From positions 1 through 64,000 of the forward strand of contig JAEUSM010000009.1 in NCBI GenBank assembly GCA_016788785.1: 64,000 bases of DNA, in the 5' to 3' direction. Shown one piece after another: positions 1-64,000 of the stretch; position 1 is the first letter of the stretch; each line of letters starts with the position of its first letter. The notes beneath the pieces were generated by a model. The model did no database searches. It was given only the letters and a program-made list of their open reading frames with translations, and was not told the origin of the DNA. The translations under genes were made by a program, and so were the position numbers. The DNA comes from Candidatus Kapaibacterium sp. (lineage in GTDB: Bacteria; Bacteroidota; Ignavibacteria; Kapaibacteriales; JAEUSM01).

Positions 1-1
1 C

Positions 2-184
2 ATGATTAATGCACGCAAACAATTCTGCAAATATGTATACGGAAGTGAAAACCACCGCCAACTTGCATTCCTCACACCAACAACATTAGCAGTATCAATG
101 CGAGACCATAACGGGGACATAGCAAATCTCCACGAAATCACTATTGACGGTAAGTATGTACGTCAGTTAACATTTCTGAAGTAA
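2..184 (+). CDS. C-terminal end of an unidentified protein (5' truncated)
   Basis: The reading frame is open from the window edge to a stop at 182-184, so this is most likely the tail of a longer gene rather than a 60-residue protein starting at the ATG at base 2. The last residues, with an ITIDGKYVRQLTF-like ending, resemble a blade of TolB/PD40-type beta-propellers, but one blade is too little for a family call. A hairpin terminator follows within 30 bases, which supports this being the true end of a transcribed gene. Confidence 0.45.
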   Translation: MINARKQFCKYVYGSENHRQLAFLTPTTLAVSMRDHNGDIANLHEITIDGKYVRQLTFLK

Positions 185-206
185 TTGTTTTGTTTAGTTA
201 ACCAAA

Positions 207-229
207 AGCCCCGAATTGGGGATTTTTTT
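207..229 (+). terminator. Rho-independent terminator after the truncated first gene
   Basis: Inverted repeat CCCC (209-212) / GGGG (218-221) with a 5-base loop GAATT, flanked by AAAAG on the left and followed by A and seven T. It lies 25 bases after the stop of the first gene and serves the plus strand. Confidence 0.7.
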
Positions 230-244
230 GTGAAAAACCTACAT

Positions 245-289
245 CGATGGGCTTACACCCATCGCTGAGATAGAACGCCCTTTCAGGGC
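245..289. repeat. REP-like element with two small hairpins
   Basis: Two adjacent inverted repeats lie in non-coding DNA: CGATGGG (245-251) / CCCATCG (258-264) around CTTACA, and GCCCT (277-281) / AGGGC (285-289) around TTC. This pairing of a 'GGGCTTACACCC' hairpin with a 'GCCCTTTCAGGGC' hairpin looks like the multicopy intergenic repeats I recall from Bacteroidota genomes. Only one copy is present here, so multicopy status is an inference. Confidence 0.5.
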
Positions 290-350
290 TATGAAAAATG
301 TTCAAGGTAGTGGCATACCTATGTGTCTGTCCATATAGATTCAAAGTTAC

Positions 351-387
351 ACCTCACCCTATCCCTCTCCCGCTCAAGGGGAGAGGC
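351..387. repeat. REP-like inverted repeat
   Basis: CCTCTCCC (364-371) and GGGAGAGG (379-386) form an 8-bp perfect stem with a 7-base loop, preceded by ACCTCACCCTAT. It has the character of a dispersed intergenic palindrome and is not followed by a T tract. It sits 25 bases beyond the fic stop codon and could also act as a transcript-end stabiliser. The rest of 185-411 holds only the terminator and the neighbouring repeat. Confidence 0.45.
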
Positions 388-411
388 AGTATTCTCGAAG
401 TATATTTTTTA

Positions 412-1488
412 TCATTTTGAAGCATTCATTAGTAAATCAACTAATGGTACATTCAAATAGTAGTTTGTTCTACCTGTTTTTAACTTCACAATTAAACCTG
501 CTTTAACTAATTTTTCTAAATATGCAGTCGCTGTAATTCTCGATACTCCAAGTGCTTTCGTAAGGTGTTCTATTTTAGTATATGGGTGGCTAAAGAGATT
601 GTTCAATAAATCATGACTATAGGATTTTTTTAGAATATTTCTAATTAAAACTTTGTATTCTTTCATTAATGAAACAATACTTCTGACTAATTCGATTGTC
701 TGCAATGCAATTTCTTCTATTCCTTTCAACATAAATAGAATCCATTGTTCCCAACTATTGGTTACTCTCACGTCTTGCAGTAATTGATAGTAAATTGACT
801 TATGAGAAATAATATATCGACTTAAGTATAAAATTGGTAAATCTAATAATTCATTCATTACTAAATAAAGGATATTTATAATTCGACCTGTTCGACCATT
901 CCCGTCATAAAATGGATGAATACTTTCAAATTGATGATGAATAATTGCCATCTTCAATAATGGATCTAATTGACAAATAGAATTATCATTTATATACAAC
1001 TCCAAGTTCTCCATTAGTCTTTCGATTTCTGTTTTGTCTTGAGGTGGAGTATATATAATGGTGCCAAATTGATTTTTGAGAGTTGTTCCGGGTACTTTCC
1101 TAAATCCAGCATTGTTCTTTTCAAGAATTTGTTGAATTTCAATAATGTTATTCAACGTCAGAAATCTATTTTTTCGAATTAGTTCAAAACCAAATCTTAA
1201 TGCTTGAGCATAATCCAATACTTCCTTAGTAGCAACAGAAACGGAATTATTTTCTACATCCATTCCTGCTTTGTAGAGTTCATCATGTGAAGTAACTATG
1301 TTCTCAACGGCAGAACTATCTTTTGCTTCTTGTAAAATTAACGTATTGATCAGAATAATTTCATTTGGAATTGTTTGAGCAATTCCTTTCAATTCTGCAA
1401 GAGCCTTATTAGCTCTATTTAATTGAAGCAGTACTTCTTTCGTTTCAATTTCTACAGAAAGTGGTAACAATGGGATTGGAAATTGCAT
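412..1488 (-). CDS. Fic family protein (probable AMPylase with N-terminal inhibitory motif and C-terminal winged helix)
   Basis: The 358-residue protein carries the complete Fic signature HPFYDGNGRTGR at residues 191-202, including the catalytic His and the GNGR phosphate-binding turn. Active Fic proteins usually transfer AMP from ATP to a Ser, Thr or Tyr of a target. An SxxxEN motif at residues 58-63 matches the autoinhibitory helix of class II Fic proteins, where the Glu blocks ATP gamma-phosphate binding. The C-terminal ~80 residues look like a winged-helix DNA-binding domain (KIEHLTKALGVSRITATAYL is helix-turn-helix-like). No antitoxin gene is adjacent, as expected when the inhibitory helix is built in. 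Perfect palindromes just upstream could be its own operator. The target is unknown. Confidence 0.93.
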   Translation of the reverse strand: MQFPIPLLPLSVEIETKEVLLQLNRANKALAELKGIAQTIPNEIILINTLILQEAKDSSAVENIVTSHDELYKAGMDVENNSVSVATKEVLDYAQALRFGFELIRKNRFLTLNNIIEIQQILEKNNAGFRKVPGTTLKNQFGTIIYTPPQDKTEIERLMENLELYINDNSICQLDPLLKMAIIHHQFESIHPFYDGNGRTGRIINILYLVMNELLDLPILYLSRYIISHKSIYYQLLQDVRVTNSWEQWILFMLKGIEEIALQTIELVRSIVSLMKEYKVLIRNILKKSYSHDLLNNLFSHPYTKIEHLTKALGVSRITATAYLEKLVKAGLIVKLKTGRTNYYLNVPLVDLLMNASK

Positions 1489-1509
1489 AAATATGTCGAT
1501 TTAGTGTAC

Positions 1510-1525
1510 ATATCAAAATTGATAT
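1510..1525. promoter_or_regulatory. Perfect palindrome upstream of fic (possible operator)
   Basis: ATATCAA (1510-1516) and TTGATAT (1519-1525) are perfect complements separated by AA, a 16-bp dyad. It starts 22 bases upstream of the fic start codon, where a repressor would block transcription. The fic product has a C-terminal winged helix, so autoregulation is a natural hypothesis, but nothing in the sequence proves it. Confidence 0.4.
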
Positions 1526-1555
1526 ATATAGAAAACGCCTGTTTCCTATATATAT
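1522..1555. repeat. Long inverted repeat upstream of fic
   Basis: ATATATATAG (1522-1531) pairs with CTATATATAT (1546-1555). After one A/C mismatch, AAAC (1533-1536) pairs with GTTT (1541-1544) around a GCCT loop. This 34-bp near-perfect dyad overlaps the end of the 16-bp palindrome. It could be a second operator half or an mRNA hairpin. The T/A-rich arms make chance more likely than for a mixed-base palindrome. Confidence 0.4.
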
Positions 1556-1593
1556 TGGTGCAGATATGTATAGTTTTGTTGCATTTTATATAT

Positions 1594-1638
1594 ATATATG
1601 TAAACTGTAGAGAAAATATATGTAAACTGTAGAGAAAA
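1594..1638. repeat. Two-copy 22-bp tandem direct repeat
   Basis: The word ATATGTAAACTGTAGAGAAAA occurs twice in direct orientation with a 22-base period (ATG of the copies at 1598 and 1620). It is non-coding and lies between the fic upstream region and the REP-like repeats. A two-copy tandem of this size may be replication slippage or paired protein-binding sites. Confidence 0.55.
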
Positions 1639-1666
1639 GAAATTCCCTGTTTACCGTTTTAAATTA

Positions 1667-1832
1667 GCCACCCCACCACACTTCGACTACTCTCAGTGAC
1701 CGGTGGCACCACTCCAGTGGAGGGGAATTTGATGTAGATATTTTGAGACGCCCATATAGGGCGTCATTACGATTTGCGAAAAAAGAAGAAGCCACCCCAC
1801 CACTTCGTGGCACCCCTCCAGTGGAGGGGAAT
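1667..1832. repeat. Pair of REP-like repeats flanking a third inverted repeat
   Basis: GCCACCCCACCAC begins at 1667 and again at 1791. In both cases it leads to a CTCCAGTGGAGGGGAAT end (to about 1728 and 1832). The second copy contains a perfect stem CCCCTCCA (1813-1820) / TGGAGGGG (1822-1829), and the first has a degraded arm. Between them lies another stem, GACGCCC (1747-1753) / GGGCGTC (1759-1765). Together they fill the gap between fic and the metal transporter and look like dispersed intergenic repeats. Short ORFs crossing this stretch are repeat artefacts. Confidence 0.55.
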
Positions 1833-1900
1833 AAAGAATGAAGAAACATCCGCAACCAATTCTTTACTGTTTGTTTACAAATATATACGGTTGTTTTCCG

Positions 1901-1908
1901 TATTTTTG
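1901..1908 (+). promoter_or_regulatory. Candidate -7 box for the CDF transporter gene
   Basis: TATTTTTG matches the Bacteroidota -7 consensus TAnnTTTG and lies 6 bases before the ATG at 1915, which implies a very short leader. No TTTG element sits at the expected 19-21 base distance, so this is weak. Confidence 0.25.
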
Positions 1909-1914
1909 TGTTCT

Positions 1915-2823
1915 ATGACTCAATCGCAAACAAATACGATACTCAAAAATGCAATGAACCTTTCGTTCTTTGTGGGTATTGGTATGTTGTTGTTGAAAGT
2001 AGGAGCGTACTATTTCACCAATTCCACGGCGATTCTCTCTGACGCTTCAGAATCGATAGTTCATATTGCCGCAGTCGCTTTTGCGTCCTTTAGCTTAAGA
2101 ATTTCACTCAAACCTGCTGATGATGATCATCAATTTGGCCATGCGAAAGTAGCGTTTTTTTCAGCAGCCTTTGAGGGTCTGATGATACTTTTGGCAGCTT
2201 TGTATATCTACTGGATTTCCATTGATAAAATCGTTAATGGAGTAAAAATTGAACAGTTGACTTCTGGTACATTGTTAATAACTATTGCAACCATAGTCAG
2301 TGGTGCATTGGGTTTTTATTTGAAGTATATTGGAAAAAAACATAATTCTATTATCTTGATTGCTAACGGTCGGCATATTTTGACAGATTCCTGGACGAGT
2401 CTTGGTGTTGTTTTTGCATTGTTAATGGTTTATTGGACTTCTTGGGTCTATTGGGATCCTATCATTGCAATGGTTGTAGCCACAAATATTCTCTATTCCG
2501 GTACCGATTTGGTGAAAAAAAGTTTTATTGGCTTAATGGATACCGCTGACAAAGAAATGAAAGTAGTTATTGTTAATCAATTGACCGAACTGACAAAACA
2601 ACATTCCATTTCATTCCATGATTTCAAACTACGGTCTGTTGGAACAACACATTGGGTGGCGTTTCATTTGTTGTTTCCTGATGAAATCTTGCTTGTAGAT
2701 GCTCATCGAATTGCAACAAAAATTGAAGATGCACTTATGGAACAAAATGATTGTACCTTGCATATTTTAACCCATTTAGAAACTGTCAGCGATCATGACA
2801 TCATCCACCAAGAACCCCGATAA
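1915..2823 (+). CDS. Cation diffusion facilitator (CDF) family metal transporter
   Basis: A 302-residue inner-membrane protein with about six hydrophobic segments and the CDF hallmark in the second helix region (STAILSDASESIVH, metal-site Asp near residue 43). It is followed by a charged/His loop DDDHQFGHAK near residues 69-78. CDF proteins export divalent metals such as Zn, Fe, Co or Mn in exchange for protons. The metal cannot be read from sequence, and the second-residue pattern is not the classical zinc HxxxD, so specificity is open. The cytoplasmic C-terminal domain (about residues 220-300) is present. The ATG at 1915 is preferred over upstream in-frame codons, which would put REP-like repeat sequence into the protein. 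It overlaps the next gene by 29 bases. Confidence 0.88.
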   Translation: MTQSQTNTILKNAMNLSFFVGIGMLLLKVGAYYFTNSTAILSDASESIVHIAAVAFASFSLRISLKPADDDHQFGHAKVAFFSAAFEGLMILLAALYIYWISIDKIVNGVKIEQLTSGTLLITIATIVSGALGFYLKYIGKKHNSIILIANGRHILTDSWTSLGVVFALLMVYWTSWVYWDPIIAMVVATNILYSGTDLVKKSFIGLMDTADKEMKVVIVNQLTELTKQHSISFHDFKLRSVGTTHWVAFHLLFPDEILLVDAHRIATKIEDALMEQNDCTLHILTHLETVSDHDIIHQEPR

Positions 2824-3274
2824 CTCCACTTCGATTCAAATTAAAACATTTGATGAATTGACCCCATTTGAAGTGTATGATATACTTGCACTTCGCAATG
2901 AAGTTTTTGTTGTGGAACAACAAGCAATTTACAATGATACTGATTATGCTGATCAGAAAAGTCATCATATATTTATTTATGAAGGAGAAAGTTTAGCATC
3001 GTATATACGGCTAATTCCAAAAGGAATAAAGTACGATGAGGCTTCCATTGGTCGTGTTGTTACGAGTCCAAAACATCGATTTAAAGGGTATTCACGTTTA
3101 TTAATGATAGAGGGAATGAAACTCGAACACCATTTAGACCCCCATTCGAAGGGTATTCGCATTTCTGCTCAATCGTATTTACAGAAATTTTACGGTTCGC
3201 TGGGATTTAAGGTGTGTTCAGAGGAATACTTAGAAGATGGACTTCCGCACGTAGAAATGGTTTTTACACGTTAA
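2795..3274 (+). CDS. ElaA-like GNAT family N-acetyltransferase
   Basis: This 159-residue protein matches the ElaA type of GNAT fold: an N-terminal FDELTPFEVYDILALRNEVF segment followed by VVEQ and a DTDYADQKSHHI stretch, then a GRVVTSPKHRFKGYSRLL acetyl-CoA binding loop in which the usual RGxG is altered. GNAT enzymes move an acetyl group from acetyl-CoA to an amine; the substrate of ElaA proteins is not established. The start overlaps the 3' end of the CDF gene by 29 bases, suggesting translational coupling. Its stop overlaps the end of the convergent DUF5916 gene. Confidence 0.85.
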   Translation: MTSSTKNPDNSTSIQIKTFDELTPFEVYDILALRNEVFVVEQQAIYNDTDYADQKSHHIFIYEGESLASYIRLIPKGIKYDEASIGRVVTSPKHRFKGYSRLLMIEGMKLEHHLDPHSKGIRISAQSYLQKFYGSLGFKVCSEEYLEDGLPHVEMVFTR

Positions 3275-5471
3275 ACCAATAGTTCAATCGTAAGGCAATA
3301 CCACGAGTAAGAATGGATACATTTTTTGCTCTAAAGGTATCTGTGTAGACAAAAAATACATCTGACATAGGTGCAAATCTCCATTGCACACGGATATTCA
3401 AGTTCATAAAGTCTGTTTGTGAAACATATTGAGTAAATGCATTGACGAACACTTCTTTGGACGGTGAATATTCCAAACTTACTCTCATCAAGGTCAAAAG
3501 AGCAGATTCGTATGGTTCAGGTAAGTTAATATGGTTTTGTTCAATAAATGCTGTTATACTTCCTTTTGGTTGAAACCTATAGGTAGCACTACCATTATAA
3601 AGTAACCGAGTTCCATTAAAATATTCACCATAGGTAGAAAGAACAGAAACTGAGAAAGGTTCCCTGAAATTAGTATTTATCAAACTTCCAACCGTCGCAT
3701 ATTCATATTCACCAATTGGTAAAGGTGAGATATTCCTACCAGTTGGGTCAAACGGAAAATATAAACGAGTAAACGTGTGATTCCCCCAAAAAGAAAATTG
3801 GGCAGAATTTTGAAAGTTTGCAAGATAACTGACTTCTACCATTCTATCCAAGACTTGGTTCAAATCCTTGGTGGTGTAGGTGTTATTATAAACTAACAAC
3901 TTATGGTTATTTATCAATGTTGAATTTGGAAAAAAGGCAAATTCTATACTGGGTTCTAAACGAAAGACATTATTTCTTGGAACAAATCCAACTTCGGGAG
4001 TGTAATTTTCACCAATATATTCATGATTCCAATTGACAGTAACATTTGGTGAAGTATATTGTAACCATCCTGCAGTTGCAAATTGATCAGTTTTATTGTC
4101 TGGTGCAAACATGTGATGATAAAAGAGTTTCCCCATCCAATGACCATCAGCTGAAGCCAAATTGTAATCTAGACCAACGATTCGATTAAAATTATTCGTA
4201 GAATCACCTCGATAATTATCACCTTGTCTATTGACAAAAATGCCGCCTATATTTGACCTATCAAACAGGAGTTTTTGAACTGCAAACACGGAATAGTTTT
4301 GAGCAGAGTAATTAATATCATCATTGGAATTTGTTTGCACACTCATTGCTCCGACACGCCATTCATCATTAATATTGCCAGTCACTCTTGCACCAAAGGG
4401 AATAGAAGTTTGCAAAGGACGAGCATTGAGAGAGGGTTGATAAAGCCCTATTTGTCGTGAAAAGAATGGTCGAATCCGAGAAAATCCAAAGGATGCAAAT
4501 AAATCAGAATTTTCTAAGAAAAACTGCCGTTGCTCTGGAAAGAATATGGAAAACCTATCCAAATTTGTCACTTGTTGGTCAACATTCACCTGAGAAAAAT
4601 CAGGATTGATAGTTACATCAAGATTTAATGAAGGTGTAATGCCGTATTTAATATCAATACCAATACTCGGCTTATTTTTTGACTCTCCATTGTGTGTGTA
4701 ATCAAATGTTTGCGTAGTAATTGCATACGGAATAAGTGATAGATTCATTCCCGGCTTTGGAGGGTCTGGAAAGACTAACGAGCCTGTAAAAGCGAGATTG
4801 GTCAACCGAAAAGTACGAGGAATAGGTTTGAACGACGAGGTTTCATTGACACGTAAATTCTGTCGAACGACATTGAATTTCCATGGTCGTGAGCTTTTTT
4901 CGAATCGCAAAGAATTAAACGGAATTGAAAACTCAACAATCCACAAAGAATCGGACTGTGATGTTTCGCAATACCAAACGTTATCCCAATTTGCTGCTGC
5001 ACCAAATGCTCCACCTTGAGCAATAAACCCTTCATATTGCACCCCATATGGGTTAGATGCGAACATAAATCCATTCGTTTGAGTGCCCATTGGGTCGAGA
5101 AGAATCCCAACATTATCCGACCGCATATTGTCAAAATCTCTTCGTAAAGATTGAATAACAAATTCGCCATCAACTGATTCTTTGCAGTAAATAATTCCGT
5201 AGAGTTTGTCATCTGAATAAGCAAGAGAAAGATAAGTTTGCTGACGTGCAAATGATGAATCAAATGGGAAGGATTGATAAAAATATTGAGCTGTTGGAAT
5301 AGAATTCCACAGTGAATCTTTGATACCATCAATGACAATTGGAGTAAAAATTTTCGTCATTGTGTAGGAGTAGTTCAATCCTTGTTGTGACAAAGAATCT
5401 TCCAACGATTGTAATAATTGAAAAGAACTTACGAAACATAAAACAGAAATGACAAAAGATTTCAGTGGCAT
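3264..5471 (-). CDS. DUF5916 outer-membrane protein with N-terminal CBM9-like domain
   Basis: A 735-residue exported protein. A signal peptide (MPLKSFVISVLCFVSSFQLL) precedes a beta-sandwich (about residues 35-230) resembling the carbohydrate-binding CBM9-like fold that opens DUF5916 proteins (PIVIDGIKDSLWNSI is the typical first strand). The rest (about 260-735) is a series of amphipathic beta-strands ending in Asn-Val, as in an outer-membrane barrel. DUF5916 proteins are common in Bacteroidota and have no firmly assigned function; glycan binding or transport is a guess. The ATG at 5471 is chosen because it begins the signal peptide; longer frames run into the upstream terminator hairpin. 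Confidence 0.8.
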   Translation of the reverse strand: MPLKSFVISVLCFVSSFQLLQSLEDSLSQQGLNYSYTMTKIFTPIVIDGIKDSLWNSIPTAQYFYQSFPFDSSFARQQTYLSLAYSDDKLYGIIYCKESVDGEFVIQSLRRDFDNMRSDNVGILLDPMGTQTNGFMFASNPYGVQYEGFIAQGGAFGAAANWDNVWYCETSQSDSLWIVEFSIPFNSLRFEKSSRPWKFNVVRQNLRVNETSSFKPIPRTFRLTNLAFTGSLVFPDPPKPGMNLSLIPYAITTQTFDYTHNGESKNKPSIGIDIKYGITPSLNLDVTINPDFSQVNVDQQVTNLDRFSIFFPEQRQFFLENSDLFASFGFSRIRPFFSRQIGLYQPSLNARPLQTSIPFGARVTGNINDEWRVGAMSVQTNSNDDINYSAQNYSVFAVQKLLFDRSNIGGIFVNRQGDNYRGDSTNNFNRIVGLDYNLASADGHWMGKLFYHHMFAPDNKTDQFATAGWLQYTSPNVTVNWNHEYIGENYTPEVGFVPRNNVFRLEPSIEFAFFPNSTLINNHKLLVYNNTYTTKDLNQVLDRMVEVSYLANFQNSAQFSFWGNHTFTRLYFPFDPTGRNISPLPIGEYEYATVGSLINTNFREPFSVSVLSTYGEYFNGTRLLYNGSATYRFQPKGSITAFIEQNHINLPEPYESALLTLMRVSLEYSPSKEVFVNAFTQYVSQTDFMNLNIRVQWRFAPMSDVFFVYTDTFRAKNVSILTRGIALRLNYWFNV

Positions 5472-5481
5472 GGTATCAAAA

Positions 5482-5512
5482 CAAAAAAAGGCATAACTTG
5501 AAAAGTTATGCC
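5482..5512 (-). terminator. Terminator after rpsU
   Basis: On the minus strand GGCATAACTT (5503-5512) pairs with AAGTTATGCC (5490-5499) around a short loop and is followed by seven T, a strong intrinsic terminator 32 bases beyond the bS21 stop. It also lies inside the leader of the downstream DUF5916 gene. Confidence 0.85.
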
Positions 5513-5519
5513 AAAGATA
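5512..5519 (-). promoter_or_regulatory. Candidate -7 box for the DUF5916 gene
   Basis: Read on the minus strand this is TATCTTTG, an exact TAnnTTTG match 41 bases before the DUF5916 start. The nearest TTTG (5536-5539) is only 16 bases upstream rather than 19-21, so the match is partial. If real, transcription would start inside the rpsU terminator hairpin. Confidence 0.3.
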
Positions 5520-5543
5520 CAAAATTTTTGACGAACAAATAGA

Positions 5544-5738
5544 CTATTCTTGTTCCATCACAATACGATGTTGACGACGCACAGCTTTCATGCGAGCTAA
5601 ACGTTTTTCAATAGATGGTTTGACAAAGAATGTGCGTTTTTTAAATTCACGAAGAACGCCACTACGCTCGTATTTCTTTTTGAAACGACGTAATGCTCTG
5701 TCAATTGACTCATTAGATTGAATAGTTACTCCAACCAC
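5544..5738 (-). CDS. rpsU: 30S ribosomal protein bS21
   Basis: A 64-residue, strongly basic protein with the bS21 pattern: MVGVTIQSNESIDRALRRFK at the N-terminus, then KRTFFVKPSIEKR and a charged helical tail. It is a small-subunit protein near the anti-Shine-Dalgarno end of 16S rRNA. Length is normal for the family. The gene follows the 134-residue CarD-tail-like gene by 30 bases in the same direction, so they are probably co-transcribed and end at the strong hairpin at 5482-5512. Confidence 0.96.
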   Translation of the reverse strand: MVGVTIQSNESIDRALRRFKKKYERSGVLREFKKRTFFVKPSIEKRLARMKAVRRQHRIVMEQE

Positions 5739-5768
5739 GTGGAAACCTCTTTATGTTAGAAATGAATA

Positions 5769-6173
5769 TTAATTTTTAAGTTTTTCTACAAGTCTTTTTT
5801 CTTTGTTCTTTTCGAAGTTAACAACAATTGCTTGTTGACCAGAAGAAAGAATTTCTTTCGCATTTACGATACCTATGTCATTCCATTTTTCGTGGAAAAT
5901 AATTGACCCAAGAGAATATTCATTTAAAGGAGAATATATTTCAGCATCTTCTTTTGATATACCAGTAGGTTTTCTATTTTTCAAAGTATCAGACAATTCA
6001 ATTTCATCTAAATTGATGGTTGAGATATGTCTTGTGCGTAAACATTTGATGAGTTGCATCATTCCATTCTCCGTTTCGAATGGCTCTCCAAGGAGTTGAT
6101 GCTTCGTTTCTTGCAGTAGGATAGGAGAAAAATATTTAATATATTTGTTCTTGACTTTTGCTTCAACTGCCAT
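5769..6173 (-). CDS. Conserved hypothetical protein with CarD/UvrD-tail-like C-terminus
   Basis: I do not recognise the whole 134-residue protein. Its last ~45 residues (LGSIIFHEKWNDIGIVNA...VVNFEKNKEKRLVEKL) follow the GxxVxHxxxGxGxV...VxFxxxxxKxL pattern of the small beta-barrel in CarD proteins and at the end of UvrD/PcrA helicases, a fold that often contacts RNA polymerase. A transcription- or translation-related role is therefore possible, and the position directly before rpsU fits, but this is inference. The ATG at 6173 is preferred over a TTG at 6191 because AAGGGA stands 6-11 bases upstream as a Shine-Dalgarno-like site. Confidence 0.65.
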   Translation of the reverse strand: MAVEAKVKNKYIKYFSPILLQETKHQLLGEPFETENGMMQLIKCLRTRHISTINLDEIELSDTLKNRKPTGISKEDAEIYSPLNEYSLGSIIFHEKWNDIGIVNAKEILSSGQQAIVVNFEKNKEKRLVEKLKN

Positions 6174-6214
6174 AACTTTTCCCTTTTTCAAATGTTTTCA
6201 ATTTGTAGCGAACA

Positions 6215-6222
6215 CAAATATA
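6215..6222 (-). promoter_or_regulatory. Candidate -7 box for the CarD-tail-like gene and rpsU
   Basis: On the minus strand this reads TATATTTG, the same -7 octamer found before both tRNA-Glu and tRNA-Val. It lies about 40 bases before the start at 6173. At 20 bases upstream the sequence is TTTT rather than TTTG, so the upstream element is imperfect. Confidence 0.45.
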
Positions 6223-6303
6223 CGGAAAAAATTTCATATACGAAAAAATAATTCAAAAAAAATGTCGTTTTGTTGGTATTATTTCTCCATTAATCTTACA
6301 TCA

Positions 6304-8151
6304 ATGCGTAAATACTTTAGTTTTTCACTGGTAAATTGTTTGTTTTTCTTTGCAATTTCCACAGTTCTTTCTCAAAATAATAGTAACTATTCTGTTTCTT
6401 TTAACCTTTCAGAAATAACGAAAGATAGGTTGAAAATTACCGTAATTCCCCCCAAAAATCATGGTCAAGACAAGTTAACCTATATTATGCCCAAGGTTGT
6501 ACCAGGAACATATTCTAATCTGGAATTTGCACAGTTTTTGAAAGAGCCAGCTGCATACGATAGTGATGGGAATTCGTTACCTATAACGATAGAAACTGAC
6601 AAACAAGTTACTATTTCCAATGCCGCCAAACTTGCTAAATTTGAGTACTGGATAGATGATTCATTTGATGGAAAACCAACTACACAAATTTTTGAACCAG
6701 GTGGAACCTCTTTCGAAAAAGATACTGTCTTTTTACTTAATCTTTTTGGAGTAATTGGTTATTTTGACGGTGTCAAAGAAAATATTCCTTATGAAGTTTC
6801 AGTTACACATCCTCATTTCTTATATGGTGCTACTGCCTTGGATAGAACGTCTGCTTCCGAAACATTGGATGTGTTTACCGCTAAAAATTATGACCATCTT
6901 GCAGATAATCCAATTTTATATGCAAAACCAGATACACTTTCGTATAAGCAAGGTAATACCACAGTTTCAATAGCAGTCTATTCGCAAAAAAATGGAGAAT
7001 ATGCTCAATCTGTAGCATCTGAAATCAAACCTGTTACTGCTGCAATTGAACAATTTTTGGGAACAATGCCTGTTGACAAGTATTTCTTTTTGATTTATTA
7101 TGTTGATATTTCTAAAGGAACTGGTTCTATGATGCGAGGATTTGGAGCTTTGGAACATTCCTATTCTTCGGTCTATTACTTGCCTGTCTCAATGGGTAAA
7201 GACAATTCAATGTTGCCACATGTTGCTGCTCATGAGTTTTTGCATATTTTGGTTCCGTTGAACTTACATAGCAAAGAAATTGCAAATTTTGACTTTCGTA
7301 ATCCCAAAATGTCCGAACATTTATGGTTGTATGAAGGTGTAACGGAATATTTTGCTAATTTATCGTTAGTAAAGGCTAATAAAATGTCTGAAGAAGATTT
7401 TTTGAAAGAAATGCGAAGTAAACTGATAGATTTTGAAAATGGGAAACCCTTTTCAATGACAGAAATGAGTAGAAAAGTATTAGAACCTGGATTTAAATCA
7501 TTGTATATGAAAGTGTATACAAAAGGTGCAGTTCTTGCTTTCTTGTTGGATATTGAAATTCAACGAAAAACTAATGGAAGAATGACATTATTATCAGTGA
7601 TAGAGCAACTCACACAAAAATATGGTAAAAACAAACCTTTCAATGATTTAGAGTTAATTCCAGAAATAATTTCAATAACAAATCCTGAAATACAAGAATT
7701 TTTTTCACGATACATTGTAGGATCTGAAAAGCCACAATATGTACAATTTCTATCTTCTATTGGGTGGAATTACGAAGAATCTGGGACAAAAACAAAAATT
7801 TCGTTTCCAGATATTTTGTTCAGAACGCCAACAGACACTTCAATATCAAGTCTTCAAGTGCAAAAACTAAAAGAATCTGCAGATAACATTGCTGATGGTG
7901 ACATTCTTGTTTCTATAAATGGTGAGAAAATTACAAAACAAAATCGTTGGGCTATGGTTCAACAATATGTGTATACACCAAAAACAACTGATCCTGTCAC
8001 GCTGGAATTGCAAAGTAACGGTGTTACAAAAACTGTTACATTAACTCCCGTTGAGCAAAAAGGACAGAAAAATCCACATCAGTTGACCATCAGTCCAAAA
8101 ATGAGTGAGGAACAAATCAAATTTAGAAACTATTGGTTTCCAAAAAACTAA
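6304..8151 (+). CDS. M61 family (glycyl aminopeptidase-like) metallopeptidase with PDZ domain
   Basis: A 615-residue exported peptidase. After a signal peptide (MRKYFSFSLVNCLFFFAIS) comes the N-terminal beta domain of M61 (IMPKVVPGTYSNLEFAQFL). A gluzincin catalytic domain follows, with zinc ligands HEFLH at residues 310-314 and the third-ligand segment WLYEGVTEYF about 40 residues later. A C-terminal PDZ-like domain (about residues 510-600, with a GDILVSINGEKI turn) completes the M61 layout. It probably acts in the periplasm on small N-terminal residues of peptides. The ATG at 6304 is used because it starts the signal peptide. Its stop overlaps the next start as TAATG. Confidence 0.9.
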   Translation: MRKYFSFSLVNCLFFFAISTVLSQNNSNYSVSFNLSEITKDRLKITVIPPKNHGQDKLTYIMPKVVPGTYSNLEFAQFLKEPAAYDSDGNSLPITIETDKQVTISNAAKLAKFEYWIDDSFDGKPTTQIFEPGGTSFEKDTVFLLNLFGVIGYFDGVKENIPYEVSVTHPHFLYGATALDRTSASETLDVFTAKNYDHLADNPILYAKPDTLSYKQGNTTVSIAVYSQKNGEYAQSVASEIKPVTAAIEQFLGTMPVDKYFFLIYYVDISKGTGSMMRGFGALEHSYSSVYYLPVSMGKDNSMLPHVAAHEFLHILVPLNLHSKEIANFDFRNPKMSEHLWLYEGVTEYFANLSLVKANKMSEEDFLKEMRSKLIDFENGKPFSMTEMSRKVLEPGFKSLYMKVYTKGAVLAFLLDIEIQRKTNGRMTLLSVIEQLTQKYGKNKPFNDLELIPEIISITNPEIQEFFSRYIVGSEKPQYVQFLSSIGWNYEESGTKTKISFPDILFRTPTDTSISSLQVQKLKESADNIADGDILVSINGEKITKQNRWAMVQQYVYTPKTTDPVTLELQSNGVTKTVTLTPVEQKGQKNPHQLTISPKMSEEQIKFRNYWFPKN

Positions 8152-9176
8152 TGCCTATGCAAGAATCAGAACTGTTACTTCAACGGAAGGTACATCAGTA
8201 TCTCTCCGACCCTTCAAAAATATGGACGACTACGAGTGGTAAAAAGATTCAAATTATCTCTTGTGGTACTATCAATGTGTATGAAGGTCCGGATTATATT
8301 GATATGGCTATCGTCGATGGTTCAACGATTGTCGTAGGACATGGAGAGTTCCATCGTAAAAGTTCTGATTTTGTAGCACATAAACATACGCAAGATAAAC
8401 GATATGAACGGTTGTGTTTGCACATTGTGTTCACCAATGATAGAGAGCAATCCTTTGCAGAAAATACTCTTGTTCTTAATCAAGATGAAGTTCAATCAAT
8501 TGGTCATAATCAGCTAACTAACAATGAAACCATCGGAGATTTGGAGGATATTCAACAATATTCTCTCAAAAGACTACTGCGAAAATCTTCAGAATGCAAA
8601 CAAATTTTAGATTCTTCTGCTAATGTTTCTATTGGAATTGCGGTCATTATCCAACGATTTGTAGAAAAATTTCTTCAAAAAAGAACACGTCCAAGAACAT
8701 TTACTCAAAGCATCGAGGAATTAGCAAAAGAAAGTGCTTTGAAATTGCAGGAATACCTCTTACCACTATTGCTCTCAGATGTTGAAGAAAATCTGCCATC
8801 AGTATTAGTTGAATTTGAAAAGAATCATTTGCCATTTTCTGGAGCTCATTTGGGGCGTGAAATTGTATTGAACTGTATTGTTCCCATTGCATTGTGTTTG
8901 GGCAATGATTTGGCTCGGATTCAACTATTTCATTGGTATTGGTCTACAAATTCCTTGCACTCGTATGGTTTTTTAAAACGAAAATACCCACATATTTCCC
9001 AAAATTATCTTTGGCAACAACAGGGTTTATTGGAATATTCTGCGACCTACGGACCAAAGAAAACAGGAATTGCAGAAAAACAAACTTCCTATAGCATCGC
9101 TGAAACCTTAGATTTTTATCGTTTAGCCATTATCCCAATTGATACTCTTTCCCAACTTCGTCAACAACATTCATGA
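8151..9176 (+). CDS. DUF2851 family protein
   Basis: A 341-residue cytosolic protein matching DUF2851, a family common in Bacteroidota. The diagnostic N-terminal stretch is visible: GTINVYEGPDYIDMAIVDGS, then GHGEFHRKSSDF and HKHTQDKRYERLCLHIVF. No catalytic role is known; the conserved His/Asp/Glu residues in that block suggest an enzyme but do not identify one. The start at 8151 shares one base with the preceding stop (TAATG), and its stop overlaps the next gene's start by four bases (ATGA). Peptidase, DUF2851 and glycosyltransferase genes are thus tightly coupled. Confidence 0.85.
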   Translation: MPMQESELLLQRKVHQYLSDPSKIWTTTSGKKIQIISCGTINVYEGPDYIDMAIVDGSTIVVGHGEFHRKSSDFVAHKHTQDKRYERLCLHIVFTNDREQSFAENTLVLNQDEVQSIGHNQLTNNETIGDLEDIQQYSLKRLLRKSSECKQILDSSANVSIGIAVIIQRFVEKFLQKRTRPRTFTQSIEELAKESALKLQEYLLPLLLSDVEENLPSVLVEFEKNHLPFSGAHLGREIVLNCIVPIALCLGNDLARIQLFHWYWSTNSLHSYGFLKRKYPHISQNYLWQQQGLLEYSATYGPKKTGIAEKQTSYSIAETLDFYRLAIIPIDTLSQLRQQHS

Positions 9177-10489
9177 AGCAAAAAAACGTCTTAGTCATTG
9201 CGTATTATTTCCCACCATCTGGTGGTCCAGGGGTACAAAGAGTCTTAAAACATGTTCAATATTTGAAACAATTTGGTTGGAATCCGATTGTTTTAACTGT
9301 GTCCAATGGTCAATTCCCTGCTCGTGATGAGTCTTTATTGGAGCATATACCGAAAGATGTATTGGTCGTTAGAACGAAGATATTTGAGCCGTATGATTTG
9401 TATAGAATATTAACAGGAAAGAAAAATGGAACATCAATTGACGTCAATGTCATTAAAAAAGATGACCAAAAAATTTCTTGGAAAGAAAAACTTGCTGAGT
9501 GGATTCGTGCGACATTTTTCATTCCTGATGCAAGAATCGGTTGGAGATTCTCTGCAATTTCTAAAGGTTTGGAACTCATAAAAGAACACAACATCGAAGC
9601 AATTTATTCTTCATCTCCTCCATACACCTGTTCAATAATAGCGAGAAGTCTGAAGAAAAAAACAGGATTGCGATGGGTGGCTGGATTTCGAGACCCATGG
9701 ACGGGATTTATTTCCTCCCCAAAACGCTGGTTTTTACCAAGTGCAATTGACAAGCATTTGGAGTTTTCAACCTTCAACGAAGCAGATGCAGTTGAATGTG
9801 CATGGGAAGGTATCATCAAAGATGCGTTAGAAAAATATCCAACATTAGACAAATCAAAATTCTTCCATGTACCAAATGGATATGATTCTGCTGATTTTCC
9901 CAGTGAAATTGATACGACTGCTACGTCAAAATTTACAATTACCTATACAGGTTCCTTGTACGGACGAAGAAACCCCAAAAGTCTATTTGAAGCATTAGAA
10001 ATAATCTTTAATAAAGGAATAATTTCGCCAATACAATGCACGTTTCGCTTCATTGGACGATTCGGAGCTGAAGTGGAAGAAATGTTTCAATCGGTTTCAT
10101 TCCCCGAGTCGTTAGAAATTCATGGGTATATGTCACACGAAGAAAGTATTCGGTATCTATTCAAATCTGATGTTTTGCTACTCATTGTTGACGAATCAAA
10201 AGAAAGTGCGGAGATTGTTCCCGGAAAAGTATACGAGTATCTTGGTGTATTAAAGCCAATATTGGCTATTGCTCCTCATGATGGAGCAATTGCGTCATTG
10301 ATTCGTGAAACCGATGCTGGTGCGATTGCCCATCAAACGGAAGTTGAGAATATAGTCAGTATTATTGAAGAGTATTTTCTCTGTTGGCAGGAAAAAACAC
10401 TGCATCAAAAAGCTGGAAAAAAAGAAGTGATTGAACGATATGAACGAAAAGAATCGACGAAAAAATTAGCATCACTTCTTCAACAATGA
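9173..10489 (+). CDS. GT4-type glycosyltransferase
   Basis: The 438-residue protein has the GT-B fold pattern of family 4: an N-terminal YYFPPSGGPGVQRVLKH donor/acceptor loop, a central TYTGSLYGRRNPKSLFEAL linker, and the EX7E motif (AEIVPGKVYEY) in the C-terminal nucleotide-sugar binding half. It would transfer a sugar from an activated donor to a cell-surface glycan or lipid; donor and acceptor are not readable. It has no signal peptide and is presumably on the cytoplasmic face of the membrane. The ATGA overlap with the DUF2851 gene indicates an operon. Its 3' end overlaps the convergent lipoprotein gene. Confidence 0.88.
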   Translation: MKQKNVLVIAYYFPPSGGPGVQRVLKHVQYLKQFGWNPIVLTVSNGQFPARDESLLEHIPKDVLVVRTKIFEPYDLYRILTGKKNGTSIDVNVIKKDDQKISWKEKLAEWIRATFFIPDARIGWRFSAISKGLELIKEHNIEAIYSSSPPYTCSIIARSLKKKTGLRWVAGFRDPWTGFISSPKRWFLPSAIDKHLEFSTFNEADAVECAWEGIIKDALEKYPTLDKSKFFHVPNGYDSADFPSEIDTTATSKFTITYTGSLYGRRNPKSLFEALEIIFNKGIISPIQCTFRFIGRFGAEVEEMFQSVSFPESLEIHGYMSHEESIRYLFKSDVLLLIVDESKESAEIVPGKVYEYLGVLKPILAIAPHDGAIASLIRETDAGAIAHQTEVENIVSIIEEYFLCWQEKTLHQKAGKKEVIERYERKESTKKLASLLQQ

Positions 10490-10888
10490 GTCAGCGACGA
10501 TTTTTCGTGTTAATTTCATTTGACCGCGATACATTTTATCATTGTTGTAATATCGAACTAATACCAAATTAGAATCAGCAGAAAAGAAAATTTCGCCGAT
10601 TGATTTTACAGGATGACGAGTAATAATCAAATTCACCATTTTATCTCGCCAAGAACCAGAAACCATATATTGTTCTAAAAACAGTGAATCAGTTATAAAA
10701 CCTTCAACCCGATAATCAGGGTAAAATGACATTTTCGCAGAGCCTCTTCCATTTCGGAGCGGAAGTTGAGTCCCATAATTTTCTTCATCCCAAGTACCGA
10801 CATAGGTGTAACGAGATGTTTTAAGCCCAACACATCCAAAACAAACCAAAAGGATAACTACAACGAAAAGTTTAGAGAATATGTGCAT
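10472..10888 (-). CDS. Small hypothetical lipoprotein
   Basis: A 138-residue exported protein I cannot assign to a family. The N-terminus is a hydrophobic helix ending in FGC near residue 19, which could be a lipobox although the -3 residue (Cys) is unusual. The remainder is beta-rich with conserved-looking TYVGTWDEENYG and GRGSAKMSFYPDYRVEGFI segments, reminiscent of small lipocalin-like or META-like lipoproteins. It overlaps dapA by 17 bases upstream, which suggests translational coupling, though a functional link to lysine biosynthesis is not apparent. Confidence 0.6.
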   Translation of the reverse strand: MHIFSKLFVVVILLVCFGCVGLKTSRYTYVGTWDEENYGTQLPLRNGRGSAKMSFYPDYRVEGFITDSLFLEQYMVSGSWRDKMVNLIITRHPVKSIGEIFFSADSNLVLVRYYNNDKMYRGQMKLTRKIVADSLLKK

Positions 10889-11759
10889 CTTGTAGAGCTT
10901 TCTTCATACTGGTAATGGTGGATTCTGTAGCAGGAGTCAATGGCAAACGAATGGTTGAACCAATCATGCCCATAAGTTGTAACGCCGCTTTAACAGGAAT
11001 AGGATTTGATTCGATAAAATTTGCTTTCATTAAAGGTAGTAATTTATACAAAATTTCACGTGCTTTTGAAAAATCACCAGCAATGGACGCACGAACTAAA
11101 TCACCAAATTGTTTTGGTGCATAATTGGAAATAACAGAAATTGTCCCAGTTCCTCCAGAGGCGATAATAGGCAAGGTAAGTGAATCATCACCTGCTAATA
11201 ACGTAAAATGAGAGGGAGCTGATCGAATAATTTCCATCATTTGTTCCAAATCTGCTGATGCTTCTTTTGTTGCTATCACATTTTTATTTGCTTCAGCTAT
11301 GGCAAGTTGTGTTTCTGGAAGCATATTCGATGCAGTTCTCCCAGGAACATTATACAAAATAAACGATGTATCTGCTGATTGGGCAATAGCACTAAAATGT
11401 TGTATCAGTCCATTTTGTGTTGGTTTGTTGTAAAATGGTGAAACCAACAACACCCCATCAGCACCAGCATCTACCGCAACCTTAGTAAGTTCAATTGTCG
11501 CACGAGTGTCGTTCGAACCAGTTCCGGCAATAATAGGGCGTCTTCCAGCTACATAGTCAATAGATTTTTGAAAGAGTAATTGTTTTTCAGCAAAACTCAT
11601 TGTGGCACTTTCACCCGTTGAGCCACCAATAACAATGTACTCTATGCCATTGTCAATTTGAAAATCAAGTAAACGGTATAATGCGGGAAAATCAATGGAT
11701 CCATCAGTCAAAAACGGTGTAACTAAGGCGGTACCAGTACCAACAAATTTATGTATCAT
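10872..11759 (-). CDS. dapA: 4-hydroxy-tetrahydrodipicolinate synthase
   Basis: A 295-residue (beta/alpha)8-barrel aldolase that condenses pyruvate with aspartate semialdehyde in lysine and diaminopimelate biosynthesis. Visible signatures are GTGTALVTPF at the N-terminus, GGSTGESATMS (the Thr/Ser pair of the active site), SPFYNKPTQNG, YNVPGRTASN (catalytic Tyr and substrate-binding Arg), and the Schiff-base lysine in VIATKEAS (K165). Length is normal for the family. The ATG at 11759 matches the family N-terminus better than a TTG four codons upstream. It overlaps the downstream lipoprotein gene by 17 bases. Confidence 0.96.
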   Translation of the reverse strand: MIHKFVGTGTALVTPFLTDGSIDFPALYRLLDFQIDNGIEYIVIGGSTGESATMSFAEKQLLFQKSIDYVAGRRPIIAGTGSNDTRATIELTKVAVDAGADGVLLVSPFYNKPTQNGLIQHFSAIAQSADTSFILYNVPGRTASNMLPETQLAIAEANKNVIATKEASADLEQMMEIIRSAPSHFTLLAGDDSLTLPIIASGGTGTISVISNYAPKQFGDLVRASIAGDFSKAREILYKLLPLMKANFIESNPIPVKAALQLMGMIGSTIRLPLTPATESTITSMKKALQDAHIL

Positions 11760-11779
11760 AGTAATTTGCAATGTAGAAT

Positions 11780-11813
11780 AAAAAAAAGCAGACGAACGTT
11801 TCCATTCGCCTGC
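11780..11813 (-). terminator. Terminator after the Omp28/ASH gene
   Basis: On the minus strand GCAGGCGAA (11805-11813) pairs with TTCGTCTGC (11788-11796), with one mismatch, around an 8-base loop and is followed by eight T. It lies 31 bases after the Omp28-like stop and just before the dapA start, separating the two genes. Confidence 0.85.
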
Positions 11814-11843
11814 TTATTGTTTGTCTTGTAACAGACAAATCTA

Positions 11844-14672
11844 TTAACGTGCTACACGCACTGGAATTGTGTAAAGAACACCATTCACATTCGCAACAAT
11901 CGTATACGACCCTGAAGCTAAACTTGCAACAGAGAATGGTAATGTTGTTGAGCCATTGATTGTGCCGATAGGTAATACCGTTGCACCAGATGCATCTACA
12001 AGAGAAACAACTGCTTCACCTTTGAACGATGAACCAAGTGTGAATGCTACTGCAGATACTGTAGCTATTGGGTTTTGACCTACCAAGGTCATTTCAAAGT
12101 TACCATCATTAGAGAATGCTCTTACAGAAGTTGTAGGAGTTCCCTCACCAGTAACAGCGAGTGTAAAGTTTGTACCAGCATTTGAAACAACAACAACACT
12201 TGCATTGTTATATGGTTTTACTTGTGTTGGTGTAAATTGGATTTTGAAAGTCGTAGTTGCATTTGGTGCGACAACAACTGGGTTACTACCCGGTTTACCT
12301 TCGGTAATAGTATAAGCAGCTGCGTCATTTCCTGAAAGATTAATTGCAGAAATTGATAAATCAGCATTACCAGTATTTGTCAATGTAATTGTTTGAACTG
12401 AATTCGTGTTGATTTGAACACCTTTGAAGTCGACAGATTGTACATTCGCAACTACAGAAGGTCCACCACCACCAATACCGGAAACAGGAATTTCTAATAC
12501 AGAAGCAGTTGGGTCATTGGAGAAAATCTGGAATTTTGAAGTGTATTGTTTTGCTTCGTCAGGAGTAAATTTCAATACAAATTGATGAGATTCATCTTTC
12601 TTTAATGTAATATTATTCAAGATGTCACCGGATTTGATATCAAAGTTAGGAGAGTCACCAGAAACAAATAAATTACCAGTCAATACCAAATCACCGTCAC
12701 CAGTATTCGTTACAGTAAGGTTCATTTCTTTCGTAGCATCAATTGCAACATTTCCAAAAGCTAATTGTGGAGTTGAAGCAACAATTTTCGGAGCAGGTCC
12801 AGCAGATGCACCTTCCAACCATGTAACAGCAGCATCAATGAAAGCAGCTTTCATTTGTGGATTGGAGATACTTGCAGGATTGAACCCTAAAAGAATCGTA
12901 CGACCACGTCCATTTACTTCGCTTCGGACACCAGAAATTTCGTTTGGACCTTGTTGACGTAAAATCGCAGAAGCATTTGCTCCTGCTGCTGAAAGTACGA
13001 TTGATCGGTAATTCGAAATAACAACAGGTAAAGTCATACCATCGGTAATAGGATCACCACTTACACCATTAAATGTATAGGTTCCTCCTGCAGCTTGATT
13101 TATGGTACTTGAACCAACAAATCCAGCACCCATTTTAGCAAGTAATGCATTAGGAGTTGTTGCAGGATTAGTCGTACGTCCAGCTAAACCTAACAAATAG
13201 AATTCTCCACCTAACATAATGTTTACTCCTTTATCATAATAGGAGTTCATCAGATTTTTTGTTTCATTATTCATTTCGTCAGTATTCCCAAATGACCAAA
13301 TGACTGTTTTCAAACTATTTAATGTAGAAAAATCAGCTGTATTCGAAGCTACATACGTTGATGGAATATTAGCAAAATGCGTTTTTCCTGCTGTTAATAT
13401 ATCGTCATCTAATCTATTATCAGGATTCGATGAAATATTCAACGCAGTAATATTTTTACTTAAAACAGAAACTTTTTCAGTAAACTCTTGTCCATTTGGA
13501 TGACGTACTGTAAAGATTGCCTCGCCAAACCCTGGAGTATCACCAGGTGCTAAACCAAATGTAAAGGTTTTTGTTGTATTTGCAGCTATTAATACATCAC
13601 CAGTAACTGGAGCACCACTTTCAGTAACGGAAGCAGTCCAATCAGCAGGAGTTGATGCAGATTTTGTAACTGTAATAGTATACGCAGTATTTTCAACAGT
13701 CACATTTTGTACAGCAGCTGTACGAGTTTTGATATCACCTTTTTCACCAATTGAGAATCCAGCTCCTGCAAAGTTGACTACCGTAGTGCGTGGTTTAAGA
13801 GTAGAAACTGCAACAATGTCAGAATTTAAAATTTCACGTTCAGTAAACAATGCATTGAAACGTTGAACAACTGGAATAACATACAATCTGTTAACATTCC
13901 AATTTGCAGGAACTGTAAAGGTCAAATCAGTCGTATGTACAGAGCCAGGTGTAATATTCGTTGGTAAAGAATTTGGTTTGCCCCAAAGTCCTCCCATATT
14001 TGCTCTAAATACATTTCTGTGTTGATAGTTAGTCATAGGATTTCCTTTACCAAAGTAAGGATGTCCTTGAACTGTATTGTAATAGTTTACTTGATCCCAT
14101 CCTTGACCAGCTCCAGAGACACTATCTTCAATTAAAATTGCATTAAGTCTGATGTCACCAGAAAGTGCTGCAGAAAATTCTCCTCTTACAGTTACTGTCA
14201 ATTCTCTGTTTCCAGGATTGAAACTACCTGATGCAGATATAGCAACTGGGGAAGTAGGAGCAACTTGACGTCTGGCTTGAAGCATTAAAGACCAAACATC
14301 TCTACCTTGTTCGTCTGTGCGATTGAAAGTAGTAGCTTTAGTTGGATTTCCGTTTTGATCAGTTGCATTAAATCCGTATCTATCTAACATTGCAGATGGA
14401 AAACCGGGAACTGAAGCTACATTGATTAAATTTGTACCGTCAGACGTTTTCATATTATCAGCTCCACTTCCACCATGAACACCAATAAAAATCACATCAG
14501 GATTGTTATTTGCAACATTTCTGATTCTAACAGCACCATCGGGACAAAAAGTACACCATGCACCAGTGAAATATTCGAATAAGTACTTTTTTGGAGCTTG
14601 AGCAGTTGCAATCATTGAACTCATTGCAAATACTACAATACCAAGTAGTACTGTACGTAGATTAGTTTTCAT
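11844..14672 (-). CDS. Large secreted protein: Omp28-like domain, two ASH/choice-of-anchor-D domains, C-terminal sorting-like domain
   Basis: A 942-residue exported protein. A signal peptide ending in MIATAQA is followed by an Omp28-type thioredoxin-like domain (about residues 27-270) with a CTFC redox motif in EYFTGAWCTFCPDG. The middle (about 290-620) is beta-rich and includes an NLMNSYYDKGVNIMLGGEF segment. Two choice-of-anchor-D/ASH Ig-like repeats follow (about 640-735 and 740-845), each with a VTNTGDGDL or LTNTGNADL core. The last ~80 residues end in SGSYTIVANVNGVLYTIPV, resembling type IX secretion C-terminal sorting domains. A surface-exposed or secreted adhesive or redox role is likely. 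A GAGGAG ribosome-binding site precedes the start. Confidence 0.85.
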   Translation of the reverse strand: MKTNLRTVLLGIVVFAMSSMIATAQAPKKYLFEYFTGAWCTFCPDGAVRIRNVANNNPDVIFIGVHGGSGADNMKTSDGTNLINVASVPGFPSAMLDRYGFNATDQNGNPTKATTFNRTDEQGRDVWSLMLQARRQVAPTSPVAISASGSFNPGNRELTVTVRGEFSAALSGDIRLNAILIEDSVSGAGQGWDQVNYYNTVQGHPYFGKGNPMTNYQHRNVFRANMGGLWGKPNSLPTNITPGSVHTTDLTFTVPANWNVNRLYVIPVVQRFNALFTEREILNSDIVAVSTLKPRTTVVNFAGAGFSIGEKGDIKTRTAAVQNVTVENTAYTITVTKSASTPADWTASVTESGAPVTGDVLIAANTTKTFTFGLAPGDTPGFGEAIFTVRHPNGQEFTEKVSVLSKNITALNISSNPDNRLDDDILTAGKTHFANIPSTYVASNTADFSTLNSLKTVIWSFGNTDEMNNETKNLMNSYYDKGVNIMLGGEFYLLGLAGRTTNPATTPNALLAKMGAGFVGSSTINQAAGGTYTFNGVSGDPITDGMTLPVVISNYRSIVLSAAGANASAILRQQGPNEISGVRSEVNGRGRTILLGFNPASISNPQMKAAFIDAAVTWLEGASAGPAPKIVASTPQLAFGNVAIDATKEMNLTVTNTGDGDLVLTGNLFVSGDSPNFDIKSGDILNNITLKKDESHQFVLKFTPDEAKQYTSKFQIFSNDPTASVLEIPVSGIGGGGPSVVANVQSVDFKGVQINTNSVQTITLTNTGNADLSISAINLSGNDAAAYTITEGKPGSNPVVVAPNATTTFKIQFTPTQVKPYNNASVVVVSNAGTNFTLAVTGEGTPTTSVRAFSNDGNFEMTLVGQNPIATVSAVAFTLGSSFKGEAVVSLVDASGATVLPIGTINGSTTLPFSVASLASGSYTIVANVNGVLYTIPVRVAR

Positions 14673-14680
14673 TTAGAATT

Positions 14681-14686
14681 CTCCTC
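14681..14686 (-). promoter_or_regulatory. Strong Shine-Dalgarno site before the Omp28/ASH gene
   Basis: On the minus strand GAGGAG lies 8 bases before the ATG at 14672. Most starts in this window show no such site, which is usual for Bacteroidota, so this gene may be translated unusually strongly. It fixes the start codon choice. Confidence 0.6.
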
Positions 14687-14838
14687 TAAATTAAATTGTT
14701 TATATAGGTTTTTAGTTTTAAAAATTCGACACTTATTGAATTTCCATACATAATTAAACTCTAAAATCCGAAAAAAATTTGAATAAAACAAACATTTTCG
14801 AGAAATAGCCATTTTTAATACAAATTTTATCTTAGCAA

Positions 14839-15309
14839 ATGTCTCAACCTGAAGGTAGAAAACGCAAAATAATTGCCCAAAATAGAAAAGCTCGTCATGA
14901 TTTTGAAATAATTACGACCTACGAAGCTGGTATTGTTTTGCAAGGTACAGAAGTCAAATCCTTACGAGAAGGAAAATGCAATTTACAAGATTCGTATGCG
15001 GTATTTCCAAAAAATGATGCGTCGTCATTGTCACTCATTGGTATGCATATTAGCCCATATCACCATGGAAATCGCGAAAATCACCAACCAATACGAGAAC
15101 GCCGACTCTTGCTTCACGAAAAAGAACTTTTTCGTCTTCGACAGGCAATCCAGGAAAAAGGACTTACGTTGATACCTTTGAGTATATACTTTAGTGGTCA
15201 GTTTATCAAGGTTGAAATAGCTACCGCTAGAGGTAAAAAACTATACGATAAGCGTCAATCGGAAAAAGAAAAAGATTCGAAACGAGAACTTGCCCGTTTT
15301 ACAAAATAA
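14839..15309 (+). CDS. smpB: SsrA-binding protein SmpB
   Basis: A 156-residue RNA-binding protein needed for tmRNA-mediated rescue of stalled ribosomes. The family pattern is clear: KIIAQNRKARHDFEI at the start, GIVLQGTEVKSLREGKCNL (beta-barrel tmRNA-binding loop), then YHHGNRENHQPIRERRLLLH and a basic C-terminal tail ending KKLYDKRQSEKEKDSKREL, which becomes helical in the decoding centre. Length is typical. It is transcribed away from the Omp28 gene and converges on mutS2. The tmRNA gene was not found in this window. Confidence 0.97.
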   Translation: MSQPEGRKRKIIAQNRKARHDFEIITTYEAGIVLQGTEVKSLREGKCNLQDSYAVFPKNDASSLSLIGMHISPYHHGNRENHQPIRERRLLLHEKELFRLRQAIQEKGLTLIPLSIYFSGQFIKVEIATARGKKLYDKRQSEKEKDSKRELARFTK

Positions 15310-15342
15310 TGTTGTTTATCAAAGAGTAGAACACTTCACTTG

Positions 15343-17730
15343 CTAAAAAGTTACAACAGTTACTCCGGCACCACCTTCATTGAGTTCACCCTCACGAAAA
15401 CTAACAATATTTCTCTCTTTTTTGAGAAATTGTTGGATTGATATTCGTAATGCACCGGTTCCTTTACCATGAAGAATGTACATAAACGGTAAATTGGAAA
15501 GCAACGCATCGGAAATGGCATTTTCTAATTCAAAAATTGCTTCTTCAACGCGTTTTCCTCGCAAGTCAATGGTTACTTTTGAATCAAATTTATTTGCATA
15601 CCCTCCAACAGATTGTGAGGTTTTCTTTGCAACTTTTTGTTCTTTTTTGGAAACCAGTTGTAATTGTGAGGTTTTCACACGGAATTTGAGTGAATTAAAC
15701 TCCACTATGGAATGTTGTTGATCTTGTTCAACAAAGATGACTGTTCCTATTTCGGACGCATTATCCAATCGAACGGCATCTCCAGCTTCAAAGGTGTGAG
15801 ATTCTCCTTCGAGAGTTTGTTGAGGTGTTTCTTCGATGGAAGCAACAACTTCCTTTTTCGATTTGTCAAACTCTTTTTTGATCTCAGCGGGAGTTTTTTG
15901 TTGTTCACGAACCTCACGAATGGTGTTTTCGATAATACTATTCGCTTTGGAAAGTATTTCCGAAGCCTCTTGCTTTGATGAACGAATCAACTCATTTTGT
16001 CGTTGTTTCAAATCTGTTAGTTTTGCTTCAAATTCCGCTTTTTTCTTTTGTGCAATAGCTTCAGCTTTCACTGCAGCTTCTTTGAGTTGCTCTGCTTCAT
16101 TTCGGTACTGCAATAACACAGAAATGGTATCTTCCATAACCGTTTGCGTTTCGCTACGGTATTGTTGTGCAAATGCCAAAACATCGTCTTGAACTCCCAG
16201 TCGTTCCGCCAAAGCAAATGCGTACGAATTTCCTGGAATACCAGACAAAAATTTGTAGGTCGGACGCAATGTAGTTGGGTCAAATTCTAATGAATCATTA
16301 ACAATATGTTCCTTTTGAAGAGCGTATGTTTTGAGCGATGATTGGTGTGTTGTCACCAAAAACATTGCATTTCGTTCTAAGAGTGCATCCAAAATACCGG
16401 ATGCTAATGCACCACCTTCATTTGGATCAGTACCAGAACAAATTTCATCAATGACAATAAACGAATCGTGGTTTGCTACTGAGAGTATGTCTCGCAATGT
16501 TATCAATTGTGAGCTAAATGTACTCAAATCATGTTCAATGGATTGTTTGTCACCAATGGCACAAAAAACCTCACGCAAATTCGTGTGGCATTCACCTAAA
16601 GCGAATATACCAGATGAAACCATAAGAAGTGACAAGGCAATACTTTTTAATGCAACTGTTTTCCCACCAGCGTTAGGACCCGAAATCAAATGACCGATAG
16701 TACCATTATTAAATTCGATATTGAGCGGAACAACATTCGCAATTCCTTTTGCTATAACCAGCAGTGGATGACGAACCTTGTAAAAATTGACGGTGTTCGT
16801 TGGAACAATCGAAGGTTTGATACCACCAAATTTCAATGCAAAAAGAGCTTTTGCTTGTGTTGCATCCAAATGAGCTAAGGTGTCGATAGAGGATAAAAAT
16901 TTCGTAGCATCAGCACCAACTTCCGCCGTAAGTGTTGTTAGAATGGCTATGATTTCTCGTTCTTCTTGATTACGAAGTAACGATAATTCATTATTCATTT
17001 CAATAATTTCTGTAGGCTCCAAAAAAGCAGTTTGACCCGTTTGTGACAAACCATGAATAATTCCTGGAACCTTCCGTTTATTTTCAATTTTCAAGGGTAA
17101 AACAAATCTACCTTCACGCTGCGAAACAAAATCGTCTGACACCAATTCGTCGGTTACAACTTGGCGTAGAATTTTATTCAAACGCGTGCGTAACTTTGCA
17201 GAAACGTCTAAAATATCTCGTCGAATTGTTTGCAATTTTTTACTGGCAGTATCCTTGATATTCCCTACATCATCTATAGCATCGCTTATATGTCGTTCCA
17301 AAAGTTTATTAGAATGAAGATTCGCTGTTGCATTTTTTAAAAAGGGATATTGCTCTTGAGTTCCAAAAAATGATACGACTAAACGAGAACAACGAATGGT
17401 ACCAGCAACCAAATCAAGTTCGTTTGCAGTCAAATATGCATTGGGAATTTTTGACTTTTTTAACTGCTGACGACAATCAGCAATTCCATCAAAAAGTGAC
17501 GATGGAAGACCACCTGCATGAAGAGTTTTGAATTCATCTACTCGTTCTAACTCTTCTTGTAATTCTTCAGGGTTCGAATATTTTCCAAGTGTGAGAATTT
17601 TTTCTTTTCCAATATCAGAAATACAGTATCCGCTAATATGCTGTAACACCTTATCGAATTCTAATTGATCGGATGCAGATTGAAGTAACGAGTCTTTTGT
17701 GGTTTTTGGTGAAGTTTCTATAGCATTCAT
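15343..17730 (-). CDS. mutS2: Endonuclease MutS2
   Basis: The 795-residue protein has the MutS2 layout: an N-terminal lever/clamp region without mismatch-recognition domain, an ABC-type ATPase core with Walker A GPNAGGKT near residues 348-356 and FIVIDEICSGTDPNEG (Walker B/signature region), a long coiled coil (about 515-620), a KOW-like segment, and a C-terminal Smr nuclease domain from about residue 715 (TIDLRGKRVEEAIFELE, then LHGKGTGALR). MutS2 proteins suppress recombination or rescue collided ribosomes, depending on species. The protein is intact and of normal length. It follows the YqeY gene by 7 bases, so the two share a transcript. Confidence 0.96.
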   Translation of the reverse strand: MNAIETSPKTTKDSLLQSASDQLEFDKVLQHISGYCISDIGKEKILTLGKYSNPEELQEELERVDEFKTLHAGGLPSSLFDGIADCRQQLKKSKIPNAYLTANELDLVAGTIRCSRLVVSFFGTQEQYPFLKNATANLHSNKLLERHISDAIDDVGNIKDTASKKLQTIRRDILDVSAKLRTRLNKILRQVVTDELVSDDFVSQREGRFVLPLKIENKRKVPGIIHGLSQTGQTAFLEPTEIIEMNNELSLLRNQEEREIIAILTTLTAEVGADATKFLSSIDTLAHLDATQAKALFALKFGGIKPSIVPTNTVNFYKVRHPLLVIAKGIANVVPLNIEFNNGTIGHLISGPNAGGKTVALKSIALSLLMVSSGIFALGECHTNLREVFCAIGDKQSIEHDLSTFSSQLITLRDILSVANHDSFIVIDEICSGTDPNEGGALASGILDALLERNAMFLVTTHQSSLKTYALQKEHIVNDSLEFDPTTLRPTYKFLSGIPGNSYAFALAERLGVQDDVLAFAQQYRSETQTVMEDTISVLLQYRNEAEQLKEAAVKAEAIAQKKKAEFEAKLTDLKQRQNELIRSSKQEASEILSKANSIIENTIREVREQQKTPAEIKKEFDKSKKEVVASIEETPQQTLEGESHTFEAGDAVRLDNASEIGTVIFVEQDQQHSIVEFNSLKFRVKTSQLQLVSKKEQKVAKKTSQSVGGYANKFDSKVTIDLRGKRVEEAIFELENAISDALLSNLPFMYILHGKGTGALRISIQQFLKKERNIVSFREGELNEGGAGVTVVTF

Positions 17731-17737
17731 AGTGTAA

Positions 17738-18190
17738 TTAAAACGATTCTAATAATTCGGCAACAATTTCTTGTACCAGAGTTCCATCTGCTTTCCCACG
17801 CAATTGTTTCATCGCAGGTCCCATTACTTTTCCTTTGTCTTTGATTCCTTCGGCATTGACATCAACTATAATTTGAGAAATAATAGCAGAAATCTCTGAA
17901 CGATCAAGTTGTTTCGGTAAAAATTCTTGGATTATTGCAAGTTCCAGTTGTTCTTTTTCTGCCAAATCACTACGATTGGCATTTACATACATTTCGATAG
18001 CATCTTTTCGTTTTTTCGATGCTGAAAGAAGTAATTTGACCTCTTCTTCAGCAGTGAATTCTTTTTGTACTGCAGCAGTTTCAAATTCTAAGATAGCAGC
18101 ACGAAGTGAACGAAGCGTTTCCAAACGCACTTTGTCGCCATTTTTCATAGCGACCTTTATTTGCTCAACAATGACTTCAGATAATCCCAT
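17738..18190 (-). CDS. GatB/YqeY domain-containing protein
   Basis: A 150-residue all-helical protein of the YqeY family (VAMKNGDKVRLETLRSLRAA near the N-terminus, EFLPKQLDRSEI in the middle, and a GKVMGPAMKQLRGKADG segment near the end). The domain is related to the tail of the GatB subunit of tRNA amidotransferase, which binds tRNA. Free-standing YqeY has no proven function; tRNA-linked amidation is an inference from homology. It sits 7 bases upstream of mutS2 in the same direction and downstream of tRNA-Glu, whose terminator lies between them. Confidence 0.92.
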   Translation of the reverse strand: MGLSEVIVEQIKVAMKNGDKVRLETLRSLRAAILEFETAAVQKEFTAEEEVKLLLSASKKRKDAIEMYVNANRSDLAEKEQLELAIIQEFLPKQLDRSEISAIISQIIVDVNAEGIKDKGKVMGPAMKQLRGKADGTLVQEIVAELLESF

Positions 18191-18264
18191 TATGATATTG
18201 TGTTAGTAGTAAAAACGTTAATGACGAATATAGAAATGGAATTTGTGTGAAAGTGTGGAAATAA

Positions 18265-18300
18265 ACAAAAAACCCTATCTATTGGCATATAGAAAGGGTT
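18265..18300 (-). terminator. Terminator after tRNA-Glu
   Basis: On the minus strand AACCCT (18295-18300) pairs with AGGGTT (18271-18276), extended by TCTAT / ATAGA inside the stem, and the helix is followed by TTTTG. It lies 19 bases beyond the 3' end of tRNA-Glu. Confidence 0.75.
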
Positions 18301-18318
18301 TTGTTTGTACATTTGTAG

Positions 18319-18390
18319 TACAGCATACGGGAATCGAACCCGTGTTACCGCCGTGAAAGGGCGGTGTCCTAACCGCTAGACGAATGCTGC
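18319..18390 (-). tRNA. tRNA-Glu (anticodon UUC)
   Basis: On the minus strand the sequence folds into a cloverleaf: acceptor GCAGCAT with ATGCTGT (first pair G-U), D arm GTCTAGCGGTTAGGAC, anticodon stem CCGCC/GGCGG with loop CTTTCAC (anticodon TTC), and T arm CGGGTTCGATTCCCG. Discriminator A; CCA is not encoded. It decodes GAA and GAG and also supplies glutamyl-tRNA for tetrapyrrole synthesis where that route is used. A consensus promoter and a terminator flank it, so it is a monocistronic unit. Confidence 0.95.
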
Positions 18391-18407
18391 ATTTCAGTAT
18401 AGAATTA

Positions 18408-18439
18408 CAAATATACGACATTTTTTTATTCCATACAAA
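18408..18439 (-). promoter_or_regulatory. Bacteroidota-type promoter of tRNA-Glu
   Basis: On the minus strand TTTG (18436-18439), 20 bases, then TATATTTG (18408-18415): an exact match to TTTG-N19/21-TAnnTTTG. The tRNA 5' end is 18 bases downstream. Confidence 0.8.
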
Positions 18440-18454
18440 TTTTCGTGTAAAATA

Positions 18455-19006
18455 ATGACTGTTCAATTAAAAACAGATAGATTAACTCTCAAAACACTCA
18501 CAAAGGCTTCGAAAGAAAAAGTACGATTATATTATGCAGAAAATGAAGATTTTTTTGCACCATGGCAAGGGAAATATGATGCGACATTTTTGCAATCTTC
18601 ATCAATCGAATATATGTTGGAACGACAAACACAAGATTTTGAAAATGGTTCTTTATTGAAATTTTGGTTTTTTCAAAAATCAGATACCCAATGCAAAACA
18701 ATCATTGGAGAATGTACTTTTTCGAATATTCGACGTGCAAATGCAATGAATTGTCGTTTGGGATATAACATTCATCATAAATACAAACAACAAGGATTTA
18801 TGATAGAGGCACTTGATGAAGCAATTCGGTTTGTGTTTCGAGGAATGCAAATGCACCGAATTGAGTCCCACGTTATGCCCAAAAATGAAGCGTCAATCAA
18901 GGTATTAAATAAAGCTGGGTTTATCTTTGAGGGGATTTCGTACGAATATCTACGAGTAAATGGTGTCTGGGAAGACCACTATTGTTATAGTTTATTGAAT
19001 AAATAA
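18455..19006 (+). CDS. RimJ/RimL-type GNAT N-acetyltransferase
   Basis: The 183-residue protein fits the RimJ/RimL branch of GNAT acetyltransferases: LKTDRLTLKTLTKAS at the N-terminus, GECTFSNIRRANAMNCRLGY in the central sheet, the acetyl-CoA loop YKQQGFMIEALDEAI (the usual G-x-G/A changed to QGF), and HVMPKNEASIKVLNKAGF followed by EGISYEYLRVNG. RimJ and RimL acetylate ribosomal-protein N-termini, but many relatives act on other substrates, so the target is not inferred. It is transcribed divergently from tRNA-Glu and ends at a bidirectional terminator shared with the FAH gene. Confidence 0.88.
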   Translation: MTVQLKTDRLTLKTLTKASKEKVRLYYAENEDFFAPWQGKYDATFLQSSSIEYMLERQTQDFENGSLLKFWFFQKSDTQCKTIIGECTFSNIRRANAMNCRLGYNIHHKYKQQGFMIEALDEAIRFVFRGMQMHRIESHVMPKNEASIKVLNKAGFIFEGISYEYLRVNGVWEDHYCYSLLNK

Positions 19007-19045
19007 AAAAACGCAATTCCTTTATTGAGAATTGCGTTTCTTGAA
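19004..19045. terminator. Bidirectional terminator between the acetyltransferase and FAH genes
   Basis: AACGCAATTC (19010-19019) and GAATTGCGTT (19029-19038) form a perfect 10-bp stem with a 9-base loop. A-rich DNA on the left gives a T tract for the minus strand; the plus-strand T run is short (TTTC). It lies between two convergent genes. Confidence 0.8.
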
Positions 19046-19064
19046 AAAATAATTGTGAAGTATA

Positions 19065-20066
19065 TTACACTTCGACGTATTTTATGACATTAGTTAGTTT
19101 TCCTAACATATCTATTTCACATTCAACCACATCACCCGGTTTCAACCACCAAGGCTGATCGAACACTTTCGAGCCATTTAATTCCAAAAAGCAGCCAGTA
19201 CCACAAGTACCTGAGCCGATGACATCCCCGGGATACAAGGTAACTCCATAACTTGCACGCTCAATAATTTGAGCAAATGACCAAGTCATATCCGCTACAT
19301 TTCCAGTAGAAACGTGTTGTCCGTTTACATAGGCTTTCATAGTGAGATTGTAAAAATCTCCTGGTTGACCATCTTTTTTGACTTTGTACAACTCCAATTC
19401 GTCCTTTGTTACGAGATAGGGTCCTAAGGAAGTAGCAAAATCTTTTCCTTTTGCAGGTCCCAAATTGAGCTTCATTTCATGCATTTGTAACACTCTTGCA
19501 GACCAATCATTCATAATGGTATATCCTGCAATGTAATCATCAGCATCTTCGGCAGAGATATTTCTACCTTCTTTGCCAATAACAATAGCACATTCTAATT
19601 CGAAATCCAAATTCCCTAAATGCATTTTTTGTACATTTACATCTCCTGGACCAGTCACGGCTTGGTGATTGGTGAAATAGAAGATAGGAATTTCGTCAAA
19701 TTCTGGAATCATTTCCAACCCACGATTGCGACGTGCCGTTTCGACGTGCTGTCGGAAAGCATATCCATCACGCATCGATGGTGGATTTGGAATTGGAGAA
19801 AGCAACATTACTTCACTTGCTTTACGAATATAGGATTTAGAAGCATCAAAAGACTCTTGAATATGTTCAACGATGGAGTGAGCTGCATTCATTCCAGCAG
19901 AGCCTAAACGTAAAAATTCCAACATCGTCGAAGGAAAATATGCAATCGGAAAATCGAAAGAGTTTTTCAAATCTTCGAATGCTGATTGCAAATCAACCAC
20001 ATACGAATCTATAACAAAACCAACACGATGAGAACCAAATCCATCAGAAAACGACACGAGAATCAT
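19065..20066 (-). CDS. Fumarylacetoacetate hydrolase (FAH) family protein
   Basis: A 333-residue cytosolic enzyme of the FAH superfamily. The metal site Glu-x-Glu is in DFELECAIVIGKEGRN, the partner Asp in DYIAGYTIMNDWSAR, and the substrate loop GPAKGKDFATSLGPYLV follows. Members hydrolyse or decarboxylate beta-diketo acids such as fumarylacetoacetate, acylpyruvates and oxaloacetate. The N-terminal ~90 residues match the longer FAH form often found near aromatic catabolism genes, but no homogentisate pathway partner is present here. Its start overlaps the stop of the DoxX gene (ATGA), so it is the last gene of the lptE-GT2-DoxX-FAH transcript. Confidence 0.88.
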   Translation of the reverse strand: MILVSFSDGFGSHRVGFVIDSYVVDLQSAFEDLKNSFDFPIAYFPSTMLEFLRLGSAGMNAAHSIVEHIQESFDASKSYIRKASEVMLLSPIPNPPSMRDGYAFRQHVETARRNRGLEMIPEFDEIPIFYFTNHQAVTGPGDVNVQKMHLGNLDFELECAIVIGKEGRNISAEDADDYIAGYTIMNDWSARVLQMHEMKLNLGPAKGKDFATSLGPYLVTKDELELYKVKKDGQPGDFYNLTMKAYVNGQHVSTGNVADMTWSFAQIIERASYGVTLYPGDVIGSGTCGTGCFLELNGSKVFDQPWWLKPGDVVECEIDMLGKLTNVIKYVEV

Positions 20067-20494
20067 TCAGAATCCTTTGAAGATGTTTTAGAAAGTACCA
20101 AAGAGTCAACAGAATATTTACCAGAACCAATAAAAATCATTGCAATAGAGACACACATAAAGACAAACGCAAGTTCCTTTTTGGCAAATGGGTCAGGACC
20201 GTGAGCAATAAAACAAGCAACAGCCATAGTAATAATGATTCCCAAAAGTGCAAACCGCGTTCCTAAGCCAATCACAAGCAACATTCCACCAAAAAATTCT
20301 GCAGCCATTGCTAAAGTACCAAATACCTCAGGAAAAGGAAAACCCATTTCAGCAGTTCGGGTAATTAATTTTGATGTGTCTAAAAATTTTGGGTAGCCAT
20401 GATATATCATTAAGCAACCAACGAGAATTCGTAGTAAAAGAAAACCAATGTCAGAAAACATTGGTTTTGAAAGAAGTGAGAATATTTTCTGCAT
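20063..20494 (-). CDS. DoxX family membrane protein
   Basis: The 143-residue protein has four predicted transmembrane helices and the DoxX motif set: LLRILVGCLMIYHGYPKF in helix one, then FGTLAMAAEFFGGMLLVIGL and RFALLGIIITMAVACFIAHG. DoxX-like proteins occur with oxidoreductases and redox stress genes, but the biochemical role of most is unknown. It starts 8 bases after the glycan-synthase stop and overlaps the FAH start by four bases. Co-translation with FAH is likely, although no functional reason is obvious. Confidence 0.85.
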   Translation of the reverse strand: MQKIFSLLSKPMFSDIGFLLLRILVGCLMIYHGYPKFLDTSKLITRTAEMGFPFPEVFGTLAMAAEFFGGMLLVIGLGTRFALLGIIITMAVACFIAHGPDPFAKKELAFVFMCVSIAMIFIGSGKYSVDSLVLSKTSSKDSE

Positions 20495-20502
20495 AATTTT
20501 AT

Positions 20503-21963
20503 TTACGATTTACCAAGGGCATGTCGCAATGACAAATACCCTACGGTACCAAAACCAATAAGAAACATTAATTGGAAAGGAATAGCAGCAATTTCTAAAT
20601 AGGCAATTGACATTGAGATTCCGAAAACAAAATATGCTGCAAAAAGCAATTCGATGATAACTGCATTGCCGATTTTTCGTTGAACATATTTTTTCTCGCC
20701 CCAATTGTCAGTAGAGTTAACAATCTTATATTTAGGAGTTCTTTTGAACTCAGATTTTTTATTGAACAATGCTTCCATCACTGCTTTGGTGTTATTCACA
20801 GCAAATCCCATAGATCCAGCCATAAAGATAGGAAACAGCAACAGTCTTTGTCGCCAGTCCCAGTGTATAGCACGTTGAGCATACAAATAGAAGAGAAATG
20901 TACTTATTGAAGCCAATACGAATACAGACATCATAGTAAAGTATTGATCATACCCACCAACGGTGTTTTTGATAAATACTAATGGCACATTCAATGCAGC
21001 TACCATTAAAATAAATGGAAATACAATATTGGAAGTCAAATGAACAGTACACTCCAATTTTACTTTCAGTGGCAAAGTTGCCTTCCAAACTTTCGGAAGA
21101 AGTTTTTTAGCAGTTTCAATAGCACCTTTAGTCCAACGGAATTGTTGCGTTTTCAACGAGTTAATATCAGCAGGTAATTCAGCGGGAGATGTAACATCAT
21201 TTAGAAAGACAAATTGCCAACCGCGAAGTTGAGCACGGTAACTCAAATCCAAATCTTCTGCTAAGGTATCTGCATGCCAGTTTCCAGCATCTTCGATACA
21301 TGAACGACGCCAAATACCAGCAGTTCCATTGAAGTTAATGAAGAAACCGGCTTTGTTACGAATTTGTTGTTCAATTACAAAGTGACCGTCGAGTGCTAAG
21401 GCTTGTGCTTTCGTTAGGAATGAATATTCTTCATTCAAATGTTCCCAACGGGTTTGAACCATACCAACCTTTGTATCTTGGAAATGTGGTAAGGTTTTAA
21501 CCAAAAAGTCTGTTTTCGGAACAAAATCAGCATCAAAAATAGCAACAAATTCACCTTTTGCAAATTCCAATCCATATTTTAACGCTCCAGCTTTGAAGCC
21601 TTCACGAATTGGTCTGCGTACGTGAGTAATATCAAAACCTAATTGAACATAATGCTCAGTAAGATTTTTACAAAGTTCAACCGTTTCGTCATTAGAATCA
21701 TCAAGAATTTGAATTTCTAATTTGTCTTTAGGATATTCGAAAGCACAAACGGCATGAATTAAACGCTCGATGACGTATAATTCATTGTAAAGTGGAAGTT
21801 GAACAGTTACAATTGGCAACTTACTTTCGTCAGGTAGGATATAATTAGGACGTTTTATTTTTGCTGTTTTATGGTAATAGTACACCATAACAAGTCCATG
21901 TAGACCAAAAGCAAATAAAACGCAAAGAGAAAGAAAGTAAAAAAGTAGTATAAAATCTTCCAT
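20503..21963 (-). CDS. Membrane GT2 glycan synthase (BcsA/CslA-like)
   Basis: A 486-residue inner-membrane processive-type glycosyltransferase. One N-terminal membrane helix is followed by the GT-A catalytic domain with the four marks of this branch: QILDDSND (about residue 93), FDADFVP (about 142), TLAEDLDLSYR (the ED pair) and QQFRW (about 272). At least four hydrophobic helices follow. It lacks the C-terminal PilZ domain of cellulose synthases, so cyclic-di-GMP control is not expected through this chain. The product could be a glucomannan-like polymer or a glycolipid; specificity is not readable. It lies 47 bases downstream of lptE, an envelope context. Confidence 0.88.
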   Translation of the reverse strand: MEDFILLFYFLSLCVLFAFGLHGLVMVYYYHKTAKIKRPNYILPDESKLPIVTVQLPLYNELYVIERLIHAVCAFEYPKDKLEIQILDDSNDETVELCKNLTEHYVQLGFDITHVRRPIREGFKAGALKYGLEFAKGEFVAIFDADFVPKTDFLVKTLPHFQDTKVGMVQTRWEHLNEEYSFLTKAQALALDGHFVIEQQIRNKAGFFINFNGTAGIWRRSCIEDAGNWHADTLAEDLDLSYRAQLRGWQFVFLNDVTSPAELPADINSLKTQQFRWTKGAIETAKKLLPKVWKATLPLKVKLECTVHLTSNIVFPFILMVAALNVPLVFIKNTVGGYDQYFTMMSVFVLASISTFLFYLYAQRAIHWDWRQRLLLFPIFMAGSMGFAVNNTKAVMEALFNKKSEFKRTPKYKIVNSTDNWGEKKYVQRKIGNAVIIELLFAAYFVFGISMSIAYLEIAAIPFQLMFLIGFGTVGYLSLRHALGKS

Positions 21964-22010
21964 GCTGTCAGCGTACCTCGCCGCTTATGAATAATATGTT
22001 ATTCTCAAAA

Positions 22011-22517
22011 TCACCAACCAGAAATTACTGCCAAAAAAATATCATCAGTAATTCTATCTAAACATCGTAAAATTGCTTCATTTCTAGATATCTGTGTATT
22101 TGCAATTTGATACACATCATAGTTCGAAATAGTTTTTTTCCATAGCAATTTCTTTTTAACTGCATCATAATATTCTACTTCTGTAGAAATTGTGATACGT
22201 CGTTCCTTTTCCAATTCCCCTGGTTGCACCGCTTGAGTTGCGTCTACAATCGAAACAATCGCAGTACTTAACTCCGCATCAGCCTTTTGGTCGATGATTG
22301 TAAAGGAATTATCATTTCTAAATCGTTGTTGTATTCTTTGAGTTAATACTTCTCTATAAGTTGCAATACCAAAACCGCTTCGGTCAGTTACTGTTGCTAT
22401 AGAAATAGTTTTCAAATGTGGTGGAGTTGATCCGCCAGTAAACGAATAACAACCACCCAAACAACTACAGATTATCAACAGAAAGATGCAATTTACTATT
22501 TTCTTATCAAACACCAT
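22011..22517 (-). CDS. lptE: LptE-like LPS-assembly lipoprotein
   Basis: A 168-residue lipoprotein: signal helix then lipobox LGGC with the lipidated Cys at position 23, followed by CYSFTGGSTPPHLKTISIA, the typical opening of Bacteroidota LptE. The body shows the family's alternating strands (DRSGFGIATYREVLTQRI; STAIVSIVD; RRITISTEVEYYD). LptE plugs and assembles the LptD barrel that inserts lipopolysaccharide in the outer membrane; lptD is not in this window. The ATG at 22517 is used because it starts the signal peptide; an upstream in-frame codon at 22565 would add a non-secretory extension. First gene of a minus-strand operon, divergent from nrdJ. Confidence 0.85.
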   Translation of the reverse strand: MVFDKKIVNCIFLLIICSCLGGCYSFTGGSTPPHLKTISIATVTDRSGFGIATYREVLTQRIQQRFRNDNSFTIIDQKADAELSTAIVSIVDATQAVQPGELEKERRITISTEVEYYDAVKKKLLWKKTISNYDVYQIANTQISRNEAILRCLDRITDDIFLAVISGW

Positions 22518-22810
22518 ATAAACTATTGATGAAAAATTGAAAATAGATACGATTTTTTTGCACATTCAGAAGTAGTCTAAAAATGATAAAGGCTATAAAC
22601 GATATTAAAATAATTTAGTGTACTAACCTATGTCATTCTGGCGAATTCCGTAAATTTCACTGTAAATAGTTGACTAATTCCTCAAACAATTTCAATTTTA
22701 TTACGTCTTGTAATAAATCCAACACGTATAAAAATTTACGGTAATATTGAATCAATAGTTGTTTAAAATGTCGCTTTTGGTGAAAATTTCCAACAAAAGA
22801 GACTAAATTC
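22518..22810. other. AT-rich part of the lptE-nrdJ intergenic region
   Basis: No coding potential, tRNA or known riboswitch was found here. The stretch is strongly AT-rich and lies between divergent genes, next to the DnaA-box array. A weak hairpin, CTTTTG with CAAAAG, sits near 22770-22800. It could contain the lptE promoter and, if the region is an origin, the DNA-unwinding element. Confidence 0.4.
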
Positions 22811-22880
22811 TATGTGGATAACTGTGTGGATAACTTCGTAATCGGTATGTGGATAACTGTGTGGAAAAGTAGTGGAAAAG
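22811..22880. promoter_or_regulatory. Cluster of DnaA boxes upstream of nrdJ
   Basis: Three perfect DnaA boxes in the same orientation, TGTGGATAA (complement TTATCCACA), lie at 22813-22821, 22825-22833 and 22848-22856. TGTGGAAAA (22860-22868) and AGTGGAAAA (22871-22879) continue the row. Starts are spaced 12, 23, 12 and 11 bases. The first two boxes and the next two form a 35-base direct repeat (22811 and 22846 both begin TATGTGGATAACTGTGTGGA). The array ends just before the candidate nrdJ promoter. DnaA control of ribonucleotide reductase is known for E. coli nrdAB; whether this site regulates, starts replication or titrates DnaA is not decided by sequence. Confidence 0.8.
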
Positions 22881-22884
22881 TTTC

Positions 22885-22916
22885 TTTTACTTCAATAGAG
22901 TAATTCTGTAATTTTG
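22885..22916 (+). promoter_or_regulatory. Candidate nrdJ promoter
   Basis: TAATTTTG (22909-22916) is an exact TAnnTTTG -7 match. Twenty bases upstream is TTTT (22885-22888), one base off the TTTG element. The DnaA boxes end 5 bases before it, so DnaA bound there would contact or block RNA polymerase. Confidence 0.5.
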
Positions 22917-22983
22917 AAATACTTAAATTTTAAATGTACTCTAAGTTAGTACTTTCTAGCAATTTTCTATCGAAAGTAGATAA

Positions 22984-25900
22984 ATGAAAATTCAAAGACT
23001 TTTTACAAAACTGGGAACAAATGTTTACGATATGTTCTCATATACGAATCGTTCATCCATTTTGCGTAATACAAATGGTTCGGTCGTATTTGAAATGAAC
23101 AATATAGAAGTTCCTGAGCAATGGTCTCAAGTTGCTACCGATATATTAGCACAAAAATATTTCCGTAAGGCGGGAGTTCCTTTATATAACGAAGATGGTT
23201 CTCCAAAACTGGACGAAAAAGGAAAACACGTACTTGGTGCTGAAACATCCGTTAAACAAGTAGTTCACCGTTTGGCAGGATGCTGGAGATGGTGGGGAGA
23301 AGAACATGGGTATTTTGATACCAAAGAAGATGCACAGGCATTCTATGATGAGATTGCCTATACATTGCTTCACCAAATGATTGCTCCTAATTCACCGCAA
23401 TGGTTCAATACTGGGTTGCATTATGCTTATGGGATTACGGGTAATTCACAAGGACACTTTTTTGTCAATCCAAAAACTGGAAAATTAGAACGTTCTAAAG
23501 ATTCCTATACACATCCTCAACCTCACGCTTGTTTTATCCAATCAGTAACCGATGATTTGGTGAATGAAGGTGGAATTTTTGATTTGGCTACTCGTGAGGC
23601 GAGAGTTTTCAAATATGGTTCTGGAACTGGTTCAAACTTCTCAATGCTTCGTGGAGCTGGAGAAAAACTCTCTGGTGGAGGAACTTCATCAGGTGTGATG
23701 AGCTTTTTGAAAATTTTCGATAGAGCTGCTGGTGCTATCAAATCTGGTGGTACTACAAGACGTGCTGCGAAAATGGTTATACTAGATATTGACCATCCAG
23801 ATATCGAAGAATTTATTGAATGGAAAGCGAAAGAAGAAGAAAAAGTAGCGTCATTAGTTGCAGGATCCAAAATATGTTCTGCATTCTTACCTGCTATTAT
23901 GAATGCTGCATTAGAGGGTGGTACTGATCGCTCTTCTAATACAGCGCTAAACAATCTAATTCAAAAAGCTATTCATCGTGGTGTTCCTTTGAACTATATT
24001 GACAGAACATTGTCATTAGTTCAACAAGGATTTACAAATATAGATGTCCCGCAATATGATACACATTACGAATCTGAGGCATATACGACAGTAGCTGGTC
24101 AAAACTCCAACAACTCTGTCCGTGTAACGAACGAGTTTATGGAAGCCGTCAAAAATGACCTTCCTTGGAATTTAACTTGGCGAACAAACCGTTCGGTAAG
24201 CAAAACAGTTCGTGCTCGTGATTTATGGAATAAAATTGCGATGAGTGCATGGAAATCTGCTGACCCGGGTTTGCAATTTGATACGACCATCAATGAGTGG
24301 CACACTTGTCCTGCTGATGGAAGAATCAACGGCTCAAACCCATGTTCTGAGTATATGTTCTTAGATGATACTGCTTGTAACTTGGCAAGTGTTAATTTGG
24401 GGCATTTCCTTAATCATGAAAACGGTGAGTTTTATGTCAATGAATATAAACATACCATTCGATTATGGACAACTGTTTTGGAAATTTCAGTTTTGATGGC
24501 ACAATTCCCATCGAAAGAAGTGGCTCAACGCAGTTATGATTTCAGAACCTTAGGACTTGGATATGCTAATCTTGGTACTGTCTTGATGATTAACGGAATA
24601 CCGTATGATTCTCCGAAAGCTTTAGCATATTCGGGAGCTTTGACAGCTATTTTGACTGGTGTGGCATATGCAACAAGTGCAGAAATGGCTAAAGATCAAG
24701 GTCCATTCCCTAAATACGAGCGTAACCGTGAGGCAATGTTACGTGTTATGAGAAATCATCGTCGTGCTGCATACAATGCACCCAAAGAAGAGTACGAAGG
24801 ATTGACCAAATTTCCTATGGGAATTAATTCTACTATTTGTCCTCCAGCATTATTAACAGCTGCAAAAACATCTTGGGATGAAGCAATTGAATTAGGTGAA
24901 CAATACGGTTATCGTAATGCTCAAACAACAGTTATTGCTCCAACCGGAACTATTGCATTAGTTATGGATTGCGATACAACTGGTATCGAACCAGATTTCG
25001 CAATTGTGAAATTCAAAAAATTATCTGGTGGTGGATACTTCAAAATTGTGAACCAATCTGTTCGCAAAGCATTATCAACATTGGGATATAATGACCAACA
25101 AATTGAAGATATTGAGCGATATTGTAAAGGTTCTGGTTCATTAGTCGGTTGTAAACAAATTAACCGTAAAAACCTCAAAGAACGTGGATTTACGGATGAA
25201 GTTGTGGATAAAATTGATCAGCAATTAGAGTCAGTCTTTGATATCAAATTCGCATTTAATCGTTGGACAATTGGTGATGAAGCCTTCACTCAATTAGGGT
25301 TTTCATTAGACCAAATGAATGATTCTAACTTTGATATGCTTCGTGCAATTGGTTACACAAAAGAAGAAATCGAATTGGCGAATGATTATATTTGTGGTAC
25401 GATGACCATTGAAGGTGCACCACACTTGAAAGACGAACATTTGGCTGTCTTTGATTGTGCGAATCGTTGCGGCAAAAAAGGACAACGCTATATCAACTAT
25501 ATGGCACACGTTCGTATGATGGCGGCTGCACAACCATTTATTTCTGGTGCAATTTCCAAAACAGTTAATATGCCATCAGAGGCAACTGTAGAAGAAATTA
25601 GCAAGGTATATTTTGAGTCTTGGAACTATATGATTAAAGCAAACGCTTTATATCGTGATGGTTCGAAACTTTCTCAACCACTCAATAGTGCGAATTATGA
25701 TGGTCTTGATGAAATCGTGACCTTAGGTGATGAAAATACCTTAGATGAAACGAAAGGTCCAAAAGAAATTCAAGAAAGAATCATTGAACGTGTTATTTCG
25801 GATGTTGAACGCAGAAGATTGCCGAAAAAACGAAGTGGATTTGTTCGCGAAGTAGCAGTCGGTGGACACAAAGTGTACTTACGTACTGGTGAATATGAAG

Positions 25901-26487
25901 ATGGTTCACTTGGTGAAATTTTCATCGATATGTTCAAAGAAGGTGCTGGGTTCAAAGGACTACTCAATTGTTTTGCCGTTTTAACTTCCAAAGCATTACA
26001 ATATGGAGTACCATTAGAGGAATTAGTAGATTCTTTCTCCTTTACTCGTTTCGAACCGGCAGGTGCTGTTCAAGGACATGAAGCAATTAAAAATGCAACA
26101 TCAATTTTAGATTATGTATTTAGAACATTAGGATATGACTATCTTGGTAGAACAGATTTTGTTCATGTGGATGCAACTGCTGAACAAGTCGAACCACCAA
26201 CGATGGAAACTCCAGAAACTGTTTTTCAAGCTGCGGAAAAACAAGATCAACCCATTGTACAAACAAAGCCTTCCGTAACACAAGCAGTGAGTGCAGAAAA
26301 AAATCCTGTTGCTATTTTGTCCACCTCGACACAAAGAAACGGGAATGGGAAGATCAAAAAGGTTAACGAAGCAAGAGCACAAGGCTATACTGGTGACCAG
26401 TGTTCTCAGTGTGGTTCTATGCGGTTAAAACGGAATGGTAGCTGTAGCGTTTGTGAAGATTGCGGTGCTACAACTGGCTGTTCATAA
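22984..26487 (+). CDS. nrdJ: Adenosylcobalamin-dependent (class II) ribonucleoside reductase
   Basis: The 1167-residue enzyme reduces ribonucleotides to deoxyribonucleotides using a B12-derived radical. Family marks in order: an N-terminal [17 protein letters not shown] region, [12 protein letters not shown] with the first redox Cys, [29 protein letters not shown] (about 452-470) containing the N-C-E radical site, and [26 protein letters not shown]-type domain follows (about 930-1050) and a C-terminal Cys-rich tail (CSQCG ... CSVCEDCG ... GCS, about 1139-1167) that would shuttle electrons. No intein or truncation is seen. No cobalamin riboswitch was recognised upstream; instead a DnaA-box array precedes the promoter, so control may follow the replication cycle. 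Confidence 0.96.
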
Positions 26488-26514
26488 TTGGTGTAATCTC
26501 CTTTTATAGTCACG

Positions 26515-26548
26515 AAACTGGTATATCGATTGATGTACCAGTTTTTTT
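26515..26548 (+). terminator. Terminator after nrdJ
   Basis: AAACTGGTA (26515-26523) pairs with TACCAGTTT (26536-26544) around a 12-base loop, and the T run continues to 26548. It lies 28 bases beyond the nrdJ stop and separates it from the E1-beta gene. Confidence 0.85.
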
Positions 26549-26582
26549 ATGTACTCCTATCCACAAATTGAAATAACATTTT

Positions 26583-26611
26583 ACGTTGTTCGACAACGTC
26601 AAAATACTTTA
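26583..26611 (+). promoter_or_regulatory. Palindromic operator and -7-like box before the E1-beta gene
   Basis: ACGTTGT (26583-26589) TCG ACAACGT (26593-26599) is a perfect 17-bp mixed-base palindrome. Five bases later comes TACTTTAG (26604-26611), one mismatch from TAnnTTTG, and the ATG follows at 26634. A dyad between the likely -33 and -7 positions is a classic repressor site; the regulator is not encoded next door. Confidence 0.5.
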
Positions 26612-26633
26612 GCATAACTACCTAAAAAAATAT

Positions 26634-27608
26634 ATGCCGATAATGACCTTTCTTGAAGCAATTTCCGACGCTTTAAGAACCGAAATGAGAAATGACCCTT
26701 CTGTTTTTATGATGGGTGAAGATATCGCCGGATATGGCGGTGCATTCAAATTGACTAAAGGATTTCCAGAAGAATTTGGTAAAGAACGCATCATTGATAC
26801 TCCCATTTCAGAGGCTGCTATTATTGGAGCTGCCATTGGTGCATCACTCAATGGAATGCGTGTTGTTGCAGAGATGCAGTTTTTGGATTTCATTACAAAT
26901 GGCTTCAATCAATTAGTGACGGTTGCGGGCACGACTGCCTATCGCTGGGGAATGGGTGTTCCAATTGTTGTTCGTGGACCTGCTGGTGGTGGAGTTGGTG
27001 GTGGACCTTTCCACTCACGCAATTCGGAAGCATGGTTTGTACATGCAACAGGGATAAAGGTTGTCTATCCTGCATTTCCATCAGATGCAAAAGGATTGAT
27101 GATGGCATCAATTCGCGATAATAATCCAGTAGTATTCTATGAACACAAAGGTCTATATCGAAAAATCAAAGAGGAAGTTCCAAGTGGTGATTATATCGTT
27201 CCATTAGGACAAGGTAGGGTTGTTCGACCAGGAAACTCCATTTCTATAATTACATACGGAAGTATGGTGCATTTGGCATTGGAAATTGCTCAAGAATTGC
27301 AGGAACAAAACATCCAATGCGAAGTAGTAGACATAAGAACATTGGTGCCGTTCGATAAAGAAATTGTCTATAATTCCATTCGAAAAACTCATCGTGCATT
27401 GGTGCTTCACGAAGCATCAATCACGTGCGGATTTGGTGCTGAAATCGCTGCTCAAATTGGTGAGTATTGTTTCCGTGATCTCGATGCACCAGTAAAACGA
27501 ATTGGAGCTTTTGACGGTCCAACTCCGTTTGCACCAACCTTAGAGAAAGAAGTGTTGCCTAAAAAAGAAGATATCGTTGCTACAATCAAAGAAATTGTTG
27601 CTTTCTAA
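26634..27608 (+). CDS. pdhB: 2-oxoacid dehydrogenase E1 component, beta subunit (pyruvate dehydrogenase-like)
   Basis: A 324-residue transketolase-like subunit: MTFLEAISDALRTEMRNDPS at the N-terminus, GEDIAGYGGAFKLTKGF, DTPISEAAIIGAAIG (the Glu that activates thiamine diphosphate), then GPAGGGVGGGPFHSRN-like and VVYPAFPSDAKGLM-like segments and the C-terminal domain with EVVDIRTLVPFD. It pairs with an alpha subunit to decarboxylate pyruvate or branched 2-oxoacids; the alpha subunit, E2 and E3 are not in this window. Best match by pattern is the pyruvate dehydrogenase beta form, though branched-chain forms are very similar. It is separated from nrdJ by a terminator and has its own candidate operator, and folC follows after 6 bases. 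Confidence 0.9.
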   Translation: MPIMTFLEAISDALRTEMRNDPSVFMMGEDIAGYGGAFKLTKGFPEEFGKERIIDTPISEAAIIGAAIGASLNGMRVVAEMQFLDFITNGFNQLVTVAGTTAYRWGMGVPIVVRGPAGGGVGGGPFHSRNSEAWFVHATGIKVVYPAFPSDAKGLMMASIRDNNPVVFYEHKGLYRKIKEEVPSGDYIVPLGQGRVVRPGNSISIITYGSMVHLALEIAQELQEQNIQCEVVDIRTLVPFDKEIVYNSIRKTHRALVLHEASITCGFGAEIAAQIGEYCFRDLDAPVKRIGAFDGPTPFAPTLEKEVLPKKEDIVATIKEIVAF

Positions 27609-27614
27609 GATCGT

Positions 27615-28916
27615 ATGTCATCACATCTACAATCAATTTTACAAGAATTATATTCCCTTCATGCTTTTGGAATCAAGCCGGGTTTGGAGCGAACGTTAGA
27701 ATTATCAGCATCGTTAGGTAATCCACATTTGCGATATCCAACAATTCATGTTGCTGGAACGAATGGGAAGGGGACAACTTGTTCGGTACTTGCGTCATGT
27801 TTACAAGAGGCAGGGTACAAAGTTGGTTTGTATACTTCACCACATATTCAGCGTTTCAACGAACGAATTAAGGTGAATGGTGTTGAAATATCTGATGAAG
27901 AACTCGTAGAACTTCTACCTCAATTATTATCAAAAACAAAAGAAATTGGTTCAACGTTTTTTGAGACAACTACCATACTCGCTTTTCAATATTTTGCTAA
28001 CAAACAAGTAGATATTGCCATCATTGAAACAGGTTTGGGTGGAAGGTTAGATTCTACCAATATCATCACACCAATTGTCAGTGTTATAACTTCAATTGAT
28101 TTTGATCATCAAGAGTATCTTGGAAATACGTTAGAAAAAATTGCGTTTGAAAAAGCAGGAATTATCAAAAAGGGAATCCCTGTAATTGTTTCCGAACCAA
28201 GACCAATATTACGGTCAGTATTTGAGCAAAAAGCCAATGATGAACAAGCATCTTGTCATTTTTTTGATGATGAATGCGATATTACTTCTGTCAACAGTTC
28301 TCAGTCGCTAACTTCTACATTTACACTTAGTTTTGGAGAAATAATCTATGCCAATCTTGAATTTGGATTGACAGGAAATCATTTAATTAGAAATGCCGCA
28401 ACTGCCATTCGAACGTTAGAAAGCATCAAAGATTCCTTCCTGATATCAGAAAAACAAATTCGTAATGGTTTAAAAAATGTAAAGAACAATACTGGTCTTG
28501 CTTCGAGAATTCAGCTACTACAATCACATCCAACGATAATTTCCGATGTTGCACATAATGTTGCCGGGTTGGAGCAATGTTTCGAAACTGTTGAAATGAG
28601 TGGGTATAATCTACAAAATTTTACAGTGATGTTTGGTGTGATGGCGGACAAAAATTACGTTGAAATGTTAGAGGTAATTCAAAGGTATGTTTCGAATATT
28701 ATCGTAACAGCACCAAATTTTGAACGAGCATTATCTGCTAATAAATTGTACGAATCAACAGTAACTATAGGATTTTCATCTGTGAAAAAAGTAAATTCGA
28801 TTGCTGAAGGACTTGATATTGTGAATTCTCAACAAATCTCAACTATTGTTTTAGGGTCATTTCACGTTGCAGAGGAAGTATTCAACTATTTCGATGCAAT
28901 AAAAAGTAAAGATTAA
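27615..28916 (+). CDS. folC: Folylpolyglutamate synthase / dihydrofolate synthase
   Basis: The 433-residue Mur-ligase-fold enzyme adds glutamate to dihydropteroate or tetrahydrofolate. ATP loop HVAGTNGKGTTCSVLAS near residues 47-63, YTSPHIQRFNERIKVNG (folate-binding), IIETGLGGRLDSTN, and SIDFDHQEYLGNTLEKIAFE (Mg- and carbamyl-lysine region) are all present, followed by the C-terminal domain with ISDVAHNVAGLEQ. Length is normal. It begins 6 bases after the E1-beta stop, so the two are co-transcribed. Its last bases overlap the convergent nth gene by four. Confidence 0.95.
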   Translation: MSSHLQSILQELYSLHAFGIKPGLERTLELSASLGNPHLRYPTIHVAGTNGKGTTCSVLASCLQEAGYKVGLYTSPHIQRFNERIKVNGVEISDEELVELLPQLLSKTKEIGSTFFETTTILAFQYFANKQVDIAIIETGLGGRLDSTNIITPIVSVITSIDFDHQEYLGNTLEKIAFEKAGIIKKGIPVIVSEPRPILRSVFEQKANDEQASCHFFDDECDITSVNSSQSLTSTFTLSFGEIIYANLEFGLTGNHLIRNAATAIRTLESIKDSFLISEKQIRNGLKNVKNNTGLASRIQLLQSHPTIISDVAHNVAGLEQCFETVEMSGYNLQNFTVMFGVMADKNYVEMLEVIQRYVSNIIVTAPNFERALSANKLYESTVTIGFSSVKKVNSIAEGLDIVNSQQISTIVLGSFHVAEEVFNYFDAIKSKD

Positions 28917-29551
28917 GAAAATACTTTTTCCTTGCTTGGACAAAGATCTTCTATAATACACGCTGAGCAATTAGGTTTTCTTGCTTTACAAACGACTCTT
29001 CCATGAGCAATAAGATGGTGATTTACATCATTCCACAACTTTTGAGGTAACTTTTTCTGTAATGCAAATTCAATAGCAACAGCATCTGTTGTTTCCACAA
29101 AACCTAAGCGATTCGAAAGACGAGTAACATGTGTGTCGACAATGATAGTGTCTTGCTCAAAACAATGAGTCAACACCACATTTGCAGTTTTTCTACCAAC
29201 TCCGGCAAGTGAGATTAACTCTTCACGAGTTTTTGGAACCTCTCCTCCAAATTGATCACAGAGTATCATACAAGTTTTATGAATATTTGCTGCTTTATTC
29301 TTGTAAAACCCAGTAGAATGAATATCCTCTTCAATTTCTTCTAGTGAAGTTGCAACATAGATGGAAGGATGTGGATACTTTTTGAAAAGGGTTTTGGTGA
29401 CCATATTCACCCGTTCATCAGTACATTGAGCAGCCAAAATAGTAGCAATGAGTAATTCAAAAGGTGTGGTAAAATCCAAACCAACATGGATACCAGCATA
29501 AATAGTATCAAGTCGTTGAATTATTTCTATAAATCGTTTTGAATGTGCCAT
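28913..29551 (-). CDS. nth: Endonuclease III
   Basis: A 212-residue base-excision-repair glycosylase/AP lyase for oxidised pyrimidines. The helix-hairpin-helix with catalytic Lys is visible (LAGVGRKTANVVL), the catalytic Asp follows in IIVDTHVTRLSNRLG, and the four Cys of the [4Fe-4S] cluster are near the C-terminus in the C-x6-C-x2-C-x5-C spacing (CKARKPNCSACIIEDLCPSK). Complete and of usual length. It starts 6 bases after the stop of the small GT2 gene, so the two share a transcript, without an evident functional link. Confidence 0.97.
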   Translation of the reverse strand: MAHSKRFIEIIQRLDTIYAGIHVGLDFTTPFELLIATILAAQCTDERVNMVTKTLFKKYPHPSIYVATSLEEIEEDIHSTGFYKNKAANIHKTCMILCDQFGGEVPKTREELISLAGVGRKTANVVLTHCFEQDTIIVDTHVTRLSNRLGFVETTDAVAIEFALQKKLPQKLWNDVNHHLIAHGRVVCKARKPNCSACIIEDLCPSKEKVFS

Positions 29552-29557
29552 TGTAGA

Positions 29558-30208
29558 TTACCCAATAAACTGATTGGTACATAAAGAATCTTCAGAATCC
29601 CGATTATAAATATAGGAAGGATAATCAGTATGAGCGATATAAATACCCTTTTCAACAGCTCGTTCGTAAAAATCAGCATCATCACCATAGCGAAGTGAAC
29701 TAAACCCACCCATATCAATCAACGTCGAACGTTTAATAAAAAATGTTCCACCTATAACACATTGATCTAAAGAAATTTTCTTCGTAGGGTCATTTTTGTC
29801 AGCAACAAAAATATCTCCATTGACTTCGCAGCCCCCATGAAGCATTTCCAAATCAGGGTAAGCAATCAACATTTCTTTGCGAGATTGTAAATGATCTTCT
29901 TTATATTGGTCATCACTATCCAAAAAAGTAACAAACATTCCAGATGATGCAAGAATGCCAGTATTTTTTGAAAGACCAACACCTTTGTTTGAATGATAAC
30001 AATATCGAATGCGTTTGTCAGAATTACAGTATGGTTGTACAACGGAAAAGGTATCGTCAGTACTTCCGTCATCAACTATAATTGCCTCCCAATCGTGTTC
30101 ACTTTGTGCAAGTAACGATTGGATTGCACCCTCAATAATTGATGCACGATTGTAGGTGCAAATTATCACAGAAAAAAACGGTATTTCTTTAGGTAACACT
30201 TGTATCAT
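29558..30208 (-). CDS. Small GT2 family glycosyltransferase
   Basis: A 216-residue cytosolic GT-A enzyme: FFSVIICTYNRASIIEGAI at the start, nucleotide-binding VDDGSTDDT, metal-binding DxD equivalent FLDSDDQYKEDHL, and acceptor region GDDADFYERAVEKG. It would transfer a sugar to a surface glycan; specificity is unknown. It is short, holding only the catalytic domain without membrane helices. The ATG at 30208 is chosen because conserved sequence starts a few residues later; upstream frame extends into the divergent rsmG promoter region. Confidence 0.85.
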   Translation of the reverse strand: MIQVLPKEIPFFSVIICTYNRASIIEGAIQSLLAQSEHDWEAIIVDDGSTDDTFSVVQPYCNSDKRIRYCYHSNKGVGLSKNTGILASSGMFVTFLDSDDQYKEDHLQSRKEMLIAYPDLEMLHGGCEVNGDIFVADKNDPTKKISLDQCVIGGTFFIKRSTLIDMGGFSSLRYGDDADFYERAVEKGIYIAHTDYPSYIYNRDSEDSLCTNQFIG

Positions 30209-30244
30209 TACTGATGATGCACAAAATGGATTAAAATCATTACT

Positions 30245-30907
30245 ATGGAATTGATAGAGTTTTGGACAGCCTGTTCGACCAATGGAATTGTATTGACTCA
30301 CGAACAAGTACAATTATTTGAACGGTTTCATAAAGATTTAGTGTATTGGAATGAAAAGGTAAACCTCATTTCCAGAAAAGATATACAAAATATCTTTGAA
30401 CGACATTTCTTGCATTCGCTGAGTATATTGAAGTACTATACTCCCAAAGAAAAAGCTGTAGTTTTGGATATTGGTACTGGTGGAGGTTTTCCTGGAATTC
30501 CGCTCAAAATTGCTCGTCAGGATTTACATTGTACCTTAGTTGACTCCATCGCCAAAAAAGTGCAAACTACCTCAATGTTTGCTAAACATCTCGAATTGAG
30601 AAATATTTCTGTTATTCGTTCTCGAGTAGAAGAATTATCCTTGGGTGCTTCAAAAAAGATTCAGTTTGATATGATTACCGCACGAGCAGTTGCACCATTA
30701 CTTTCTTTAGTCTCTTGGACATTGCCATATCTCAAGAAAGATGGTAAATTTGTGTTTCTGAAGGGTGGGAATCTTGAGGAAGAAATTTTGGAATTAAAAC
30801 GAAAATATCCTCAAACGTCTACGGAAGTAATACCAATTGAAATGCGTGGATATCCAATGTTTTACGATGAAGAAAAGAAAATAGTCATTGTGGATTTTGT
30901 TCGATAA
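30245..30907 (+). CDS. rsmG: 16S rRNA (guanine-527-N7)-methyltransferase
   Basis: The 220-residue SAM-dependent enzyme methylates G527 of 16S rRNA. Signatures: VYWNEKVNLISRKD and FERHFLHSLSILKYY at the N-terminus, SAM-binding VLDIGTGGGFPGIPLKIA, TLVDSIAKKVQTTS, and MITARAVAPLLSLV. In many bacteria rsmG (gidB) lies near the replication origin with mnmG or parAB; those partners are absent here, but a DnaA-box array lies 7.4 kb upstream. Its end overlaps the beginning of the DUF4159 frame if the longest start there is used. Confidence 0.96.
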   Translation: MELIEFWTACSTNGIVLTHEQVQLFERFHKDLVYWNEKVNLISRKDIQNIFERHFLHSLSILKYYTPKEKAVVLDIGTGGGFPGIPLKIARQDLHCTLVDSIAKKVQTTSMFAKHLELRNISVIRSRVEELSLGASKKIQFDMITARAVAPLLSLVSWTLPYLKKDGKFVFLKGGNLEEEILELKRKYPQTSTEVIPIEMRGYPMFYDEEKKIVIVDFVR

Positions 30908-30911
30908 GAAG

Positions 30912-31634
30912 ATGTTTTTCACTAAAGCATATCAAAAACGTATGAATTTTAAATCAAATTACATTCAATGGTACTTTGTGCTGATTCTATCTCTATTGGT
31001 TTCAGATGGTATTCTTGTTGCCCAAACAAAAAGTAATGTTACCATCGGTAGAGTCAAATATGGTGGTGGTGGAGATTGGTACAACGACCCATCTTCGGAA
31101 GTGAATTTGTTACAATATATTCGTAAAAACACCAATGTTGCTGTAAATCCAATGTACGAATTTGTTGATCTTTCAACACAAAATATCTTTGGGTATCCAA
31201 TTCTGTTTTTGACTGGTCACGGAAATGTTACGTTCACTGACGCAGAGGTTCAGCGACTTCGAGCGTATTTGCAAAACGGCGGGTTTTTGTATATTGACGA
31301 TGATTATGGATTGGATGAATCCATTCGCCGAGAAATGGCAAAAGTATTTCCTGACCAAAAATTTCTCGAGTTACCATTTGATCATCCTATTTTTTCAACA
31401 CATTTTGTTTTTTCAAATGGTGTTCCAAAAATTCATGAGCATGATAACAAACCACCTCAAACATTTGGACTTTTTGACAAAGGTCGTTTGTGTGTTCTGT
31501 ATACATACGAATCAAATCCAAGTGATGGATGGGCTGACCCAGACGTTCACAATACTCCAGCGGAACGTCGTGAACAAGCTCTCAAATTTGGAACTAATAT
31601 CGTTGTATGGGCATTAAAAAATAGAACGAATTAA
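30912..31634 (+). CDS. DUF4159 domain protein, exported
   Basis: A 240-residue protein with an N-terminal signal peptide or anchor (YFVLILSLLVSDGILVAQ) and a DUF4159 domain: VKYGGGGDWYNDPSSEVNLL, LFLTGHGNVTFTDAEVQRLR, and FLYIDDDYGLDESIRREM, which resemble a glutamine-amidotransferase-like fold, then KFGTNIVVWALKNR at the end. Function is unknown. In several Bacteroidota-type genomes I recall it near DUF4175 or MoxR/BatA-type genes, and here a DUF4175 gene follows 131 bases later. The ATG at 30912 (with AAGAAG just upstream) is chosen; ATG at 30942 is the alternative. Confidence 0.82.
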   Translation: MFFTKAYQKRMNFKSNYIQWYFVLILSLLVSDGILVAQTKSNVTIGRVKYGGGGDWYNDPSSEVNLLQYIRKNTNVAVNPMYEFVDLSTQNIFGYPILFLTGHGNVTFTDAEVQRLRAYLQNGGFLYIDDDYGLDESIRREMAKVFPDQKFLELPFDHPIFSTHFVFSNGVPKIHEHDNKPPQTFGLFDKGRLCVLYTYESNPSDGWADPDVHNTPAERREQALKFGTNIVVWALKNRTN

Positions 31635-31674
31635 TCTATATCGAAAAATCATTTTCCTTAAATCCAATTTAAAA

Positions 31675-31682
31675 TAACTTTG
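31675..31682 (+). promoter_or_regulatory. Candidate -7 box for the DUF4175 gene
   Basis: TAACTTTG is an exact TAnnTTTG match 83 bases before the DUF4175 start. At the -33 distance there is TTTT rather than TTTG. Confidence 0.35.
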
Positions 31683-31765
31683 TCAAAAGTTTAGTCAAAT
31701 TCATCGAAATACTCTGCGTACTTTCTCGTTTATAACTTACGTTCACAAAAAGAACCAAATAAATA

Positions 31766-34700
31766 ATGAATCATAACCAACTATACACCGATTTACTCCA
31801 TCGACTGAAACAAGTACGAACAAAAGAACATCTGTTTTCTCTGCTTTCGTATGGTTCGTTATTGTTGTCAATTGTATTTATCATTGCAACAATTGCGGTT
31901 GGAATTGAAGCCTTTGTACATGGAAACACAAGTTTTCGAACCGCACTCTTTTACGGAAGTGTGGGAACGATTCTGTTGTCATTTGGAATAATAGGTTTTT
32001 TTCTCACAAAAACAATTCTCTATCGCTCCTCAATGAAATATTTGGAGCAAGTTTCCTTACGAGTTGGTAGAAAATATACACATATTGTTGATTCATTGTG
32101 TAATGTATTGCAGTTATATTCAAGTGTAGAACTTGCAGAGTCTAATCCATTGGTGCTTGCACAATTAGATGTGGTTCATTCTTCAACAAAATCAGTTGAC
32201 TTTTCCACCGTTGCAGAAAAACAATCGCTCAAACGCTCAGCTGGATTTTTACTCTTTACAACAATTTCCTTGTTGATGCTGTGGTCTTTTGGTTCGAGTT
32301 TTATGCTTCCAGCATCAGAACGAGTTATCAACTTTACTACATCGTTTGTTCCTCCTGCACCATTTACGCTTCGCGTAAACCCAGAATTTCAAAACATTTC
32401 TCGTGGTGAAAAAGCGTCAATTTTTGTGAAAGCTACTGGCGAAATTCCAAAAAACACATTGTTGTTTATCAAAGATGCTTCTGACAAAGAATATACTTCC
32501 ATTGAAGTACGCTTTGATACAAATGGTACCTTCCAATATGATGTTCCAAGTTTCAAACAGACACTCGAGTTTTACGCTGAAGCTCCTTGGTTAGTAGAAA
32601 AAGTACAAAGCAATATCGGTAGAATTGCCATTATTGATAGACCGTTGATTTTGTCAATGAAAGGTACGGCAGTTCCACCATCGTATAGCAAATTGCAATC
32701 GGTAGAATTTTCTTCCAATATGCCTTCGTTTACAACGCTCAAAGGATCGATGGCGACATTTTCTATTGCATCGAATAAGTCACTTCGATCTGCAAAAATT
32801 TTCTTTGTGTCGAAAGAAAAACAAAACGATACAACAGTTGTGAATATGTCTGTATCCAATACAAATGCATCCTTATCTACAAGGCTCTATACTTCTTCCG
32901 AATATTATATTGAAATTACTGATAACGATGGGTTGACCAATGCTGAAAAGCCAAATGGTCTAATCACATTGTTAACTGATGGATATCCTTCCATTTCGCT
33001 CATTGAACCGATGGGAAATGTAACGGTTAACGAACAAGGCTTAGTGCCGATTCAAGTAACGATAAATGATGATTTTGGTTTTTCCAAATTAGTTTTACAC
33101 TATCGTTTGGCATCGTCAAGATATGCCCAACCTACGGAAAAATTCCAATCGAAACAAATAGAAATTCGTACTAATGAGTTATTTGTAACTGTTCCGTATG
33201 TGTGGAATTTGCAAGAACTTGGCTTTACAATTGAAGATGAATACGAGTTTTATTTGGAAATTTTTGACAATGATAATGTCTCTGGTCCAAAATCTGCCAT
33301 TACCGCTAAACGAATGGTCAAGTTGCCTTCGTTAGATGATGTTCTTGCCGAAACAGACAAATCGCAAGATGACATTGAAAAGCAGTTGAAAGAAATTGCA
33401 AAGGCGTCCGAACAAGCAAATCGCGAAATGGAAAACATCAAACGGGAAATGCGAAAGCAACAATCTCCTTCGTGGAAAGAGAAAAAATCTCTCGAAGATT
33501 TGCAAAAAAAACAACAAGCTGCTCAAGAAAAATTGAATCAAATTCAGGACAAATTGCAAGATGTTACCGAGCAATTGAACTCCAATAAATTGCTTTCACC
33601 AGAAACTTTGGAAAAATACCAAGAACTACAAAAACTTTTGAAGGAAGTGAAAAATCCTGAGCTTCAAGCTGCTTTGGAGAGAATGCAAAAACAAATGGAG
33701 CAAATGAATCCAAATGATATGCAAAAGGCTATGGAGCAATATCAAATGAAGGAAGAAGAGTTCAAAAAAAGCATCGAACGAACAATGAAATTGCTCCAAC
33801 GAATGAAAGCTGAGCAAAAAGCAGACGCACTTGCAAAAAAAGCGGAAGACATCAAAAATAGACAAGAACAATTGCAAAAACAGACCGAAAATACTAATGC
33901 AAATAACGAACAACAACGCCAAGATTTGGCGAAGGAACAAGCGAATTTGCAAAAAGAAATGGACGACCTTGCCAAAGAATTGAAAGATTTGGAGCAATTG
34001 ATGAAAGACATTGGCAAAAATATGCCAATGGATGAAATGAAAAAGACGCAAGAATCTTTGCAACAACAACAGATTTCTGAAAAAATGCAAAAGTCTGAAC
34101 AGTCGTTGCAAAAAGGAGATATGAATTCTGCAAAACAACAACAGCAACAAGCGTCGCAATCGTTACACCAGTTTTCACAGCAGATGAAAAATTTGAGAAA
34201 GGAAATGCAAAAAAACATTTCCAAAGAAGCTCAAAAGCAGATGCAAAAATCTATTAACGATATGTTGTCATTGTCCCAAAAGCAAGAGCAGATAAAACAA
34301 CAAACAGAAAAATTGGATCCTAATTCTTCGCAATTCAAAGATTTGCAACAGCAACAATCGCAATTGCAAGATGCATTACAAAATACTGCGAATCAATTGA
34401 TGCAACTGTCCCAAAAATCAATGTCCGTTACGCCAGAAATGGGTAAAGAAATCGGTAATGCACTCAGCCAAATGCAACAAGCTCAAGAGATGATGGATAA
34501 ACGCGGGTCGCAACAAGCTGCCCAAAAGCAAGGTCAAGCTATGGCGTCGATGAACAATGCTGCAATGCAAATGCAACAAGCCTTGGGTCAAATGCAAGGT
34601 AAGGGCAAAGGAAAAGGTCAAGGCGGTGAAGGTGAAGGAGAAGGTCAAGGTGAGGGACAAGGTGGTAGCTTTATGGATAAGCTCCGTCAAGCAGCCGGTC

Positions 34701-35221
34701 AACAACAATCCATCAACCAGCAAATGCAACAAATGATGGGCAAAAATGGTACTGGTGGTAACCAAGGCTCGATGTCCCAACAAGAACAAGCTCAAATGCA
34801 ACGCTTGGCTGCTCAACAAGGTAAATTGCAAAAATCTATAGAAGAGCTCGCAAAAGAACAAAAAGATTCGTACACTGGCAAGCGAAAAGCCTTAGGCGAT
34901 TTGGAAAAAATTTCTGACGAATTGAAAGAAGTTGTTCGTGCGATGCAACAAGGCGATATTTCCGAAGAAACTCGTAACCGTCAAGAGCGAATTTTGTCAC
35001 GTTTGCTTGATGCGTCAAAGTCGATGAACGAGCGCGATATGGATCCGAAACGTGAGGCAAATGCTGGTAAGGATATGTTCGGTTCAAAACCCGGTCCATT
35101 GCAAGGGCTTACCCCAGAACAACGCGAACAATCGCTCAAAGATATGTTGCAATCGCTGAAATTGCAATACACAAAAGAATATGAAATACTCATCAAACAG
35201 TATTTCGAAACAGTACAATAA
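31766..35221 (+). CDS. DUF4175 family membrane protein with very long Gln-rich coiled coil
   Basis: A 1151-residue protein. Two or three N-terminal membrane helices (about 25-48, 58-80, 150-172) lead to an extracytoplasmic region of Ig-like beta domains (about 185-530). From about residue 535 to 1110 it is an almost unbroken helical coiled coil rich in Gln, Lys, Glu and Met, interrupted near 945-970 by a Gly/Lys/Glu linker (GKGKGKGQGGEGEGEGQGEG). This is the DUF4175 pattern of FCB-group bacteria; function is unknown, and a spacer or scaffold in the periplasm is a guess. Low-complexity codons create long antisense frames that are not genes. Follows DUF4159. Confidence 0.82.
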   Translation: MNHNQLYTDLLHRLKQVRTKEHLFSLLSYGSLLLSIVFIIATIAVGIEAFVHGNTSFRTALFYGSVGTILLSFGIIGFFLTKTILYRSSMKYLEQVSLRVGRKYTHIVDSLCNVLQLYSSVELAESNPLVLAQLDVVHSSTKSVDFSTVAEKQSLKRSAGFLLFTTISLLMLWSFGSSFMLPASERVINFTTSFVPPAPFTLRVNPEFQNISRGEKASIFVKATGEIPKNTLLFIKDASDKEYTSIEVRFDTNGTFQYDVPSFKQTLEFYAEAPWLVEKVQSNIGRIAIIDRPLILSMKGTAVPPSYSKLQSVEFSSNMPSFTTLKGSMATFSIASNKSLRSAKIFFVSKEKQNDTTVVNMSVSNTNASLSTRLYTSSEYYIEITDNDGLTNAEKPNGLITLLTDGYPSISLIEPMGNVTVNEQGLVPIQVTINDDFGFSKLVLHYRLASSRYAQPTEKFQSKQIEIRTNELFVTVPYVWNLQELGFTIEDEYEFYLEIFDNDNVSGPKSAITAKRMVKLPSLDDVLAETDKSQDDIEKQLKEIAKASEQANREMENIKREMRKQQSPSWKEKKSLEDLQKKQQAAQEKLNQIQDKLQDVTEQLNSNKLLSPETLEKYQELQKLLKEVKNPELQAALERMQKQMEQMNPNDMQKAMEQYQMKEEEFKKSIERTMKLLQRMKAEQKADALAKKAEDIKNRQEQLQKQTENTNANNEQQRQDLAKEQANLQKEMDDLAKELKDLEQLMKDIGKNMPMDEMKKTQESLQQQQISEKMQKSEQSLQKGDMNSAKQQQQQASQSLHQFSQQMKNLRKEMQKNISKEAQKQMQKSINDMLSLSQKQEQIKQQTEKLDPNSSQFKDLQQQQSQLQDALQNTANQLMQLSQKSMSVTPEMGKEIGNALSQMQQAQEMMDKRGSQQAAQKQGQAMASMNNAAMQMQQALGQMQGKGKGKGQGGEGEGEGQGEGQGGSFMDKLRQAAGQQQSINQQMQQMMGKNGTGGNQGSMSQQEQAQMQRLAAQQGKLQKSIEELAKEQKDSYTGKRKALGDLEKISDELKEVVRAMQQGDISEETRNRQERILSRLLDASKSMNERDMDPKREANAGKDMFGSKPGPLQGLTPEQREQSLKDMLQSLKLQYTKEYEILIKQYFETVQ

Positions 35222-35241
35222 TTTAAACATTTACAGACACT

Positions 35242-36111
35242 ATGAATATTACCTCATCATCAGTTGCCATCATAACTGGGGCATCATCAGGCATTGGAAA
35301 ATCATTAGCATTGCAATTATCCGCCAAAGGCGTTTCGGTTGTTTTGGTTGCTCGTAGAACAGAACTTATCAATGAATTGGCAGAACAAATTCGTGCAAAC
35401 AACGGCAAAGCATTGGCAATAACAGCAGATGTTTCGGTCAAATCGGATGCAGAAATGGTTGTACAAAAAACACTCGAAACATTTAAAACTGTGGATATTC
35501 TCATCAATAACGCTGGACGTGGAAATAGAGCTTCCGTTGAAGACACGACGCAAGAGATGTTGGATTCGATTTTTGGCGTGAATGTGTATTCACTGTGGTA
35601 TATGACAGCGGCGGTACTGCCGACAATGAAAGCCAATCGTCGTGGACATATTATGAATATTGCTTCCGTTGCAGGAAAAACTGGTTATCCGTTCAATAGT
35701 GCCTATGTTGCTGCAAAACATGCGTGTGTAGGGTTTACGTCCTCACTACGTACTGAGTTGGTCGAAACTGGCGTTGAGGCGACAGTCGTTTGTCCAGCAG
35801 GTGTTACCACTGATTGGGGTGCCGTTACCGATGGCGGACCAATCTCCGATATTTTCCGTGGTGGTATTATGAAAGCAAAAACAATTGCTCTAGAGCGTGG
35901 AGTGGAATTACCGCCTTTAACAGGTATGATTTCGCCCGATGAAGCTGCCGAAATTATGATTCGTGGTATCGAAGCTGGAAGCGTTAGTGACATCTTCACC
36001 CACCAAGGTTCTCACGAACAATCCATCGCCTTAGCAACCGACAGAGCATCCTTTGAACAAAAATTACTCCCCCTATATCTTGGTATGCAACAAACCTATT
36101 GGGGTGAGTAA
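35242..36111 (+). CDS. SDR family NAD(P)-dependent oxidoreductase
   Basis: A 289-residue short-chain dehydrogenase: cofactor loop ITGASSGIGKSLALQ (residues ~11-25), RRTEL region favouring NADP(H), NNAGRGNRASVEDT, and the catalytic YVAAK with Tyr near 155 preceded by Ser in IASVAG. The C-terminal ~90 residues are longer than classical SDRs. Substrate cannot be inferred. It lies 20 bases after the DUF4175 gene in the same direction and converges on the VOC gene 5 bases later. Confidence 0.88.
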   Translation: MNITSSSVAIITGASSGIGKSLALQLSAKGVSVVLVARRTELINELAEQIRANNGKALAITADVSVKSDAEMVVQKTLETFKTVDILINNAGRGNRASVEDTTQEMLDSIFGVNVYSLWYMTAAVLPTMKANRRGHIMNIASVAGKTGYPFNSAYVAAKHACVGFTSSLRTELVETGVEATVVCPAGVTTDWGAVTDGGPISDIFRGGIMKAKTIALERGVELPPLTGMISPDEAAEIMIRGIEAGSVSDIFTHQGSHEQSIALATDRASFEQKLLPLYLGMQQTYWGE

Positions 36112-36116
36112 GAATA

Positions 36117-36497
36117 TTACACTGTATACTCAGTAGATGTTTTAACGAAACACAAATTAACGCCGTTGGGGTCTTGACAGTAAAAGCTGAGCTCACCCCA
36201 CGGCTTTTTTTGTATGTCGGTTACGGTATTGGTTGGGCAGATGTTCAGACACTTTTGGTGAATTGCCTCCACATCATCTGTGGAAAAGTAGTAAATTTGT
36301 TTGTTGTGAAAATGCCATTTGTTGTCGAGCGTGTCGCCATCGTCGATAGGTGAATAAATCGCCAAAATCACATTCTCCGTTTGAATGTAATATCTACCGT
36401 CCGAAACTTGACGTCCTGTCGTTTCAAACAAATCGGTATAAAATAGAATGCTGTTTTGCAGATGTTCCGTTGGTATTATTACGCGAAATAGTTTCAT
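36117..36497 (-). CDS. VOC (glyoxalase/bleomycin-resistance) superfamily protein
   Basis: A 126-residue protein with the paired beta-alpha-beta-beta-beta units of the vicinal-oxygen-chelate fold: FRVIIPTEHLQNSILFYTDLF at the N-terminus and GELSFYCQDPNGVNLCFVK at the end, where the conserved DPxGN/D segment is recognisable. The metal-binding His/Glu set is incomplete, so catalysis is uncertain. Its ATG shares a base with the stop of the metallo-hydrolase (TAATG), showing coupled translation. Confidence 0.8.
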   Translation of the reverse strand: MKLFRVIIPTEHLQNSILFYTDLFETTGRQVSDGRYYIQTENVILAIYSPIDDGDTLDNKWHFHNKQIYYFSTDDVEAIHQKCLNICPTNTVTDIQKKPWGELSFYCQDPNGVNLCFVKTSTEYTV

Positions 36498-37597
36498 TAT
36501 TGCACCTTTTCCCACCATTGTGTATTTGTATAAGGCTCTTGCAACGACACTTTCTCGCCTATCATTGGAGTGAGTAATTGCACTTTTTTTTGCGATGCTG
36601 CTGTAGAAAGTCGTTCAATTGGTTCTTTCCAAGAGTGTAATGCCAATGAAAACTTTGCCCAATGCACTGGGAAGAGTACTTTTGCTTTCAAATCCAATGC
36701 AGCTTGAGCAACTTCCTCAGGTGACATGTGAATATACTTCCAATTTTTATTATATTGACCGCATTCCAAAAACGCCAAATCGAATGGTCCGTACTTGTCT
36801 CCTGTTTCTTTGAAGTGTTTATCATAGCCCGAATCTCCACCCAAATATAGTTTCTTTGTTGGTGTTTTCAATACGAATGATGTCCAAAGCGACGCATTCT
36901 TTTTGAATAGTCGTCCGGAAAAATGGCGAGTTGGTTGCAATGTTATCGAAAATCCTTCGGAAAGTTCGGCTTTTTCATACCAGTTTTTTTCGAAGATGGA
37001 TTCTTTTGCAAAACCCCACTGTTTCAAATGAAGCCCAACTCCCAATCCAGTAACCACGGATTTTACTTTAGGACGAAGTTTGATAATTGTTTCGTAATCC
37101 AAATGGTCCCAATGGTCGTGTGTGATAAGCAAATAATCAATGTCTGGAAAGTCTTCTGTGCTATATACATCCACACCGGCAAAACTTTTCGTTGTAAAAG
37201 AAACTGGGGATGCTGCACCGCTAAAAACGGGGTCAATGAGAAATCGTTTGCGGTCAATTTGCAGATAATACGAAGAATGCCCAAACCACACAACGATATT
37301 CTCATCTATCGGCACACTGCGAATATCAATTTTTTTTGTTGGCATGGGAGAATGGGGTTCCGCATTGACATTTTTATTAAAAAAGAAATTCCAAAAGATG
37401 GTAATTACATTATCATCGCCCGAAAAATTTGGAGTGTCAGATTGATTTTGGAAGGCACCATTGTGATAATTTGACAATGCCGAATATTCATTGATGAGAG
37501 CCGAATTGGGAGTTTTGCCGAACTTTTCGTGCTGTAAAAAAATAAAAGCAGCACTGAAAAGCACCAATAGAACGGTTGCTATACTATAGAAAGCCAT
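36497..37597 (-). CDS. Membrane-anchored MBL-fold metallo-hydrolase (NAPE-PLD/UlaG-like)
   Basis: A 366-residue protein with an N-terminal hydrophobic anchor (YSIATVLLVLFSAAFIF) and a metallo-beta-lactamase domain: VWFGHSSYYLQIDRKRFLIDP, zinc motif THDHWDHLD (about residue 159), GGDSGYDKHFKE and FPVHWAKFSLALHSW. The order and spacing fit the NAPE-PLD/UlaG-like group, which includes phosphodiesterases and lactonases. Substrate is unknown; the anchor suggests action outside the cytoplasm. The ATG at 37597 is chosen because it starts the hydrophobic helix, while upstream sequence reads into the mrp promoter region. Confidence 0.85.
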   Translation of the reverse strand: MAFYSIATVLLVLFSAAFIFLQHEKFGKTPNSALINEYSALSNYHNGAFQNQSDTPNFSGDDNVITIFWNFFFNKNVNAEPHSPMPTKKIDIRSVPIDENIVVWFGHSSYYLQIDRKRFLIDPVFSGAASPVSFTTKSFAGVDVYSTEDFPDIDYLLITHDHWDHLDYETIIKLRPKVKSVVTGLGVGLHLKQWGFAKESIFEKNWYEKAELSEGFSITLQPTRHFSGRLFKKNASLWTSFVLKTPTKKLYLGGDSGYDKHFKETGDKYGPFDLAFLECGQYNKNWKYIHMSPEEVAQAALDLKAKVLFPVHWAKFSLALHSWKEPIERLSTAASQKKVQLLTPMIGEKVSLQEPYTNTQWWEKVQ

Positions 37598-37736
37598 ATT
37601 GAAATCGAATGTTGAATAATTGAAGAATAATAATGTAGTTTCATTGGTTGCTTTAGTGCATAAAAGGAAATAAACACGACAAAAAAACGTATATGGTGCA
37701 GACTGTTTTTTTGGGTTCAATCTAAGTAGAAATACT

Positions 37737-38831
37737 ATGTCACAATCAGATATATTAGTACAATTACGCCAAGAATTGGGAGCAATCGTTGATCCTGATT
37801 TTGGTGTCAGTTTCGAAGAGCTACAAGCCATTCATACATTGGAAGTCAAACAAGATACTTCCGTGGAATTGTATTTGGAATTCGTTCCACCATTGCACTA
37901 CGTTGCCAAAGGATTTGACGAGCAATGCAAAGCCATTATCCTGAAGCATTTTCCCAATGCAGAGGTGATGATTTATGTTCGTGAAAAGGAACTCCCAACA
38001 AACCCTGTTTTACCACAAGTTCAAAACCTCATTGCTGTTGCATCTGGCAAAGGTGGCGTAGGTAAATCAACCGTTGCGGCGAATTTGGCGATTGCACTCG
38101 CTCACACGGGAGCGAAGGTTGGGCTGTTGGATGCCGATATTTATGGACCGTCAGTTCCAACGATGTTTGGGTTGTCAGGAGAACAAATGAAGGCAGAAAA
38201 AAAGGAAGATGGCAAAATTTATGGCTATCCATTTGAGCAATATGGCGTTTCCGTAGCATCAATTGGCTTTGTGATGGGGCGTGATCAAGCCGCTATTTTG
38301 CGAGGTCCGATGTTAGCAGGATATTTCACTACCTTAGTAGACCAAATTTATTGGGGTGAATTGGATTATCTCATTTTCGATTTACCTCCCGGAACGGGTG
38401 ATATCCAGCTGACGATGACGCAACGTATCCCACTTTCAGGAGCTGTGATAGTTACAACGCCACAAGAGATTTCTTTGGCAGATGTACGCCGTTCTATTTC
38501 GATGTTCCGTAAGGTGAATGTGAATATCTTGGGAATTATTGAAAATATGAGCTATTTTGTTCCACCAGATATGCCCGAAAAACGTTACGACATTTTTGGT
38601 GCTGGTGGTGGTGAAGCAGTTGCAAAAGAAGTTGGCACTTCGCTGTTGGGTCAAATACCTATCATTATGAAAATTCGTGAAAATGCTGACGACGGTTTGC
38701 CATTTGTGGCTGACCCAGAATCAGGCGAGGCAGTACACTTCTATAAAGACATAGCAAAAAATATGGTGGCGGAAGTTCGTAAAAAAAATCGCGATAAAAT
38801 TGCGACTCCCGGTTTAACAATAACACTCTAA
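37737..38831 (+). CDS. Mrp/NBP35 family Fe-S carrier ATPase
   Basis: The 364-residue protein joins an N-terminal MIP18/DUF59 domain (about 1-95, with AIVDPDFG) to a ParA-like P-loop ATPase: deviant Walker A SGKGGVGKST (about 103-112), LLDADIYGPSVPTMFGL, and DLPPGTGDIQLTM. Mrp proteins hold and pass on [4Fe-4S] clusters. The CxxC seen after ENMSYF in many bacterial and all eukaryotic members is replaced here by PPDM, as I recall from other Bacteroidota, so cluster binding may differ. It precedes a NifU-type gene by 11 bases, supporting a shared Fe-S role. Confidence 0.93.
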   Translation: MSQSDILVQLRQELGAIVDPDFGVSFEELQAIHTLEVKQDTSVELYLEFVPPLHYVAKGFDEQCKAIILKHFPNAEVMIYVREKELPTNPVLPQVQNLIAVASGKGGVGKSTVAANLAIALAHTGAKVGLLDADIYGPSVPTMFGLSGEQMKAEKKEDGKIYGYPFEQYGVSVASIGFVMGRDQAAILRGPMLAGYFTTLVDQIYWGELDYLIFDLPPGTGDIQLTMTQRIPLSGAVIVTTPQEISLADVRRSISMFRKVNVNILGIIENMSYFVPPDMPEKRYDIFGAGGGEAVAKEVGTSLLGQIPIIMKIRENADDGLPFVADPESGEAVHFYKDIAKNMVAEVRKKNRDKIATPGLTITL

Positions 38832-38842
38832 TTTTCGCTTCA

Positions 38843-39079
38843 ATGGAAGAAATTCAAGCACAAATTCAAATTGCCTTAGATAGCATAAGACCGTATTTGC
38901 AAGAAGATGGTGGCGATATCGAATTTGTCGCATTTGAAGAGGATTCTGGCGTAGTAGAGTTACGGTTTTTGGGAGCTTGTCGGACGTGTCCTTTGTCGGT
39001 GATGACGCTTCGTGGAGGGATAGAACGTGTACTCCTCACATCAGTAAAACAAATAAAAAGAATAGAATCTGTGAAATAA
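38843..39079 (+). CDS. NifU-like C-terminal domain protein (Nfu)
   Basis: A 78-residue single-domain Fe-S scaffold or carrier: RPYLQEDGGDIEFV at the N-terminus and the cluster-binding CxxC in GACRTCPLSVMTLRGGIE (C46 and C49). Nfu dimers bind a bridging [4Fe-4S] cluster and hand it to target proteins. It follows mrp by 11 bases, so the pair is one transcript, and lies just upstream of the tRNA-Val promoter. Confidence 0.95.
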   Translation: MEEIQAQIQIALDSIRPYLQEDGGDIEFVAFEEDSGVVELRFLGACRTCPLSVMTLRGGIERVLLTSVKQIKRIESVK

Positions 39080-39088
39080 TTACAGAAA

Positions 39089-39119
39089 AATTTTGCAGAT
39101 TCAAAAAATAGCCGTATAT
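39089..39119 (+). promoter_or_regulatory. Bacteroidota-type promoter of the tRNA-Val/tRNA-Leu unit
   Basis: TTTG (39089-39092), 19 bases, TATATTTG (39112-39119): an exact fit to TTTG-N19-TAnnTTTG. The tRNA-Val 5' end follows 22 bases later. Confidence 0.85.
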
Positions 39120-39140
39120 TTGTATTCCCAAAACGCATTT

Positions 39141-39215
39141 GGGTGGTTAGCTCAGCTGGTTCAGAGCGCCTGCCTTACAAGCAGGATGTCGGGGGTTCGA
39201 ATCCCTCACCGCCCA
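39141..39215 (+). tRNA. tRNA-Val (anticodon UAC)
   Basis: Cloverleaf: acceptor GGGTGGT with ACCGCCC (one G-U), D stem GCTC/GAGC, anticodon stem CCTGC/GCAGG with loop CTTACAA (anticodon TAC), T arm GGGGG TTCGAAT CCCTC. Discriminator A; CCA is not encoded. It is followed after 15 bases by tRNA-Leu, and both share the consensus promoter upstream and one terminator. Confidence 0.96.
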
Positions 39216-39230
39216 CAAAAATTTTCACTT

Positions 39231-39318
39231 GCAGAAGTGGCGGAACTGGCAGACGCGCTGGACTCAAAATCCAGTGAGCCTTAAACTCGTGCGGGTTCGA
39301 CCCCCGCCTTCTGTACCA
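39231..39318 (+). tRNA. tRNA-Leu (anticodon CAA)
   Basis: Class II tRNA with long variable arm (GAGCCTTAAACTCGT): acceptor GCAGAAG / CTTCTGT, anticodon stem CTGGA/TCCAG with loop CTCAAAA (anticodon CAA, decoding UUG), T arm GCGGG TTCGACC CCCGC. The 3' CCA is encoded, unlike in the neighbouring tRNA-Val and in tRNA-Glu. Confidence 0.96.
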
Positions 39319-39326
39319 ATAATTTT

Positions 39327-39365
39327 AGAGTACTTACTCCCCAAAGTAAGTACTCTTTTTTTTGT
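39327..39365 (+). terminator. Terminator of the tRNA-Val/tRNA-Leu unit
   Basis: AGAGTACTTACT (39327-39338) and AGTAAGTACTCT (39345-39356) form a perfect 12-bp stem with a 6-base loop, followed by a run of eight or more T. A textbook intrinsic terminator. Confidence 0.93.
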
Positions 39366-39439
39366 CAAGATTTCACAAAGTTATCGGAACTTGAAGAAAA
39401 ATTACTATTTTTGAAAAGTTCAATCTTGTAAAAGTGACA

Positions 39440-40489
39440 ATGAAACCTATAATATTCTTGACTATCATTTTCTCTTCATTCTTAGGTTTATACTCGCAGA
39501 ATGAAACAGGGATAAGAAGTGGCAATTTAGGAAATATGAATTATTTTGATATTCATAATAATATTTATCCTTTACAAGTGCCTGTACTTAAAATAATACC
39601 TCCAATTGATGATGCAATGCCTAAGCAAGTAAAAAAATCCTACAGAATGGTCGATGTTTTAGCTCGTAAATATACTACAAGTAAGGCAATCTCTTACATT
39701 GAGAGTTTACATTGTGAAAGCAAAGAATTTGCTACAATACTCAAGCATTTATTTATACTAGAAAACTATGATTTTGTTCGTTTTACCCAATATATATTTG
39801 AAACTAATTATAATCAGCTTGGACTTTATAAAGCAGATTTAGAAGATATTAGAAGATTTATACTTTCTAAATTTATTCAAGATAATTTACCTAGTATGAA
39901 AAAAAATCTAGCAATTCTTGGGTCTCAAGCAATTTTAAAAATTCAAGTTGTTCGAATAGATTCAATGAAAGCAATTCATGCTTCTGCTAGTAGAAATGCA
40001 GATACTCTTACCTATGATTTTTACAAAGCAACATTCAGAATTTTAGATACCTTAAAAGGGAATATTTTACCATGCTCAGAACCATATGAAAATTTAAACT
40101 CTGAGCAAGGCCTAAGTTTTTCATTTCCAACTATGTTTTTTAGGTATGATGAAAATACTTTTTATCAAGATAGATGGGAATCACATCGAATTCCACTATT
40201 TAAAAAAATAGAACCAATGTTATATGATTCATCAAATAAAATGTGTAGATTTAAACAGGAAGATACAGCAATTGTATTTATAGACAATTCTTATCTTCAA
40301 TCAGATAAGTTTAATGATTTCATGTATCTAAGACTTTCATGCTATTATTCAAATGCTGCACTTCCTGTTGTTAATGGTATGGTAAAGGATATTAATCATA
40401 TTTGGTTTGACCAAGACTTTACTCCATATCAGGATTGGAAAAATCACTTTAACTCAATTAAAGATTCAATTTTACGCTTAGGAGAATGA
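39440..40489 (+). CDS. Hypothetical secreted protein
   Basis: A 349-residue exported protein that I do not recognise. A signal peptide (MKPIIFLTIIFSSFLGLYSQ) is clear. The rest mixes helices in the first half (KSYRMVDVLARKYTTSKAIS) with a beta-rich second half around FYKATFRILDTLKGNILPC, which resembles the 'RVLETLKG' strand of small metallo-protease-inhibitor-like or NTF2-like exported proteins, not enough for a call. It stands alone between the tRNA terminator and a bidirectional terminator, and is visibly more AT-rich than its neighbours, with many AGA and TTA codons, which may mean recent gain beside tRNA genes. A -7-like TATTTTTG is at 39406-39413. Confidence 0.7.
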   Translation: MKPIIFLTIIFSSFLGLYSQNETGIRSGNLGNMNYFDIHNNIYPLQVPVLKIIPPIDDAMPKQVKKSYRMVDVLARKYTTSKAISYIESLHCESKEFATILKHLFILENYDFVRFTQYIFETNYNQLGLYKADLEDIRRFILSKFIQDNLPSMKKNLAILGSQAILKIQVVRIDSMKAIHASASRNADTLTYDFYKATFRILDTLKGNILPCSEPYENLNSEQGLSFSFPTMFFRYDENTFYQDRWESHRIPLFKKIEPMLYDSSNKMCRFKQEDTAIVFIDNSYLQSDKFNDFMYLRLSCYYSNAALPVVNGMVKDINHIWFDQDFTPYQDWKNHFNSIKDSILRLGE

Positions 40490-40492
40490 ACT

Positions 40493-40518
40493 AAAAAGGC
40501 AGGAAATACTGCCTTTTT
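40493..40518. terminator. Bidirectional terminator
   Basis: AAAAAGGCAG (40493-40502) and CTGCCTTTTT (40509-40518) form a perfect stem with loop GAAATA and give a T tract on both strands. It separates the convergent hypothetical gene and VWA-OmpA gene and abuts both stops. Confidence 0.88.
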
Positions 40519-41922
40519 CTATTTTCGGATGATGACGAATTGGGTGCGACGGTTAAGTGCGCGTTTTTCAGGGGTTTCGTTGGTGGCGAGTGGTTGCGAG
40601 AGTCCGAAACCACGTGGTCGTAAGCGTTTTGCTTCGACGCCTTGTTGAACTAAATAGTCTACAACGGCATTTGCTCTTTTTTCGGAAAGAATTTGGTTGA
40701 AGCTTTCACCTCCAATACTGTCAGTATGTCCTTGTACTTCCAACCAAATACGCGGATAGCGGTCTAATATATCTGCCAAACTTTCCAACACTGCAAAGGA
40801 TTGCGGTTGAATAACGGCACTGTTGTAATCGAATTGAATCATTTTTGAGAAGGCTTTGCCGATAGAGTCAAATGGAGTGAGAACGCCAGTGTCGTATTGC
40901 CCATTGGCATACATTGTGTCCTTGCGAGGTGGCACCTCGAGTGAGAGGCGAACTTCGTGCAAGCCTTCGTAATTTGGGGGACGATAGGTTACCAAATAGA
41001 AGTTTTTCAAACTGGTGTAAATATCCATAAAGATCGCTGCCAAATCTTTGCGAGAATAGGCTCGGTAGTATTTTCCGCCGGTATTTTCGGCAATATAGGA
41101 TAAATTTTCATCGTAGGTGTAGCCAAACCCCACAGCAAAGATATTCACCCGTTTTTTCCTCGCCAAGTCGTAGAGTTCCGATGCTTTTGTTTTCGAAAAA
41201 TTATCGTCCCCATCAGAAAACACAATGATGACTGGTGGTAATGTGTCCACAACGGCTCGTTGTCTATCAAATTCCAAAATGGATTCTTTGATAGCATCAT
41301 AGAGAGTCGAATAGGAAGCAAATCCGGACGAATATTTCGAACGATATTGCCCAATAATCTCTTGTTTGTTATAGGAAAATGGAACTCGCAGTGAAAACTT
41401 TTTATTGAAGGTGCTGATAGCAATTTGGTCAACGGATTGTTTCATCGACGTAAAAAGTTCCGTTGCTTCCAAGATTGTTTCTTGAATTGTCGCCATCGAA
41501 CCGCTATAATCCAGCGTCAGCATTATGGCATAGGGAACGGAATCTTTCGCACCAAATTCACGGACAAAAAAGCTATCAATTGGAATTTTCTTTTTGCCTA
41601 ATTTTTCACGAACTGCCGTAAAATAGGTGGGGTCAGTTTCCTTTTTGTATGGATATGCCATTCCGGTAACAACATTTCCAAGCGAGTCTTTTACACGAGC
41701 AAATACCTTGATTTTGTTTGGAAAATCGAAGGATTCTATTTTCCAAATATCAAAAATGAGTTTATTGACATCAACCGAATCAATGGGTTTGACGGAAGTG
41801 GAATAGACAATTTTTTTTCTATCATCTGCCTCATACTCAAGGTCAAAAAGCGATGGACGTGGAGTTCTACATCCAGTGAGAACAAGAAGTGTGAGAATAC
41901 CGAACAGCAGTGTTTGTTTCAT
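40519..41922 (-). CDS. Lipoprotein with VWA domain and C-terminal OmpA peptidoglycan-binding domain
   Basis: A 467-residue envelope protein. Signal helix and lipobox LTGC near residue 18; a von Willebrand A domain (about 125-300) with intact MIDAS DYSGS near residue 135 and FSDGDDN; then an OmpA_C-like domain (about 355-467) with WLEVQGHTDSIGGESFNQ, SEKRANAVVDYL and GFGLSQPLATNET, which binds the peptidoglycan stem peptide. The combination suggests an outer-membrane-anchored protein that binds the wall and a partner protein by metal-dependent contacts. Nearby genes give no partner. It ends directly at the bidirectional terminator. Confidence 0.88.
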   Translation of the reverse strand: MKQTLLFGILTLLVLTGCRTPRPSLFDLEYEADDRKKIVYSTSVKPIDSVDVNKLIFDIWKIESFDFPNKIKVFARVKDSLGNVVTGMAYPYKKETDPTYFTAVREKLGKKKIPIDSFFVREFGAKDSVPYAIMLTLDYSGSMATIQETILEATELFTSMKQSVDQIAISTFNKKFSLRVPFSYNKQEIIGQYRSKYSSGFASYSTLYDAIKESILEFDRQRAVVDTLPPVIIVFSDGDDNFSKTKASELYDLARKKRVNIFAVGFGYTYDENLSYIAENTGGKYYRAYSRKDLAAIFMDIYTSLKNFYLVTYRPPNYEGLHEVRLSLEVPPRKDTMYANGQYDTGVLTPFDSIGKAFSKMIQFDYNSAVIQPQSFAVLESLADILDRYPRIWLEVQGHTDSIGGESFNQILSEKRANAVVDYLVQQGVEAKRLRPRGFGLSQPLATNETPEKRALNRRTQFVIIRK

Positions 41923-41931
41923 TTGAAATGC

Positions 41932-42582
41932 TTATAATTTTACACCAATAGTCATTCCATCACCCAAAGGAACTAATGTTGTCAAAAACCCTTGATGCTC
42001 TTTCATAAACGTATTGAACTTCTGCAAAGAAGTAACAGTTTTCGAGACATCGTTTTTGGCAATATCGCCCCAAGCAAGAGTATTGTCAGCAATGACAACA
42101 CCGCCCTTTTTTAGGAAAGGAAATGTTTGAAGTACATAATCAGCATAGGCTTCTTTATTCGCATCTATAAATATAAAATCAACAGTTTCATGTTCAGGAA
42201 ATTGTGCTAAGGTTTCTGTTGCATTACCTACAACAATCGTTGTATTCTTCGTAAACCCAGCTTTTGCTATTTGGTTTTCCAAAAACGTTGCGTATTCCGG
42301 ATTGCGTTCATAACAGTATAAATGCCCATCAGTTGGCAATGCTCGAAGTAACGTAATGGCTGAATATCCTGCTAATGAGCCAATTTCAATACCGCGCTTT
42401 GCATTCATTGACCGCAAATAGACCGACAAAAACTGAGCTTGAACTGCCCCAATGGAAATAGAAGGAATACCTTGGTGCTCAGCATCAATACGCAATTGGC
42501 GAAGCAAATCGTCTTCGTTGGAAAACATTTGCTCAAGATACAAATCAATATCGGGTGTTATGGGAGTGGTTGTAATGGACAT
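41932..42582 (-). CDS. Class I SAM-dependent O-methyltransferase (caffeoyl-CoA type)
   Basis: A 216-residue cytosolic methyltransferase of the Methyltransf_3 group: RGIEIGSLAGYSAITLLRAL (SAM-binding), HLYCYERNPEYATFLENQI, VDFIFIDANKEAYADYV (divalent metal Asp) and KGGVVIADNTLAWGDI. Relatives methylate catechol-type hydroxyls and some modify tRNA; the substrate here is not inferable. The ATG at 42582 is chosen over an upstream start because conserved sequence begins soon after. It lies 9 bases upstream of the VWA-OmpA gene on the same strand. Confidence 0.9.
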   Translation of the reverse strand: MSITTTPITPDIDLYLEQMFSNEDDLLRQLRIDAEHQGIPSISIGAVQAQFLSVYLRSMNAKRGIEIGSLAGYSAITLLRALPTDGHLYCYERNPEYATFLENQIAKAGFTKNTTIVVGNATETLAQFPEHETVDFIFIDANKEAYADYVLQTFPFLKKGGVVIADNTLAWGDIAKNDVSKTVTSLQKFNTFMKEHQGFLTTLVPLGDGMTIGVKL

Positions 42583-42778
42583 AATTTCCGTAAAAAATGA
42601 AAATTTTATGACGACTGAACAGAAATGTTTGTGTTTTGAAAAAATCCAACGAACGAAATAAAGAGCCAAATGAAGAATAAAAAGCACTTCATACGGCTAA
42701 AATTGACAAAAAACGGTAAAAAAGGGTGAAAAATGAAGAAAATTTTGAAAAAATGTATGGAATTTCCTAAAAAAGCAT

Positions 42779-42972
42779 TATATTTGTAATAGTATTTACG
42801 TGTAATCGACGCATTTGTTCGAAAAAGGTAAATCCGTAGCTCTAAATTTGTCAAGAGCAACGTACTAATGTAAAATACAGGATCCTGGATCCATAAAAAT
42901 AAAAAAATGGTGAAAGGTGAGAAGGGGAGTGCCTCTTTCTCAATCGATTAAGAGGCATCTCATCTTATTTTA
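42779..42972 (+). ncRNA. Candidate structured RNA or long leader before the amidohydrolase-like gene
   Basis: In the 444-bp gene-free stretch 42583-43026, a -7-like TATATTTG (42779-42786) is followed by paired segments. GTATTTAC (42792-42799) pairs with GTAAAATAC (42870-42878, one bulge). GCTCT (42839-42843) pairs with AGAGC (42854-42858). A long hairpin, AAGGTGAG/CTCATCTT (42914-42921 / 42959-42966, one G-U), encloses TGCCTCTT/AAGAGGCA (42930-42937 / 42950-42957) and ends in ATTTTA. A short RNA of about 180 bases ending at that hairpin, or a regulatory leader, would fit. No TTTG stands at the -33 distance and no known family was recognised. Confidence 0.3.
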
Positions 42973-43026
42973 ATCCTTCTCAGCTGTATTTACACTTCGG
43001 ATACACAAACAATCCCACGATAACCA

Positions 43027-44424
43027 ATGTATCTACACATCCTAGCAATTCTGCTGATTTTCACCCCACTTATTTCTTTTGCTCATAACGAAACACCTGG
43101 CGATATTCAACGCAAACCAATTGCATTGACGAATGCTACCATAGTTACTATTACCAATGGTGTCATCGAAAATGCGACAATTGTTTTTGACAAAGGTAGA
43201 ATCACAGCAATCGGAGCAAATGCTCCATATCCTGAAAATACAGAAGTCATTAATTGCCAAGGTCAATATGTATTTCCTGGGTTTATAGCACCAACGACTA
43301 CCTTAGGGTTAGTGGAGCTCGATGCAGTTCGTGCAACACGAGACATGAACGAAGTTGGTAGTTACAATCCCAATGTAAAAGCTGAAACAGCCTATAGCCC
43401 AGATAGTGAAATTATTCCCACTATTAGAACCAATGGAATATTGATTGCGAATGTTGTTCCAGAGGGTGGAATTATTTCGGGTCAAGGGTCTTTTTTAGCA
43501 TTGGATGGTTGGAATAAAGAAGATGCAATGATAAAAAGCAAATCTTGTATGCAAATCAATATTCCTTCGTTGGGAATTTCTCCATGGTTGAAAAATTCTG
43601 ACCGAGAAGCTGAATTGATTGCTGAGAATGAGAAAAACCTCAAAGAATTTTTACAATTTTTCAAAAATGCATATTCTTATTCTCTTCAAGCAAAAGAAGG
43701 AATGACCAAAGGTAATGTAGATTTGAGAATGGAATCGTTGAGAGGTATATTTGAACAAAACCAAATTTGTCTTTTTGAAGCAAATTCCTACAATCAAATG
43801 CAGATTGCTATTGAATTAATTCGCACATATAAACTTCGAGCAGTTATCTCAACTGGTACCATTGCAACTCAATTTATAGACCAATTAAAAGAATTGCAAA
43901 TTGGTGTGATAATTCCTAGAACACATTCTTTACCTGACCGTGAAGAGGATTCGTACGACCAGAAGTTTGTATTACCTCAAACTTTGCAGAAAAACGGCAT
44001 TCTTTTCGCTTTTTCCGAAAGTGGCTCATGGCAACAACGAAATTTACCGTTTAATGCTGGAACAGCAGTTGGTTTTGGATTAGATGAATTGGAAGCGCTC
44101 AAAGGTTTGACACTATATCCAGCGAAAATGTTCGGCGTTGATTCACTGATTGGTTCTTTGGATATTGGCAAAGAAGCAACACTCTTTGTTAGCCAAGGCA
44201 ATCCATTGGATTATAGCAGTAACAAAGTAACAATGGCATTTGTCAAAGGACGAACAATGTCCATGGAAAATAGAAATACTCGTTTAGCCAAAAAATATAG
44301 AACTCGCTATTCACAATTGCGAATGCAGGAAATTTTCCAAATGCAAAGAGAACCAGTAAAAAAAGTAGGTTCAAATCCACCTATGGAAGTTCCGAAAGAA
44401 ACTGAAGAATCAAAAAAACCTTAA
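43027..44424 (+). CDS. Amidohydrolase-like exported protein lacking usual metal ligands
   Basis: A 465-residue exported protein: signal peptide (LHILAILLIFTPLISFA), then the composite beta-sandwich plus TIM barrel of the amidohydrolase superfamily. ALTNATIVTITNGVIENATI and GRITAIGANAPYPE open it, and EALKGLTLYPAKMFGVDSLI followed by GSLDIGKEATLFV closes it. Where catalytic members have HxH after the first strand (PGFIDxHxH), this protein reads PGFIAPTTTLGL near residues 84-95, and the later His ligands are also not evident. It may be a non-catalytic partner or use different chemistry. It is followed 15 bases later by a serine hydrolase. Tandem amidohydrolase-like genes are common in Bacteroidota, but the second copy is absent here. 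Confidence 0.85.
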   Translation: MYLHILAILLIFTPLISFAHNETPGDIQRKPIALTNATIVTITNGVIENATIVFDKGRITAIGANAPYPENTEVINCQGQYVFPGFIAPTTTLGLVELDAVRATRDMNEVGSYNPNVKAETAYSPDSEIIPTIRTNGILIANVVPEGGIISGQGSFLALDGWNKEDAMIKSKSCMQINIPSLGISPWLKNSDREAELIAENEKNLKEFLQFFKNAYSYSLQAKEGMTKGNVDLRMESLRGIFEQNQICLFEANSYNQMQIAIELIRTYKLRAVISTGTIATQFIDQLKELQIGVIIPRTHSLPDREEDSYDQKFVLPQTLQKNGILFAFSESGSWQQRNLPFNAGTAVGFGLDELEALKGLTLYPAKMFGVDSLIGSLDIGKEATLFVSQGNPLDYSSNKVTMAFVKGRTMSMENRNTRLAKKYRTRYSQLRMQEIFQMQREPVKKVGSNPPMEVPKETEESKKP

Positions 44425-44439
44425 CGCATCACAAATTCT

Positions 44440-45339
44440 ATGGAACTACAGAACGGTCAATTACTTTCGAGCGTTGAAATTCCCATACCTCACAATTTTC
44501 TGACCACAGCAAAACGCCAATACAAAGGTGAAGATTTGGAACGGTTTTTATCAATGAAATTGTACGACATCACCTATATGAGTGATGGATTACAAATAAA
44601 AGGCTTTTTAGCATTACCCCCATTGTACGAAGAAAAACTCCCTGCCATACAATTCAACCGAGGTGGTTCGGGTCCAAAAGGAGCATTGACATTAGAAGGT
44701 GTCTTTTCGATTTTAGGTATGTACGCTGCATGGGGCTTTGTGGCAATAGCAAGTCAATACCGCGGTCAAGGTGGAAGTGAAGGTGTAGAGGAATGGGGAG
44801 CTGGAGACACAAATGATGCAAAGAATCTGACAGTATTACTCAAATCCTTACCATATGTAGATACGGATAGAATAGGATTGATAGCAGGTTCTCGTGGTGG
44901 AATGATGGCGTTTCAAATGCTAAGAATTATGAATGATTTTCGAGCAGCAGTCACATTTGGTGCTCCAACAATGTTGCATTTGTTATCTCAACGCGAATAT
45001 ATCATTCAAACCTTTATGCCATTTTTGGCTAAAGAAGAATCTATTGAAAAAGCATTAGAGGAACGTTCGGTTGTAGTGTGGGCTGATGAATTGTGTAAAA
45101 CTACACCACTATTAGTGATACACGGAACTGGAGATAGAAAGGTACATCCCTCTCACTCATTGGAATTAAGTAAGGTGCTTTTAGATACTTTACAACCCCA
45201 TAAACTCATATTATATGAAAATGCCGATCATGTATTGGCAGGTCGAAGAGCAGAAAGTAATATAGAAATTCGACAATGGATGGATAGATACGTGAAAGAA
45301 AAATCCAAACTACCTATCGTTGGACCACACGGAAATTAA
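44440..45339 (+). CDS. Alpha/beta hydrolase, S9 prolyl-oligopeptidase-like
   Basis: A 299-residue serine hydrolase: oxyanion region IQFNRGGSGPKG, nucleophile elbow AGSRGGMMAFQ (Ser near 151), acid in VIHGTGDRKVHPSHSLE (Asp near 231) and His in ENADHVLAGR (about 264). The triad order and spacing match S9-type peptidases and related esterases; no beta-propeller is attached, so it may act on small peptides or esters. No signal peptide is visible. It lies 15 bases after the amidohydrolase-like gene and ends at a strong bidirectional terminator, so the pair is one unit. Confidence 0.85.
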   Translation: MELQNGQLLSSVEIPIPHNFLTTAKRQYKGEDLERFLSMKLYDITYMSDGLQIKGFLALPPLYEEKLPAIQFNRGGSGPKGALTLEGVFSILGMYAAWGFVAIASQYRGQGGSEGVEEWGAGDTNDAKNLTVLLKSLPYVDTDRIGLIAGSRGGMMAFQMLRIMNDFRAAVTFGAPTMLHLLSQREYIIQTFMPFLAKEESIEKALEERSVVVWADELCKTTPLLVIHGTGDRKVHPSHSLELSKVLLDTLQPHKLILYENADHVLAGRRAESNIEIRQWMDRYVKEKSKLPIVGPHGN

Positions 45340-45370
45340 AAAAAGGGATATCATTGATATCCCTTTTTTT
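45339..45370. terminator. Bidirectional terminator between convergent genes
   Basis: A GGGATATC (45345-45352) / GATATCCC (45356-45363) stem is extended by flanking A and T runs on either side, giving T tracts on both strands. It separates the serine hydrolase from the thioredoxin-like lipoprotein. Confidence 0.9.
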
Positions 45371-45388
45371 GTAATTTTGTGTTTGAAA

Positions 45389-45898
45389 TTATTGCAACGA
45401 CTGAAGAATCTCACTTTCTATTGTTGAGTTTACAGGATTAGCAGTAATAACTTTTACATTTGACCCATTATTACGAATGTAAATAGTTGGCAAAAATTCA
45501 ATCGTAAATCCTTGTGCTTTTACATCATCAGGTAATTTATCACTTGAAGAACGCATTGAATATATTTTCATCGCAGATTCAGGAATTCCAGCATCTCTTA
45601 GAACTCGAATAAAATGAGGGAACAGTTTCTTTGTACCTTCACAAGAACAAGAAGGATTGACAAAGACGGTAAACTGACGTTGATTCGATTGCCAAGAAGT
45701 TTTGATTGAGTTGATAACATTCGTATCAACAGTATAGGTAGCAATCTCAGGTTCTAACCAAGAAAACCCAGCTGTGTTATTCAATTCTGAAACTGTGGTT
45801 AATTTTGCAACATATTCTGTTGGTTCATTAGAAGCACAACTTGTAAATAGAATTGGAATAACCAAGAGTAATGTTAATAAGGAAAATCGATATTTCAT
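45389..45898 (-). CDS. Thioredoxin-fold-like lipoprotein with CxC motif
   Basis: A 169-residue lipoprotein (lipobox FTSC, Cys at 21). The body resembles a thioredoxin fold: strand QFTVFVNPSCSCEGTKKLF with Cys at 84 and 86 where thioredoxins have CxxC, then a helix, a second strand (MKIYSM) and the cis-Pro-like FLPTIYIRNNG. The CxC spacing suggests a redox or metal-binding role in the periplasm, not a standard thioredoxin. The family is not otherwise recognised. It ends the minus-strand group SPT-like, SDR, 318-residue protein and this gene, after a 71-base gap. Confidence 0.65.
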   Translation of the reverse strand: MKYRFSLLTLLLVIPILFTSCASNEPTEYVAKLTTVSELNNTAGFSWLEPEIATYTVDTNVINSIKTSWQSNQRQFTVFVNPSCSCEGTKKLFPHFIRVLRDAGIPESAMKIYSMRSSSDKLPDDVKAQGFTIEFLPTIYIRNNGSNVKVITANPVNSTIESEILQSLQ

Positions 45899-45969
45899 AG
45901 TTTTAACAATGAGTATGGACAGAAAAATGATTGTGCGTGTTGTTAATACACGAAAAAATATCTAAAAAA

Positions 45970-46926
45970 TTATAATAACTTGAGCTCAAACTTTTGATCC
46001 ATTCTTTTTGCATCAACAACTCGTTGATTAAAATCCTTAGAAACTACTTCAACTCTACTGTTTGCCGTGAGTGTTAAAGGAATTCCAGTCTTCAAATCAA
46101 TTTCATACACTCCAAAAATATAATCAACCGCTTCCATTGTATTTTCAAATTCTGTATCAGGAAAGCTTTTTTGATATATTTTGTTGTTATTTGATTTGAA
46201 TTCAATGGTTACTACATTTCTATTATCTTTGGTTGATAGAGAGACAACCTTATAATCTAGATTGAATGTGTATATAATGGGTGCAGTCATTGTTGTATTG
46301 GAATCTTTGTATTGAACATTCCATTCGTCACCAACTTCGAGTTTATCAGGAGTATATTTAGGAAACAAATAACGAATAAATTTTCGGTCAAGATCTTCTG
46401 TAAACAAAGCTCTTATTCGTAAAATACCCGGATACTCCATAACAGATTGATAATTATCAGTAAACTTAGATAGAGAACTATAATTATTTATGTCAAAAGA
46501 AGCATTTTTGTATTTATAGTCATCTACATGAAAACTCGAATCTTTCAAAGTACCTCGATTAGTAATTTGGGTTCCATATAACGTCAGTGGAGAACATTTG
46601 AGTAAACAATTATAGGTTGTTGGAGAGTTTGGTTTTAATTCAAGAGTATGAGTACTTTTTGTGTACGCTTGAAATTGTGGTTTTGTATTGTCTCCTACTT
46701 CTTGAGATTTTCTGCCAGACATAGAATATTTGAAATCATACACATAGACAGATTTTTCTGGTTTCAGAGTCAAAAGAAATTCTGTACTTAGAGATAGTGA
46801 ATCAACTATTTGTTTTTTGTAAGAAGTATCCTTGGTATGGAAACCATAAGTAATTGGTTGAGCAAAACAACTTACAGAAAAAAATACGCAGAAAAAAACA
46901 AATAGAAACAAATATTTAAGAGTCAT
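45970..46926 (-). CDS. Hypothetical secreted beta-rich protein
   Basis: A 318-residue exported protein of unknown family. The signal peptide (LKYLFLFVFFCVFFSVSCFAQ) is obvious. The mature part is beta-rich with repeated strand pairs such as GDEWNVQYKDSNTTM, VVTIEFKSNNNKIY and YEIDLKTGIPLTLTANSRVE, reminiscent of the DUF6263-type exported proteins that read 'GxxYxxxxxxxxxG', though I do not claim membership. An in-frame ATG at 46968 overlaps the SDR stop as TAATG and is an alternative start; 46926 gives a cleaner signal peptide. Confidence 0.65.
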   Translation of the reverse strand: MTLKYLFLFVFFCVFFSVSCFAQPITYGFHTKDTSYKKQIVDSLSLSTEFLLTLKPEKSVYVYDFKYSMSGRKSQEVGDNTKPQFQAYTKSTHTLELKPNSPTTYNCLLKCSPLTLYGTQITNRGTLKDSSFHVDDYKYKNASFDINNYSSLSKFTDNYQSVMEYPGILRIRALFTEDLDRKFIRYLFPKYTPDKLEVGDEWNVQYKDSNTTMTAPIIYTFNLDYKVVSLSTKDNRNVVTIEFKSNNNKIYQKSFPDTEFENTMEAVDYIFGVYEIDLKTGIPLTLTANSRVEVVSKDFNQRVVDAKRMDQKFELKLL

Positions 46927-46967
46927 AAAAAACGAAAAAAACGTGAACAGATAAATTTTAAGTAACA

Positions 46968-47735
46968 TTAATGGCGAGCAACACCTCCATCTACATTGAT
47001 AGTTTGTCCTGAGATAATCCCAGAAGCAGGTAAGGCTAAAAAAGCAACCACATTTGCAATGTCTTCTGGTTCATCAGAACGAATCACCGCTTGATTTGGT
47101 ATAATGTGTTCCAAAAGTGAACTAGAAAGAGGAGATTGTTTTTCTTGTCGTTGCGTAGCTGTTAGTCCCATAGTAATAGTATTAATGGTAACACCATATC
47201 TTCCAACTTCACCAGCTAAAGAACGAGTAAATCCAATTACACCCATTTTTGCTGTAACATAATGAGTAAGATAAGGAGTTCCTAACCAAACAGTATCTGA
47301 TGACATTGTAATAATTCTACCGAAAGAATTTTTTTTCATAATTGGCAAAACAGCCTGTGTACAGATGAATAGACTATTCAAAGTGATTTGAAGCATTTGA
47401 TTCCATTGTTGAAATGTTAACAGTTCAAATGGTTCTTCTTCGTAAATTCCAATATTGTGGACTAATATATCGATTCGACCATAAGCAGCAATAATCTCGT
47501 TTATCATTGAATCAACAGAAGGAATGTCTGTAACATCAACAACATAATGTTTAGTAATGATATTCGATTCCTTCATTAGTTCTAATTCATAAGATGATGA
47601 AACGATATCAGCAATAATAACAATTGCACCTTCTTCTGCTAATCGTTCACAAATTGCCTGACCATTCCGAGTCGCTGCACCAGTAACAAGTGCAACTTTA
47701 TCTTTTAAACCACGTTCGTATTTGTTAATTTGCAT
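46968..47735 (-). CDS. SDR family oxidoreductase paired with an alpha-oxoamine synthase
   Basis: A 255-residue classical short-chain dehydrogenase: VALVTGAATRNGQAICERL (the third Gly of TGxxxGxG is replaced by the Asn-Gly pair), HNIGIYEEEPFELL, catalytic SSDTVWLGTPYLTHYVTAK (Tyr near 157) and INVDGG near the end. It overlaps the upstream PLP-enzyme gene by 11 bases, so the two are almost certainly co-translated. A reductase next to a ketone-producing alpha-oxoamine synthase suggests it reduces the 3-keto product, as in sphingoid base synthesis; this is inference from context. Confidence 0.85.
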   Translation of the reverse strand: MQINKYERGLKDKVALVTGAATRNGQAICERLAEEGAIVIIADIVSSSYELELMKESNIITKHYVVDVTDIPSVDSMINEIIAAYGRIDILVHNIGIYEEEPFELLTFQQWNQMLQITLNSLFICTQAVLPIMKKNSFGRIITMSSDTVWLGTPYLTHYVTAKMGVIGFTRSLAGEVGRYGVTINTITMGLTATQRQEKQSPLSSSLLEHIIPNQAVIRSDEPEDIANVVAFLALPASGIISGQTINVDGGVARH

Positions 47736-48951
47736 GTACTGGGGTTACAGAATTATGATGCTGTAAAAGACTCATTTCCTTACCGACTACTTCAAAAGCG
47801 GAAAGTACTTCTTCTAAATGGTGATGTTGATGAGTAGCCATATAACTGGTTCGCATCATAGAATGATTGACAGGTGCTGCAGGTGGAATAAACGCATTAA
47901 CGAAAATATTTTTTTCAAATAGTTTGTTCCACATATGAAGTGCAAGATGTTCATCACCAACTACAATTGGAACTATTCCAGAGATATTATGATGATATTT
48001 AAACCCTAATTCTTTGAAGCCGTTACGCATAAAATCGGTGTTTTGTCGTAACAAATCTACTAATTCTGGCTGTTCTTCTAAAATTGTTAAAGCAGCGATT
48101 GCAGCAGCACAAGAGGCAGGAGTTGGTGAAGCACTAAAAATTAATGCAGGAGACTGATGTTTAAGGAAATCAATAACTCTAGCATTTCCTCCCACAAATC
48201 CTCCTAAAGAAGCAAATGTTTTCGAGAATGTTCCCATTACAAGATCAGTTTCTTGCACTAAATTATAATGAGAAGCAGTACCGCGACCACCATCGCCAAT
48301 AACACCGGTAGCATGTGCATCATCAACCAAAACTCTTGCACCATATTTTTTAGAAATGCGAACTATATCAGGCAGATTAGAAACTTCCCCTGTTACGGAA
48401 AATATTCCGTCAGTAACGACTAATTTCCCAGCAGAATCAGGAATTTTGGAAAGAACCTGTTCAAGATCATCCATATCGTTATGACGAAAGCGAACTAATT
48501 CGGCAAAAGAGCCTTTTGCTAATAAAGAAGCTGTCAGAATGGATGCATGATTTTCTTTGTCAGAAATCACATAATCTCCTTTTCCAGCTAAACCAGCAAT
48601 AACACCGAGAGCAGTTTGGAAACCTGTAGAAAAAAGCAGAACTGACTCAGTTCCGAGAAACTTTGCCAATCTATATTCTAATTCTTGATGTAAATCTAAT
48701 GTACCGGTAAGGTAGCGAGACCCAGAACACCCAGAACCATATTTTTCAATAGCCTTAATTGCAGATTCTTTAACAAAAGGATGTGAAGTTAGTCCCAAAT
48801 AATTGTTTGACCCGGCCATAATACATTTTCGACCACCGATAGTAACAATGGGTCCTTCATTTTCTTCCATTGGACGAAAATATGGGTATAAATCTAATTC
48901 TTTGAATTCATCAGCACGACAAAACGTGATGCATTTATTAAAAATATCCAC
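47725..48951 (-). CDS. PLP-dependent alpha-oxoamine synthase (serine palmitoyltransferase/AONS-like)
   Basis: The 408-residue enzyme condenses an acyl-CoA or acyl-ACP with an amino acid using PLP. Family marks: IMAGSNNYLGLTSHP, YGSGCSGSRYLTGTLDLH, DKENHASILTASLLAKG, FSVTGEVSNLPDIV, LVDDAHATGVIGDGGRG (Asp and His of the cofactor site) and the Schiff-base Lys in GTFSKTFASLGGFVGG (about 246). The group includes KBL, 8-amino-7-oxononanoate synthase and bacterial serine palmitoyltransferase. The N-terminal FRPMEENEGPIVTIGG layout resembles the palmitoyltransferase-like branch, which I favour weakly over BioF. No biotin genes are nearby; an SDR follows with overlap. Confidence 0.88.
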   Translation of the reverse strand: MDIFNKCITFCRADEFKELDLYPYFRPMEENEGPIVTIGGRKCIMAGSNNYLGLTSHPFVKESAIKAIEKYGSGCSGSRYLTGTLDLHQELEYRLAKFLGTESVLLFSTGFQTALGVIAGLAGKGDYVISDKENHASILTASLLAKGSFAELVRFRHNDMDDLEQVLSKIPDSAGKLVVTDGIFSVTGEVSNLPDIVRISKKYGARVLVDDAHATGVIGDGGRGTASHYNLVQETDLVMGTFSKTFASLGGFVGGNARVIDFLKHQSPALIFSASPTPASCAAAIAALTILEEQPELVDLLRQNTDFMRNGFKELGFKYHHNISGIVPIVVGDEHLALHMWNKLFEKNIFVNAFIPPAAPVNHSMMRTSYMATHQHHHLEEVLSAFEVVGKEMSLLQHHNSVTPVHAN

Positions 48952-48966
48952 TAGAAATCCTCAAGA

Positions 48967-49005
48967 CAAAAAAAAAGAGCTACAGAATTTGGCTTGATGT
49001 AGCTC
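48967..49005 (-). terminator. Terminator after the carboxylase gene
   Basis: On the minus strand GAGCTACA (48998-49005) pairs with TGTAGCTC (48977-48984) and is followed by more than nine T. It ends the pccB-like transcript 118 bases past its stop, but it also lies in the leader of the oxoamine-synthase gene, so attenuation of that operon is possible. Confidence 0.75.
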
Positions 49006-49010
49006 CGGAT

Positions 49011-49030
49011 AGTAAAATGAACATTTTACT
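49011..49030. promoter_or_regulatory. Perfect 20-bp palindrome before the oxoamine-synthase/SDR operon
   Basis: AGTAAAATG (49011-49019) AA CATTTTACT (49022-49030) has nine perfect pairs with a 2-base centre, too tight for an RNA hairpin, so a dimeric repressor site is likely. The candidate -7 box on the minus strand (TAAATTTG, 49041-49048) lies 11 bases upstream of it, placing the dyad at the transcription start. Confidence 0.5.
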
Positions 49031-49040
49031 GAAGTAATAG

Positions 49041-49048
49041 CAAATTTA
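49041..49048 (-). promoter_or_regulatory. Candidate -7 box of the oxoamine-synthase operon
   Basis: Reads TAAATTTG on the minus strand, an exact TAnnTTTG match. A GTTG (49066-49069) is 17 bases upstream, so the -33 element is imperfect. The start codon at 48951 is about 90 bases away. Confidence 0.4.
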
Positions 49049-49123
49049 CGAAAAAAAACTACATACAACGAAAAAATATTCAATCATTGACAGAATTTGA
49101 GTACATTTTTCTTTAATTACACA

Positions 49124-50668
49124 CTACAAAGGAATATTCCCGTGTTTTTTCCATGGATTGGAGTCAACCTTATTCTCTAAAATTTTCATGGTAGAAATTA
49201 AACGCTTTCTGGTCGTTGAAGGCAAAATAACATCGTCGATATAACCTCGAAGAGCTGCTTCATACGGATTGCAAAATTTTTCTGAATATTCGTTTTCTAA
49301 TTCAATTTGTTTAGTTGCCGAATCCTCGCTTGAGGCTAATTCTTTTGAATGTAAAATTTCAACGGCTCCTTTTGCACCCATCACAGCAATTTCTGCCGTA
49401 GGCCAAGCAAAATTGAAATCGCCTCGAATATGCTTCGAATTCATCACATCATAGGCTCCTCCATATGCTTTTCTGGTAATGATAGTTACTTTTGGAACTG
49501 TTGCTTCACAGAATGCATAAAGGAGTTTTGCACCGTTACGAATAATGCCATTCCACTCTTGATCAGTACCGGGTAGAAAGCCTGGAACATCTTCAAAAAC
49601 GACTAATGGAATATTAAATGCATCACAAAAACGTACAAAACGAGCTCCTTTGATACTACTTTTTATATCCAAAACTCCAGCTAAGGCATTTGGTTGATTT
49701 GCAACAATTCCAATTGGTTTTCCAGAAAGAGTTGAAAAACCTGTCAATAAACTCGTACCAAAGTCTTTATGAACTTCTAAAAATACACCTTCATCAACAA
49801 TTTCTTTAATAATCAATTTCATATCATACGGTTTGTTGGAATTTTCAGGTATGATAGAATCGAGCATAGTGCATTCGCGAGTGTCGGAATCTGTGGTTGG
49901 AATTGTTGGTGGTTTTACTCTATTCGAAGAGGGTAAATAGGATACTAAATGACGGACTTGCAACAAACATTCTACTTCATCTTCGCAAGTAAAATGAGAA
50001 ACACCAGATTTCTCCGCATGAGTTTCTGCACCACCTAATTCTTCAAATGTTACATCTTCGTGTGTAACTGTTTTTACAACATTTGGTCCAGTAACAAACA
50101 TATAAGAAGAATTTTTGACCATAAAGATAAAGTCGGTTATAGCAGGCGAATAGACCGCACCACCAGCACAAGGACCCAAAATCACAGAGATTTGTGGAAT
50201 GACACCAGATGCTAATGTATTACGTAAGAAAATATCTGCGTATCCACCCAAAGAGACAACACCTTCTTGAATTCTTGCACCACCAGAATCATTGAGTCCT
50301 ATGATAGGAGCACCAATTTTAACAGCCAAATCCATGATTTTACAGATTTTTTCCGCATGAGCCTCAGAAAGTGAGCCTCCAAAAACTGTAAAATCTTGAG
50401 AGAAAATACAAACAGTTCGACCATTGATAGTTCCTGTTCCTGTTACAACTCCATCGCCTAAAGGTTTTTGTTTCTCTAACCCAAAATTAGTCGATCGATG
50501 TCGAACAAACATATCAATTTCTTCGAAAGAGTTTGGGTCTACAAGCAACTCTATACGCTCACGTGCAGTAAGCTTTCCTTTTTTATGTTGTGCCTCAATT
50601 CTCTTTTCGCCACCACCTAATTGAGCTTCTTTTCGTAACTGTTCTAAAAGAGTAAATCGTTTATTCAT
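49124..50668 (-). CDS. pccB: Acyl-CoA carboxylase, beta (carboxyltransferase) subunit, propionyl-CoA type
   Basis: A 514-residue carboxyltransferase of the crotonase fold. N-terminal half: [54 protein letters not shown] and [17 protein letters not shown], which build the acyl-CoA oxyanion hole. C-terminal half: [32 protein letters not shown] and [15 protein letters not shown], which bind biotin. Propionyl-CoA carboxylase beta, methylmalonyl-CoA decarboxylase alpha and related subunits share this pattern; propionyl-CoA is favoured only by overall similarity. The biotin carboxylase and carrier subunits are not in the window. It lies between the oxoamine-synthase operon and queA. Confidence 0.9.
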
Positions 50669-50704
50669 GTTGTAAAAAATTGAGGAATTGATTATTTTCG
50701 AATT

Positions 50705-51754
50705 TTAAAGAATTAGCATTGCGTCACCGTAAGCATAGAGACGATATTTTTTTTCAAAAGCGAGTTTCATAATTTCTGGAATCAAATTATCTTCCAAAAA
50801 TGCAGCTGCAAGCAACAATGAGGGACTAGCAGAAGGTGTAAAATTGGTAATGTACATATTAGCAATTTTAAATTCTGAGGGAGGAAAAACAAATCTGTCC
50901 GTCCAACCTTTATTCGCCTTGACAGTACCGGAAACCAACACAGATGATTCTAATGCACGAACGACGGAAGCACCCACCGCACAAACGCGTTTTCCAGTTT
51001 TGAGCGATTTGTTGATGATTTCTGCATTTTTCAAATTTATCTCAAAATACTCAGAATGCATTGAATGTTTTGTCAAATCTTCTACACCAATTGATTCAAA
51101 AATACCTTGACCAATGTTAACAGTAACCGTTGCAAATTTGACACCCTTTTGAACTAATTGTTCTACTAATTCCTCAGTAAAATGTAATGAAGCGGTAGGA
51201 GGAGCAATAGAAGCAGGTTGACGAGATGTATCGGCAAAAACAGACTGATAGGACTTTTTATCAGCTTCTGTTGCTGTTCTTTTGATGTAATCAGGTAATG
51301 GCATGTAACCAATGGAATCGATTTCATCAAAAAGGTCGCCTTCCAAACCAAAACGAACAGTACGACCACGTGAAGTTGTATTATCTATAACTTCACAATA
51401 GAATCTTGAGTTATCAAAGTATATTTTGTTTCCGATTCTCACTTTTCGGGCAGGCTCAACCAATACATCCCAAATTTTTTCTGTTGAACGTAATTCCCGT
51501 AGGAGCATTACTTCAATTTCAGCATTAGTTTTTTCTTTTGTACCCCAAAGTCTTGCAGGAAAAACACGAGTATCATTGACGACAATACAATCACCTTTTT
51601 GAAAATAATTGATGATATCACGAAAAATTTTGTGTTCGTATTTTTTTGTTTCTTTGTTGTAAATCATCAATTTAGAGGAATCACGTGGGTTTGCTGGTTC
51701 TTGAGCAATGATAGCCCCTTTTGGCAAATCGTATTTGAATTCTGATAATTTCAT
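50705..51754 (-). CDS. queA: tRNA preQ1(34) S-adenosylmethionine ribosyltransferase-isomerase
   Basis: A 349-residue enzyme that transfers and rearranges the ribosyl part of SAM onto preQ1 in tRNA, making epoxyqueuosine. Signatures: KLSEFKYDLPKGAIIAQEPA at the start, GDCIVVNDTRVFPARLWGTK, PDYIKRTATEADKKSYQSVF, and the catalytic-region motif APPTASLHFTEELVEQL. The family often reads PTAGLHF; Gly to Ser here is a small change. The ATG at 51754 is chosen over 51775 because family proteins begin MKLSEFxYxLP. Transcribed divergently from the NTPase gene. Confidence 0.95.
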   Translation of the reverse strand: MKLSEFKYDLPKGAIIAQEPANPRDSSKLMIYNKETKKYEHKIFRDIINYFQKGDCIVVNDTRVFPARLWGTKEKTNAEIEVMLLRELRSTEKIWDVLVEPARKVRIGNKIYFDNSRFYCEVIDNTTSRGRTVRFGLEGDLFDEIDSIGYMPLPDYIKRTATEADKKSYQSVFADTSRQPASIAPPTASLHFTEELVEQLVQKGVKFATVTVNIGQGIFESIGVEDLTKHSMHSEYFEINLKNAEIINKSLKTGKRVCAVGASVVRALESSVLVSGTVKANKGWTDRFVFPPSEFKIANMYITNFTPSASPSLLLAAAFLEDNLIPEIMKLAFEKKYRLYAYGDAMLIL

Positions 51755-51888
51755 CGTTTCATGCTTTCTTTTCAACTAAAAAAAATTCTCTTTTACATTT
51801 TTATGTAATTACCCATTGACGATTAGATTCCAGTTTTTATATAACTTTTCGTAAAAGAATTGAAAATAATTGTAGATTTTTCTCTAAA

Positions 51889-53988
51889 TTGTACTTATTA
51901 AGCCAAAACTATGTGGATTTTATAGTGTTTGAAATTGAAAAAATAATTGGTAGAGACAAAGAAATTCGTAGCCTACGTTCTGCAATTTCTGAAGTTAAAC
52001 AATCGAAAAGAGGTTCATTTTTTCTTGTTAATGGTGAAACAGGGTTTGGAAAATCAACCTTCATTAACTTTGGAGCAGAGCACTCGAGTGACCTATTGAA
52101 TGAATGCAAGGTTGCCTCAGTTGATTGTACTTCTCCTATTGGCGAGTTTTCTCTTTCCAATCTTCAACCGCTCAAACCAATTGCAGAGGCATTGACTTCT
52201 TTTTCACAAAAGAATTCAAAAATGAATGCTAAAACAAAGTTTGCTATCGATGTAGGAATGTCTCTTTTGAGTGCCTTACCAATTTTAGGGGAGGTGCCGT
52301 ATCTTATAAAAACGGTTTCTCGTGATATTAAAGAATATTCAGAAAATAAATCCTCTGAATCTCAAAAAAAGGATTCAAGTAATGAACAAAAAGTTTTAGA
52401 TCAATATGTTGAGCAGTTCAAAAAACTCTTCGAAAAAGTAGAATGCCCATTTGTACTGATCATTGATAATGCCCATTGGTTAGATTCTTTCTCTTGTTCA
52501 TTTTTAGAAAAAATGATACCTATGCTTCAAAAATATCCTTTTTTGATTGTGTTGGCATACAGAGAATCTGAACTATCGAAAAATTTGTCATTTCACCAAT
52601 CGATTAAACAATTCAAATCCTTACAATCAACTTCTTCAGTAGGTATGATTCCTTTTGGAATGGAAGAAATATCTCTGTTAGTTTCGACTGCTTTCCCCAA
52701 AAGTAAAAATACAAATAGATTAGTTGAATGGATTTTGCACAATACACAAGGAGTGCCATCTTCTGTTTTAGAATATATTCGATATTTCACTCAACATTCA
52801 CCTTTTACGGAAAATGGAGAATTAATAGAGGATTTTGAACATTCGTTTCAATTTCCAAGTAGTGTGAAAGGTGCAACGACCAAAATTGTTGAACAAATGA
52901 CAGATGAGGAAGTTCATATTCTCAGTATTGCAGCTGCGGAGGGAATCAAATTCTCGATACTGTTAACATCGTATTTGATGCAAACTGATCCTGTTTCTGC
53001 AATTCGAAAGTACAGATCAATTCAAAGAAAGTATGGAGTTATTCGAAGCATAGGAATACAAAACCTCTATGGAACGCAGACAACTTGTTTCGAATTTACA
53101 CAAACAATTTACTATACTTATTTCAAAAATCTATTGGAAAAAGAAGAAAATGATGTGCTTCATCAAGCAATTACTTCATTTCTTCAACAACTTTTTGATA
53201 GTACCGACGATGAATTTATCAAAGCGAGTATTGCCCCATATATTGCTGCACACAGCATCGAATATGGAGATGAAGTAAAAGTCAATGAAATGATAGCAAA
53301 AGTAGCAGAAGTAGCAAATGATGTATTTCCTGCATCTGAATTGATGACCACTTTCCAACAGTCTGTAGAACAGGCATTGCCTGAAAATTTCTCTACTGAA
53401 AATTTAGAAACGTTGTTTCAAATGAAGGAACTTGATTTTGATTCTCTTCTCAAATCAAAAGATGTTTCTGAGCAGCAAGAATTAATACAAGGTGAAATAA
53501 AAAATCTACGAGAATCGGTTACAGTACTTCAAAAAGAAACAGAAAAAGTATCAAAAAAAGTTAGCACAATTCCATCGCAAATTTCTTATGATTATAGTGA
53601 AGTGAGACTCCAATTTTTGGAAGCATTAGCTGTGGAAGAATATCATGTGTTAATTGATAAATTTACACAAAACTCTCAAGAATATTCACAATGGTTCTCA
53701 GAAGAAGAAATGATGTTTTTGACTGCATTGTACTATCGAAGTTTGGCGGAAATTGGTGATGTGGCTTTAGCTGTTCAAGGAATAACTGAGTTATTACAGT
53801 CTATTCCATTGGAAGAAACTGACCAAACTTTTATTCTTTTGAAAAATATCCAGTTACTTATTTTCCATAAAAATGGTTCTGACCAAGAGGTTTCTCATAT
53901 AATAGAACAATTACTACGTTTGATTCAAAATGCTCCAAATGAACTCAGAAATATTTCACTTGCCAATATAGAATTTGTGATTTCTTAA
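51889..53988 (+). CDS. Orphan AAA/STAND-like P-loop NTPase with coiled coil and TPR-like tail
   Basis: A 699-residue protein with an AAA_16/STAND-type ATPase near its start: IIGRDKEIRSLRSAIS, Walker A GETGFGKST (about 50-58) and Walker B LIIDNAHWLD (about 190-199), then a winged-helix-like segment. A hydrophobic stretch (DVGMSLLSALPILGEVPYLI, about 120-140) interrupts the domain between the A and B motifs. Further on come a coiled coil (about 525-565) and a helical TPR-like tail. No effector or sensor domain is recognisable, so the function is unknown. The first start is TTG at 51889; GTG at 51913 or 51925 are alternatives. It converges on GH57 with a four-base overlap. Confidence 0.75.
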   Translation: MYLLSQNYVDFIVFEIEKIIGRDKEIRSLRSAISEVKQSKRGSFFLVNGETGFGKSTFINFGAEHSSDLLNECKVASVDCTSPIGEFSLSNLQPLKPIAEALTSFSQKNSKMNAKTKFAIDVGMSLLSALPILGEVPYLIKTVSRDIKEYSENKSSESQKKDSSNEQKVLDQYVEQFKKLFEKVECPFVLIIDNAHWLDSFSCSFLEKMIPMLQKYPFLIVLAYRESELSKNLSFHQSIKQFKSLQSTSSVGMIPFGMEEISLLVSTAFPKSKNTNRLVEWILHNTQGVPSSVLEYIRYFTQHSPFTENGELIEDFEHSFQFPSSVKGATTKIVEQMTDEEVHILSIAAAEGIKFSILLTSYLMQTDPVSAIRKYRSIQRKYGVIRSIGIQNLYGTQTTCFEFTQTIYYTYFKNLLEKEENDVLHQAITSFLQQLFDSTDDEFIKASIAPYIAAHSIEYGDEVKVNEMIAKVAEVANDVFPASELMTTFQQSVEQALPENFSTENLETLFQMKELDFDSLLKSKDVSEQQELIQGEIKNLRESVTVLQKETEKVSKKVSTIPSQISYDYSEVRLQFLEALAVEEYHVLIDKFTQNSQEYSQWFSEEEMMFLTALYYRSLAEIGDVALAVQGITELLQSIPLEETDQTFILLKNIQLLIFHKNGSDQEVSHIIEQLLRLIQNAPNELRNISLANIEFVIS

Positions 53989-56090
53989 TTAGTAAAATTT
54001 GAAGATGATATATCTATTTCATAGGCATTGTTTTGCGGGTAGCGGATTATAGTATCCTTAGTTGATACTAGAATTGAAATGTTGATTGTTGCATTGTTTT
54101 GATTCGAAGTTTGAAAAAACGATTGATTGATTCCAAATTCAAAGTATGGAAATTGATGTGCGTAAAATGTATGTATTGCATCTTTATTTTCAGTACATTC
54201 GAAAGAAACAGATGTTTTTGTAAATGTTACACATAATTCAGAAGTACCTGATATTACCAACTGAATATTTTCATCATCATTCAACGTTCGTTTTGTTTCA
54301 ATTCTACAACCAAAAAGACCATTTGTAGTATCACAAGCAAAACGAAAACAATCAATAATTTCAATATTCGAATGAATTGCTCCCGAGGACATCGTCGGTA
54401 AGATATACCCTGAGTGCTCCCAATTGGCTTCTTTTGGATTAGTTTGAGACATCAGTAGATCTACATACCCACTTTGAGCTTGTTGACGTTGAAATGAACT
54501 ATGTTTTCTCAATGAAGCGTTGAGAATTATTGGTGGTGGAAGTTCTAAATGGCGATAACATTTTGCAATATAATATCGAAATAAATCATCAAAATCATCT
54601 CTGTTTTCCGCTTGATGATCATTCCCATACCACCAAAAAGTATCTGAACCTTCGGCAATATATAAACATTGTTTTGCTTTTTGAATTTTTTCAATAGAAA
54701 CAGTTGATTCTTCTAATGCTTTACGAGCTTCAGCTAAAACCGACCATGCTTTGTTTTCATCTTCATTGCCAATCCAAATAGAAAAAGTACCATTTATCCA
54801 TGACCCAGCAACAATTGAATCTAAGTGAAAGCGATGCTGTTGTTTTGCAACTTCTTGGAATGTACACGTTTTGATTAAAGGATGAGAAAGTGAGGACAGC
54901 ATTGCACGAAGGAAATGAATGCCATTGTCAGGGTAGTATTCCCAACAGTTTTCACCGTCTAATATAATTGATACCACAGCATCATCCAAAGCATCCTCAC
55001 CATAGAGGTGAATAATTTCTTCTCTTTTTTGTAAAATTCTGTTTATAAAATCATTGGCAGCATCTTGTGAATTCCAATTACTATACAAAAATCCGATAGT
55101 GTCTGAAATGGTGTGATCACGAAAAAAAAGCGAAATATTTCCATTTGGAGTAGAAAAAGAATGAGGAAAACAATGTTGTAACGGTGAAGCATTACTTTGT
55201 ACTGTGTTATACAGTACTTGTTCATCTGTTGCTGTCCATTGAAACCCATTGTTTCGTATTGCGTTAAGAGTAGCCGTACTTACAGAACCCTCAGAGGGCC
55301 AACACCCACGTGGAGATTGATTAAAAATAGTATTATAATAAGAATTTGCTTCGCTTAAATGCCAATGTGCATCTTCAAGAAACGAAAATCGAGGTTCTGG
55401 TAAATTACTCGATGGAGAAGATTCTTTGTGACAGTCCGAATCAATTATTAATGGTAATATTGGATGAAACATCGGTGTTACACTAATCTCACACTGGTTT
55501 GAAAATTGAATTTGTTGTAAAATAGGAAGAATAGATGTTAAAATCTCTCGATGTTTATTGAGTATTGTTACTTTATCATATTCGGTGAAATTTGCTCCTT
55601 GAGTGAATAAAGCATGGATTTTCGGGTCACGTCTTGAAATTTGACCTATCCATGTAAGATTATACCAACACTGAAGATCAATCCAATCTTGTTGTGAAAA
55701 CGTTTCCATTGCATTCACTGTATTTTCTTGTGATAAATCGTATAACTGTTTAAATCTTGGGTAAGGTGAAATCATTGTGTTGTAATTACACAAGAAAAAT
55801 AAGCGGAGAATTTCCCGTTTTTCAGTTGTAGTCAAATTTAGAGCATTTATAAGGGTTAACCGTTCAATTTTGTCTGTAGTAGATTGATTGATATATTCTT
55901 CTATTTGAATTATCAATGAGGGTACTAGATTAAACGTCTGTTTTATGGTATGAAATTCTTGGACTAATAATGCTAAATCTGCATAATCTTTCACTCCATG
56001 GAGTCGTACCCATGGTAAAATAAACTCAGATTCTTTTTTATAATATGGTTGGTGTTGATGCCAAAGAATTGCAATGGAAATTGGTTTCAT
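53985..56090 (-). CDS. Glycoside hydrolase family 57 (alpha-amylase/4-alpha-glucanotransferase type)
   Basis: A 701-residue retaining alpha-glucan enzyme, apparently cytosolic because no signal peptide is visible. GH57 motifs: HQHQPYYKK (motif 1), nucleophile Glu near 267 in GCWPSEGSVS (motif 3), and acid Asp near 378 in ISIILDGENCWEYYPDNG-like sequence (motif 4). The C-terminal ~170 residues form a beta-rich tail. It likely cleaves or transfers alpha-1,4-glucan segments of glycogen or maltodextrin. No glycogen synthase or branching enzyme is adjacent. It converges on the orphan NTPase gene. Confidence 0.88.
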   Translation of the reverse strand: MKPISIAILWHQHQPYYKKESEFILPWVRLHGVKDYADLALLVQEFHTIKQTFNLVPSLIIQIEEYINQSTTDKIERLTLINALNLTTTEKREILRLFFLCNYNTMISPYPRFKQLYDLSQENTVNAMETFSQQDWIDLQCWYNLTWIGQISRRDPKIHALFTQGANFTEYDKVTILNKHREILTSILPILQQIQFSNQCEISVTPMFHPILPLIIDSDCHKESSPSSNLPEPRFSFLEDAHWHLSEANSYYNTIFNQSPRGCWPSEGSVSTATLNAIRNNGFQWTATDEQVLYNTVQSNASPLQHCFPHSFSTPNGNISLFFRDHTISDTIGFLYSNWNSQDAANDFINRILQKREEIIHLYGEDALDDAVVSIILDGENCWEYYPDNGIHFLRAMLSSLSHPLIKTCTFQEVAKQQHRFHLDSIVAGSWINGTFSIWIGNEDENKAWSVLAEARKALEESTVSIEKIQKAKQCLYIAEGSDTFWWYGNDHQAENRDDFDDLFRYYIAKCYRHLELPPPIILNASLRKHSSFQRQQAQSGYVDLLMSQTNPKEANWEHSGYILPTMSSGAIHSNIEIIDCFRFACDTTNGLFGCRIETKRTLNDDENIQLVISGTSELCVTFTKTSVSFECTENKDAIHTFYAHQFPYFEFGINQSFFQTSNQNNATINISILVSTKDTIIRYPQNNAYEIDISSSNFTN

Positions 56091-56300
56091 TCTACTCAGA
56101 TAGAAGTTAAGATTTTTAAAAATTACTACTGAATATACTGTAAAAACTTCAATTATTTTAGATTGTTTTTCAATTTTAAGGAAATTTACACTTTATTACA
56201 ATAACCAAGAATGCTAAAATAGAAAGAAGAATTTTACGTTAAAGATGTTTCTATTCTATCTAATATAATCATCATATTCCTTAACAATCAAGAGTGTCTA
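56091..56300. other. Intergenic region between GH57 and the PPIase genes
   Basis: AT-rich, non-coding, between divergent genes; it must carry both promoters, but no exact TTTG-N19/21-TAnnTTTG match was found on either strand and no hairpin stands out. Confidence 0.4.
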
Positions 56301-58340
56301 ATGATTTCTGCAAAGAATAATCTACAATCTGTATTTGCTTTATTCACGATAGTATGTAGTGCATTTGTTTCCTTACATACTACTCAAGCTCAGTCTGTTT
56401 CTGATCAAACAGTACTGTTAACAGTTGGTAAAGAAACCCATACATTGGGATCGTTACAAAAAGCATTTCGTAAAAACATCAACAGACAAGATGCGATGTT
56501 TTCTAAATTATCCAAAGATAGTTTGGTAGATTTTATTAATTTGTATGCGAATTATCGATTAAAAGTTTTAGATGCAATTTCTCGTGGAATTGATAAAGAA
56601 CCAACTGTTAAAAGCGAACTTGAAAATAACAGAAAACTTTTAGCAGAAACATATTACTTAGAGAAAAAGTTAGTTGAACCGAATATCAAAGAAATTCAAA
56701 CGAATAGAAAAAAAGATATTAAAATTGGAGTTGTTTTTGTCTCTTTTGCAAAAAGTTACAGCGAAAGTGGCTCACTTCAACGAGCAAACTCTATACTTAG
56801 TCTACTAAAAACAGGTGTAAATTTTGCAAAAGTCGCAAAAGATTCCTCCGACGATGAACAAACTGGCATTAATGGTGGCGAGTTACCGTATATCACGGGA
56901 GGAATGTTGCTTCGTGAAATAGAACAAGCAGCATTTTCATTAAAAGTTGGACAATTATATCCAACGCCGGTTAAAACAAAGGTTGGTTATTTCATTATAA
57001 CATTACTCAAAGACGAACCAAGATATTTCATTTATCCAAAACATATCTTATTAAGCAACAATCCCAATGACTCAATGTCAGTCATTCGCAAAGCAGACAG
57101 TTTGCTTGAAGTTTTGCGTAAAAATCCAACCCGATTTGAAGCAATGGCTAAAGAATTTTCCGATGATAAACAATCTTCTGAAAAAGGTGGTTATTTAGGA
57201 AATGGATATTCTCGTTCAACTGGAATGAAAGATTCAAAAGTCAAACTCGTTGCTGAAGTTGAAGATGCCTTGTTTGCTTTAAAACCAGGAAATAACTTTG
57301 AAAAAGTAGTATCGGAATATGGCGTTCACATTCTTAAGGTTGATTCAATTTCTCAAGTAAAACCTGAATTAGAAAAAGAAGAAGTAAAAGAATATTACAA
57401 ACGTATCTATTTCACAAAGGATAAAGAGGATTTGATTGAAAGTGAACGAGTCCGTTTGGGGTATAAATGGAATGATGAAACTCTTTCTGAATTACTTTCC
57501 GTTATAGATACAACGAAAACAACCATGCAGTACGAATGGGCAGAATCTATTCCTGCATCGCTAAAAAACAAGATCATTTATTCAGCACCGTTTGAACCAT
57601 TCACTGTACAATCTTTTGCAGATTCCTTAACGAAACGTTCTGACTTTAGAGGTTACTCACTTAATAGAAATGGGTTTATTCGTGCAATGGATAAAATGAT
57701 TTCTGTTCAAATTATTCGTGATGCAGCAAAGAATTTAGAGAAAGAGTATCCTGACTTTGCAGAAATGATGCAAGAATTTCGTGATGGAATTTTACTTTTC
57801 AAAATAGAAGATCAAGAAGTCTGGTCAAAGCTTCAATTCGATTCTGCAAAAGCAAGAACATTCTTTGATACTTCCAAAACTAAGTACATGACAAAGGAAT
57901 CCTATAATATTAGTGAAATTTATGTCATGGCAGATTCTACCGCAACAACGATGAAGCGCTTAGTTGATAATGGTGAGGACTTTGCAAGTATGGCAGAAAA
58001 ATTCACTCAACGTGACAAATTCAGAGAGAAAAAAGGAAATTGGGGAGTTGTTGCTGTTCAAAACAATTCTTTAGCTGCTTTTGCTAAAGAACGTGGTATA
58101 ACAACAGCAGGTACGATTTTTGGACCGGTAAAATTTGAAGGTGGTTATTCTATTATTAAAGTTAATGAATATTTGCCAGTTCGTCCGAAAACATTCGAAG
58201 AAGCAATTGCAGATTTTGCACCTGCCTACCAAGATGCTGTACAAAAACAATTGACCAGTCAGTGGTTGGAGTCGGTAAGAAAACGTTTCCCAATTGTTAT
58301 CAATATGAAAGCAATTGATGCTTTAAGAAAAGGAAAATAA
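56301..58340 (+). CDS. Periplasmic parvulin-type peptidylprolyl isomerase/chaperone
   Basis: A 679-residue exported protein: signal peptide ending in TTQAQS, a SurA/PpiD-like N-terminal chaperone region (about 35-125, LINLYANYRLKVLDAI-like), and three parvulin-type modules. The first is around 130-235 (GINGGELPYITGGML), the second around 245-350 (YPKHILLSNN, SEKGGYLGNGYS), and the third around 530-635 (EKKGNWGVVAVQN). Parvulin chaperones help outer-membrane proteins cross the periplasm; catalysis by each module is not assured. It is followed after 40 bases by a second SurA-like gene and then the TonB receptor. Confidence 0.9.
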   Translation: MISAKNNLQSVFALFTIVCSAFVSLHTTQAQSVSDQTVLLTVGKETHTLGSLQKAFRKNINRQDAMFSKLSKDSLVDFINLYANYRLKVLDAISRGIDKEPTVKSELENNRKLLAETYYLEKKLVEPNIKEIQTNRKKDIKIGVVFVSFAKSYSESGSLQRANSILSLLKTGVNFAKVAKDSSDDEQTGINGGELPYITGGMLLREIEQAAFSLKVGQLYPTPVKTKVGYFIITLLKDEPRYFIYPKHILLSNNPNDSMSVIRKADSLLEVLRKNPTRFEAMAKEFSDDKQSSEKGGYLGNGYSRSTGMKDSKVKLVAEVEDALFALKPGNNFEKVVSEYGVHILKVDSISQVKPELEKEEVKEYYKRIYFTKDKEDLIESERVRLGYKWNDETLSELLSVIDTTKTTMQYEWAESIPASLKNKIIYSAPFEPFTVQSFADSLTKRSDFRGYSLNRNGFIRAMDKMISVQIIRDAAKNLEKEYPDFAEMMQEFRDGILLFKIEDQEVWSKLQFDSAKARTFFDTSKTKYMTKESYNISEIYVMADSTATTMKRLVDNGEDFASMAEKFTQRDKFREKKGNWGVVAVQNNSLAAFAKERGITTAGTIFGPVKFEGGYSIIKVNEYLPVRPKTFEEAIADFAPAYQDAVQKQLTSQWLESVRKRFPIVINMKAIDALRKGK

Positions 58341-58380
58341 GTTGTTGTTAACTATCAAACTTTCTACACTTACTGTTGAT

Positions 58381-59673
58381 ATGCGTTTATCAATGATGTT
58401 GTTTTGGAGCTTTTTACTCTTTTGCGTTGTAAATAGTTCCTCTGTAGTTAAGGCTGATGATACTCCTCTAGAGAAAATTGTTGCCATTGTTGGGAATGAG
58501 ATTATTTTATTGACCGATTTGGAAAATGAGATGAAAATCATGCAACAACGTGACCCTTCAGTTTCGTTAACGGATGCCAAAACTCGTGAAAAAGTGCTTG
58601 ACATGCTTATCAACGAAAAATTACTTCAAGTCAAAGCAATTGAAGATAGTATAATCGTTTCTGATGATGAAGTCAAACAACGATTAGACTATCATTTTGA
58701 GATGTTGGCTTCTCAATACGGTTCTAAAAAACGGTTAGAGGATATGTACGGTATGTCTGTCGATAGAATGAAAAAAGAATTCAAAGAAGACATGAAAAAG
58801 CAATTGCTTTCAGAACGTGTACGACAATCTGTAACTGAAGGGGTAAAATGCTCCAGCGTTGAAGTGGAAGAATTTTATTCAAAATTTAAAGATTCATTAC
58901 CAGAACTACCAAAACAATACGAATTGTTTCATATTGTAAAATATGTAAAAGCCTCAGAAAATTCCAAAAAAGATGCAATTGCATTGTTACTTTCTGTGCG
59001 AGATTCCATCCTTGCAGGTGGTGACTTTGCAGATTTTGCAAAACGCTACAGTCAAGACCCAGGTTCCGGAAAAGAAGGTGGAGATTTGGGATTTTTTGAG
59101 CGTGGCAAATTAATGCCCGAATACGAAAAAGCTTCCTTTGCATTAGAACGTGGACAAATGTCACAAGCAGTTGAAACACCTTTTGGATTGCATCTAATTA
59201 AATTAGTTGACAAAACCAAGGATGCTGTTCATACGAAACATATTCTCTTTAAAATAGGTCAAACGGAAAAAGATATAGAACGAATAAAAGATTCATTAGT
59301 AGATATCAAACAACGGGTCTTAAAAGGTGAAAGTTTTCAAGAGTTAGCAAAAAAATACTCTGATGAAAAAGAAACACGAAATTTTGGTGGCTCAATTGGC
59401 AAACAAGATATCAATCGTTTTCCACCAACTCTGAGTGAGACTATCTCCAAATTGAAAGAAGGAGAAGTTTCCGATCCTCAACCATACAGTCCAGATCCAA
59501 CAAAAAGTGGTTGGCATATAGTCTATTTGCAAAAAATCTATAATAAGCACAAGCCAAATCTAACGGATGATTATCAAGGTATTGAAATGTTAGCAAATCA
59601 GTTTAAGCAGAATAAATTGTACGAAGAATTCATCACTAAACTTCGCAAAGAACTATACTGGGAAAAAAAGTAA
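58381..59673 (+). CDS. surA: SurA-like periplasmic chaperone (peptidylprolyl isomerase)
   Basis: The 430-residue protein has the SurA layout: signal peptide, N-domain with PLEKIVAIVGNEIILLTDLE and EKVLDMLINEKLLQVKAIE, then two parvulin domains (FADFAKRYSQDPGSGKEGG; and VHTKHILFKIGQTEKDIERI with NFGGSIGKQDINRFPPTL) and a short C-terminal helix. SurA delivers unfolded barrels to the BAM complex. The ATG at 58381 is used since it starts the signal peptide (MRLSMMLFWSFLLFCVV); a TTG at 58342 is an alternative. The gene lies directly before an outer-membrane receptor gene, a fitting client. Confidence 0.93.
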   Translation: MRLSMMLFWSFLLFCVVNSSSVVKADDTPLEKIVAIVGNEIILLTDLENEMKIMQQRDPSVSLTDAKTREKVLDMLINEKLLQVKAIEDSIIVSDDEVKQRLDYHFEMLASQYGSKKRLEDMYGMSVDRMKKEFKEDMKKQLLSERVRQSVTEGVKCSSVEVEEFYSKFKDSLPELPKQYELFHIVKYVKASENSKKDAIALLLSVRDSILAGGDFADFAKRYSQDPGSGKEGGDLGFFERGKLMPEYEKASFALERGQMSQAVETPFGLHLIKLVDKTKDAVHTKHILFKIGQTEKDIERIKDSLVDIKQRVLKGESFQELAKKYSDEKETRNFGGSIGKQDINRFPPTLSETISKLKEGEVSDPQPYSPDPTKSGWHIVYLQKIYNKHKPNLTDDYQGIEMLANQFKQNKLYEEFITKLRKELYWEKK

Positions 59674-59765
59674 TTCTACTTTACGATCAATTCTCGAAAA
59701 TATTCACCACTTAAAATCGTTATTGGCACAATAGTTATTTAGATTTAGTCTAATTAAAAATTACA

Positions 59766-62033
59766 TTGAAGTCAAAATTGAGAGTACTTTCTGTAACTCT
59801 AATATTCATATTCACTCTGGTAGGTGTAGCATTTCCAAAAAATACTTCCGTTTCAGAGCTTTCGAATCCTTACATCAAAATCTTTGATGCAGGTACTGAA
59901 TTGCCTTTATCGGGTGCAAAAGTACGATTTCAATGTGTGCGTGATTGCGAAAGTAATCAAAAAACCAAATTCTCATTGTCTAATAAAGCTGGAATTGTAA
60001 AAAATCCCTTCACTGGAGTTGTTGAAGTACAAATATCCCACATTGGTTTTCGAACGATTATCGATACGTTATCTCTTAACACGACCAAATTTTATTCTCT
60101 TGAGCCAACTGACATTCATTTGCAGACTGTTGTCACAACAGGAGAATTATCAACACAAAGCATTCAAAAATCTCTTTTTAAAATTCGCTCTCTTGACAAA
60201 GAACGTATACAAAATCAACAAGCCCAATCAGTGAGAGATTTGTTGACAAAAGAATTGAATGTTCGAGTTAATCAAGATAATGTTCTTGGTGCGGGAATTA
60301 CTTTGCAAGGAGTTAGTGGGCAGAATGTCAAAATACTCATCGATGGTGTTCCTGTTATTGGTAGAACTAATGGAAATATTGATGTAAACCAACTACTTCT
60401 CTCAGCAGTTGAAAAGGTGGAAATTGTTGAAGGACCAATGTCTGTTCTTTATGGCTCTGACGCGTTGGGCGGTGTGATAAATATCATTACAAAAACCAAA
60501 CAAGATGAAGCATTTGAAACAACTTTTACAAATTTCTATGAATCAATTGGTACCTATAATTCTGATGTTCGAATAGGATATTCAAAGGAAGGGTTGAATG
60601 CCTCTCTCACTGGTGGACGCTATTTTTTTAGTGGGTTTAATCCTGGAAATGAAACACGTTTTCAACTTTGGAAACCGAAAGAGCAACGATTTGTTGATTG
60701 GCAAGTACAGAACAAATTTTCGGATATTGTTCTCAGATATGATGGTAAGTATTTTGATGAAACATTACTCAATAGAGGTGAACCACGAGCACCATTTCGA
60801 GAAACTGCGTTTGATGATGTGTATAAAACGAAACGATTTACAAATTCATTGTTCTTTTCTACGAGTTTTACTCCACAACAATTTTTGAATATAACGTCAA
60901 ATCACTCTTACTATAACCGAACGAAAAACTCTTTTTTCAAAGACTTAGTTACATTACAAGAACAGCTTACAGAAAATCCATTAGACCAAGATACAACAAT
61001 CTTTACTTCCTATATGTCACGAGGTTTATATAGTAATGATCAGATTACTACTTGGTTAAAATTACAGCTTGGATATGATTTGTTTTCAGAAACAATGTCT
61101 GGTGGAAGAACGATAAATTCGGAGCAAACAATGACCGATATTGCTGGTTTTGGTAATATTTCATTCGTACCAACGGATAATCTAATAGTGCAAACTGGAT
61201 TTCGATATGCCTATAACTCATTGTATGATGCACCGATAGTTCCATCGATAACGATGAAATATGATCCTATCGAAAATATTACTTTTAGAGCTTCTTATGC
61301 AAGAGGATTTAGAGCCCCATCATTACGAGAATTGTTTTTCTATTTTGTAGATTTTAATCACAACATTCAAGGTAATCCAAATTTAAAAGCAGAACAATCA
61401 GATAATATTCAAGTGAGTGGTGTTATCACATTCAAAAATTTGGAAAATGTTTTTAAGATTGAACCAACCTTGTTTTATAATGATATTCGTAATCAAATTA
61501 GTTTAGCACAACAAGGTTCGACCTTGTTTTCTTATATTAACGTTGGAAAATTCAAAAGTAAAGGAATGACTACGACATTATCGTATTTTCGCTCAAATGT
61601 AACTGCTTCGTTTGCAGCTTCATATATTGGTAGATTGAATGAATTCTTTGAGGAAAACACTTCATTTCCAGAATTTACCTATACTCCAGAATTTGTTACA
61701 ACGCTTTCATATTTAGCACCGATAAGTGAGCTAAACTTCTCAATATTTTATAAATATACCGGTGAACTTCCCATTATCACAAAATCACCATTAGGGACAA
61801 TTTCCCAAGGGTTTATAGGTGCTTTTCAATCGTTGGATGTAAATGTTTCAAGAAACTTCTTCGATAACTTACTTTCTGCAACAATTGGAGTAAGAAATGT
61901 TTTTGACGTTACTAATGTAGTTGCCTCTGGAATACAGAATGGAAATCCCGCTAATTTCCATAATGCATCTACTACCTCATTGCCTTTTGGATGGGGCAGA
62001 ACTTTCACAACTACTCTCCGTTTCAATTTATAA
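59766..62033 (+). CDS. TonB-dependent outer-membrane receptor
   Basis: The 755-residue receptor opens with a signal peptide (RVLSVTLIFIFTLVGVAFP), a carboxypeptidase-regulatory-like beta domain (about 30-120) typical of Bacteroidota receptors, then the plug (about 125-240) with DLLTKELNVRV, GVSGQNVKILIDGVPVI and EIVEGPMSVLYGSDALGGVI, and a 22-strand barrel ending TLRFNL. Motifs resemble siderophore/heme receptors more than SusC, which is longer. A HmuY-like gene starts 2 bases later, so the substrate may be heme or another iron complex; that is inference. The only plausible start is TTG at 59766. Confidence 0.92.
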   Translation: MKSKLRVLSVTLIFIFTLVGVAFPKNTSVSELSNPYIKIFDAGTELPLSGAKVRFQCVRDCESNQKTKFSLSNKAGIVKNPFTGVVEVQISHIGFRTIIDTLSLNTTKFYSLEPTDIHLQTVVTTGELSTQSIQKSLFKIRSLDKERIQNQQAQSVRDLLTKELNVRVNQDNVLGAGITLQGVSGQNVKILIDGVPVIGRTNGNIDVNQLLLSAVEKVEIVEGPMSVLYGSDALGGVINIITKTKQDEAFETTFTNFYESIGTYNSDVRIGYSKEGLNASLTGGRYFFSGFNPGNETRFQLWKPKEQRFVDWQVQNKFSDIVLRYDGKYFDETLLNRGEPRAPFRETAFDDVYKTKRFTNSLFFSTSFTPQQFLNITSNHSYYNRTKNSFFKDLVTLQEQLTENPLDQDTTIFTSYMSRGLYSNDQITTWLKLQLGYDLFSETMSGGRTINSEQTMTDIAGFGNISFVPTDNLIVQTGFRYAYNSLYDAPIVPSITMKYDPIENITFRASYARGFRAPSLRELFFYFVDFNHNIQGNPNLKAEQSDNIQVSGVITFKNLENVFKIEPTLFYNDIRNQISLAQQGSTLFSYINVGKFKSKGMTTTLSYFRSNVTASFAASYIGRLNEFFEENTSFPEFTYTPEFVTTLSYLAPISELNFSIFYKYTGELPIITKSPLGTISQGFIGAFQSLDVNVSRNFFDNLLSATIGVRNVFDVTNVVASGIQNGNPANFHNASTTSLPFGWGRTFTTTLRFNL

Positions 62034-62035
62034 CT

Positions 62036-63043
62036 ATGAAGTTAATTCCACTCTATATAATCGTAGTTGTTTTTTGTGTCGCTTGTTTTCCTGAAGATAA
62101 AGCCGTAACACCATACGATAGAACAGGTCTACAAACTGCAACTATTGATGTAGGATCAGATTATGCACTTCAAGCATTCTATAGTTTACGAACAAATTCC
62201 ATTGTTCGCATTGAACCGTATACGTTTTGGGATTTATCATTTGATTGTCATCCCGATTCTTTTGGAGTGTATCTCAATACTGCACAATTGATGGGAGTGT
62301 TTAAAGTCAATGCTTCTTCATTTGAAACTATACCAAATGATACAACAGTATTTGCGAATAAATGGAAATATGATTCACCTTCTGGTATTATCGACTCAAC
62401 TGCCATTGGATTTTGGTGGCAAAAAAGGACTACGGATTCTGTTTTATCCAAAAACGTTTTATATGTTACCACGTTAGGTGTTGATGCAAACGGGAAGGCG
62501 TTGGGGGTCAAAAAATTTATATTGTTAAATTCAACTCCAACTAACTATAAAATTCGTTTTGCTAATCTTGATGGAACTGAAGATACAACGATGGTGATTG
62601 AAAAGAATCCTGACTATAACGTCATTAGTTTATCCATGCGTACAAAATCCATTCAATTTTCAGAACCTCCTAAATCAACGTGGGATTTGCATTGTACTCG
62701 TTATACCCAACTTTTTACCATTATCGAAGAATTTCCATATCCTGTAACGGGAATATTTATCAACAAATCGACTGTTAAGGCATATTTGGATACCGTCATT
62801 GATTTTAGAGTTCTTACTACTAACTCCATTCAAACGCAGAAATTTACTTCTCGCAAAGATGTAATAGGATATGACTGGAAAACCTTTGATTTTACCTCTG
62901 CAGAATTTTTAGTATTGCCTAATAAAACCTATATCATACAATCAAATAATCAAACCCCATACAAACTATTCTTTTCAGACTTTTACGATGAAAAAACAGG
63001 TAGTAAGGGTGTTATTCAATTTCAATATCGTACTATAGAATAA
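62036..63043 (+). CDS. HmuY-like surface lipoprotein
   Basis: A 335-residue lipoprotein-like protein (hydrophobic helix to Cys at 17, lipobox VVFCVAC with an unusual -3 Cys). The mature part shows two copies of a HmuY-style pattern: FWDLSFDCHPDSFGVYLNTA with a DSPSGIIDSTAIGF region, and TWDLHCTRY ... GIFINKSTVKAY followed by IGYDWKTFDF, then PNKTYIIQSNNQTPYKLFF and a GVIQFQYRT end. HmuY binds heme and hands it to a TonB receptor; this gene directly follows one, supporting the pairing. Heme-ligating His residues known from Porphyromonas HmuY are not clearly conserved, so the ligand may differ. Confidence 0.8.
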   Translation: MKLIPLYIIVVVFCVACFPEDKAVTPYDRTGLQTATIDVGSDYALQAFYSLRTNSIVRIEPYTFWDLSFDCHPDSFGVYLNTAQLMGVFKVNASSFETIPNDTTVFANKWKYDSPSGIIDSTAIGFWWQKRTTDSVLSKNVLYVTTLGVDANGKALGVKKFILLNSTPTNYKIRFANLDGTEDTTMVIEKNPDYNVISLSMRTKSIQFSEPPKSTWDLHCTRYTQLFTIIEEFPYPVTGIFINKSTVKAYLDTVIDFRVLTTNSIQTQKFTSRKDVIGYDWKTFDFTSAEFLVLPNKTYIIQSNNQTPYKLFFSDFYDEKTGSKGVIQFQYRTIE

Positions 63044-63044
63044 G

Positions 63045-63614
63045 ATGACTTTATCAGAAGCATTACAAACAAGAAGATCTGTGTTTACCAAACATTTCAC
63101 TGGCGAAGAAGTGCCAAATGATGTGATAGAAAAAGCGTTGATAAATGCTCATTGGGCTCCAACACACAAAAAAACAGAACCTTGGAGATTTGTAGTTTTT
63201 ACCAAAGATTCTATCCCACAATATATCCAAGCTGTAGAACAGTACTTAAATACTGTTACGTTTGAAACGAAAGAAATTGAAGAAGTAAAAAGGAAAAAAT
63301 TGATTCTCTTACAAACAAACGTATCTCATATCATTGGTTGTTATATGAAACGAGACAGTAAAGAGCGTGTTCCAAAAATCGAAGAAATTTGTTCAACCGC
63401 AGCAGCAATTCACAATCTGCTATTAACAATTCACGAACTCGGATATGGGGGATATTGGTCTACAGGAAATGGAACGTATTCACATCAAATGAGAAACTTT
63501 TTAGGTTTAAACGAGGAAGATGAAATCTTGGGGTTTTGTTATATTGGTGTTCCAGATTCTTCAGAACGTACGTCAAAACGCTCTCCTATAGAATCTGTTG
63601 TTGAATGGAGATAA
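63045..63614 (+). CDS. Nitroreductase family FMN-dependent oxidoreductase
   Basis: A 189-residue FMN enzyme of the nitroreductase fold: LSEALQTRRSVFTKHFTGEE, then NAHWAPTHKKTEPWRFVVF (phosphate and isoalloxazine contacts) and GYGGYWSTGNGTY near the C-terminus. It reduces quinones, nitro compounds or flavins with NAD(P)H; some relatives act in heme or cobalamin chemistry. It starts 1 base after the HmuY-like stop, so it belongs to the receptor operon. A role in handling the imported ligand is possible but unproven. Confidence 0.88.
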   Translation: MTLSEALQTRRSVFTKHFTGEEVPNDVIEKALINAHWAPTHKKTEPWRFVVFTKDSIPQYIQAVEQYLNTVTFETKEIEEVKRKKLILLQTNVSHIIGCYMKRDSKERVPKIEEICSTAAAIHNLLLTIHELGYGGYWSTGNGTYSHQMRNFLGLNEEDEILGFCYIGVPDSSERTSKRSPIESVVEWR

Positions 63615-63743
63615 TGTTTTTGTTTCAACGCTAAACAAAATGGAAATAGTATCTACAATAATAATGAAATAGGTTTGTTTATTTATTGTACGGCACTGTT
63701 TTTGTGTACATCTATTAGTACAAAATTATCTTGAAGAAACACT

Positions 63744-64000
63744 TTGCAAAACAATAAAGAATCATCTATAAAAAATTATATACCTTCTACTTATAAACCG
63801 GGAATAGATCCTGAATTAGATCTTCAAATTCTTATTGAAAAGTGCCAAAAAGCACTTCCTTCGATGAATGAGGAGTTAATTCGTAAGGCGTTCCGATTTT
63901 GTGTGAATGCTCATAAAGGTCAACTGCGAGCGAATGGAGAGCCATATTATACTCATCCATTGGCAGTGGCAGAAATTGCCCTTCACGAGATTCCTTTGGA
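63744..64000 (+). CDS. RelA/SpoT homologue, N-terminal part (cut by window end)
   Basis: An open frame from a TGA at 63732 to the window edge encodes, from TTG at 63744, about 85 residues that end in the HD-hydrolase start of bifunctional (p)ppGpp synthetase/hydrolases: FCVNAHKGQLRANGEPYYTH followed by PLAVAEIALHE. The hydrolase His of the HD site falls in YTHPLAVA. RelA/SpoT enzymes make and break the starvation alarmone ppGpp. The rest of the gene lies beyond the window. No ATG is available upstream of the conserved region, so the TTG start is likely. Confidence 0.88.
   Translation, partial: MQNNKESSIKNYIPSTYKPGIDPELDLQILIEKCQKALPSMNEELIRKAFRFCVNAHKGQLRANGEPYYTHPLAVAEIALHEIPL

Follow-up and report, generated by a model that had tools for sequence, protein, structure and literature searches.

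Five DnaA-box-like sites lie on one strand upstream of nrdJ (22813-22879) in the window, by which we mean the whole stretch of 64,000 nucleotides analysed, and they raise the question of whether DnaA directly controls a class II ribonucleotide reductase (RNR). The RNRs of B. subtilis and Caulobacter that have been proposed as DnaA targets are class I enzymes. The documented cases of DnaA acting on ribonucleotide reductase concern class I enzymes, mainly that of E. coli, where nrdAB has three DnaA boxes, one of them specific for DnaA-ATP, and is activated or repressed by DnaA according to its amount and bound nucleotide (PMC8203912); the RNR genes of B. subtilis and Caulobacter are given in the same paper as proposed targets. 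DnaA is also able to bind dATP and has been suggested as a responder to dNTP levels (PMC2773459). Our search of the literature on DnaA and nrdJ or Bacteroidetes RNRs, a weak test of novelty, brought up no paper, among those it covered, that describes DnaA boxes before a class II reductase.

The initial annotation had described three perfect boxes and two near matches in one orientation; their positions proved exact, and the site coordinates (Table 1) confirm the claimed starts 12, 23, 12 and 11 bases apart. Read against the DnaA 9-mer (TTATNCACA or accepted variants), three of the sites are TTATCCACA, one is TTTTCCACA and one is a weak TTTTCCACT. What had been called a 35-base duplication is a 23-nt repeat (22/23 identical) at 35-nt spacing, and it is accompanied by a second, 10-nt repeat (GTGGAAAAGT) at 11-nt spacing. 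The gene had been taken for a class II, B12-dependent RNR and the host for a Bacteroidota-like bacterium; the domain matches bear out the former, and the relatives, which are Kapabacteriales, the latter.

Table 1. Coordinates of the nrdJ locus features and of the dnaA gene; box centres are given relative to the predicted transcription start.
Feature	Position	Strand	Basis or remark
LptE-like lipoprotein gene, divergent upstream neighbour	22011..22565	-	start 248 bp from box 1
23-nt direct repeat, copy 1	22811..22833	+	carries boxes 1-2; 35-nt spacing
Box 1, TGTGGATAA	22813..22821	+	perfect TTATCCACA on - strand; centre ~-103
Box 2, TGTGGATAA	22825..22833	+	centre ~-91
23-nt direct repeat, copy 2	22846..22868	+	carries boxes 3-4; 22/23 identical to copy 1
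Box 3, TGTGGATAA	22848..22856	+	centre ~-68
Box 4, TGTGGAAAA	22860..22868	+	centre ~-56; form and place conserved in relatives
Box 5, AGTGGAAAA, weak	22871..22879	+	centre ~-45; adjoins -33 position
-33 element, degenerate TTTT	22885..22888	+	sequence prediction; 20 nt before -7 element
-7 element, TAATTTTG (TAnnTTTG), Bacteroidota-type promoter	22909..22916	+	sequence prediction
nrdJ, class II (adenosylcobalamin-dependent) ribonucleotide reductase, 1167 aa	22984..26487	+	PF08471, PF02867, TIGR02504
dnaA of the window's genome	L131:1374-2888	-	all DnaA domains present

Between the array and nrdJ, TAATTTTG is the only TAnnTTTG, and its position puts the predicted transcription start near 22920, from which the box centres in Table 1 follow. 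The boxes had been said to end 5 bases before a candidate -33/-7 promoter. This spacing is right (5 bases separate the last box from the -33 position; counted to that position, box 4 is 17 nt and box 5 is 6 nt upstream) and the promoter is plausible, although its -33 half (TTTT) is weak. Control of nrdJ by a B12 riboswitch was rejected, as a search of 22500-23100 against Rfam, up to E 5, gave no match and no cobalamin family of Rfam matched in the window at the gathering score. The predicted nrdJ UTR does not fold unusually (z -0.30).

To what extent these boxes are shared was assessed in 61 retrieved loci with NrdJ, among which 46 kapabacterial loci had sufficient upstream sequence. The commonest 9-mer upstream of nrdJ was TGTGGAAAA, found in 30 of 47 regions (window included) compared to 1 in the reversed control. 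TGTGGAWAA reached 2.07/kb upstream of nrdJ, roughly 40 times its density elsewhere in the intergenic DNA of these loci (0.049/kb), and stood at 0.024/kb in the rest of their sequence; 38 sites were observed upstream of nrdJ where shuffles led us to expect 0.6. Several loci without an exact box carry a one-mismatch version at the same place.

The boxes are also phased with the promoter. In the subgroup with TTTTCCACA-sense boxes, the layout is box-N14-TTG-N20/21-TA(n)nTTG, the -7 motif falling into one 2-bp bin in 20 of 21 loci (shuffle maximum 3) and the TTG into one bin in 20 loci (shuffle maximum 7). Here the box stands anywhere from -188 to -371 relative to the start codon, while its distance to the core promoter is fixed. 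In the TGTGGAAAA-sense arrangement the box frequently lies right against the promoter, and some loci (L046, L057, L016, L038 and L040) hold two or three of them; the window has this arrangement, with the largest array of that set. Orientation is mostly clade-specific on the NrdJ tree, where we counted 10 changes, a number that is inflated, probably by in-frame inserts (likely inteins) that misplace L041 and L042. Such long in-frame inserts, probably inteins, follow residues ~180 and ~440 of NrdJ in G006, G015, G025, G034 and several f28 genomes.

We then turned to 59 more genomes of the phylum and read the sequence before their nrdJ. Boxes were present in all 17 genomes of families f33, f34, f49 and f54, which belong to another class of the same phylum and whose NrdJ is ~60% identical. 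In f34 there is an essentially invariant pair, TGTGGATAA-N11-TGTGGAAAA, between diverged flanks, and at L233 of this family the pair is followed by N16-TTG-N20-TATATTG. No boxes were found before nrdJ in 30 genomes of families from the window's own class, and only 1 of 11 f28 genomes has one, the other 10 carrying nrdJ without it; the element is therefore not obligatory. Conservation in relatives, on which the initial annotation had let its proposal depend, was thus found in the order and, with flanks diverged, in a second class, with promoter-locked boxes in one subgroup and absence from other families. The five-box array itself is private to the window's genome, the sole member of its family among the genomes searched.

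How does this compare with known RNR regulation? Upstream of E. coli K-12 nrdA we find TTATCCACA-N11-TTG-N20-TATCTTG, in like orientation and 3 nt off the kapabacterial layout (box-N11-TTG-N20-TA against box-N14-TTG-N20/21-TA in the window's relatives). Both systems have one or more boxes directly upstream of the -35/-33 element, and E. coli nrdAB likewise combines one strong TTATCCACA with weaker sites. However, nrdAB encodes a class Ia enzyme with NrdR as second regulator in a genome that has other RNRs, whereas the window's enzyme is of class II and the only RNR detected, NrdR is undetected, three perfect boxes stand in a tandem duplication and the promoter is of Bacteroidota type. The RNR genes of B. 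subtilis and Caulobacter are similar in being proposed members of the DnaA regulon, but a fixed, phylum-wide box-promoter phasing does not feature in the account of them in the available text of PMC8203912. Control of RNR operons by NrdR, class II in Streptomyces included (PMC1636249), also puts nrdJ transcription under a nucleotide-binding protein, although the protein and its box differ from DnaA and the DnaA box.

In the window's genome as a whole, TGTGGAWAA is not over-represented (110 occurrences against 137 for reversed-pattern controls), and single boxes in coding DNA were therefore treated as chance. Direct TGTGGAWAA pairs within 30 bp number 5 genome-wide compared to 1 in the control, and 3 of the 5 are in the nrdJ array. 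The largest other cluster of box words (C15:281838-282131, 6-8 boxes) is intergenic before serS and sits inside the broad cumulative GC-skew minimum (246-300 kb); from its sequence context it is the probable oriC of this genome. Box clusters also adjoin serS in three relatives from two other families (G022, G024 and G007), adjoin ftsQ/ftsA-like genes, named from reading the sequences rather than from a family search, in G018 and G010, and lie upstream of dnaA in genus g7. These are very probably the origins of the relatives. As to equally dense clusters at unrelated loci, which would have weakened the case, only two others are known in the genome, the probable oriC and a 59-bp site (C1:135483-135541, also L128:7484-7542) with three perfect TTATCCACA and AGTGGATAA. 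The latter is flanked by two genes without family matches, one weakly like phage head-decoration proteins, and possibly represents a titration site or a mobile-element promoter. Relative G036 carries tandem TGTGGAAAA arrays of 7 copies (C2:3906-3986) and ~10 copies (C102:105704-105856), in 12-bp or 12/21-bp steps.

The DnaA protein of the window's genome matches PF08299 in domain IV at 4.7e-30, and its recognition helix keeps the ARQ and GGRDHTTV box-reading residues. This protein, like those of the relatives read, has K where E. coli has P423 after the conserved leucine.

We therefore consider it likely that the array, as predicted from sequence, consists of DnaA sites that make up the regulatory DNA upstream of the nrdJ promoter, so that DnaA would directly control the sole RNR detected. 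Against this reading stand the occurrence of the array in a single genome, the families that carry nrdJ without boxes, the poor -33 element and the K in place of P423. In this uncultured bacterium and its relatives, predicted DnaA sites like those of the chromosome origin precede the only detected RNR gene, and the supply of DNA building blocks is probably tied to the onset of replication.

The TGTGGAAAA of nrdJ promoters might instead be bound by some other transcription factor, particular to these lineages, whose motif resembles a DnaA box, the window's TTATCCACA copies being variants of that motif. Such a factor could account for the commonest form in relatives, where an extra conserved ACTTTG or ACTTTT comes after TGTGGAAAA, and for the CGTGGAAAA or TGGGGAAAA that several lineages carry. 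We find this unlikely, however, because the same two words, TGTGGATAA and TGTGGAAAA, 12-bp steps included, build the probable origins of the window's genome and of the relatives, because TTTTCCACA is already a DnaA-box form, known as such from cyanobacteria, and because the geometry is nearly the one seen at nrdAB of E. coli, a promoter under DnaA control.

The array may, on the other hand, bind DnaA mainly as a titration or reactivation site (datA/DARS-like) that stands before nrdJ by chance and acts on the timing of replication rather than on transcription. It is dense, such clusters are rare in the genome, and the similar one on C1 is not before an obvious replication gene. Yet the spacing between box and core promoter stays constant where that to the start codon varies by ~180 bp, titration would need more than the one or two sites of most relatives, and the sites follow nrdJ across distant lineages, all of which makes this explanation quite improbable. 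That a stretch with TTATCCACA was duplicated in tandem by chance, without function, would fit an array that is private to one genome and rests on a 23-nt repeat, but relatives conserve boxes, singly or in pairs, at this very place, and we give the account very little credence. That the nrdJ region is itself the chromosome origin, as boxes in a divergent intergenic region and a local change of GC-skew sign near 22 kb might suggest, was rejected as scarcely credible, because skew in the window tracks gene direction without a large-scale switch and C15 is the better candidate, holding the large-scale skew minimum and a serS-side box cluster in a neighbourhood common to relatives.

A protein search found no second reductase in the window's genome, and none of 41 genomes of the order yielded a class III RNR (NrdD). 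NrdR (TIGR00244) was found in 0 of 41 genomes of the order, the window's included, whereas controls were positive in 9 of 14; in the 59 further genomes of the phylum it was undetected save for one sub-cut-off match. As far as tested, the cell thus obtains its deoxyribonucleotides through nrdJ alone and lacks the usual repressor of RNR genes. The absence of NrdR was rejected as an explanation of which families bear boxes, since NrdR is undetected in box-free families too. The domain search detected no ATP-cone in the window's NrdJ. Residues 280-343 of this protein weakly match the YebC/TACO1 N-terminal domain (PF20772, E 2.4e-06, below cut-off), and the same weak match is present in L066 and L083.

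We infer DnaA binding, the sign of regulation, a nucleotide switch and cell-cycle coupling at nrdJ, and a working model would run as follows. Just upstream of the -33/-7 promoter, DnaA would occupy the three strong TTATCCACA sites, with cooperative binding at the weaker TTTTCCACA and CTTTTCCACT sites nearer to the promoter, and this occupancy would set nrdJ transcription. A box near -55 that is moderately occupied, or that holds ADP-DnaA, would most likely help RNA polymerase, while ATP-DnaA filling the weak site near -45 would limit transcription, in line with the model published for nrdAB of E. coli. By adding strong sites, the tandem duplication would probably make the response steeper or more sensitive.

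More tentatively, and with rather more doubt than confidence, we suggest that in whole lineages of the phylum without NrdR whose sole RNR is a class II enzyme without ATP-cone, DnaA may be the chief regulator through which dNTP synthesis responds to nucleotides, with its ATP/ADP (or dATP) state setting nrdJ transcription through a promoter-fixed box, and that some lineages, the window's included, may have multiplied the boxes to sharpen the switch. A promoter-locked box at a class II RNR across distant lineages in which NrdR is undetected, in a geometry near that of nrdAB, suggests that the link between dNTP supply and the initiator either is old or evolved more than once. Sister families with and without boxes offer a natural comparison for the purpose of this coupling.

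Within the TTTTCCACA subgroup, the long leaders, ~200-300 nt before nrdJ, of L005, L007, L015, L021, L025, L029, L030 and L032 share GCAGCA-n-AGAGGAAG. They seem to be structured, as 18 of 45 predicted pairs are changed on both sides in six sequences, and Rfam gave no match to the leaders of this subgroup in the loci scanned. These leaders, which are absent in the window, may represent a new kind of cis-acting RNA that belongs to class II RNR genes. Elsewhere in the window, an Acido-Lenti-1 RNA (RF01687) is matched at 245-290 on the + strand with 41.7 bits, above the gathering score.
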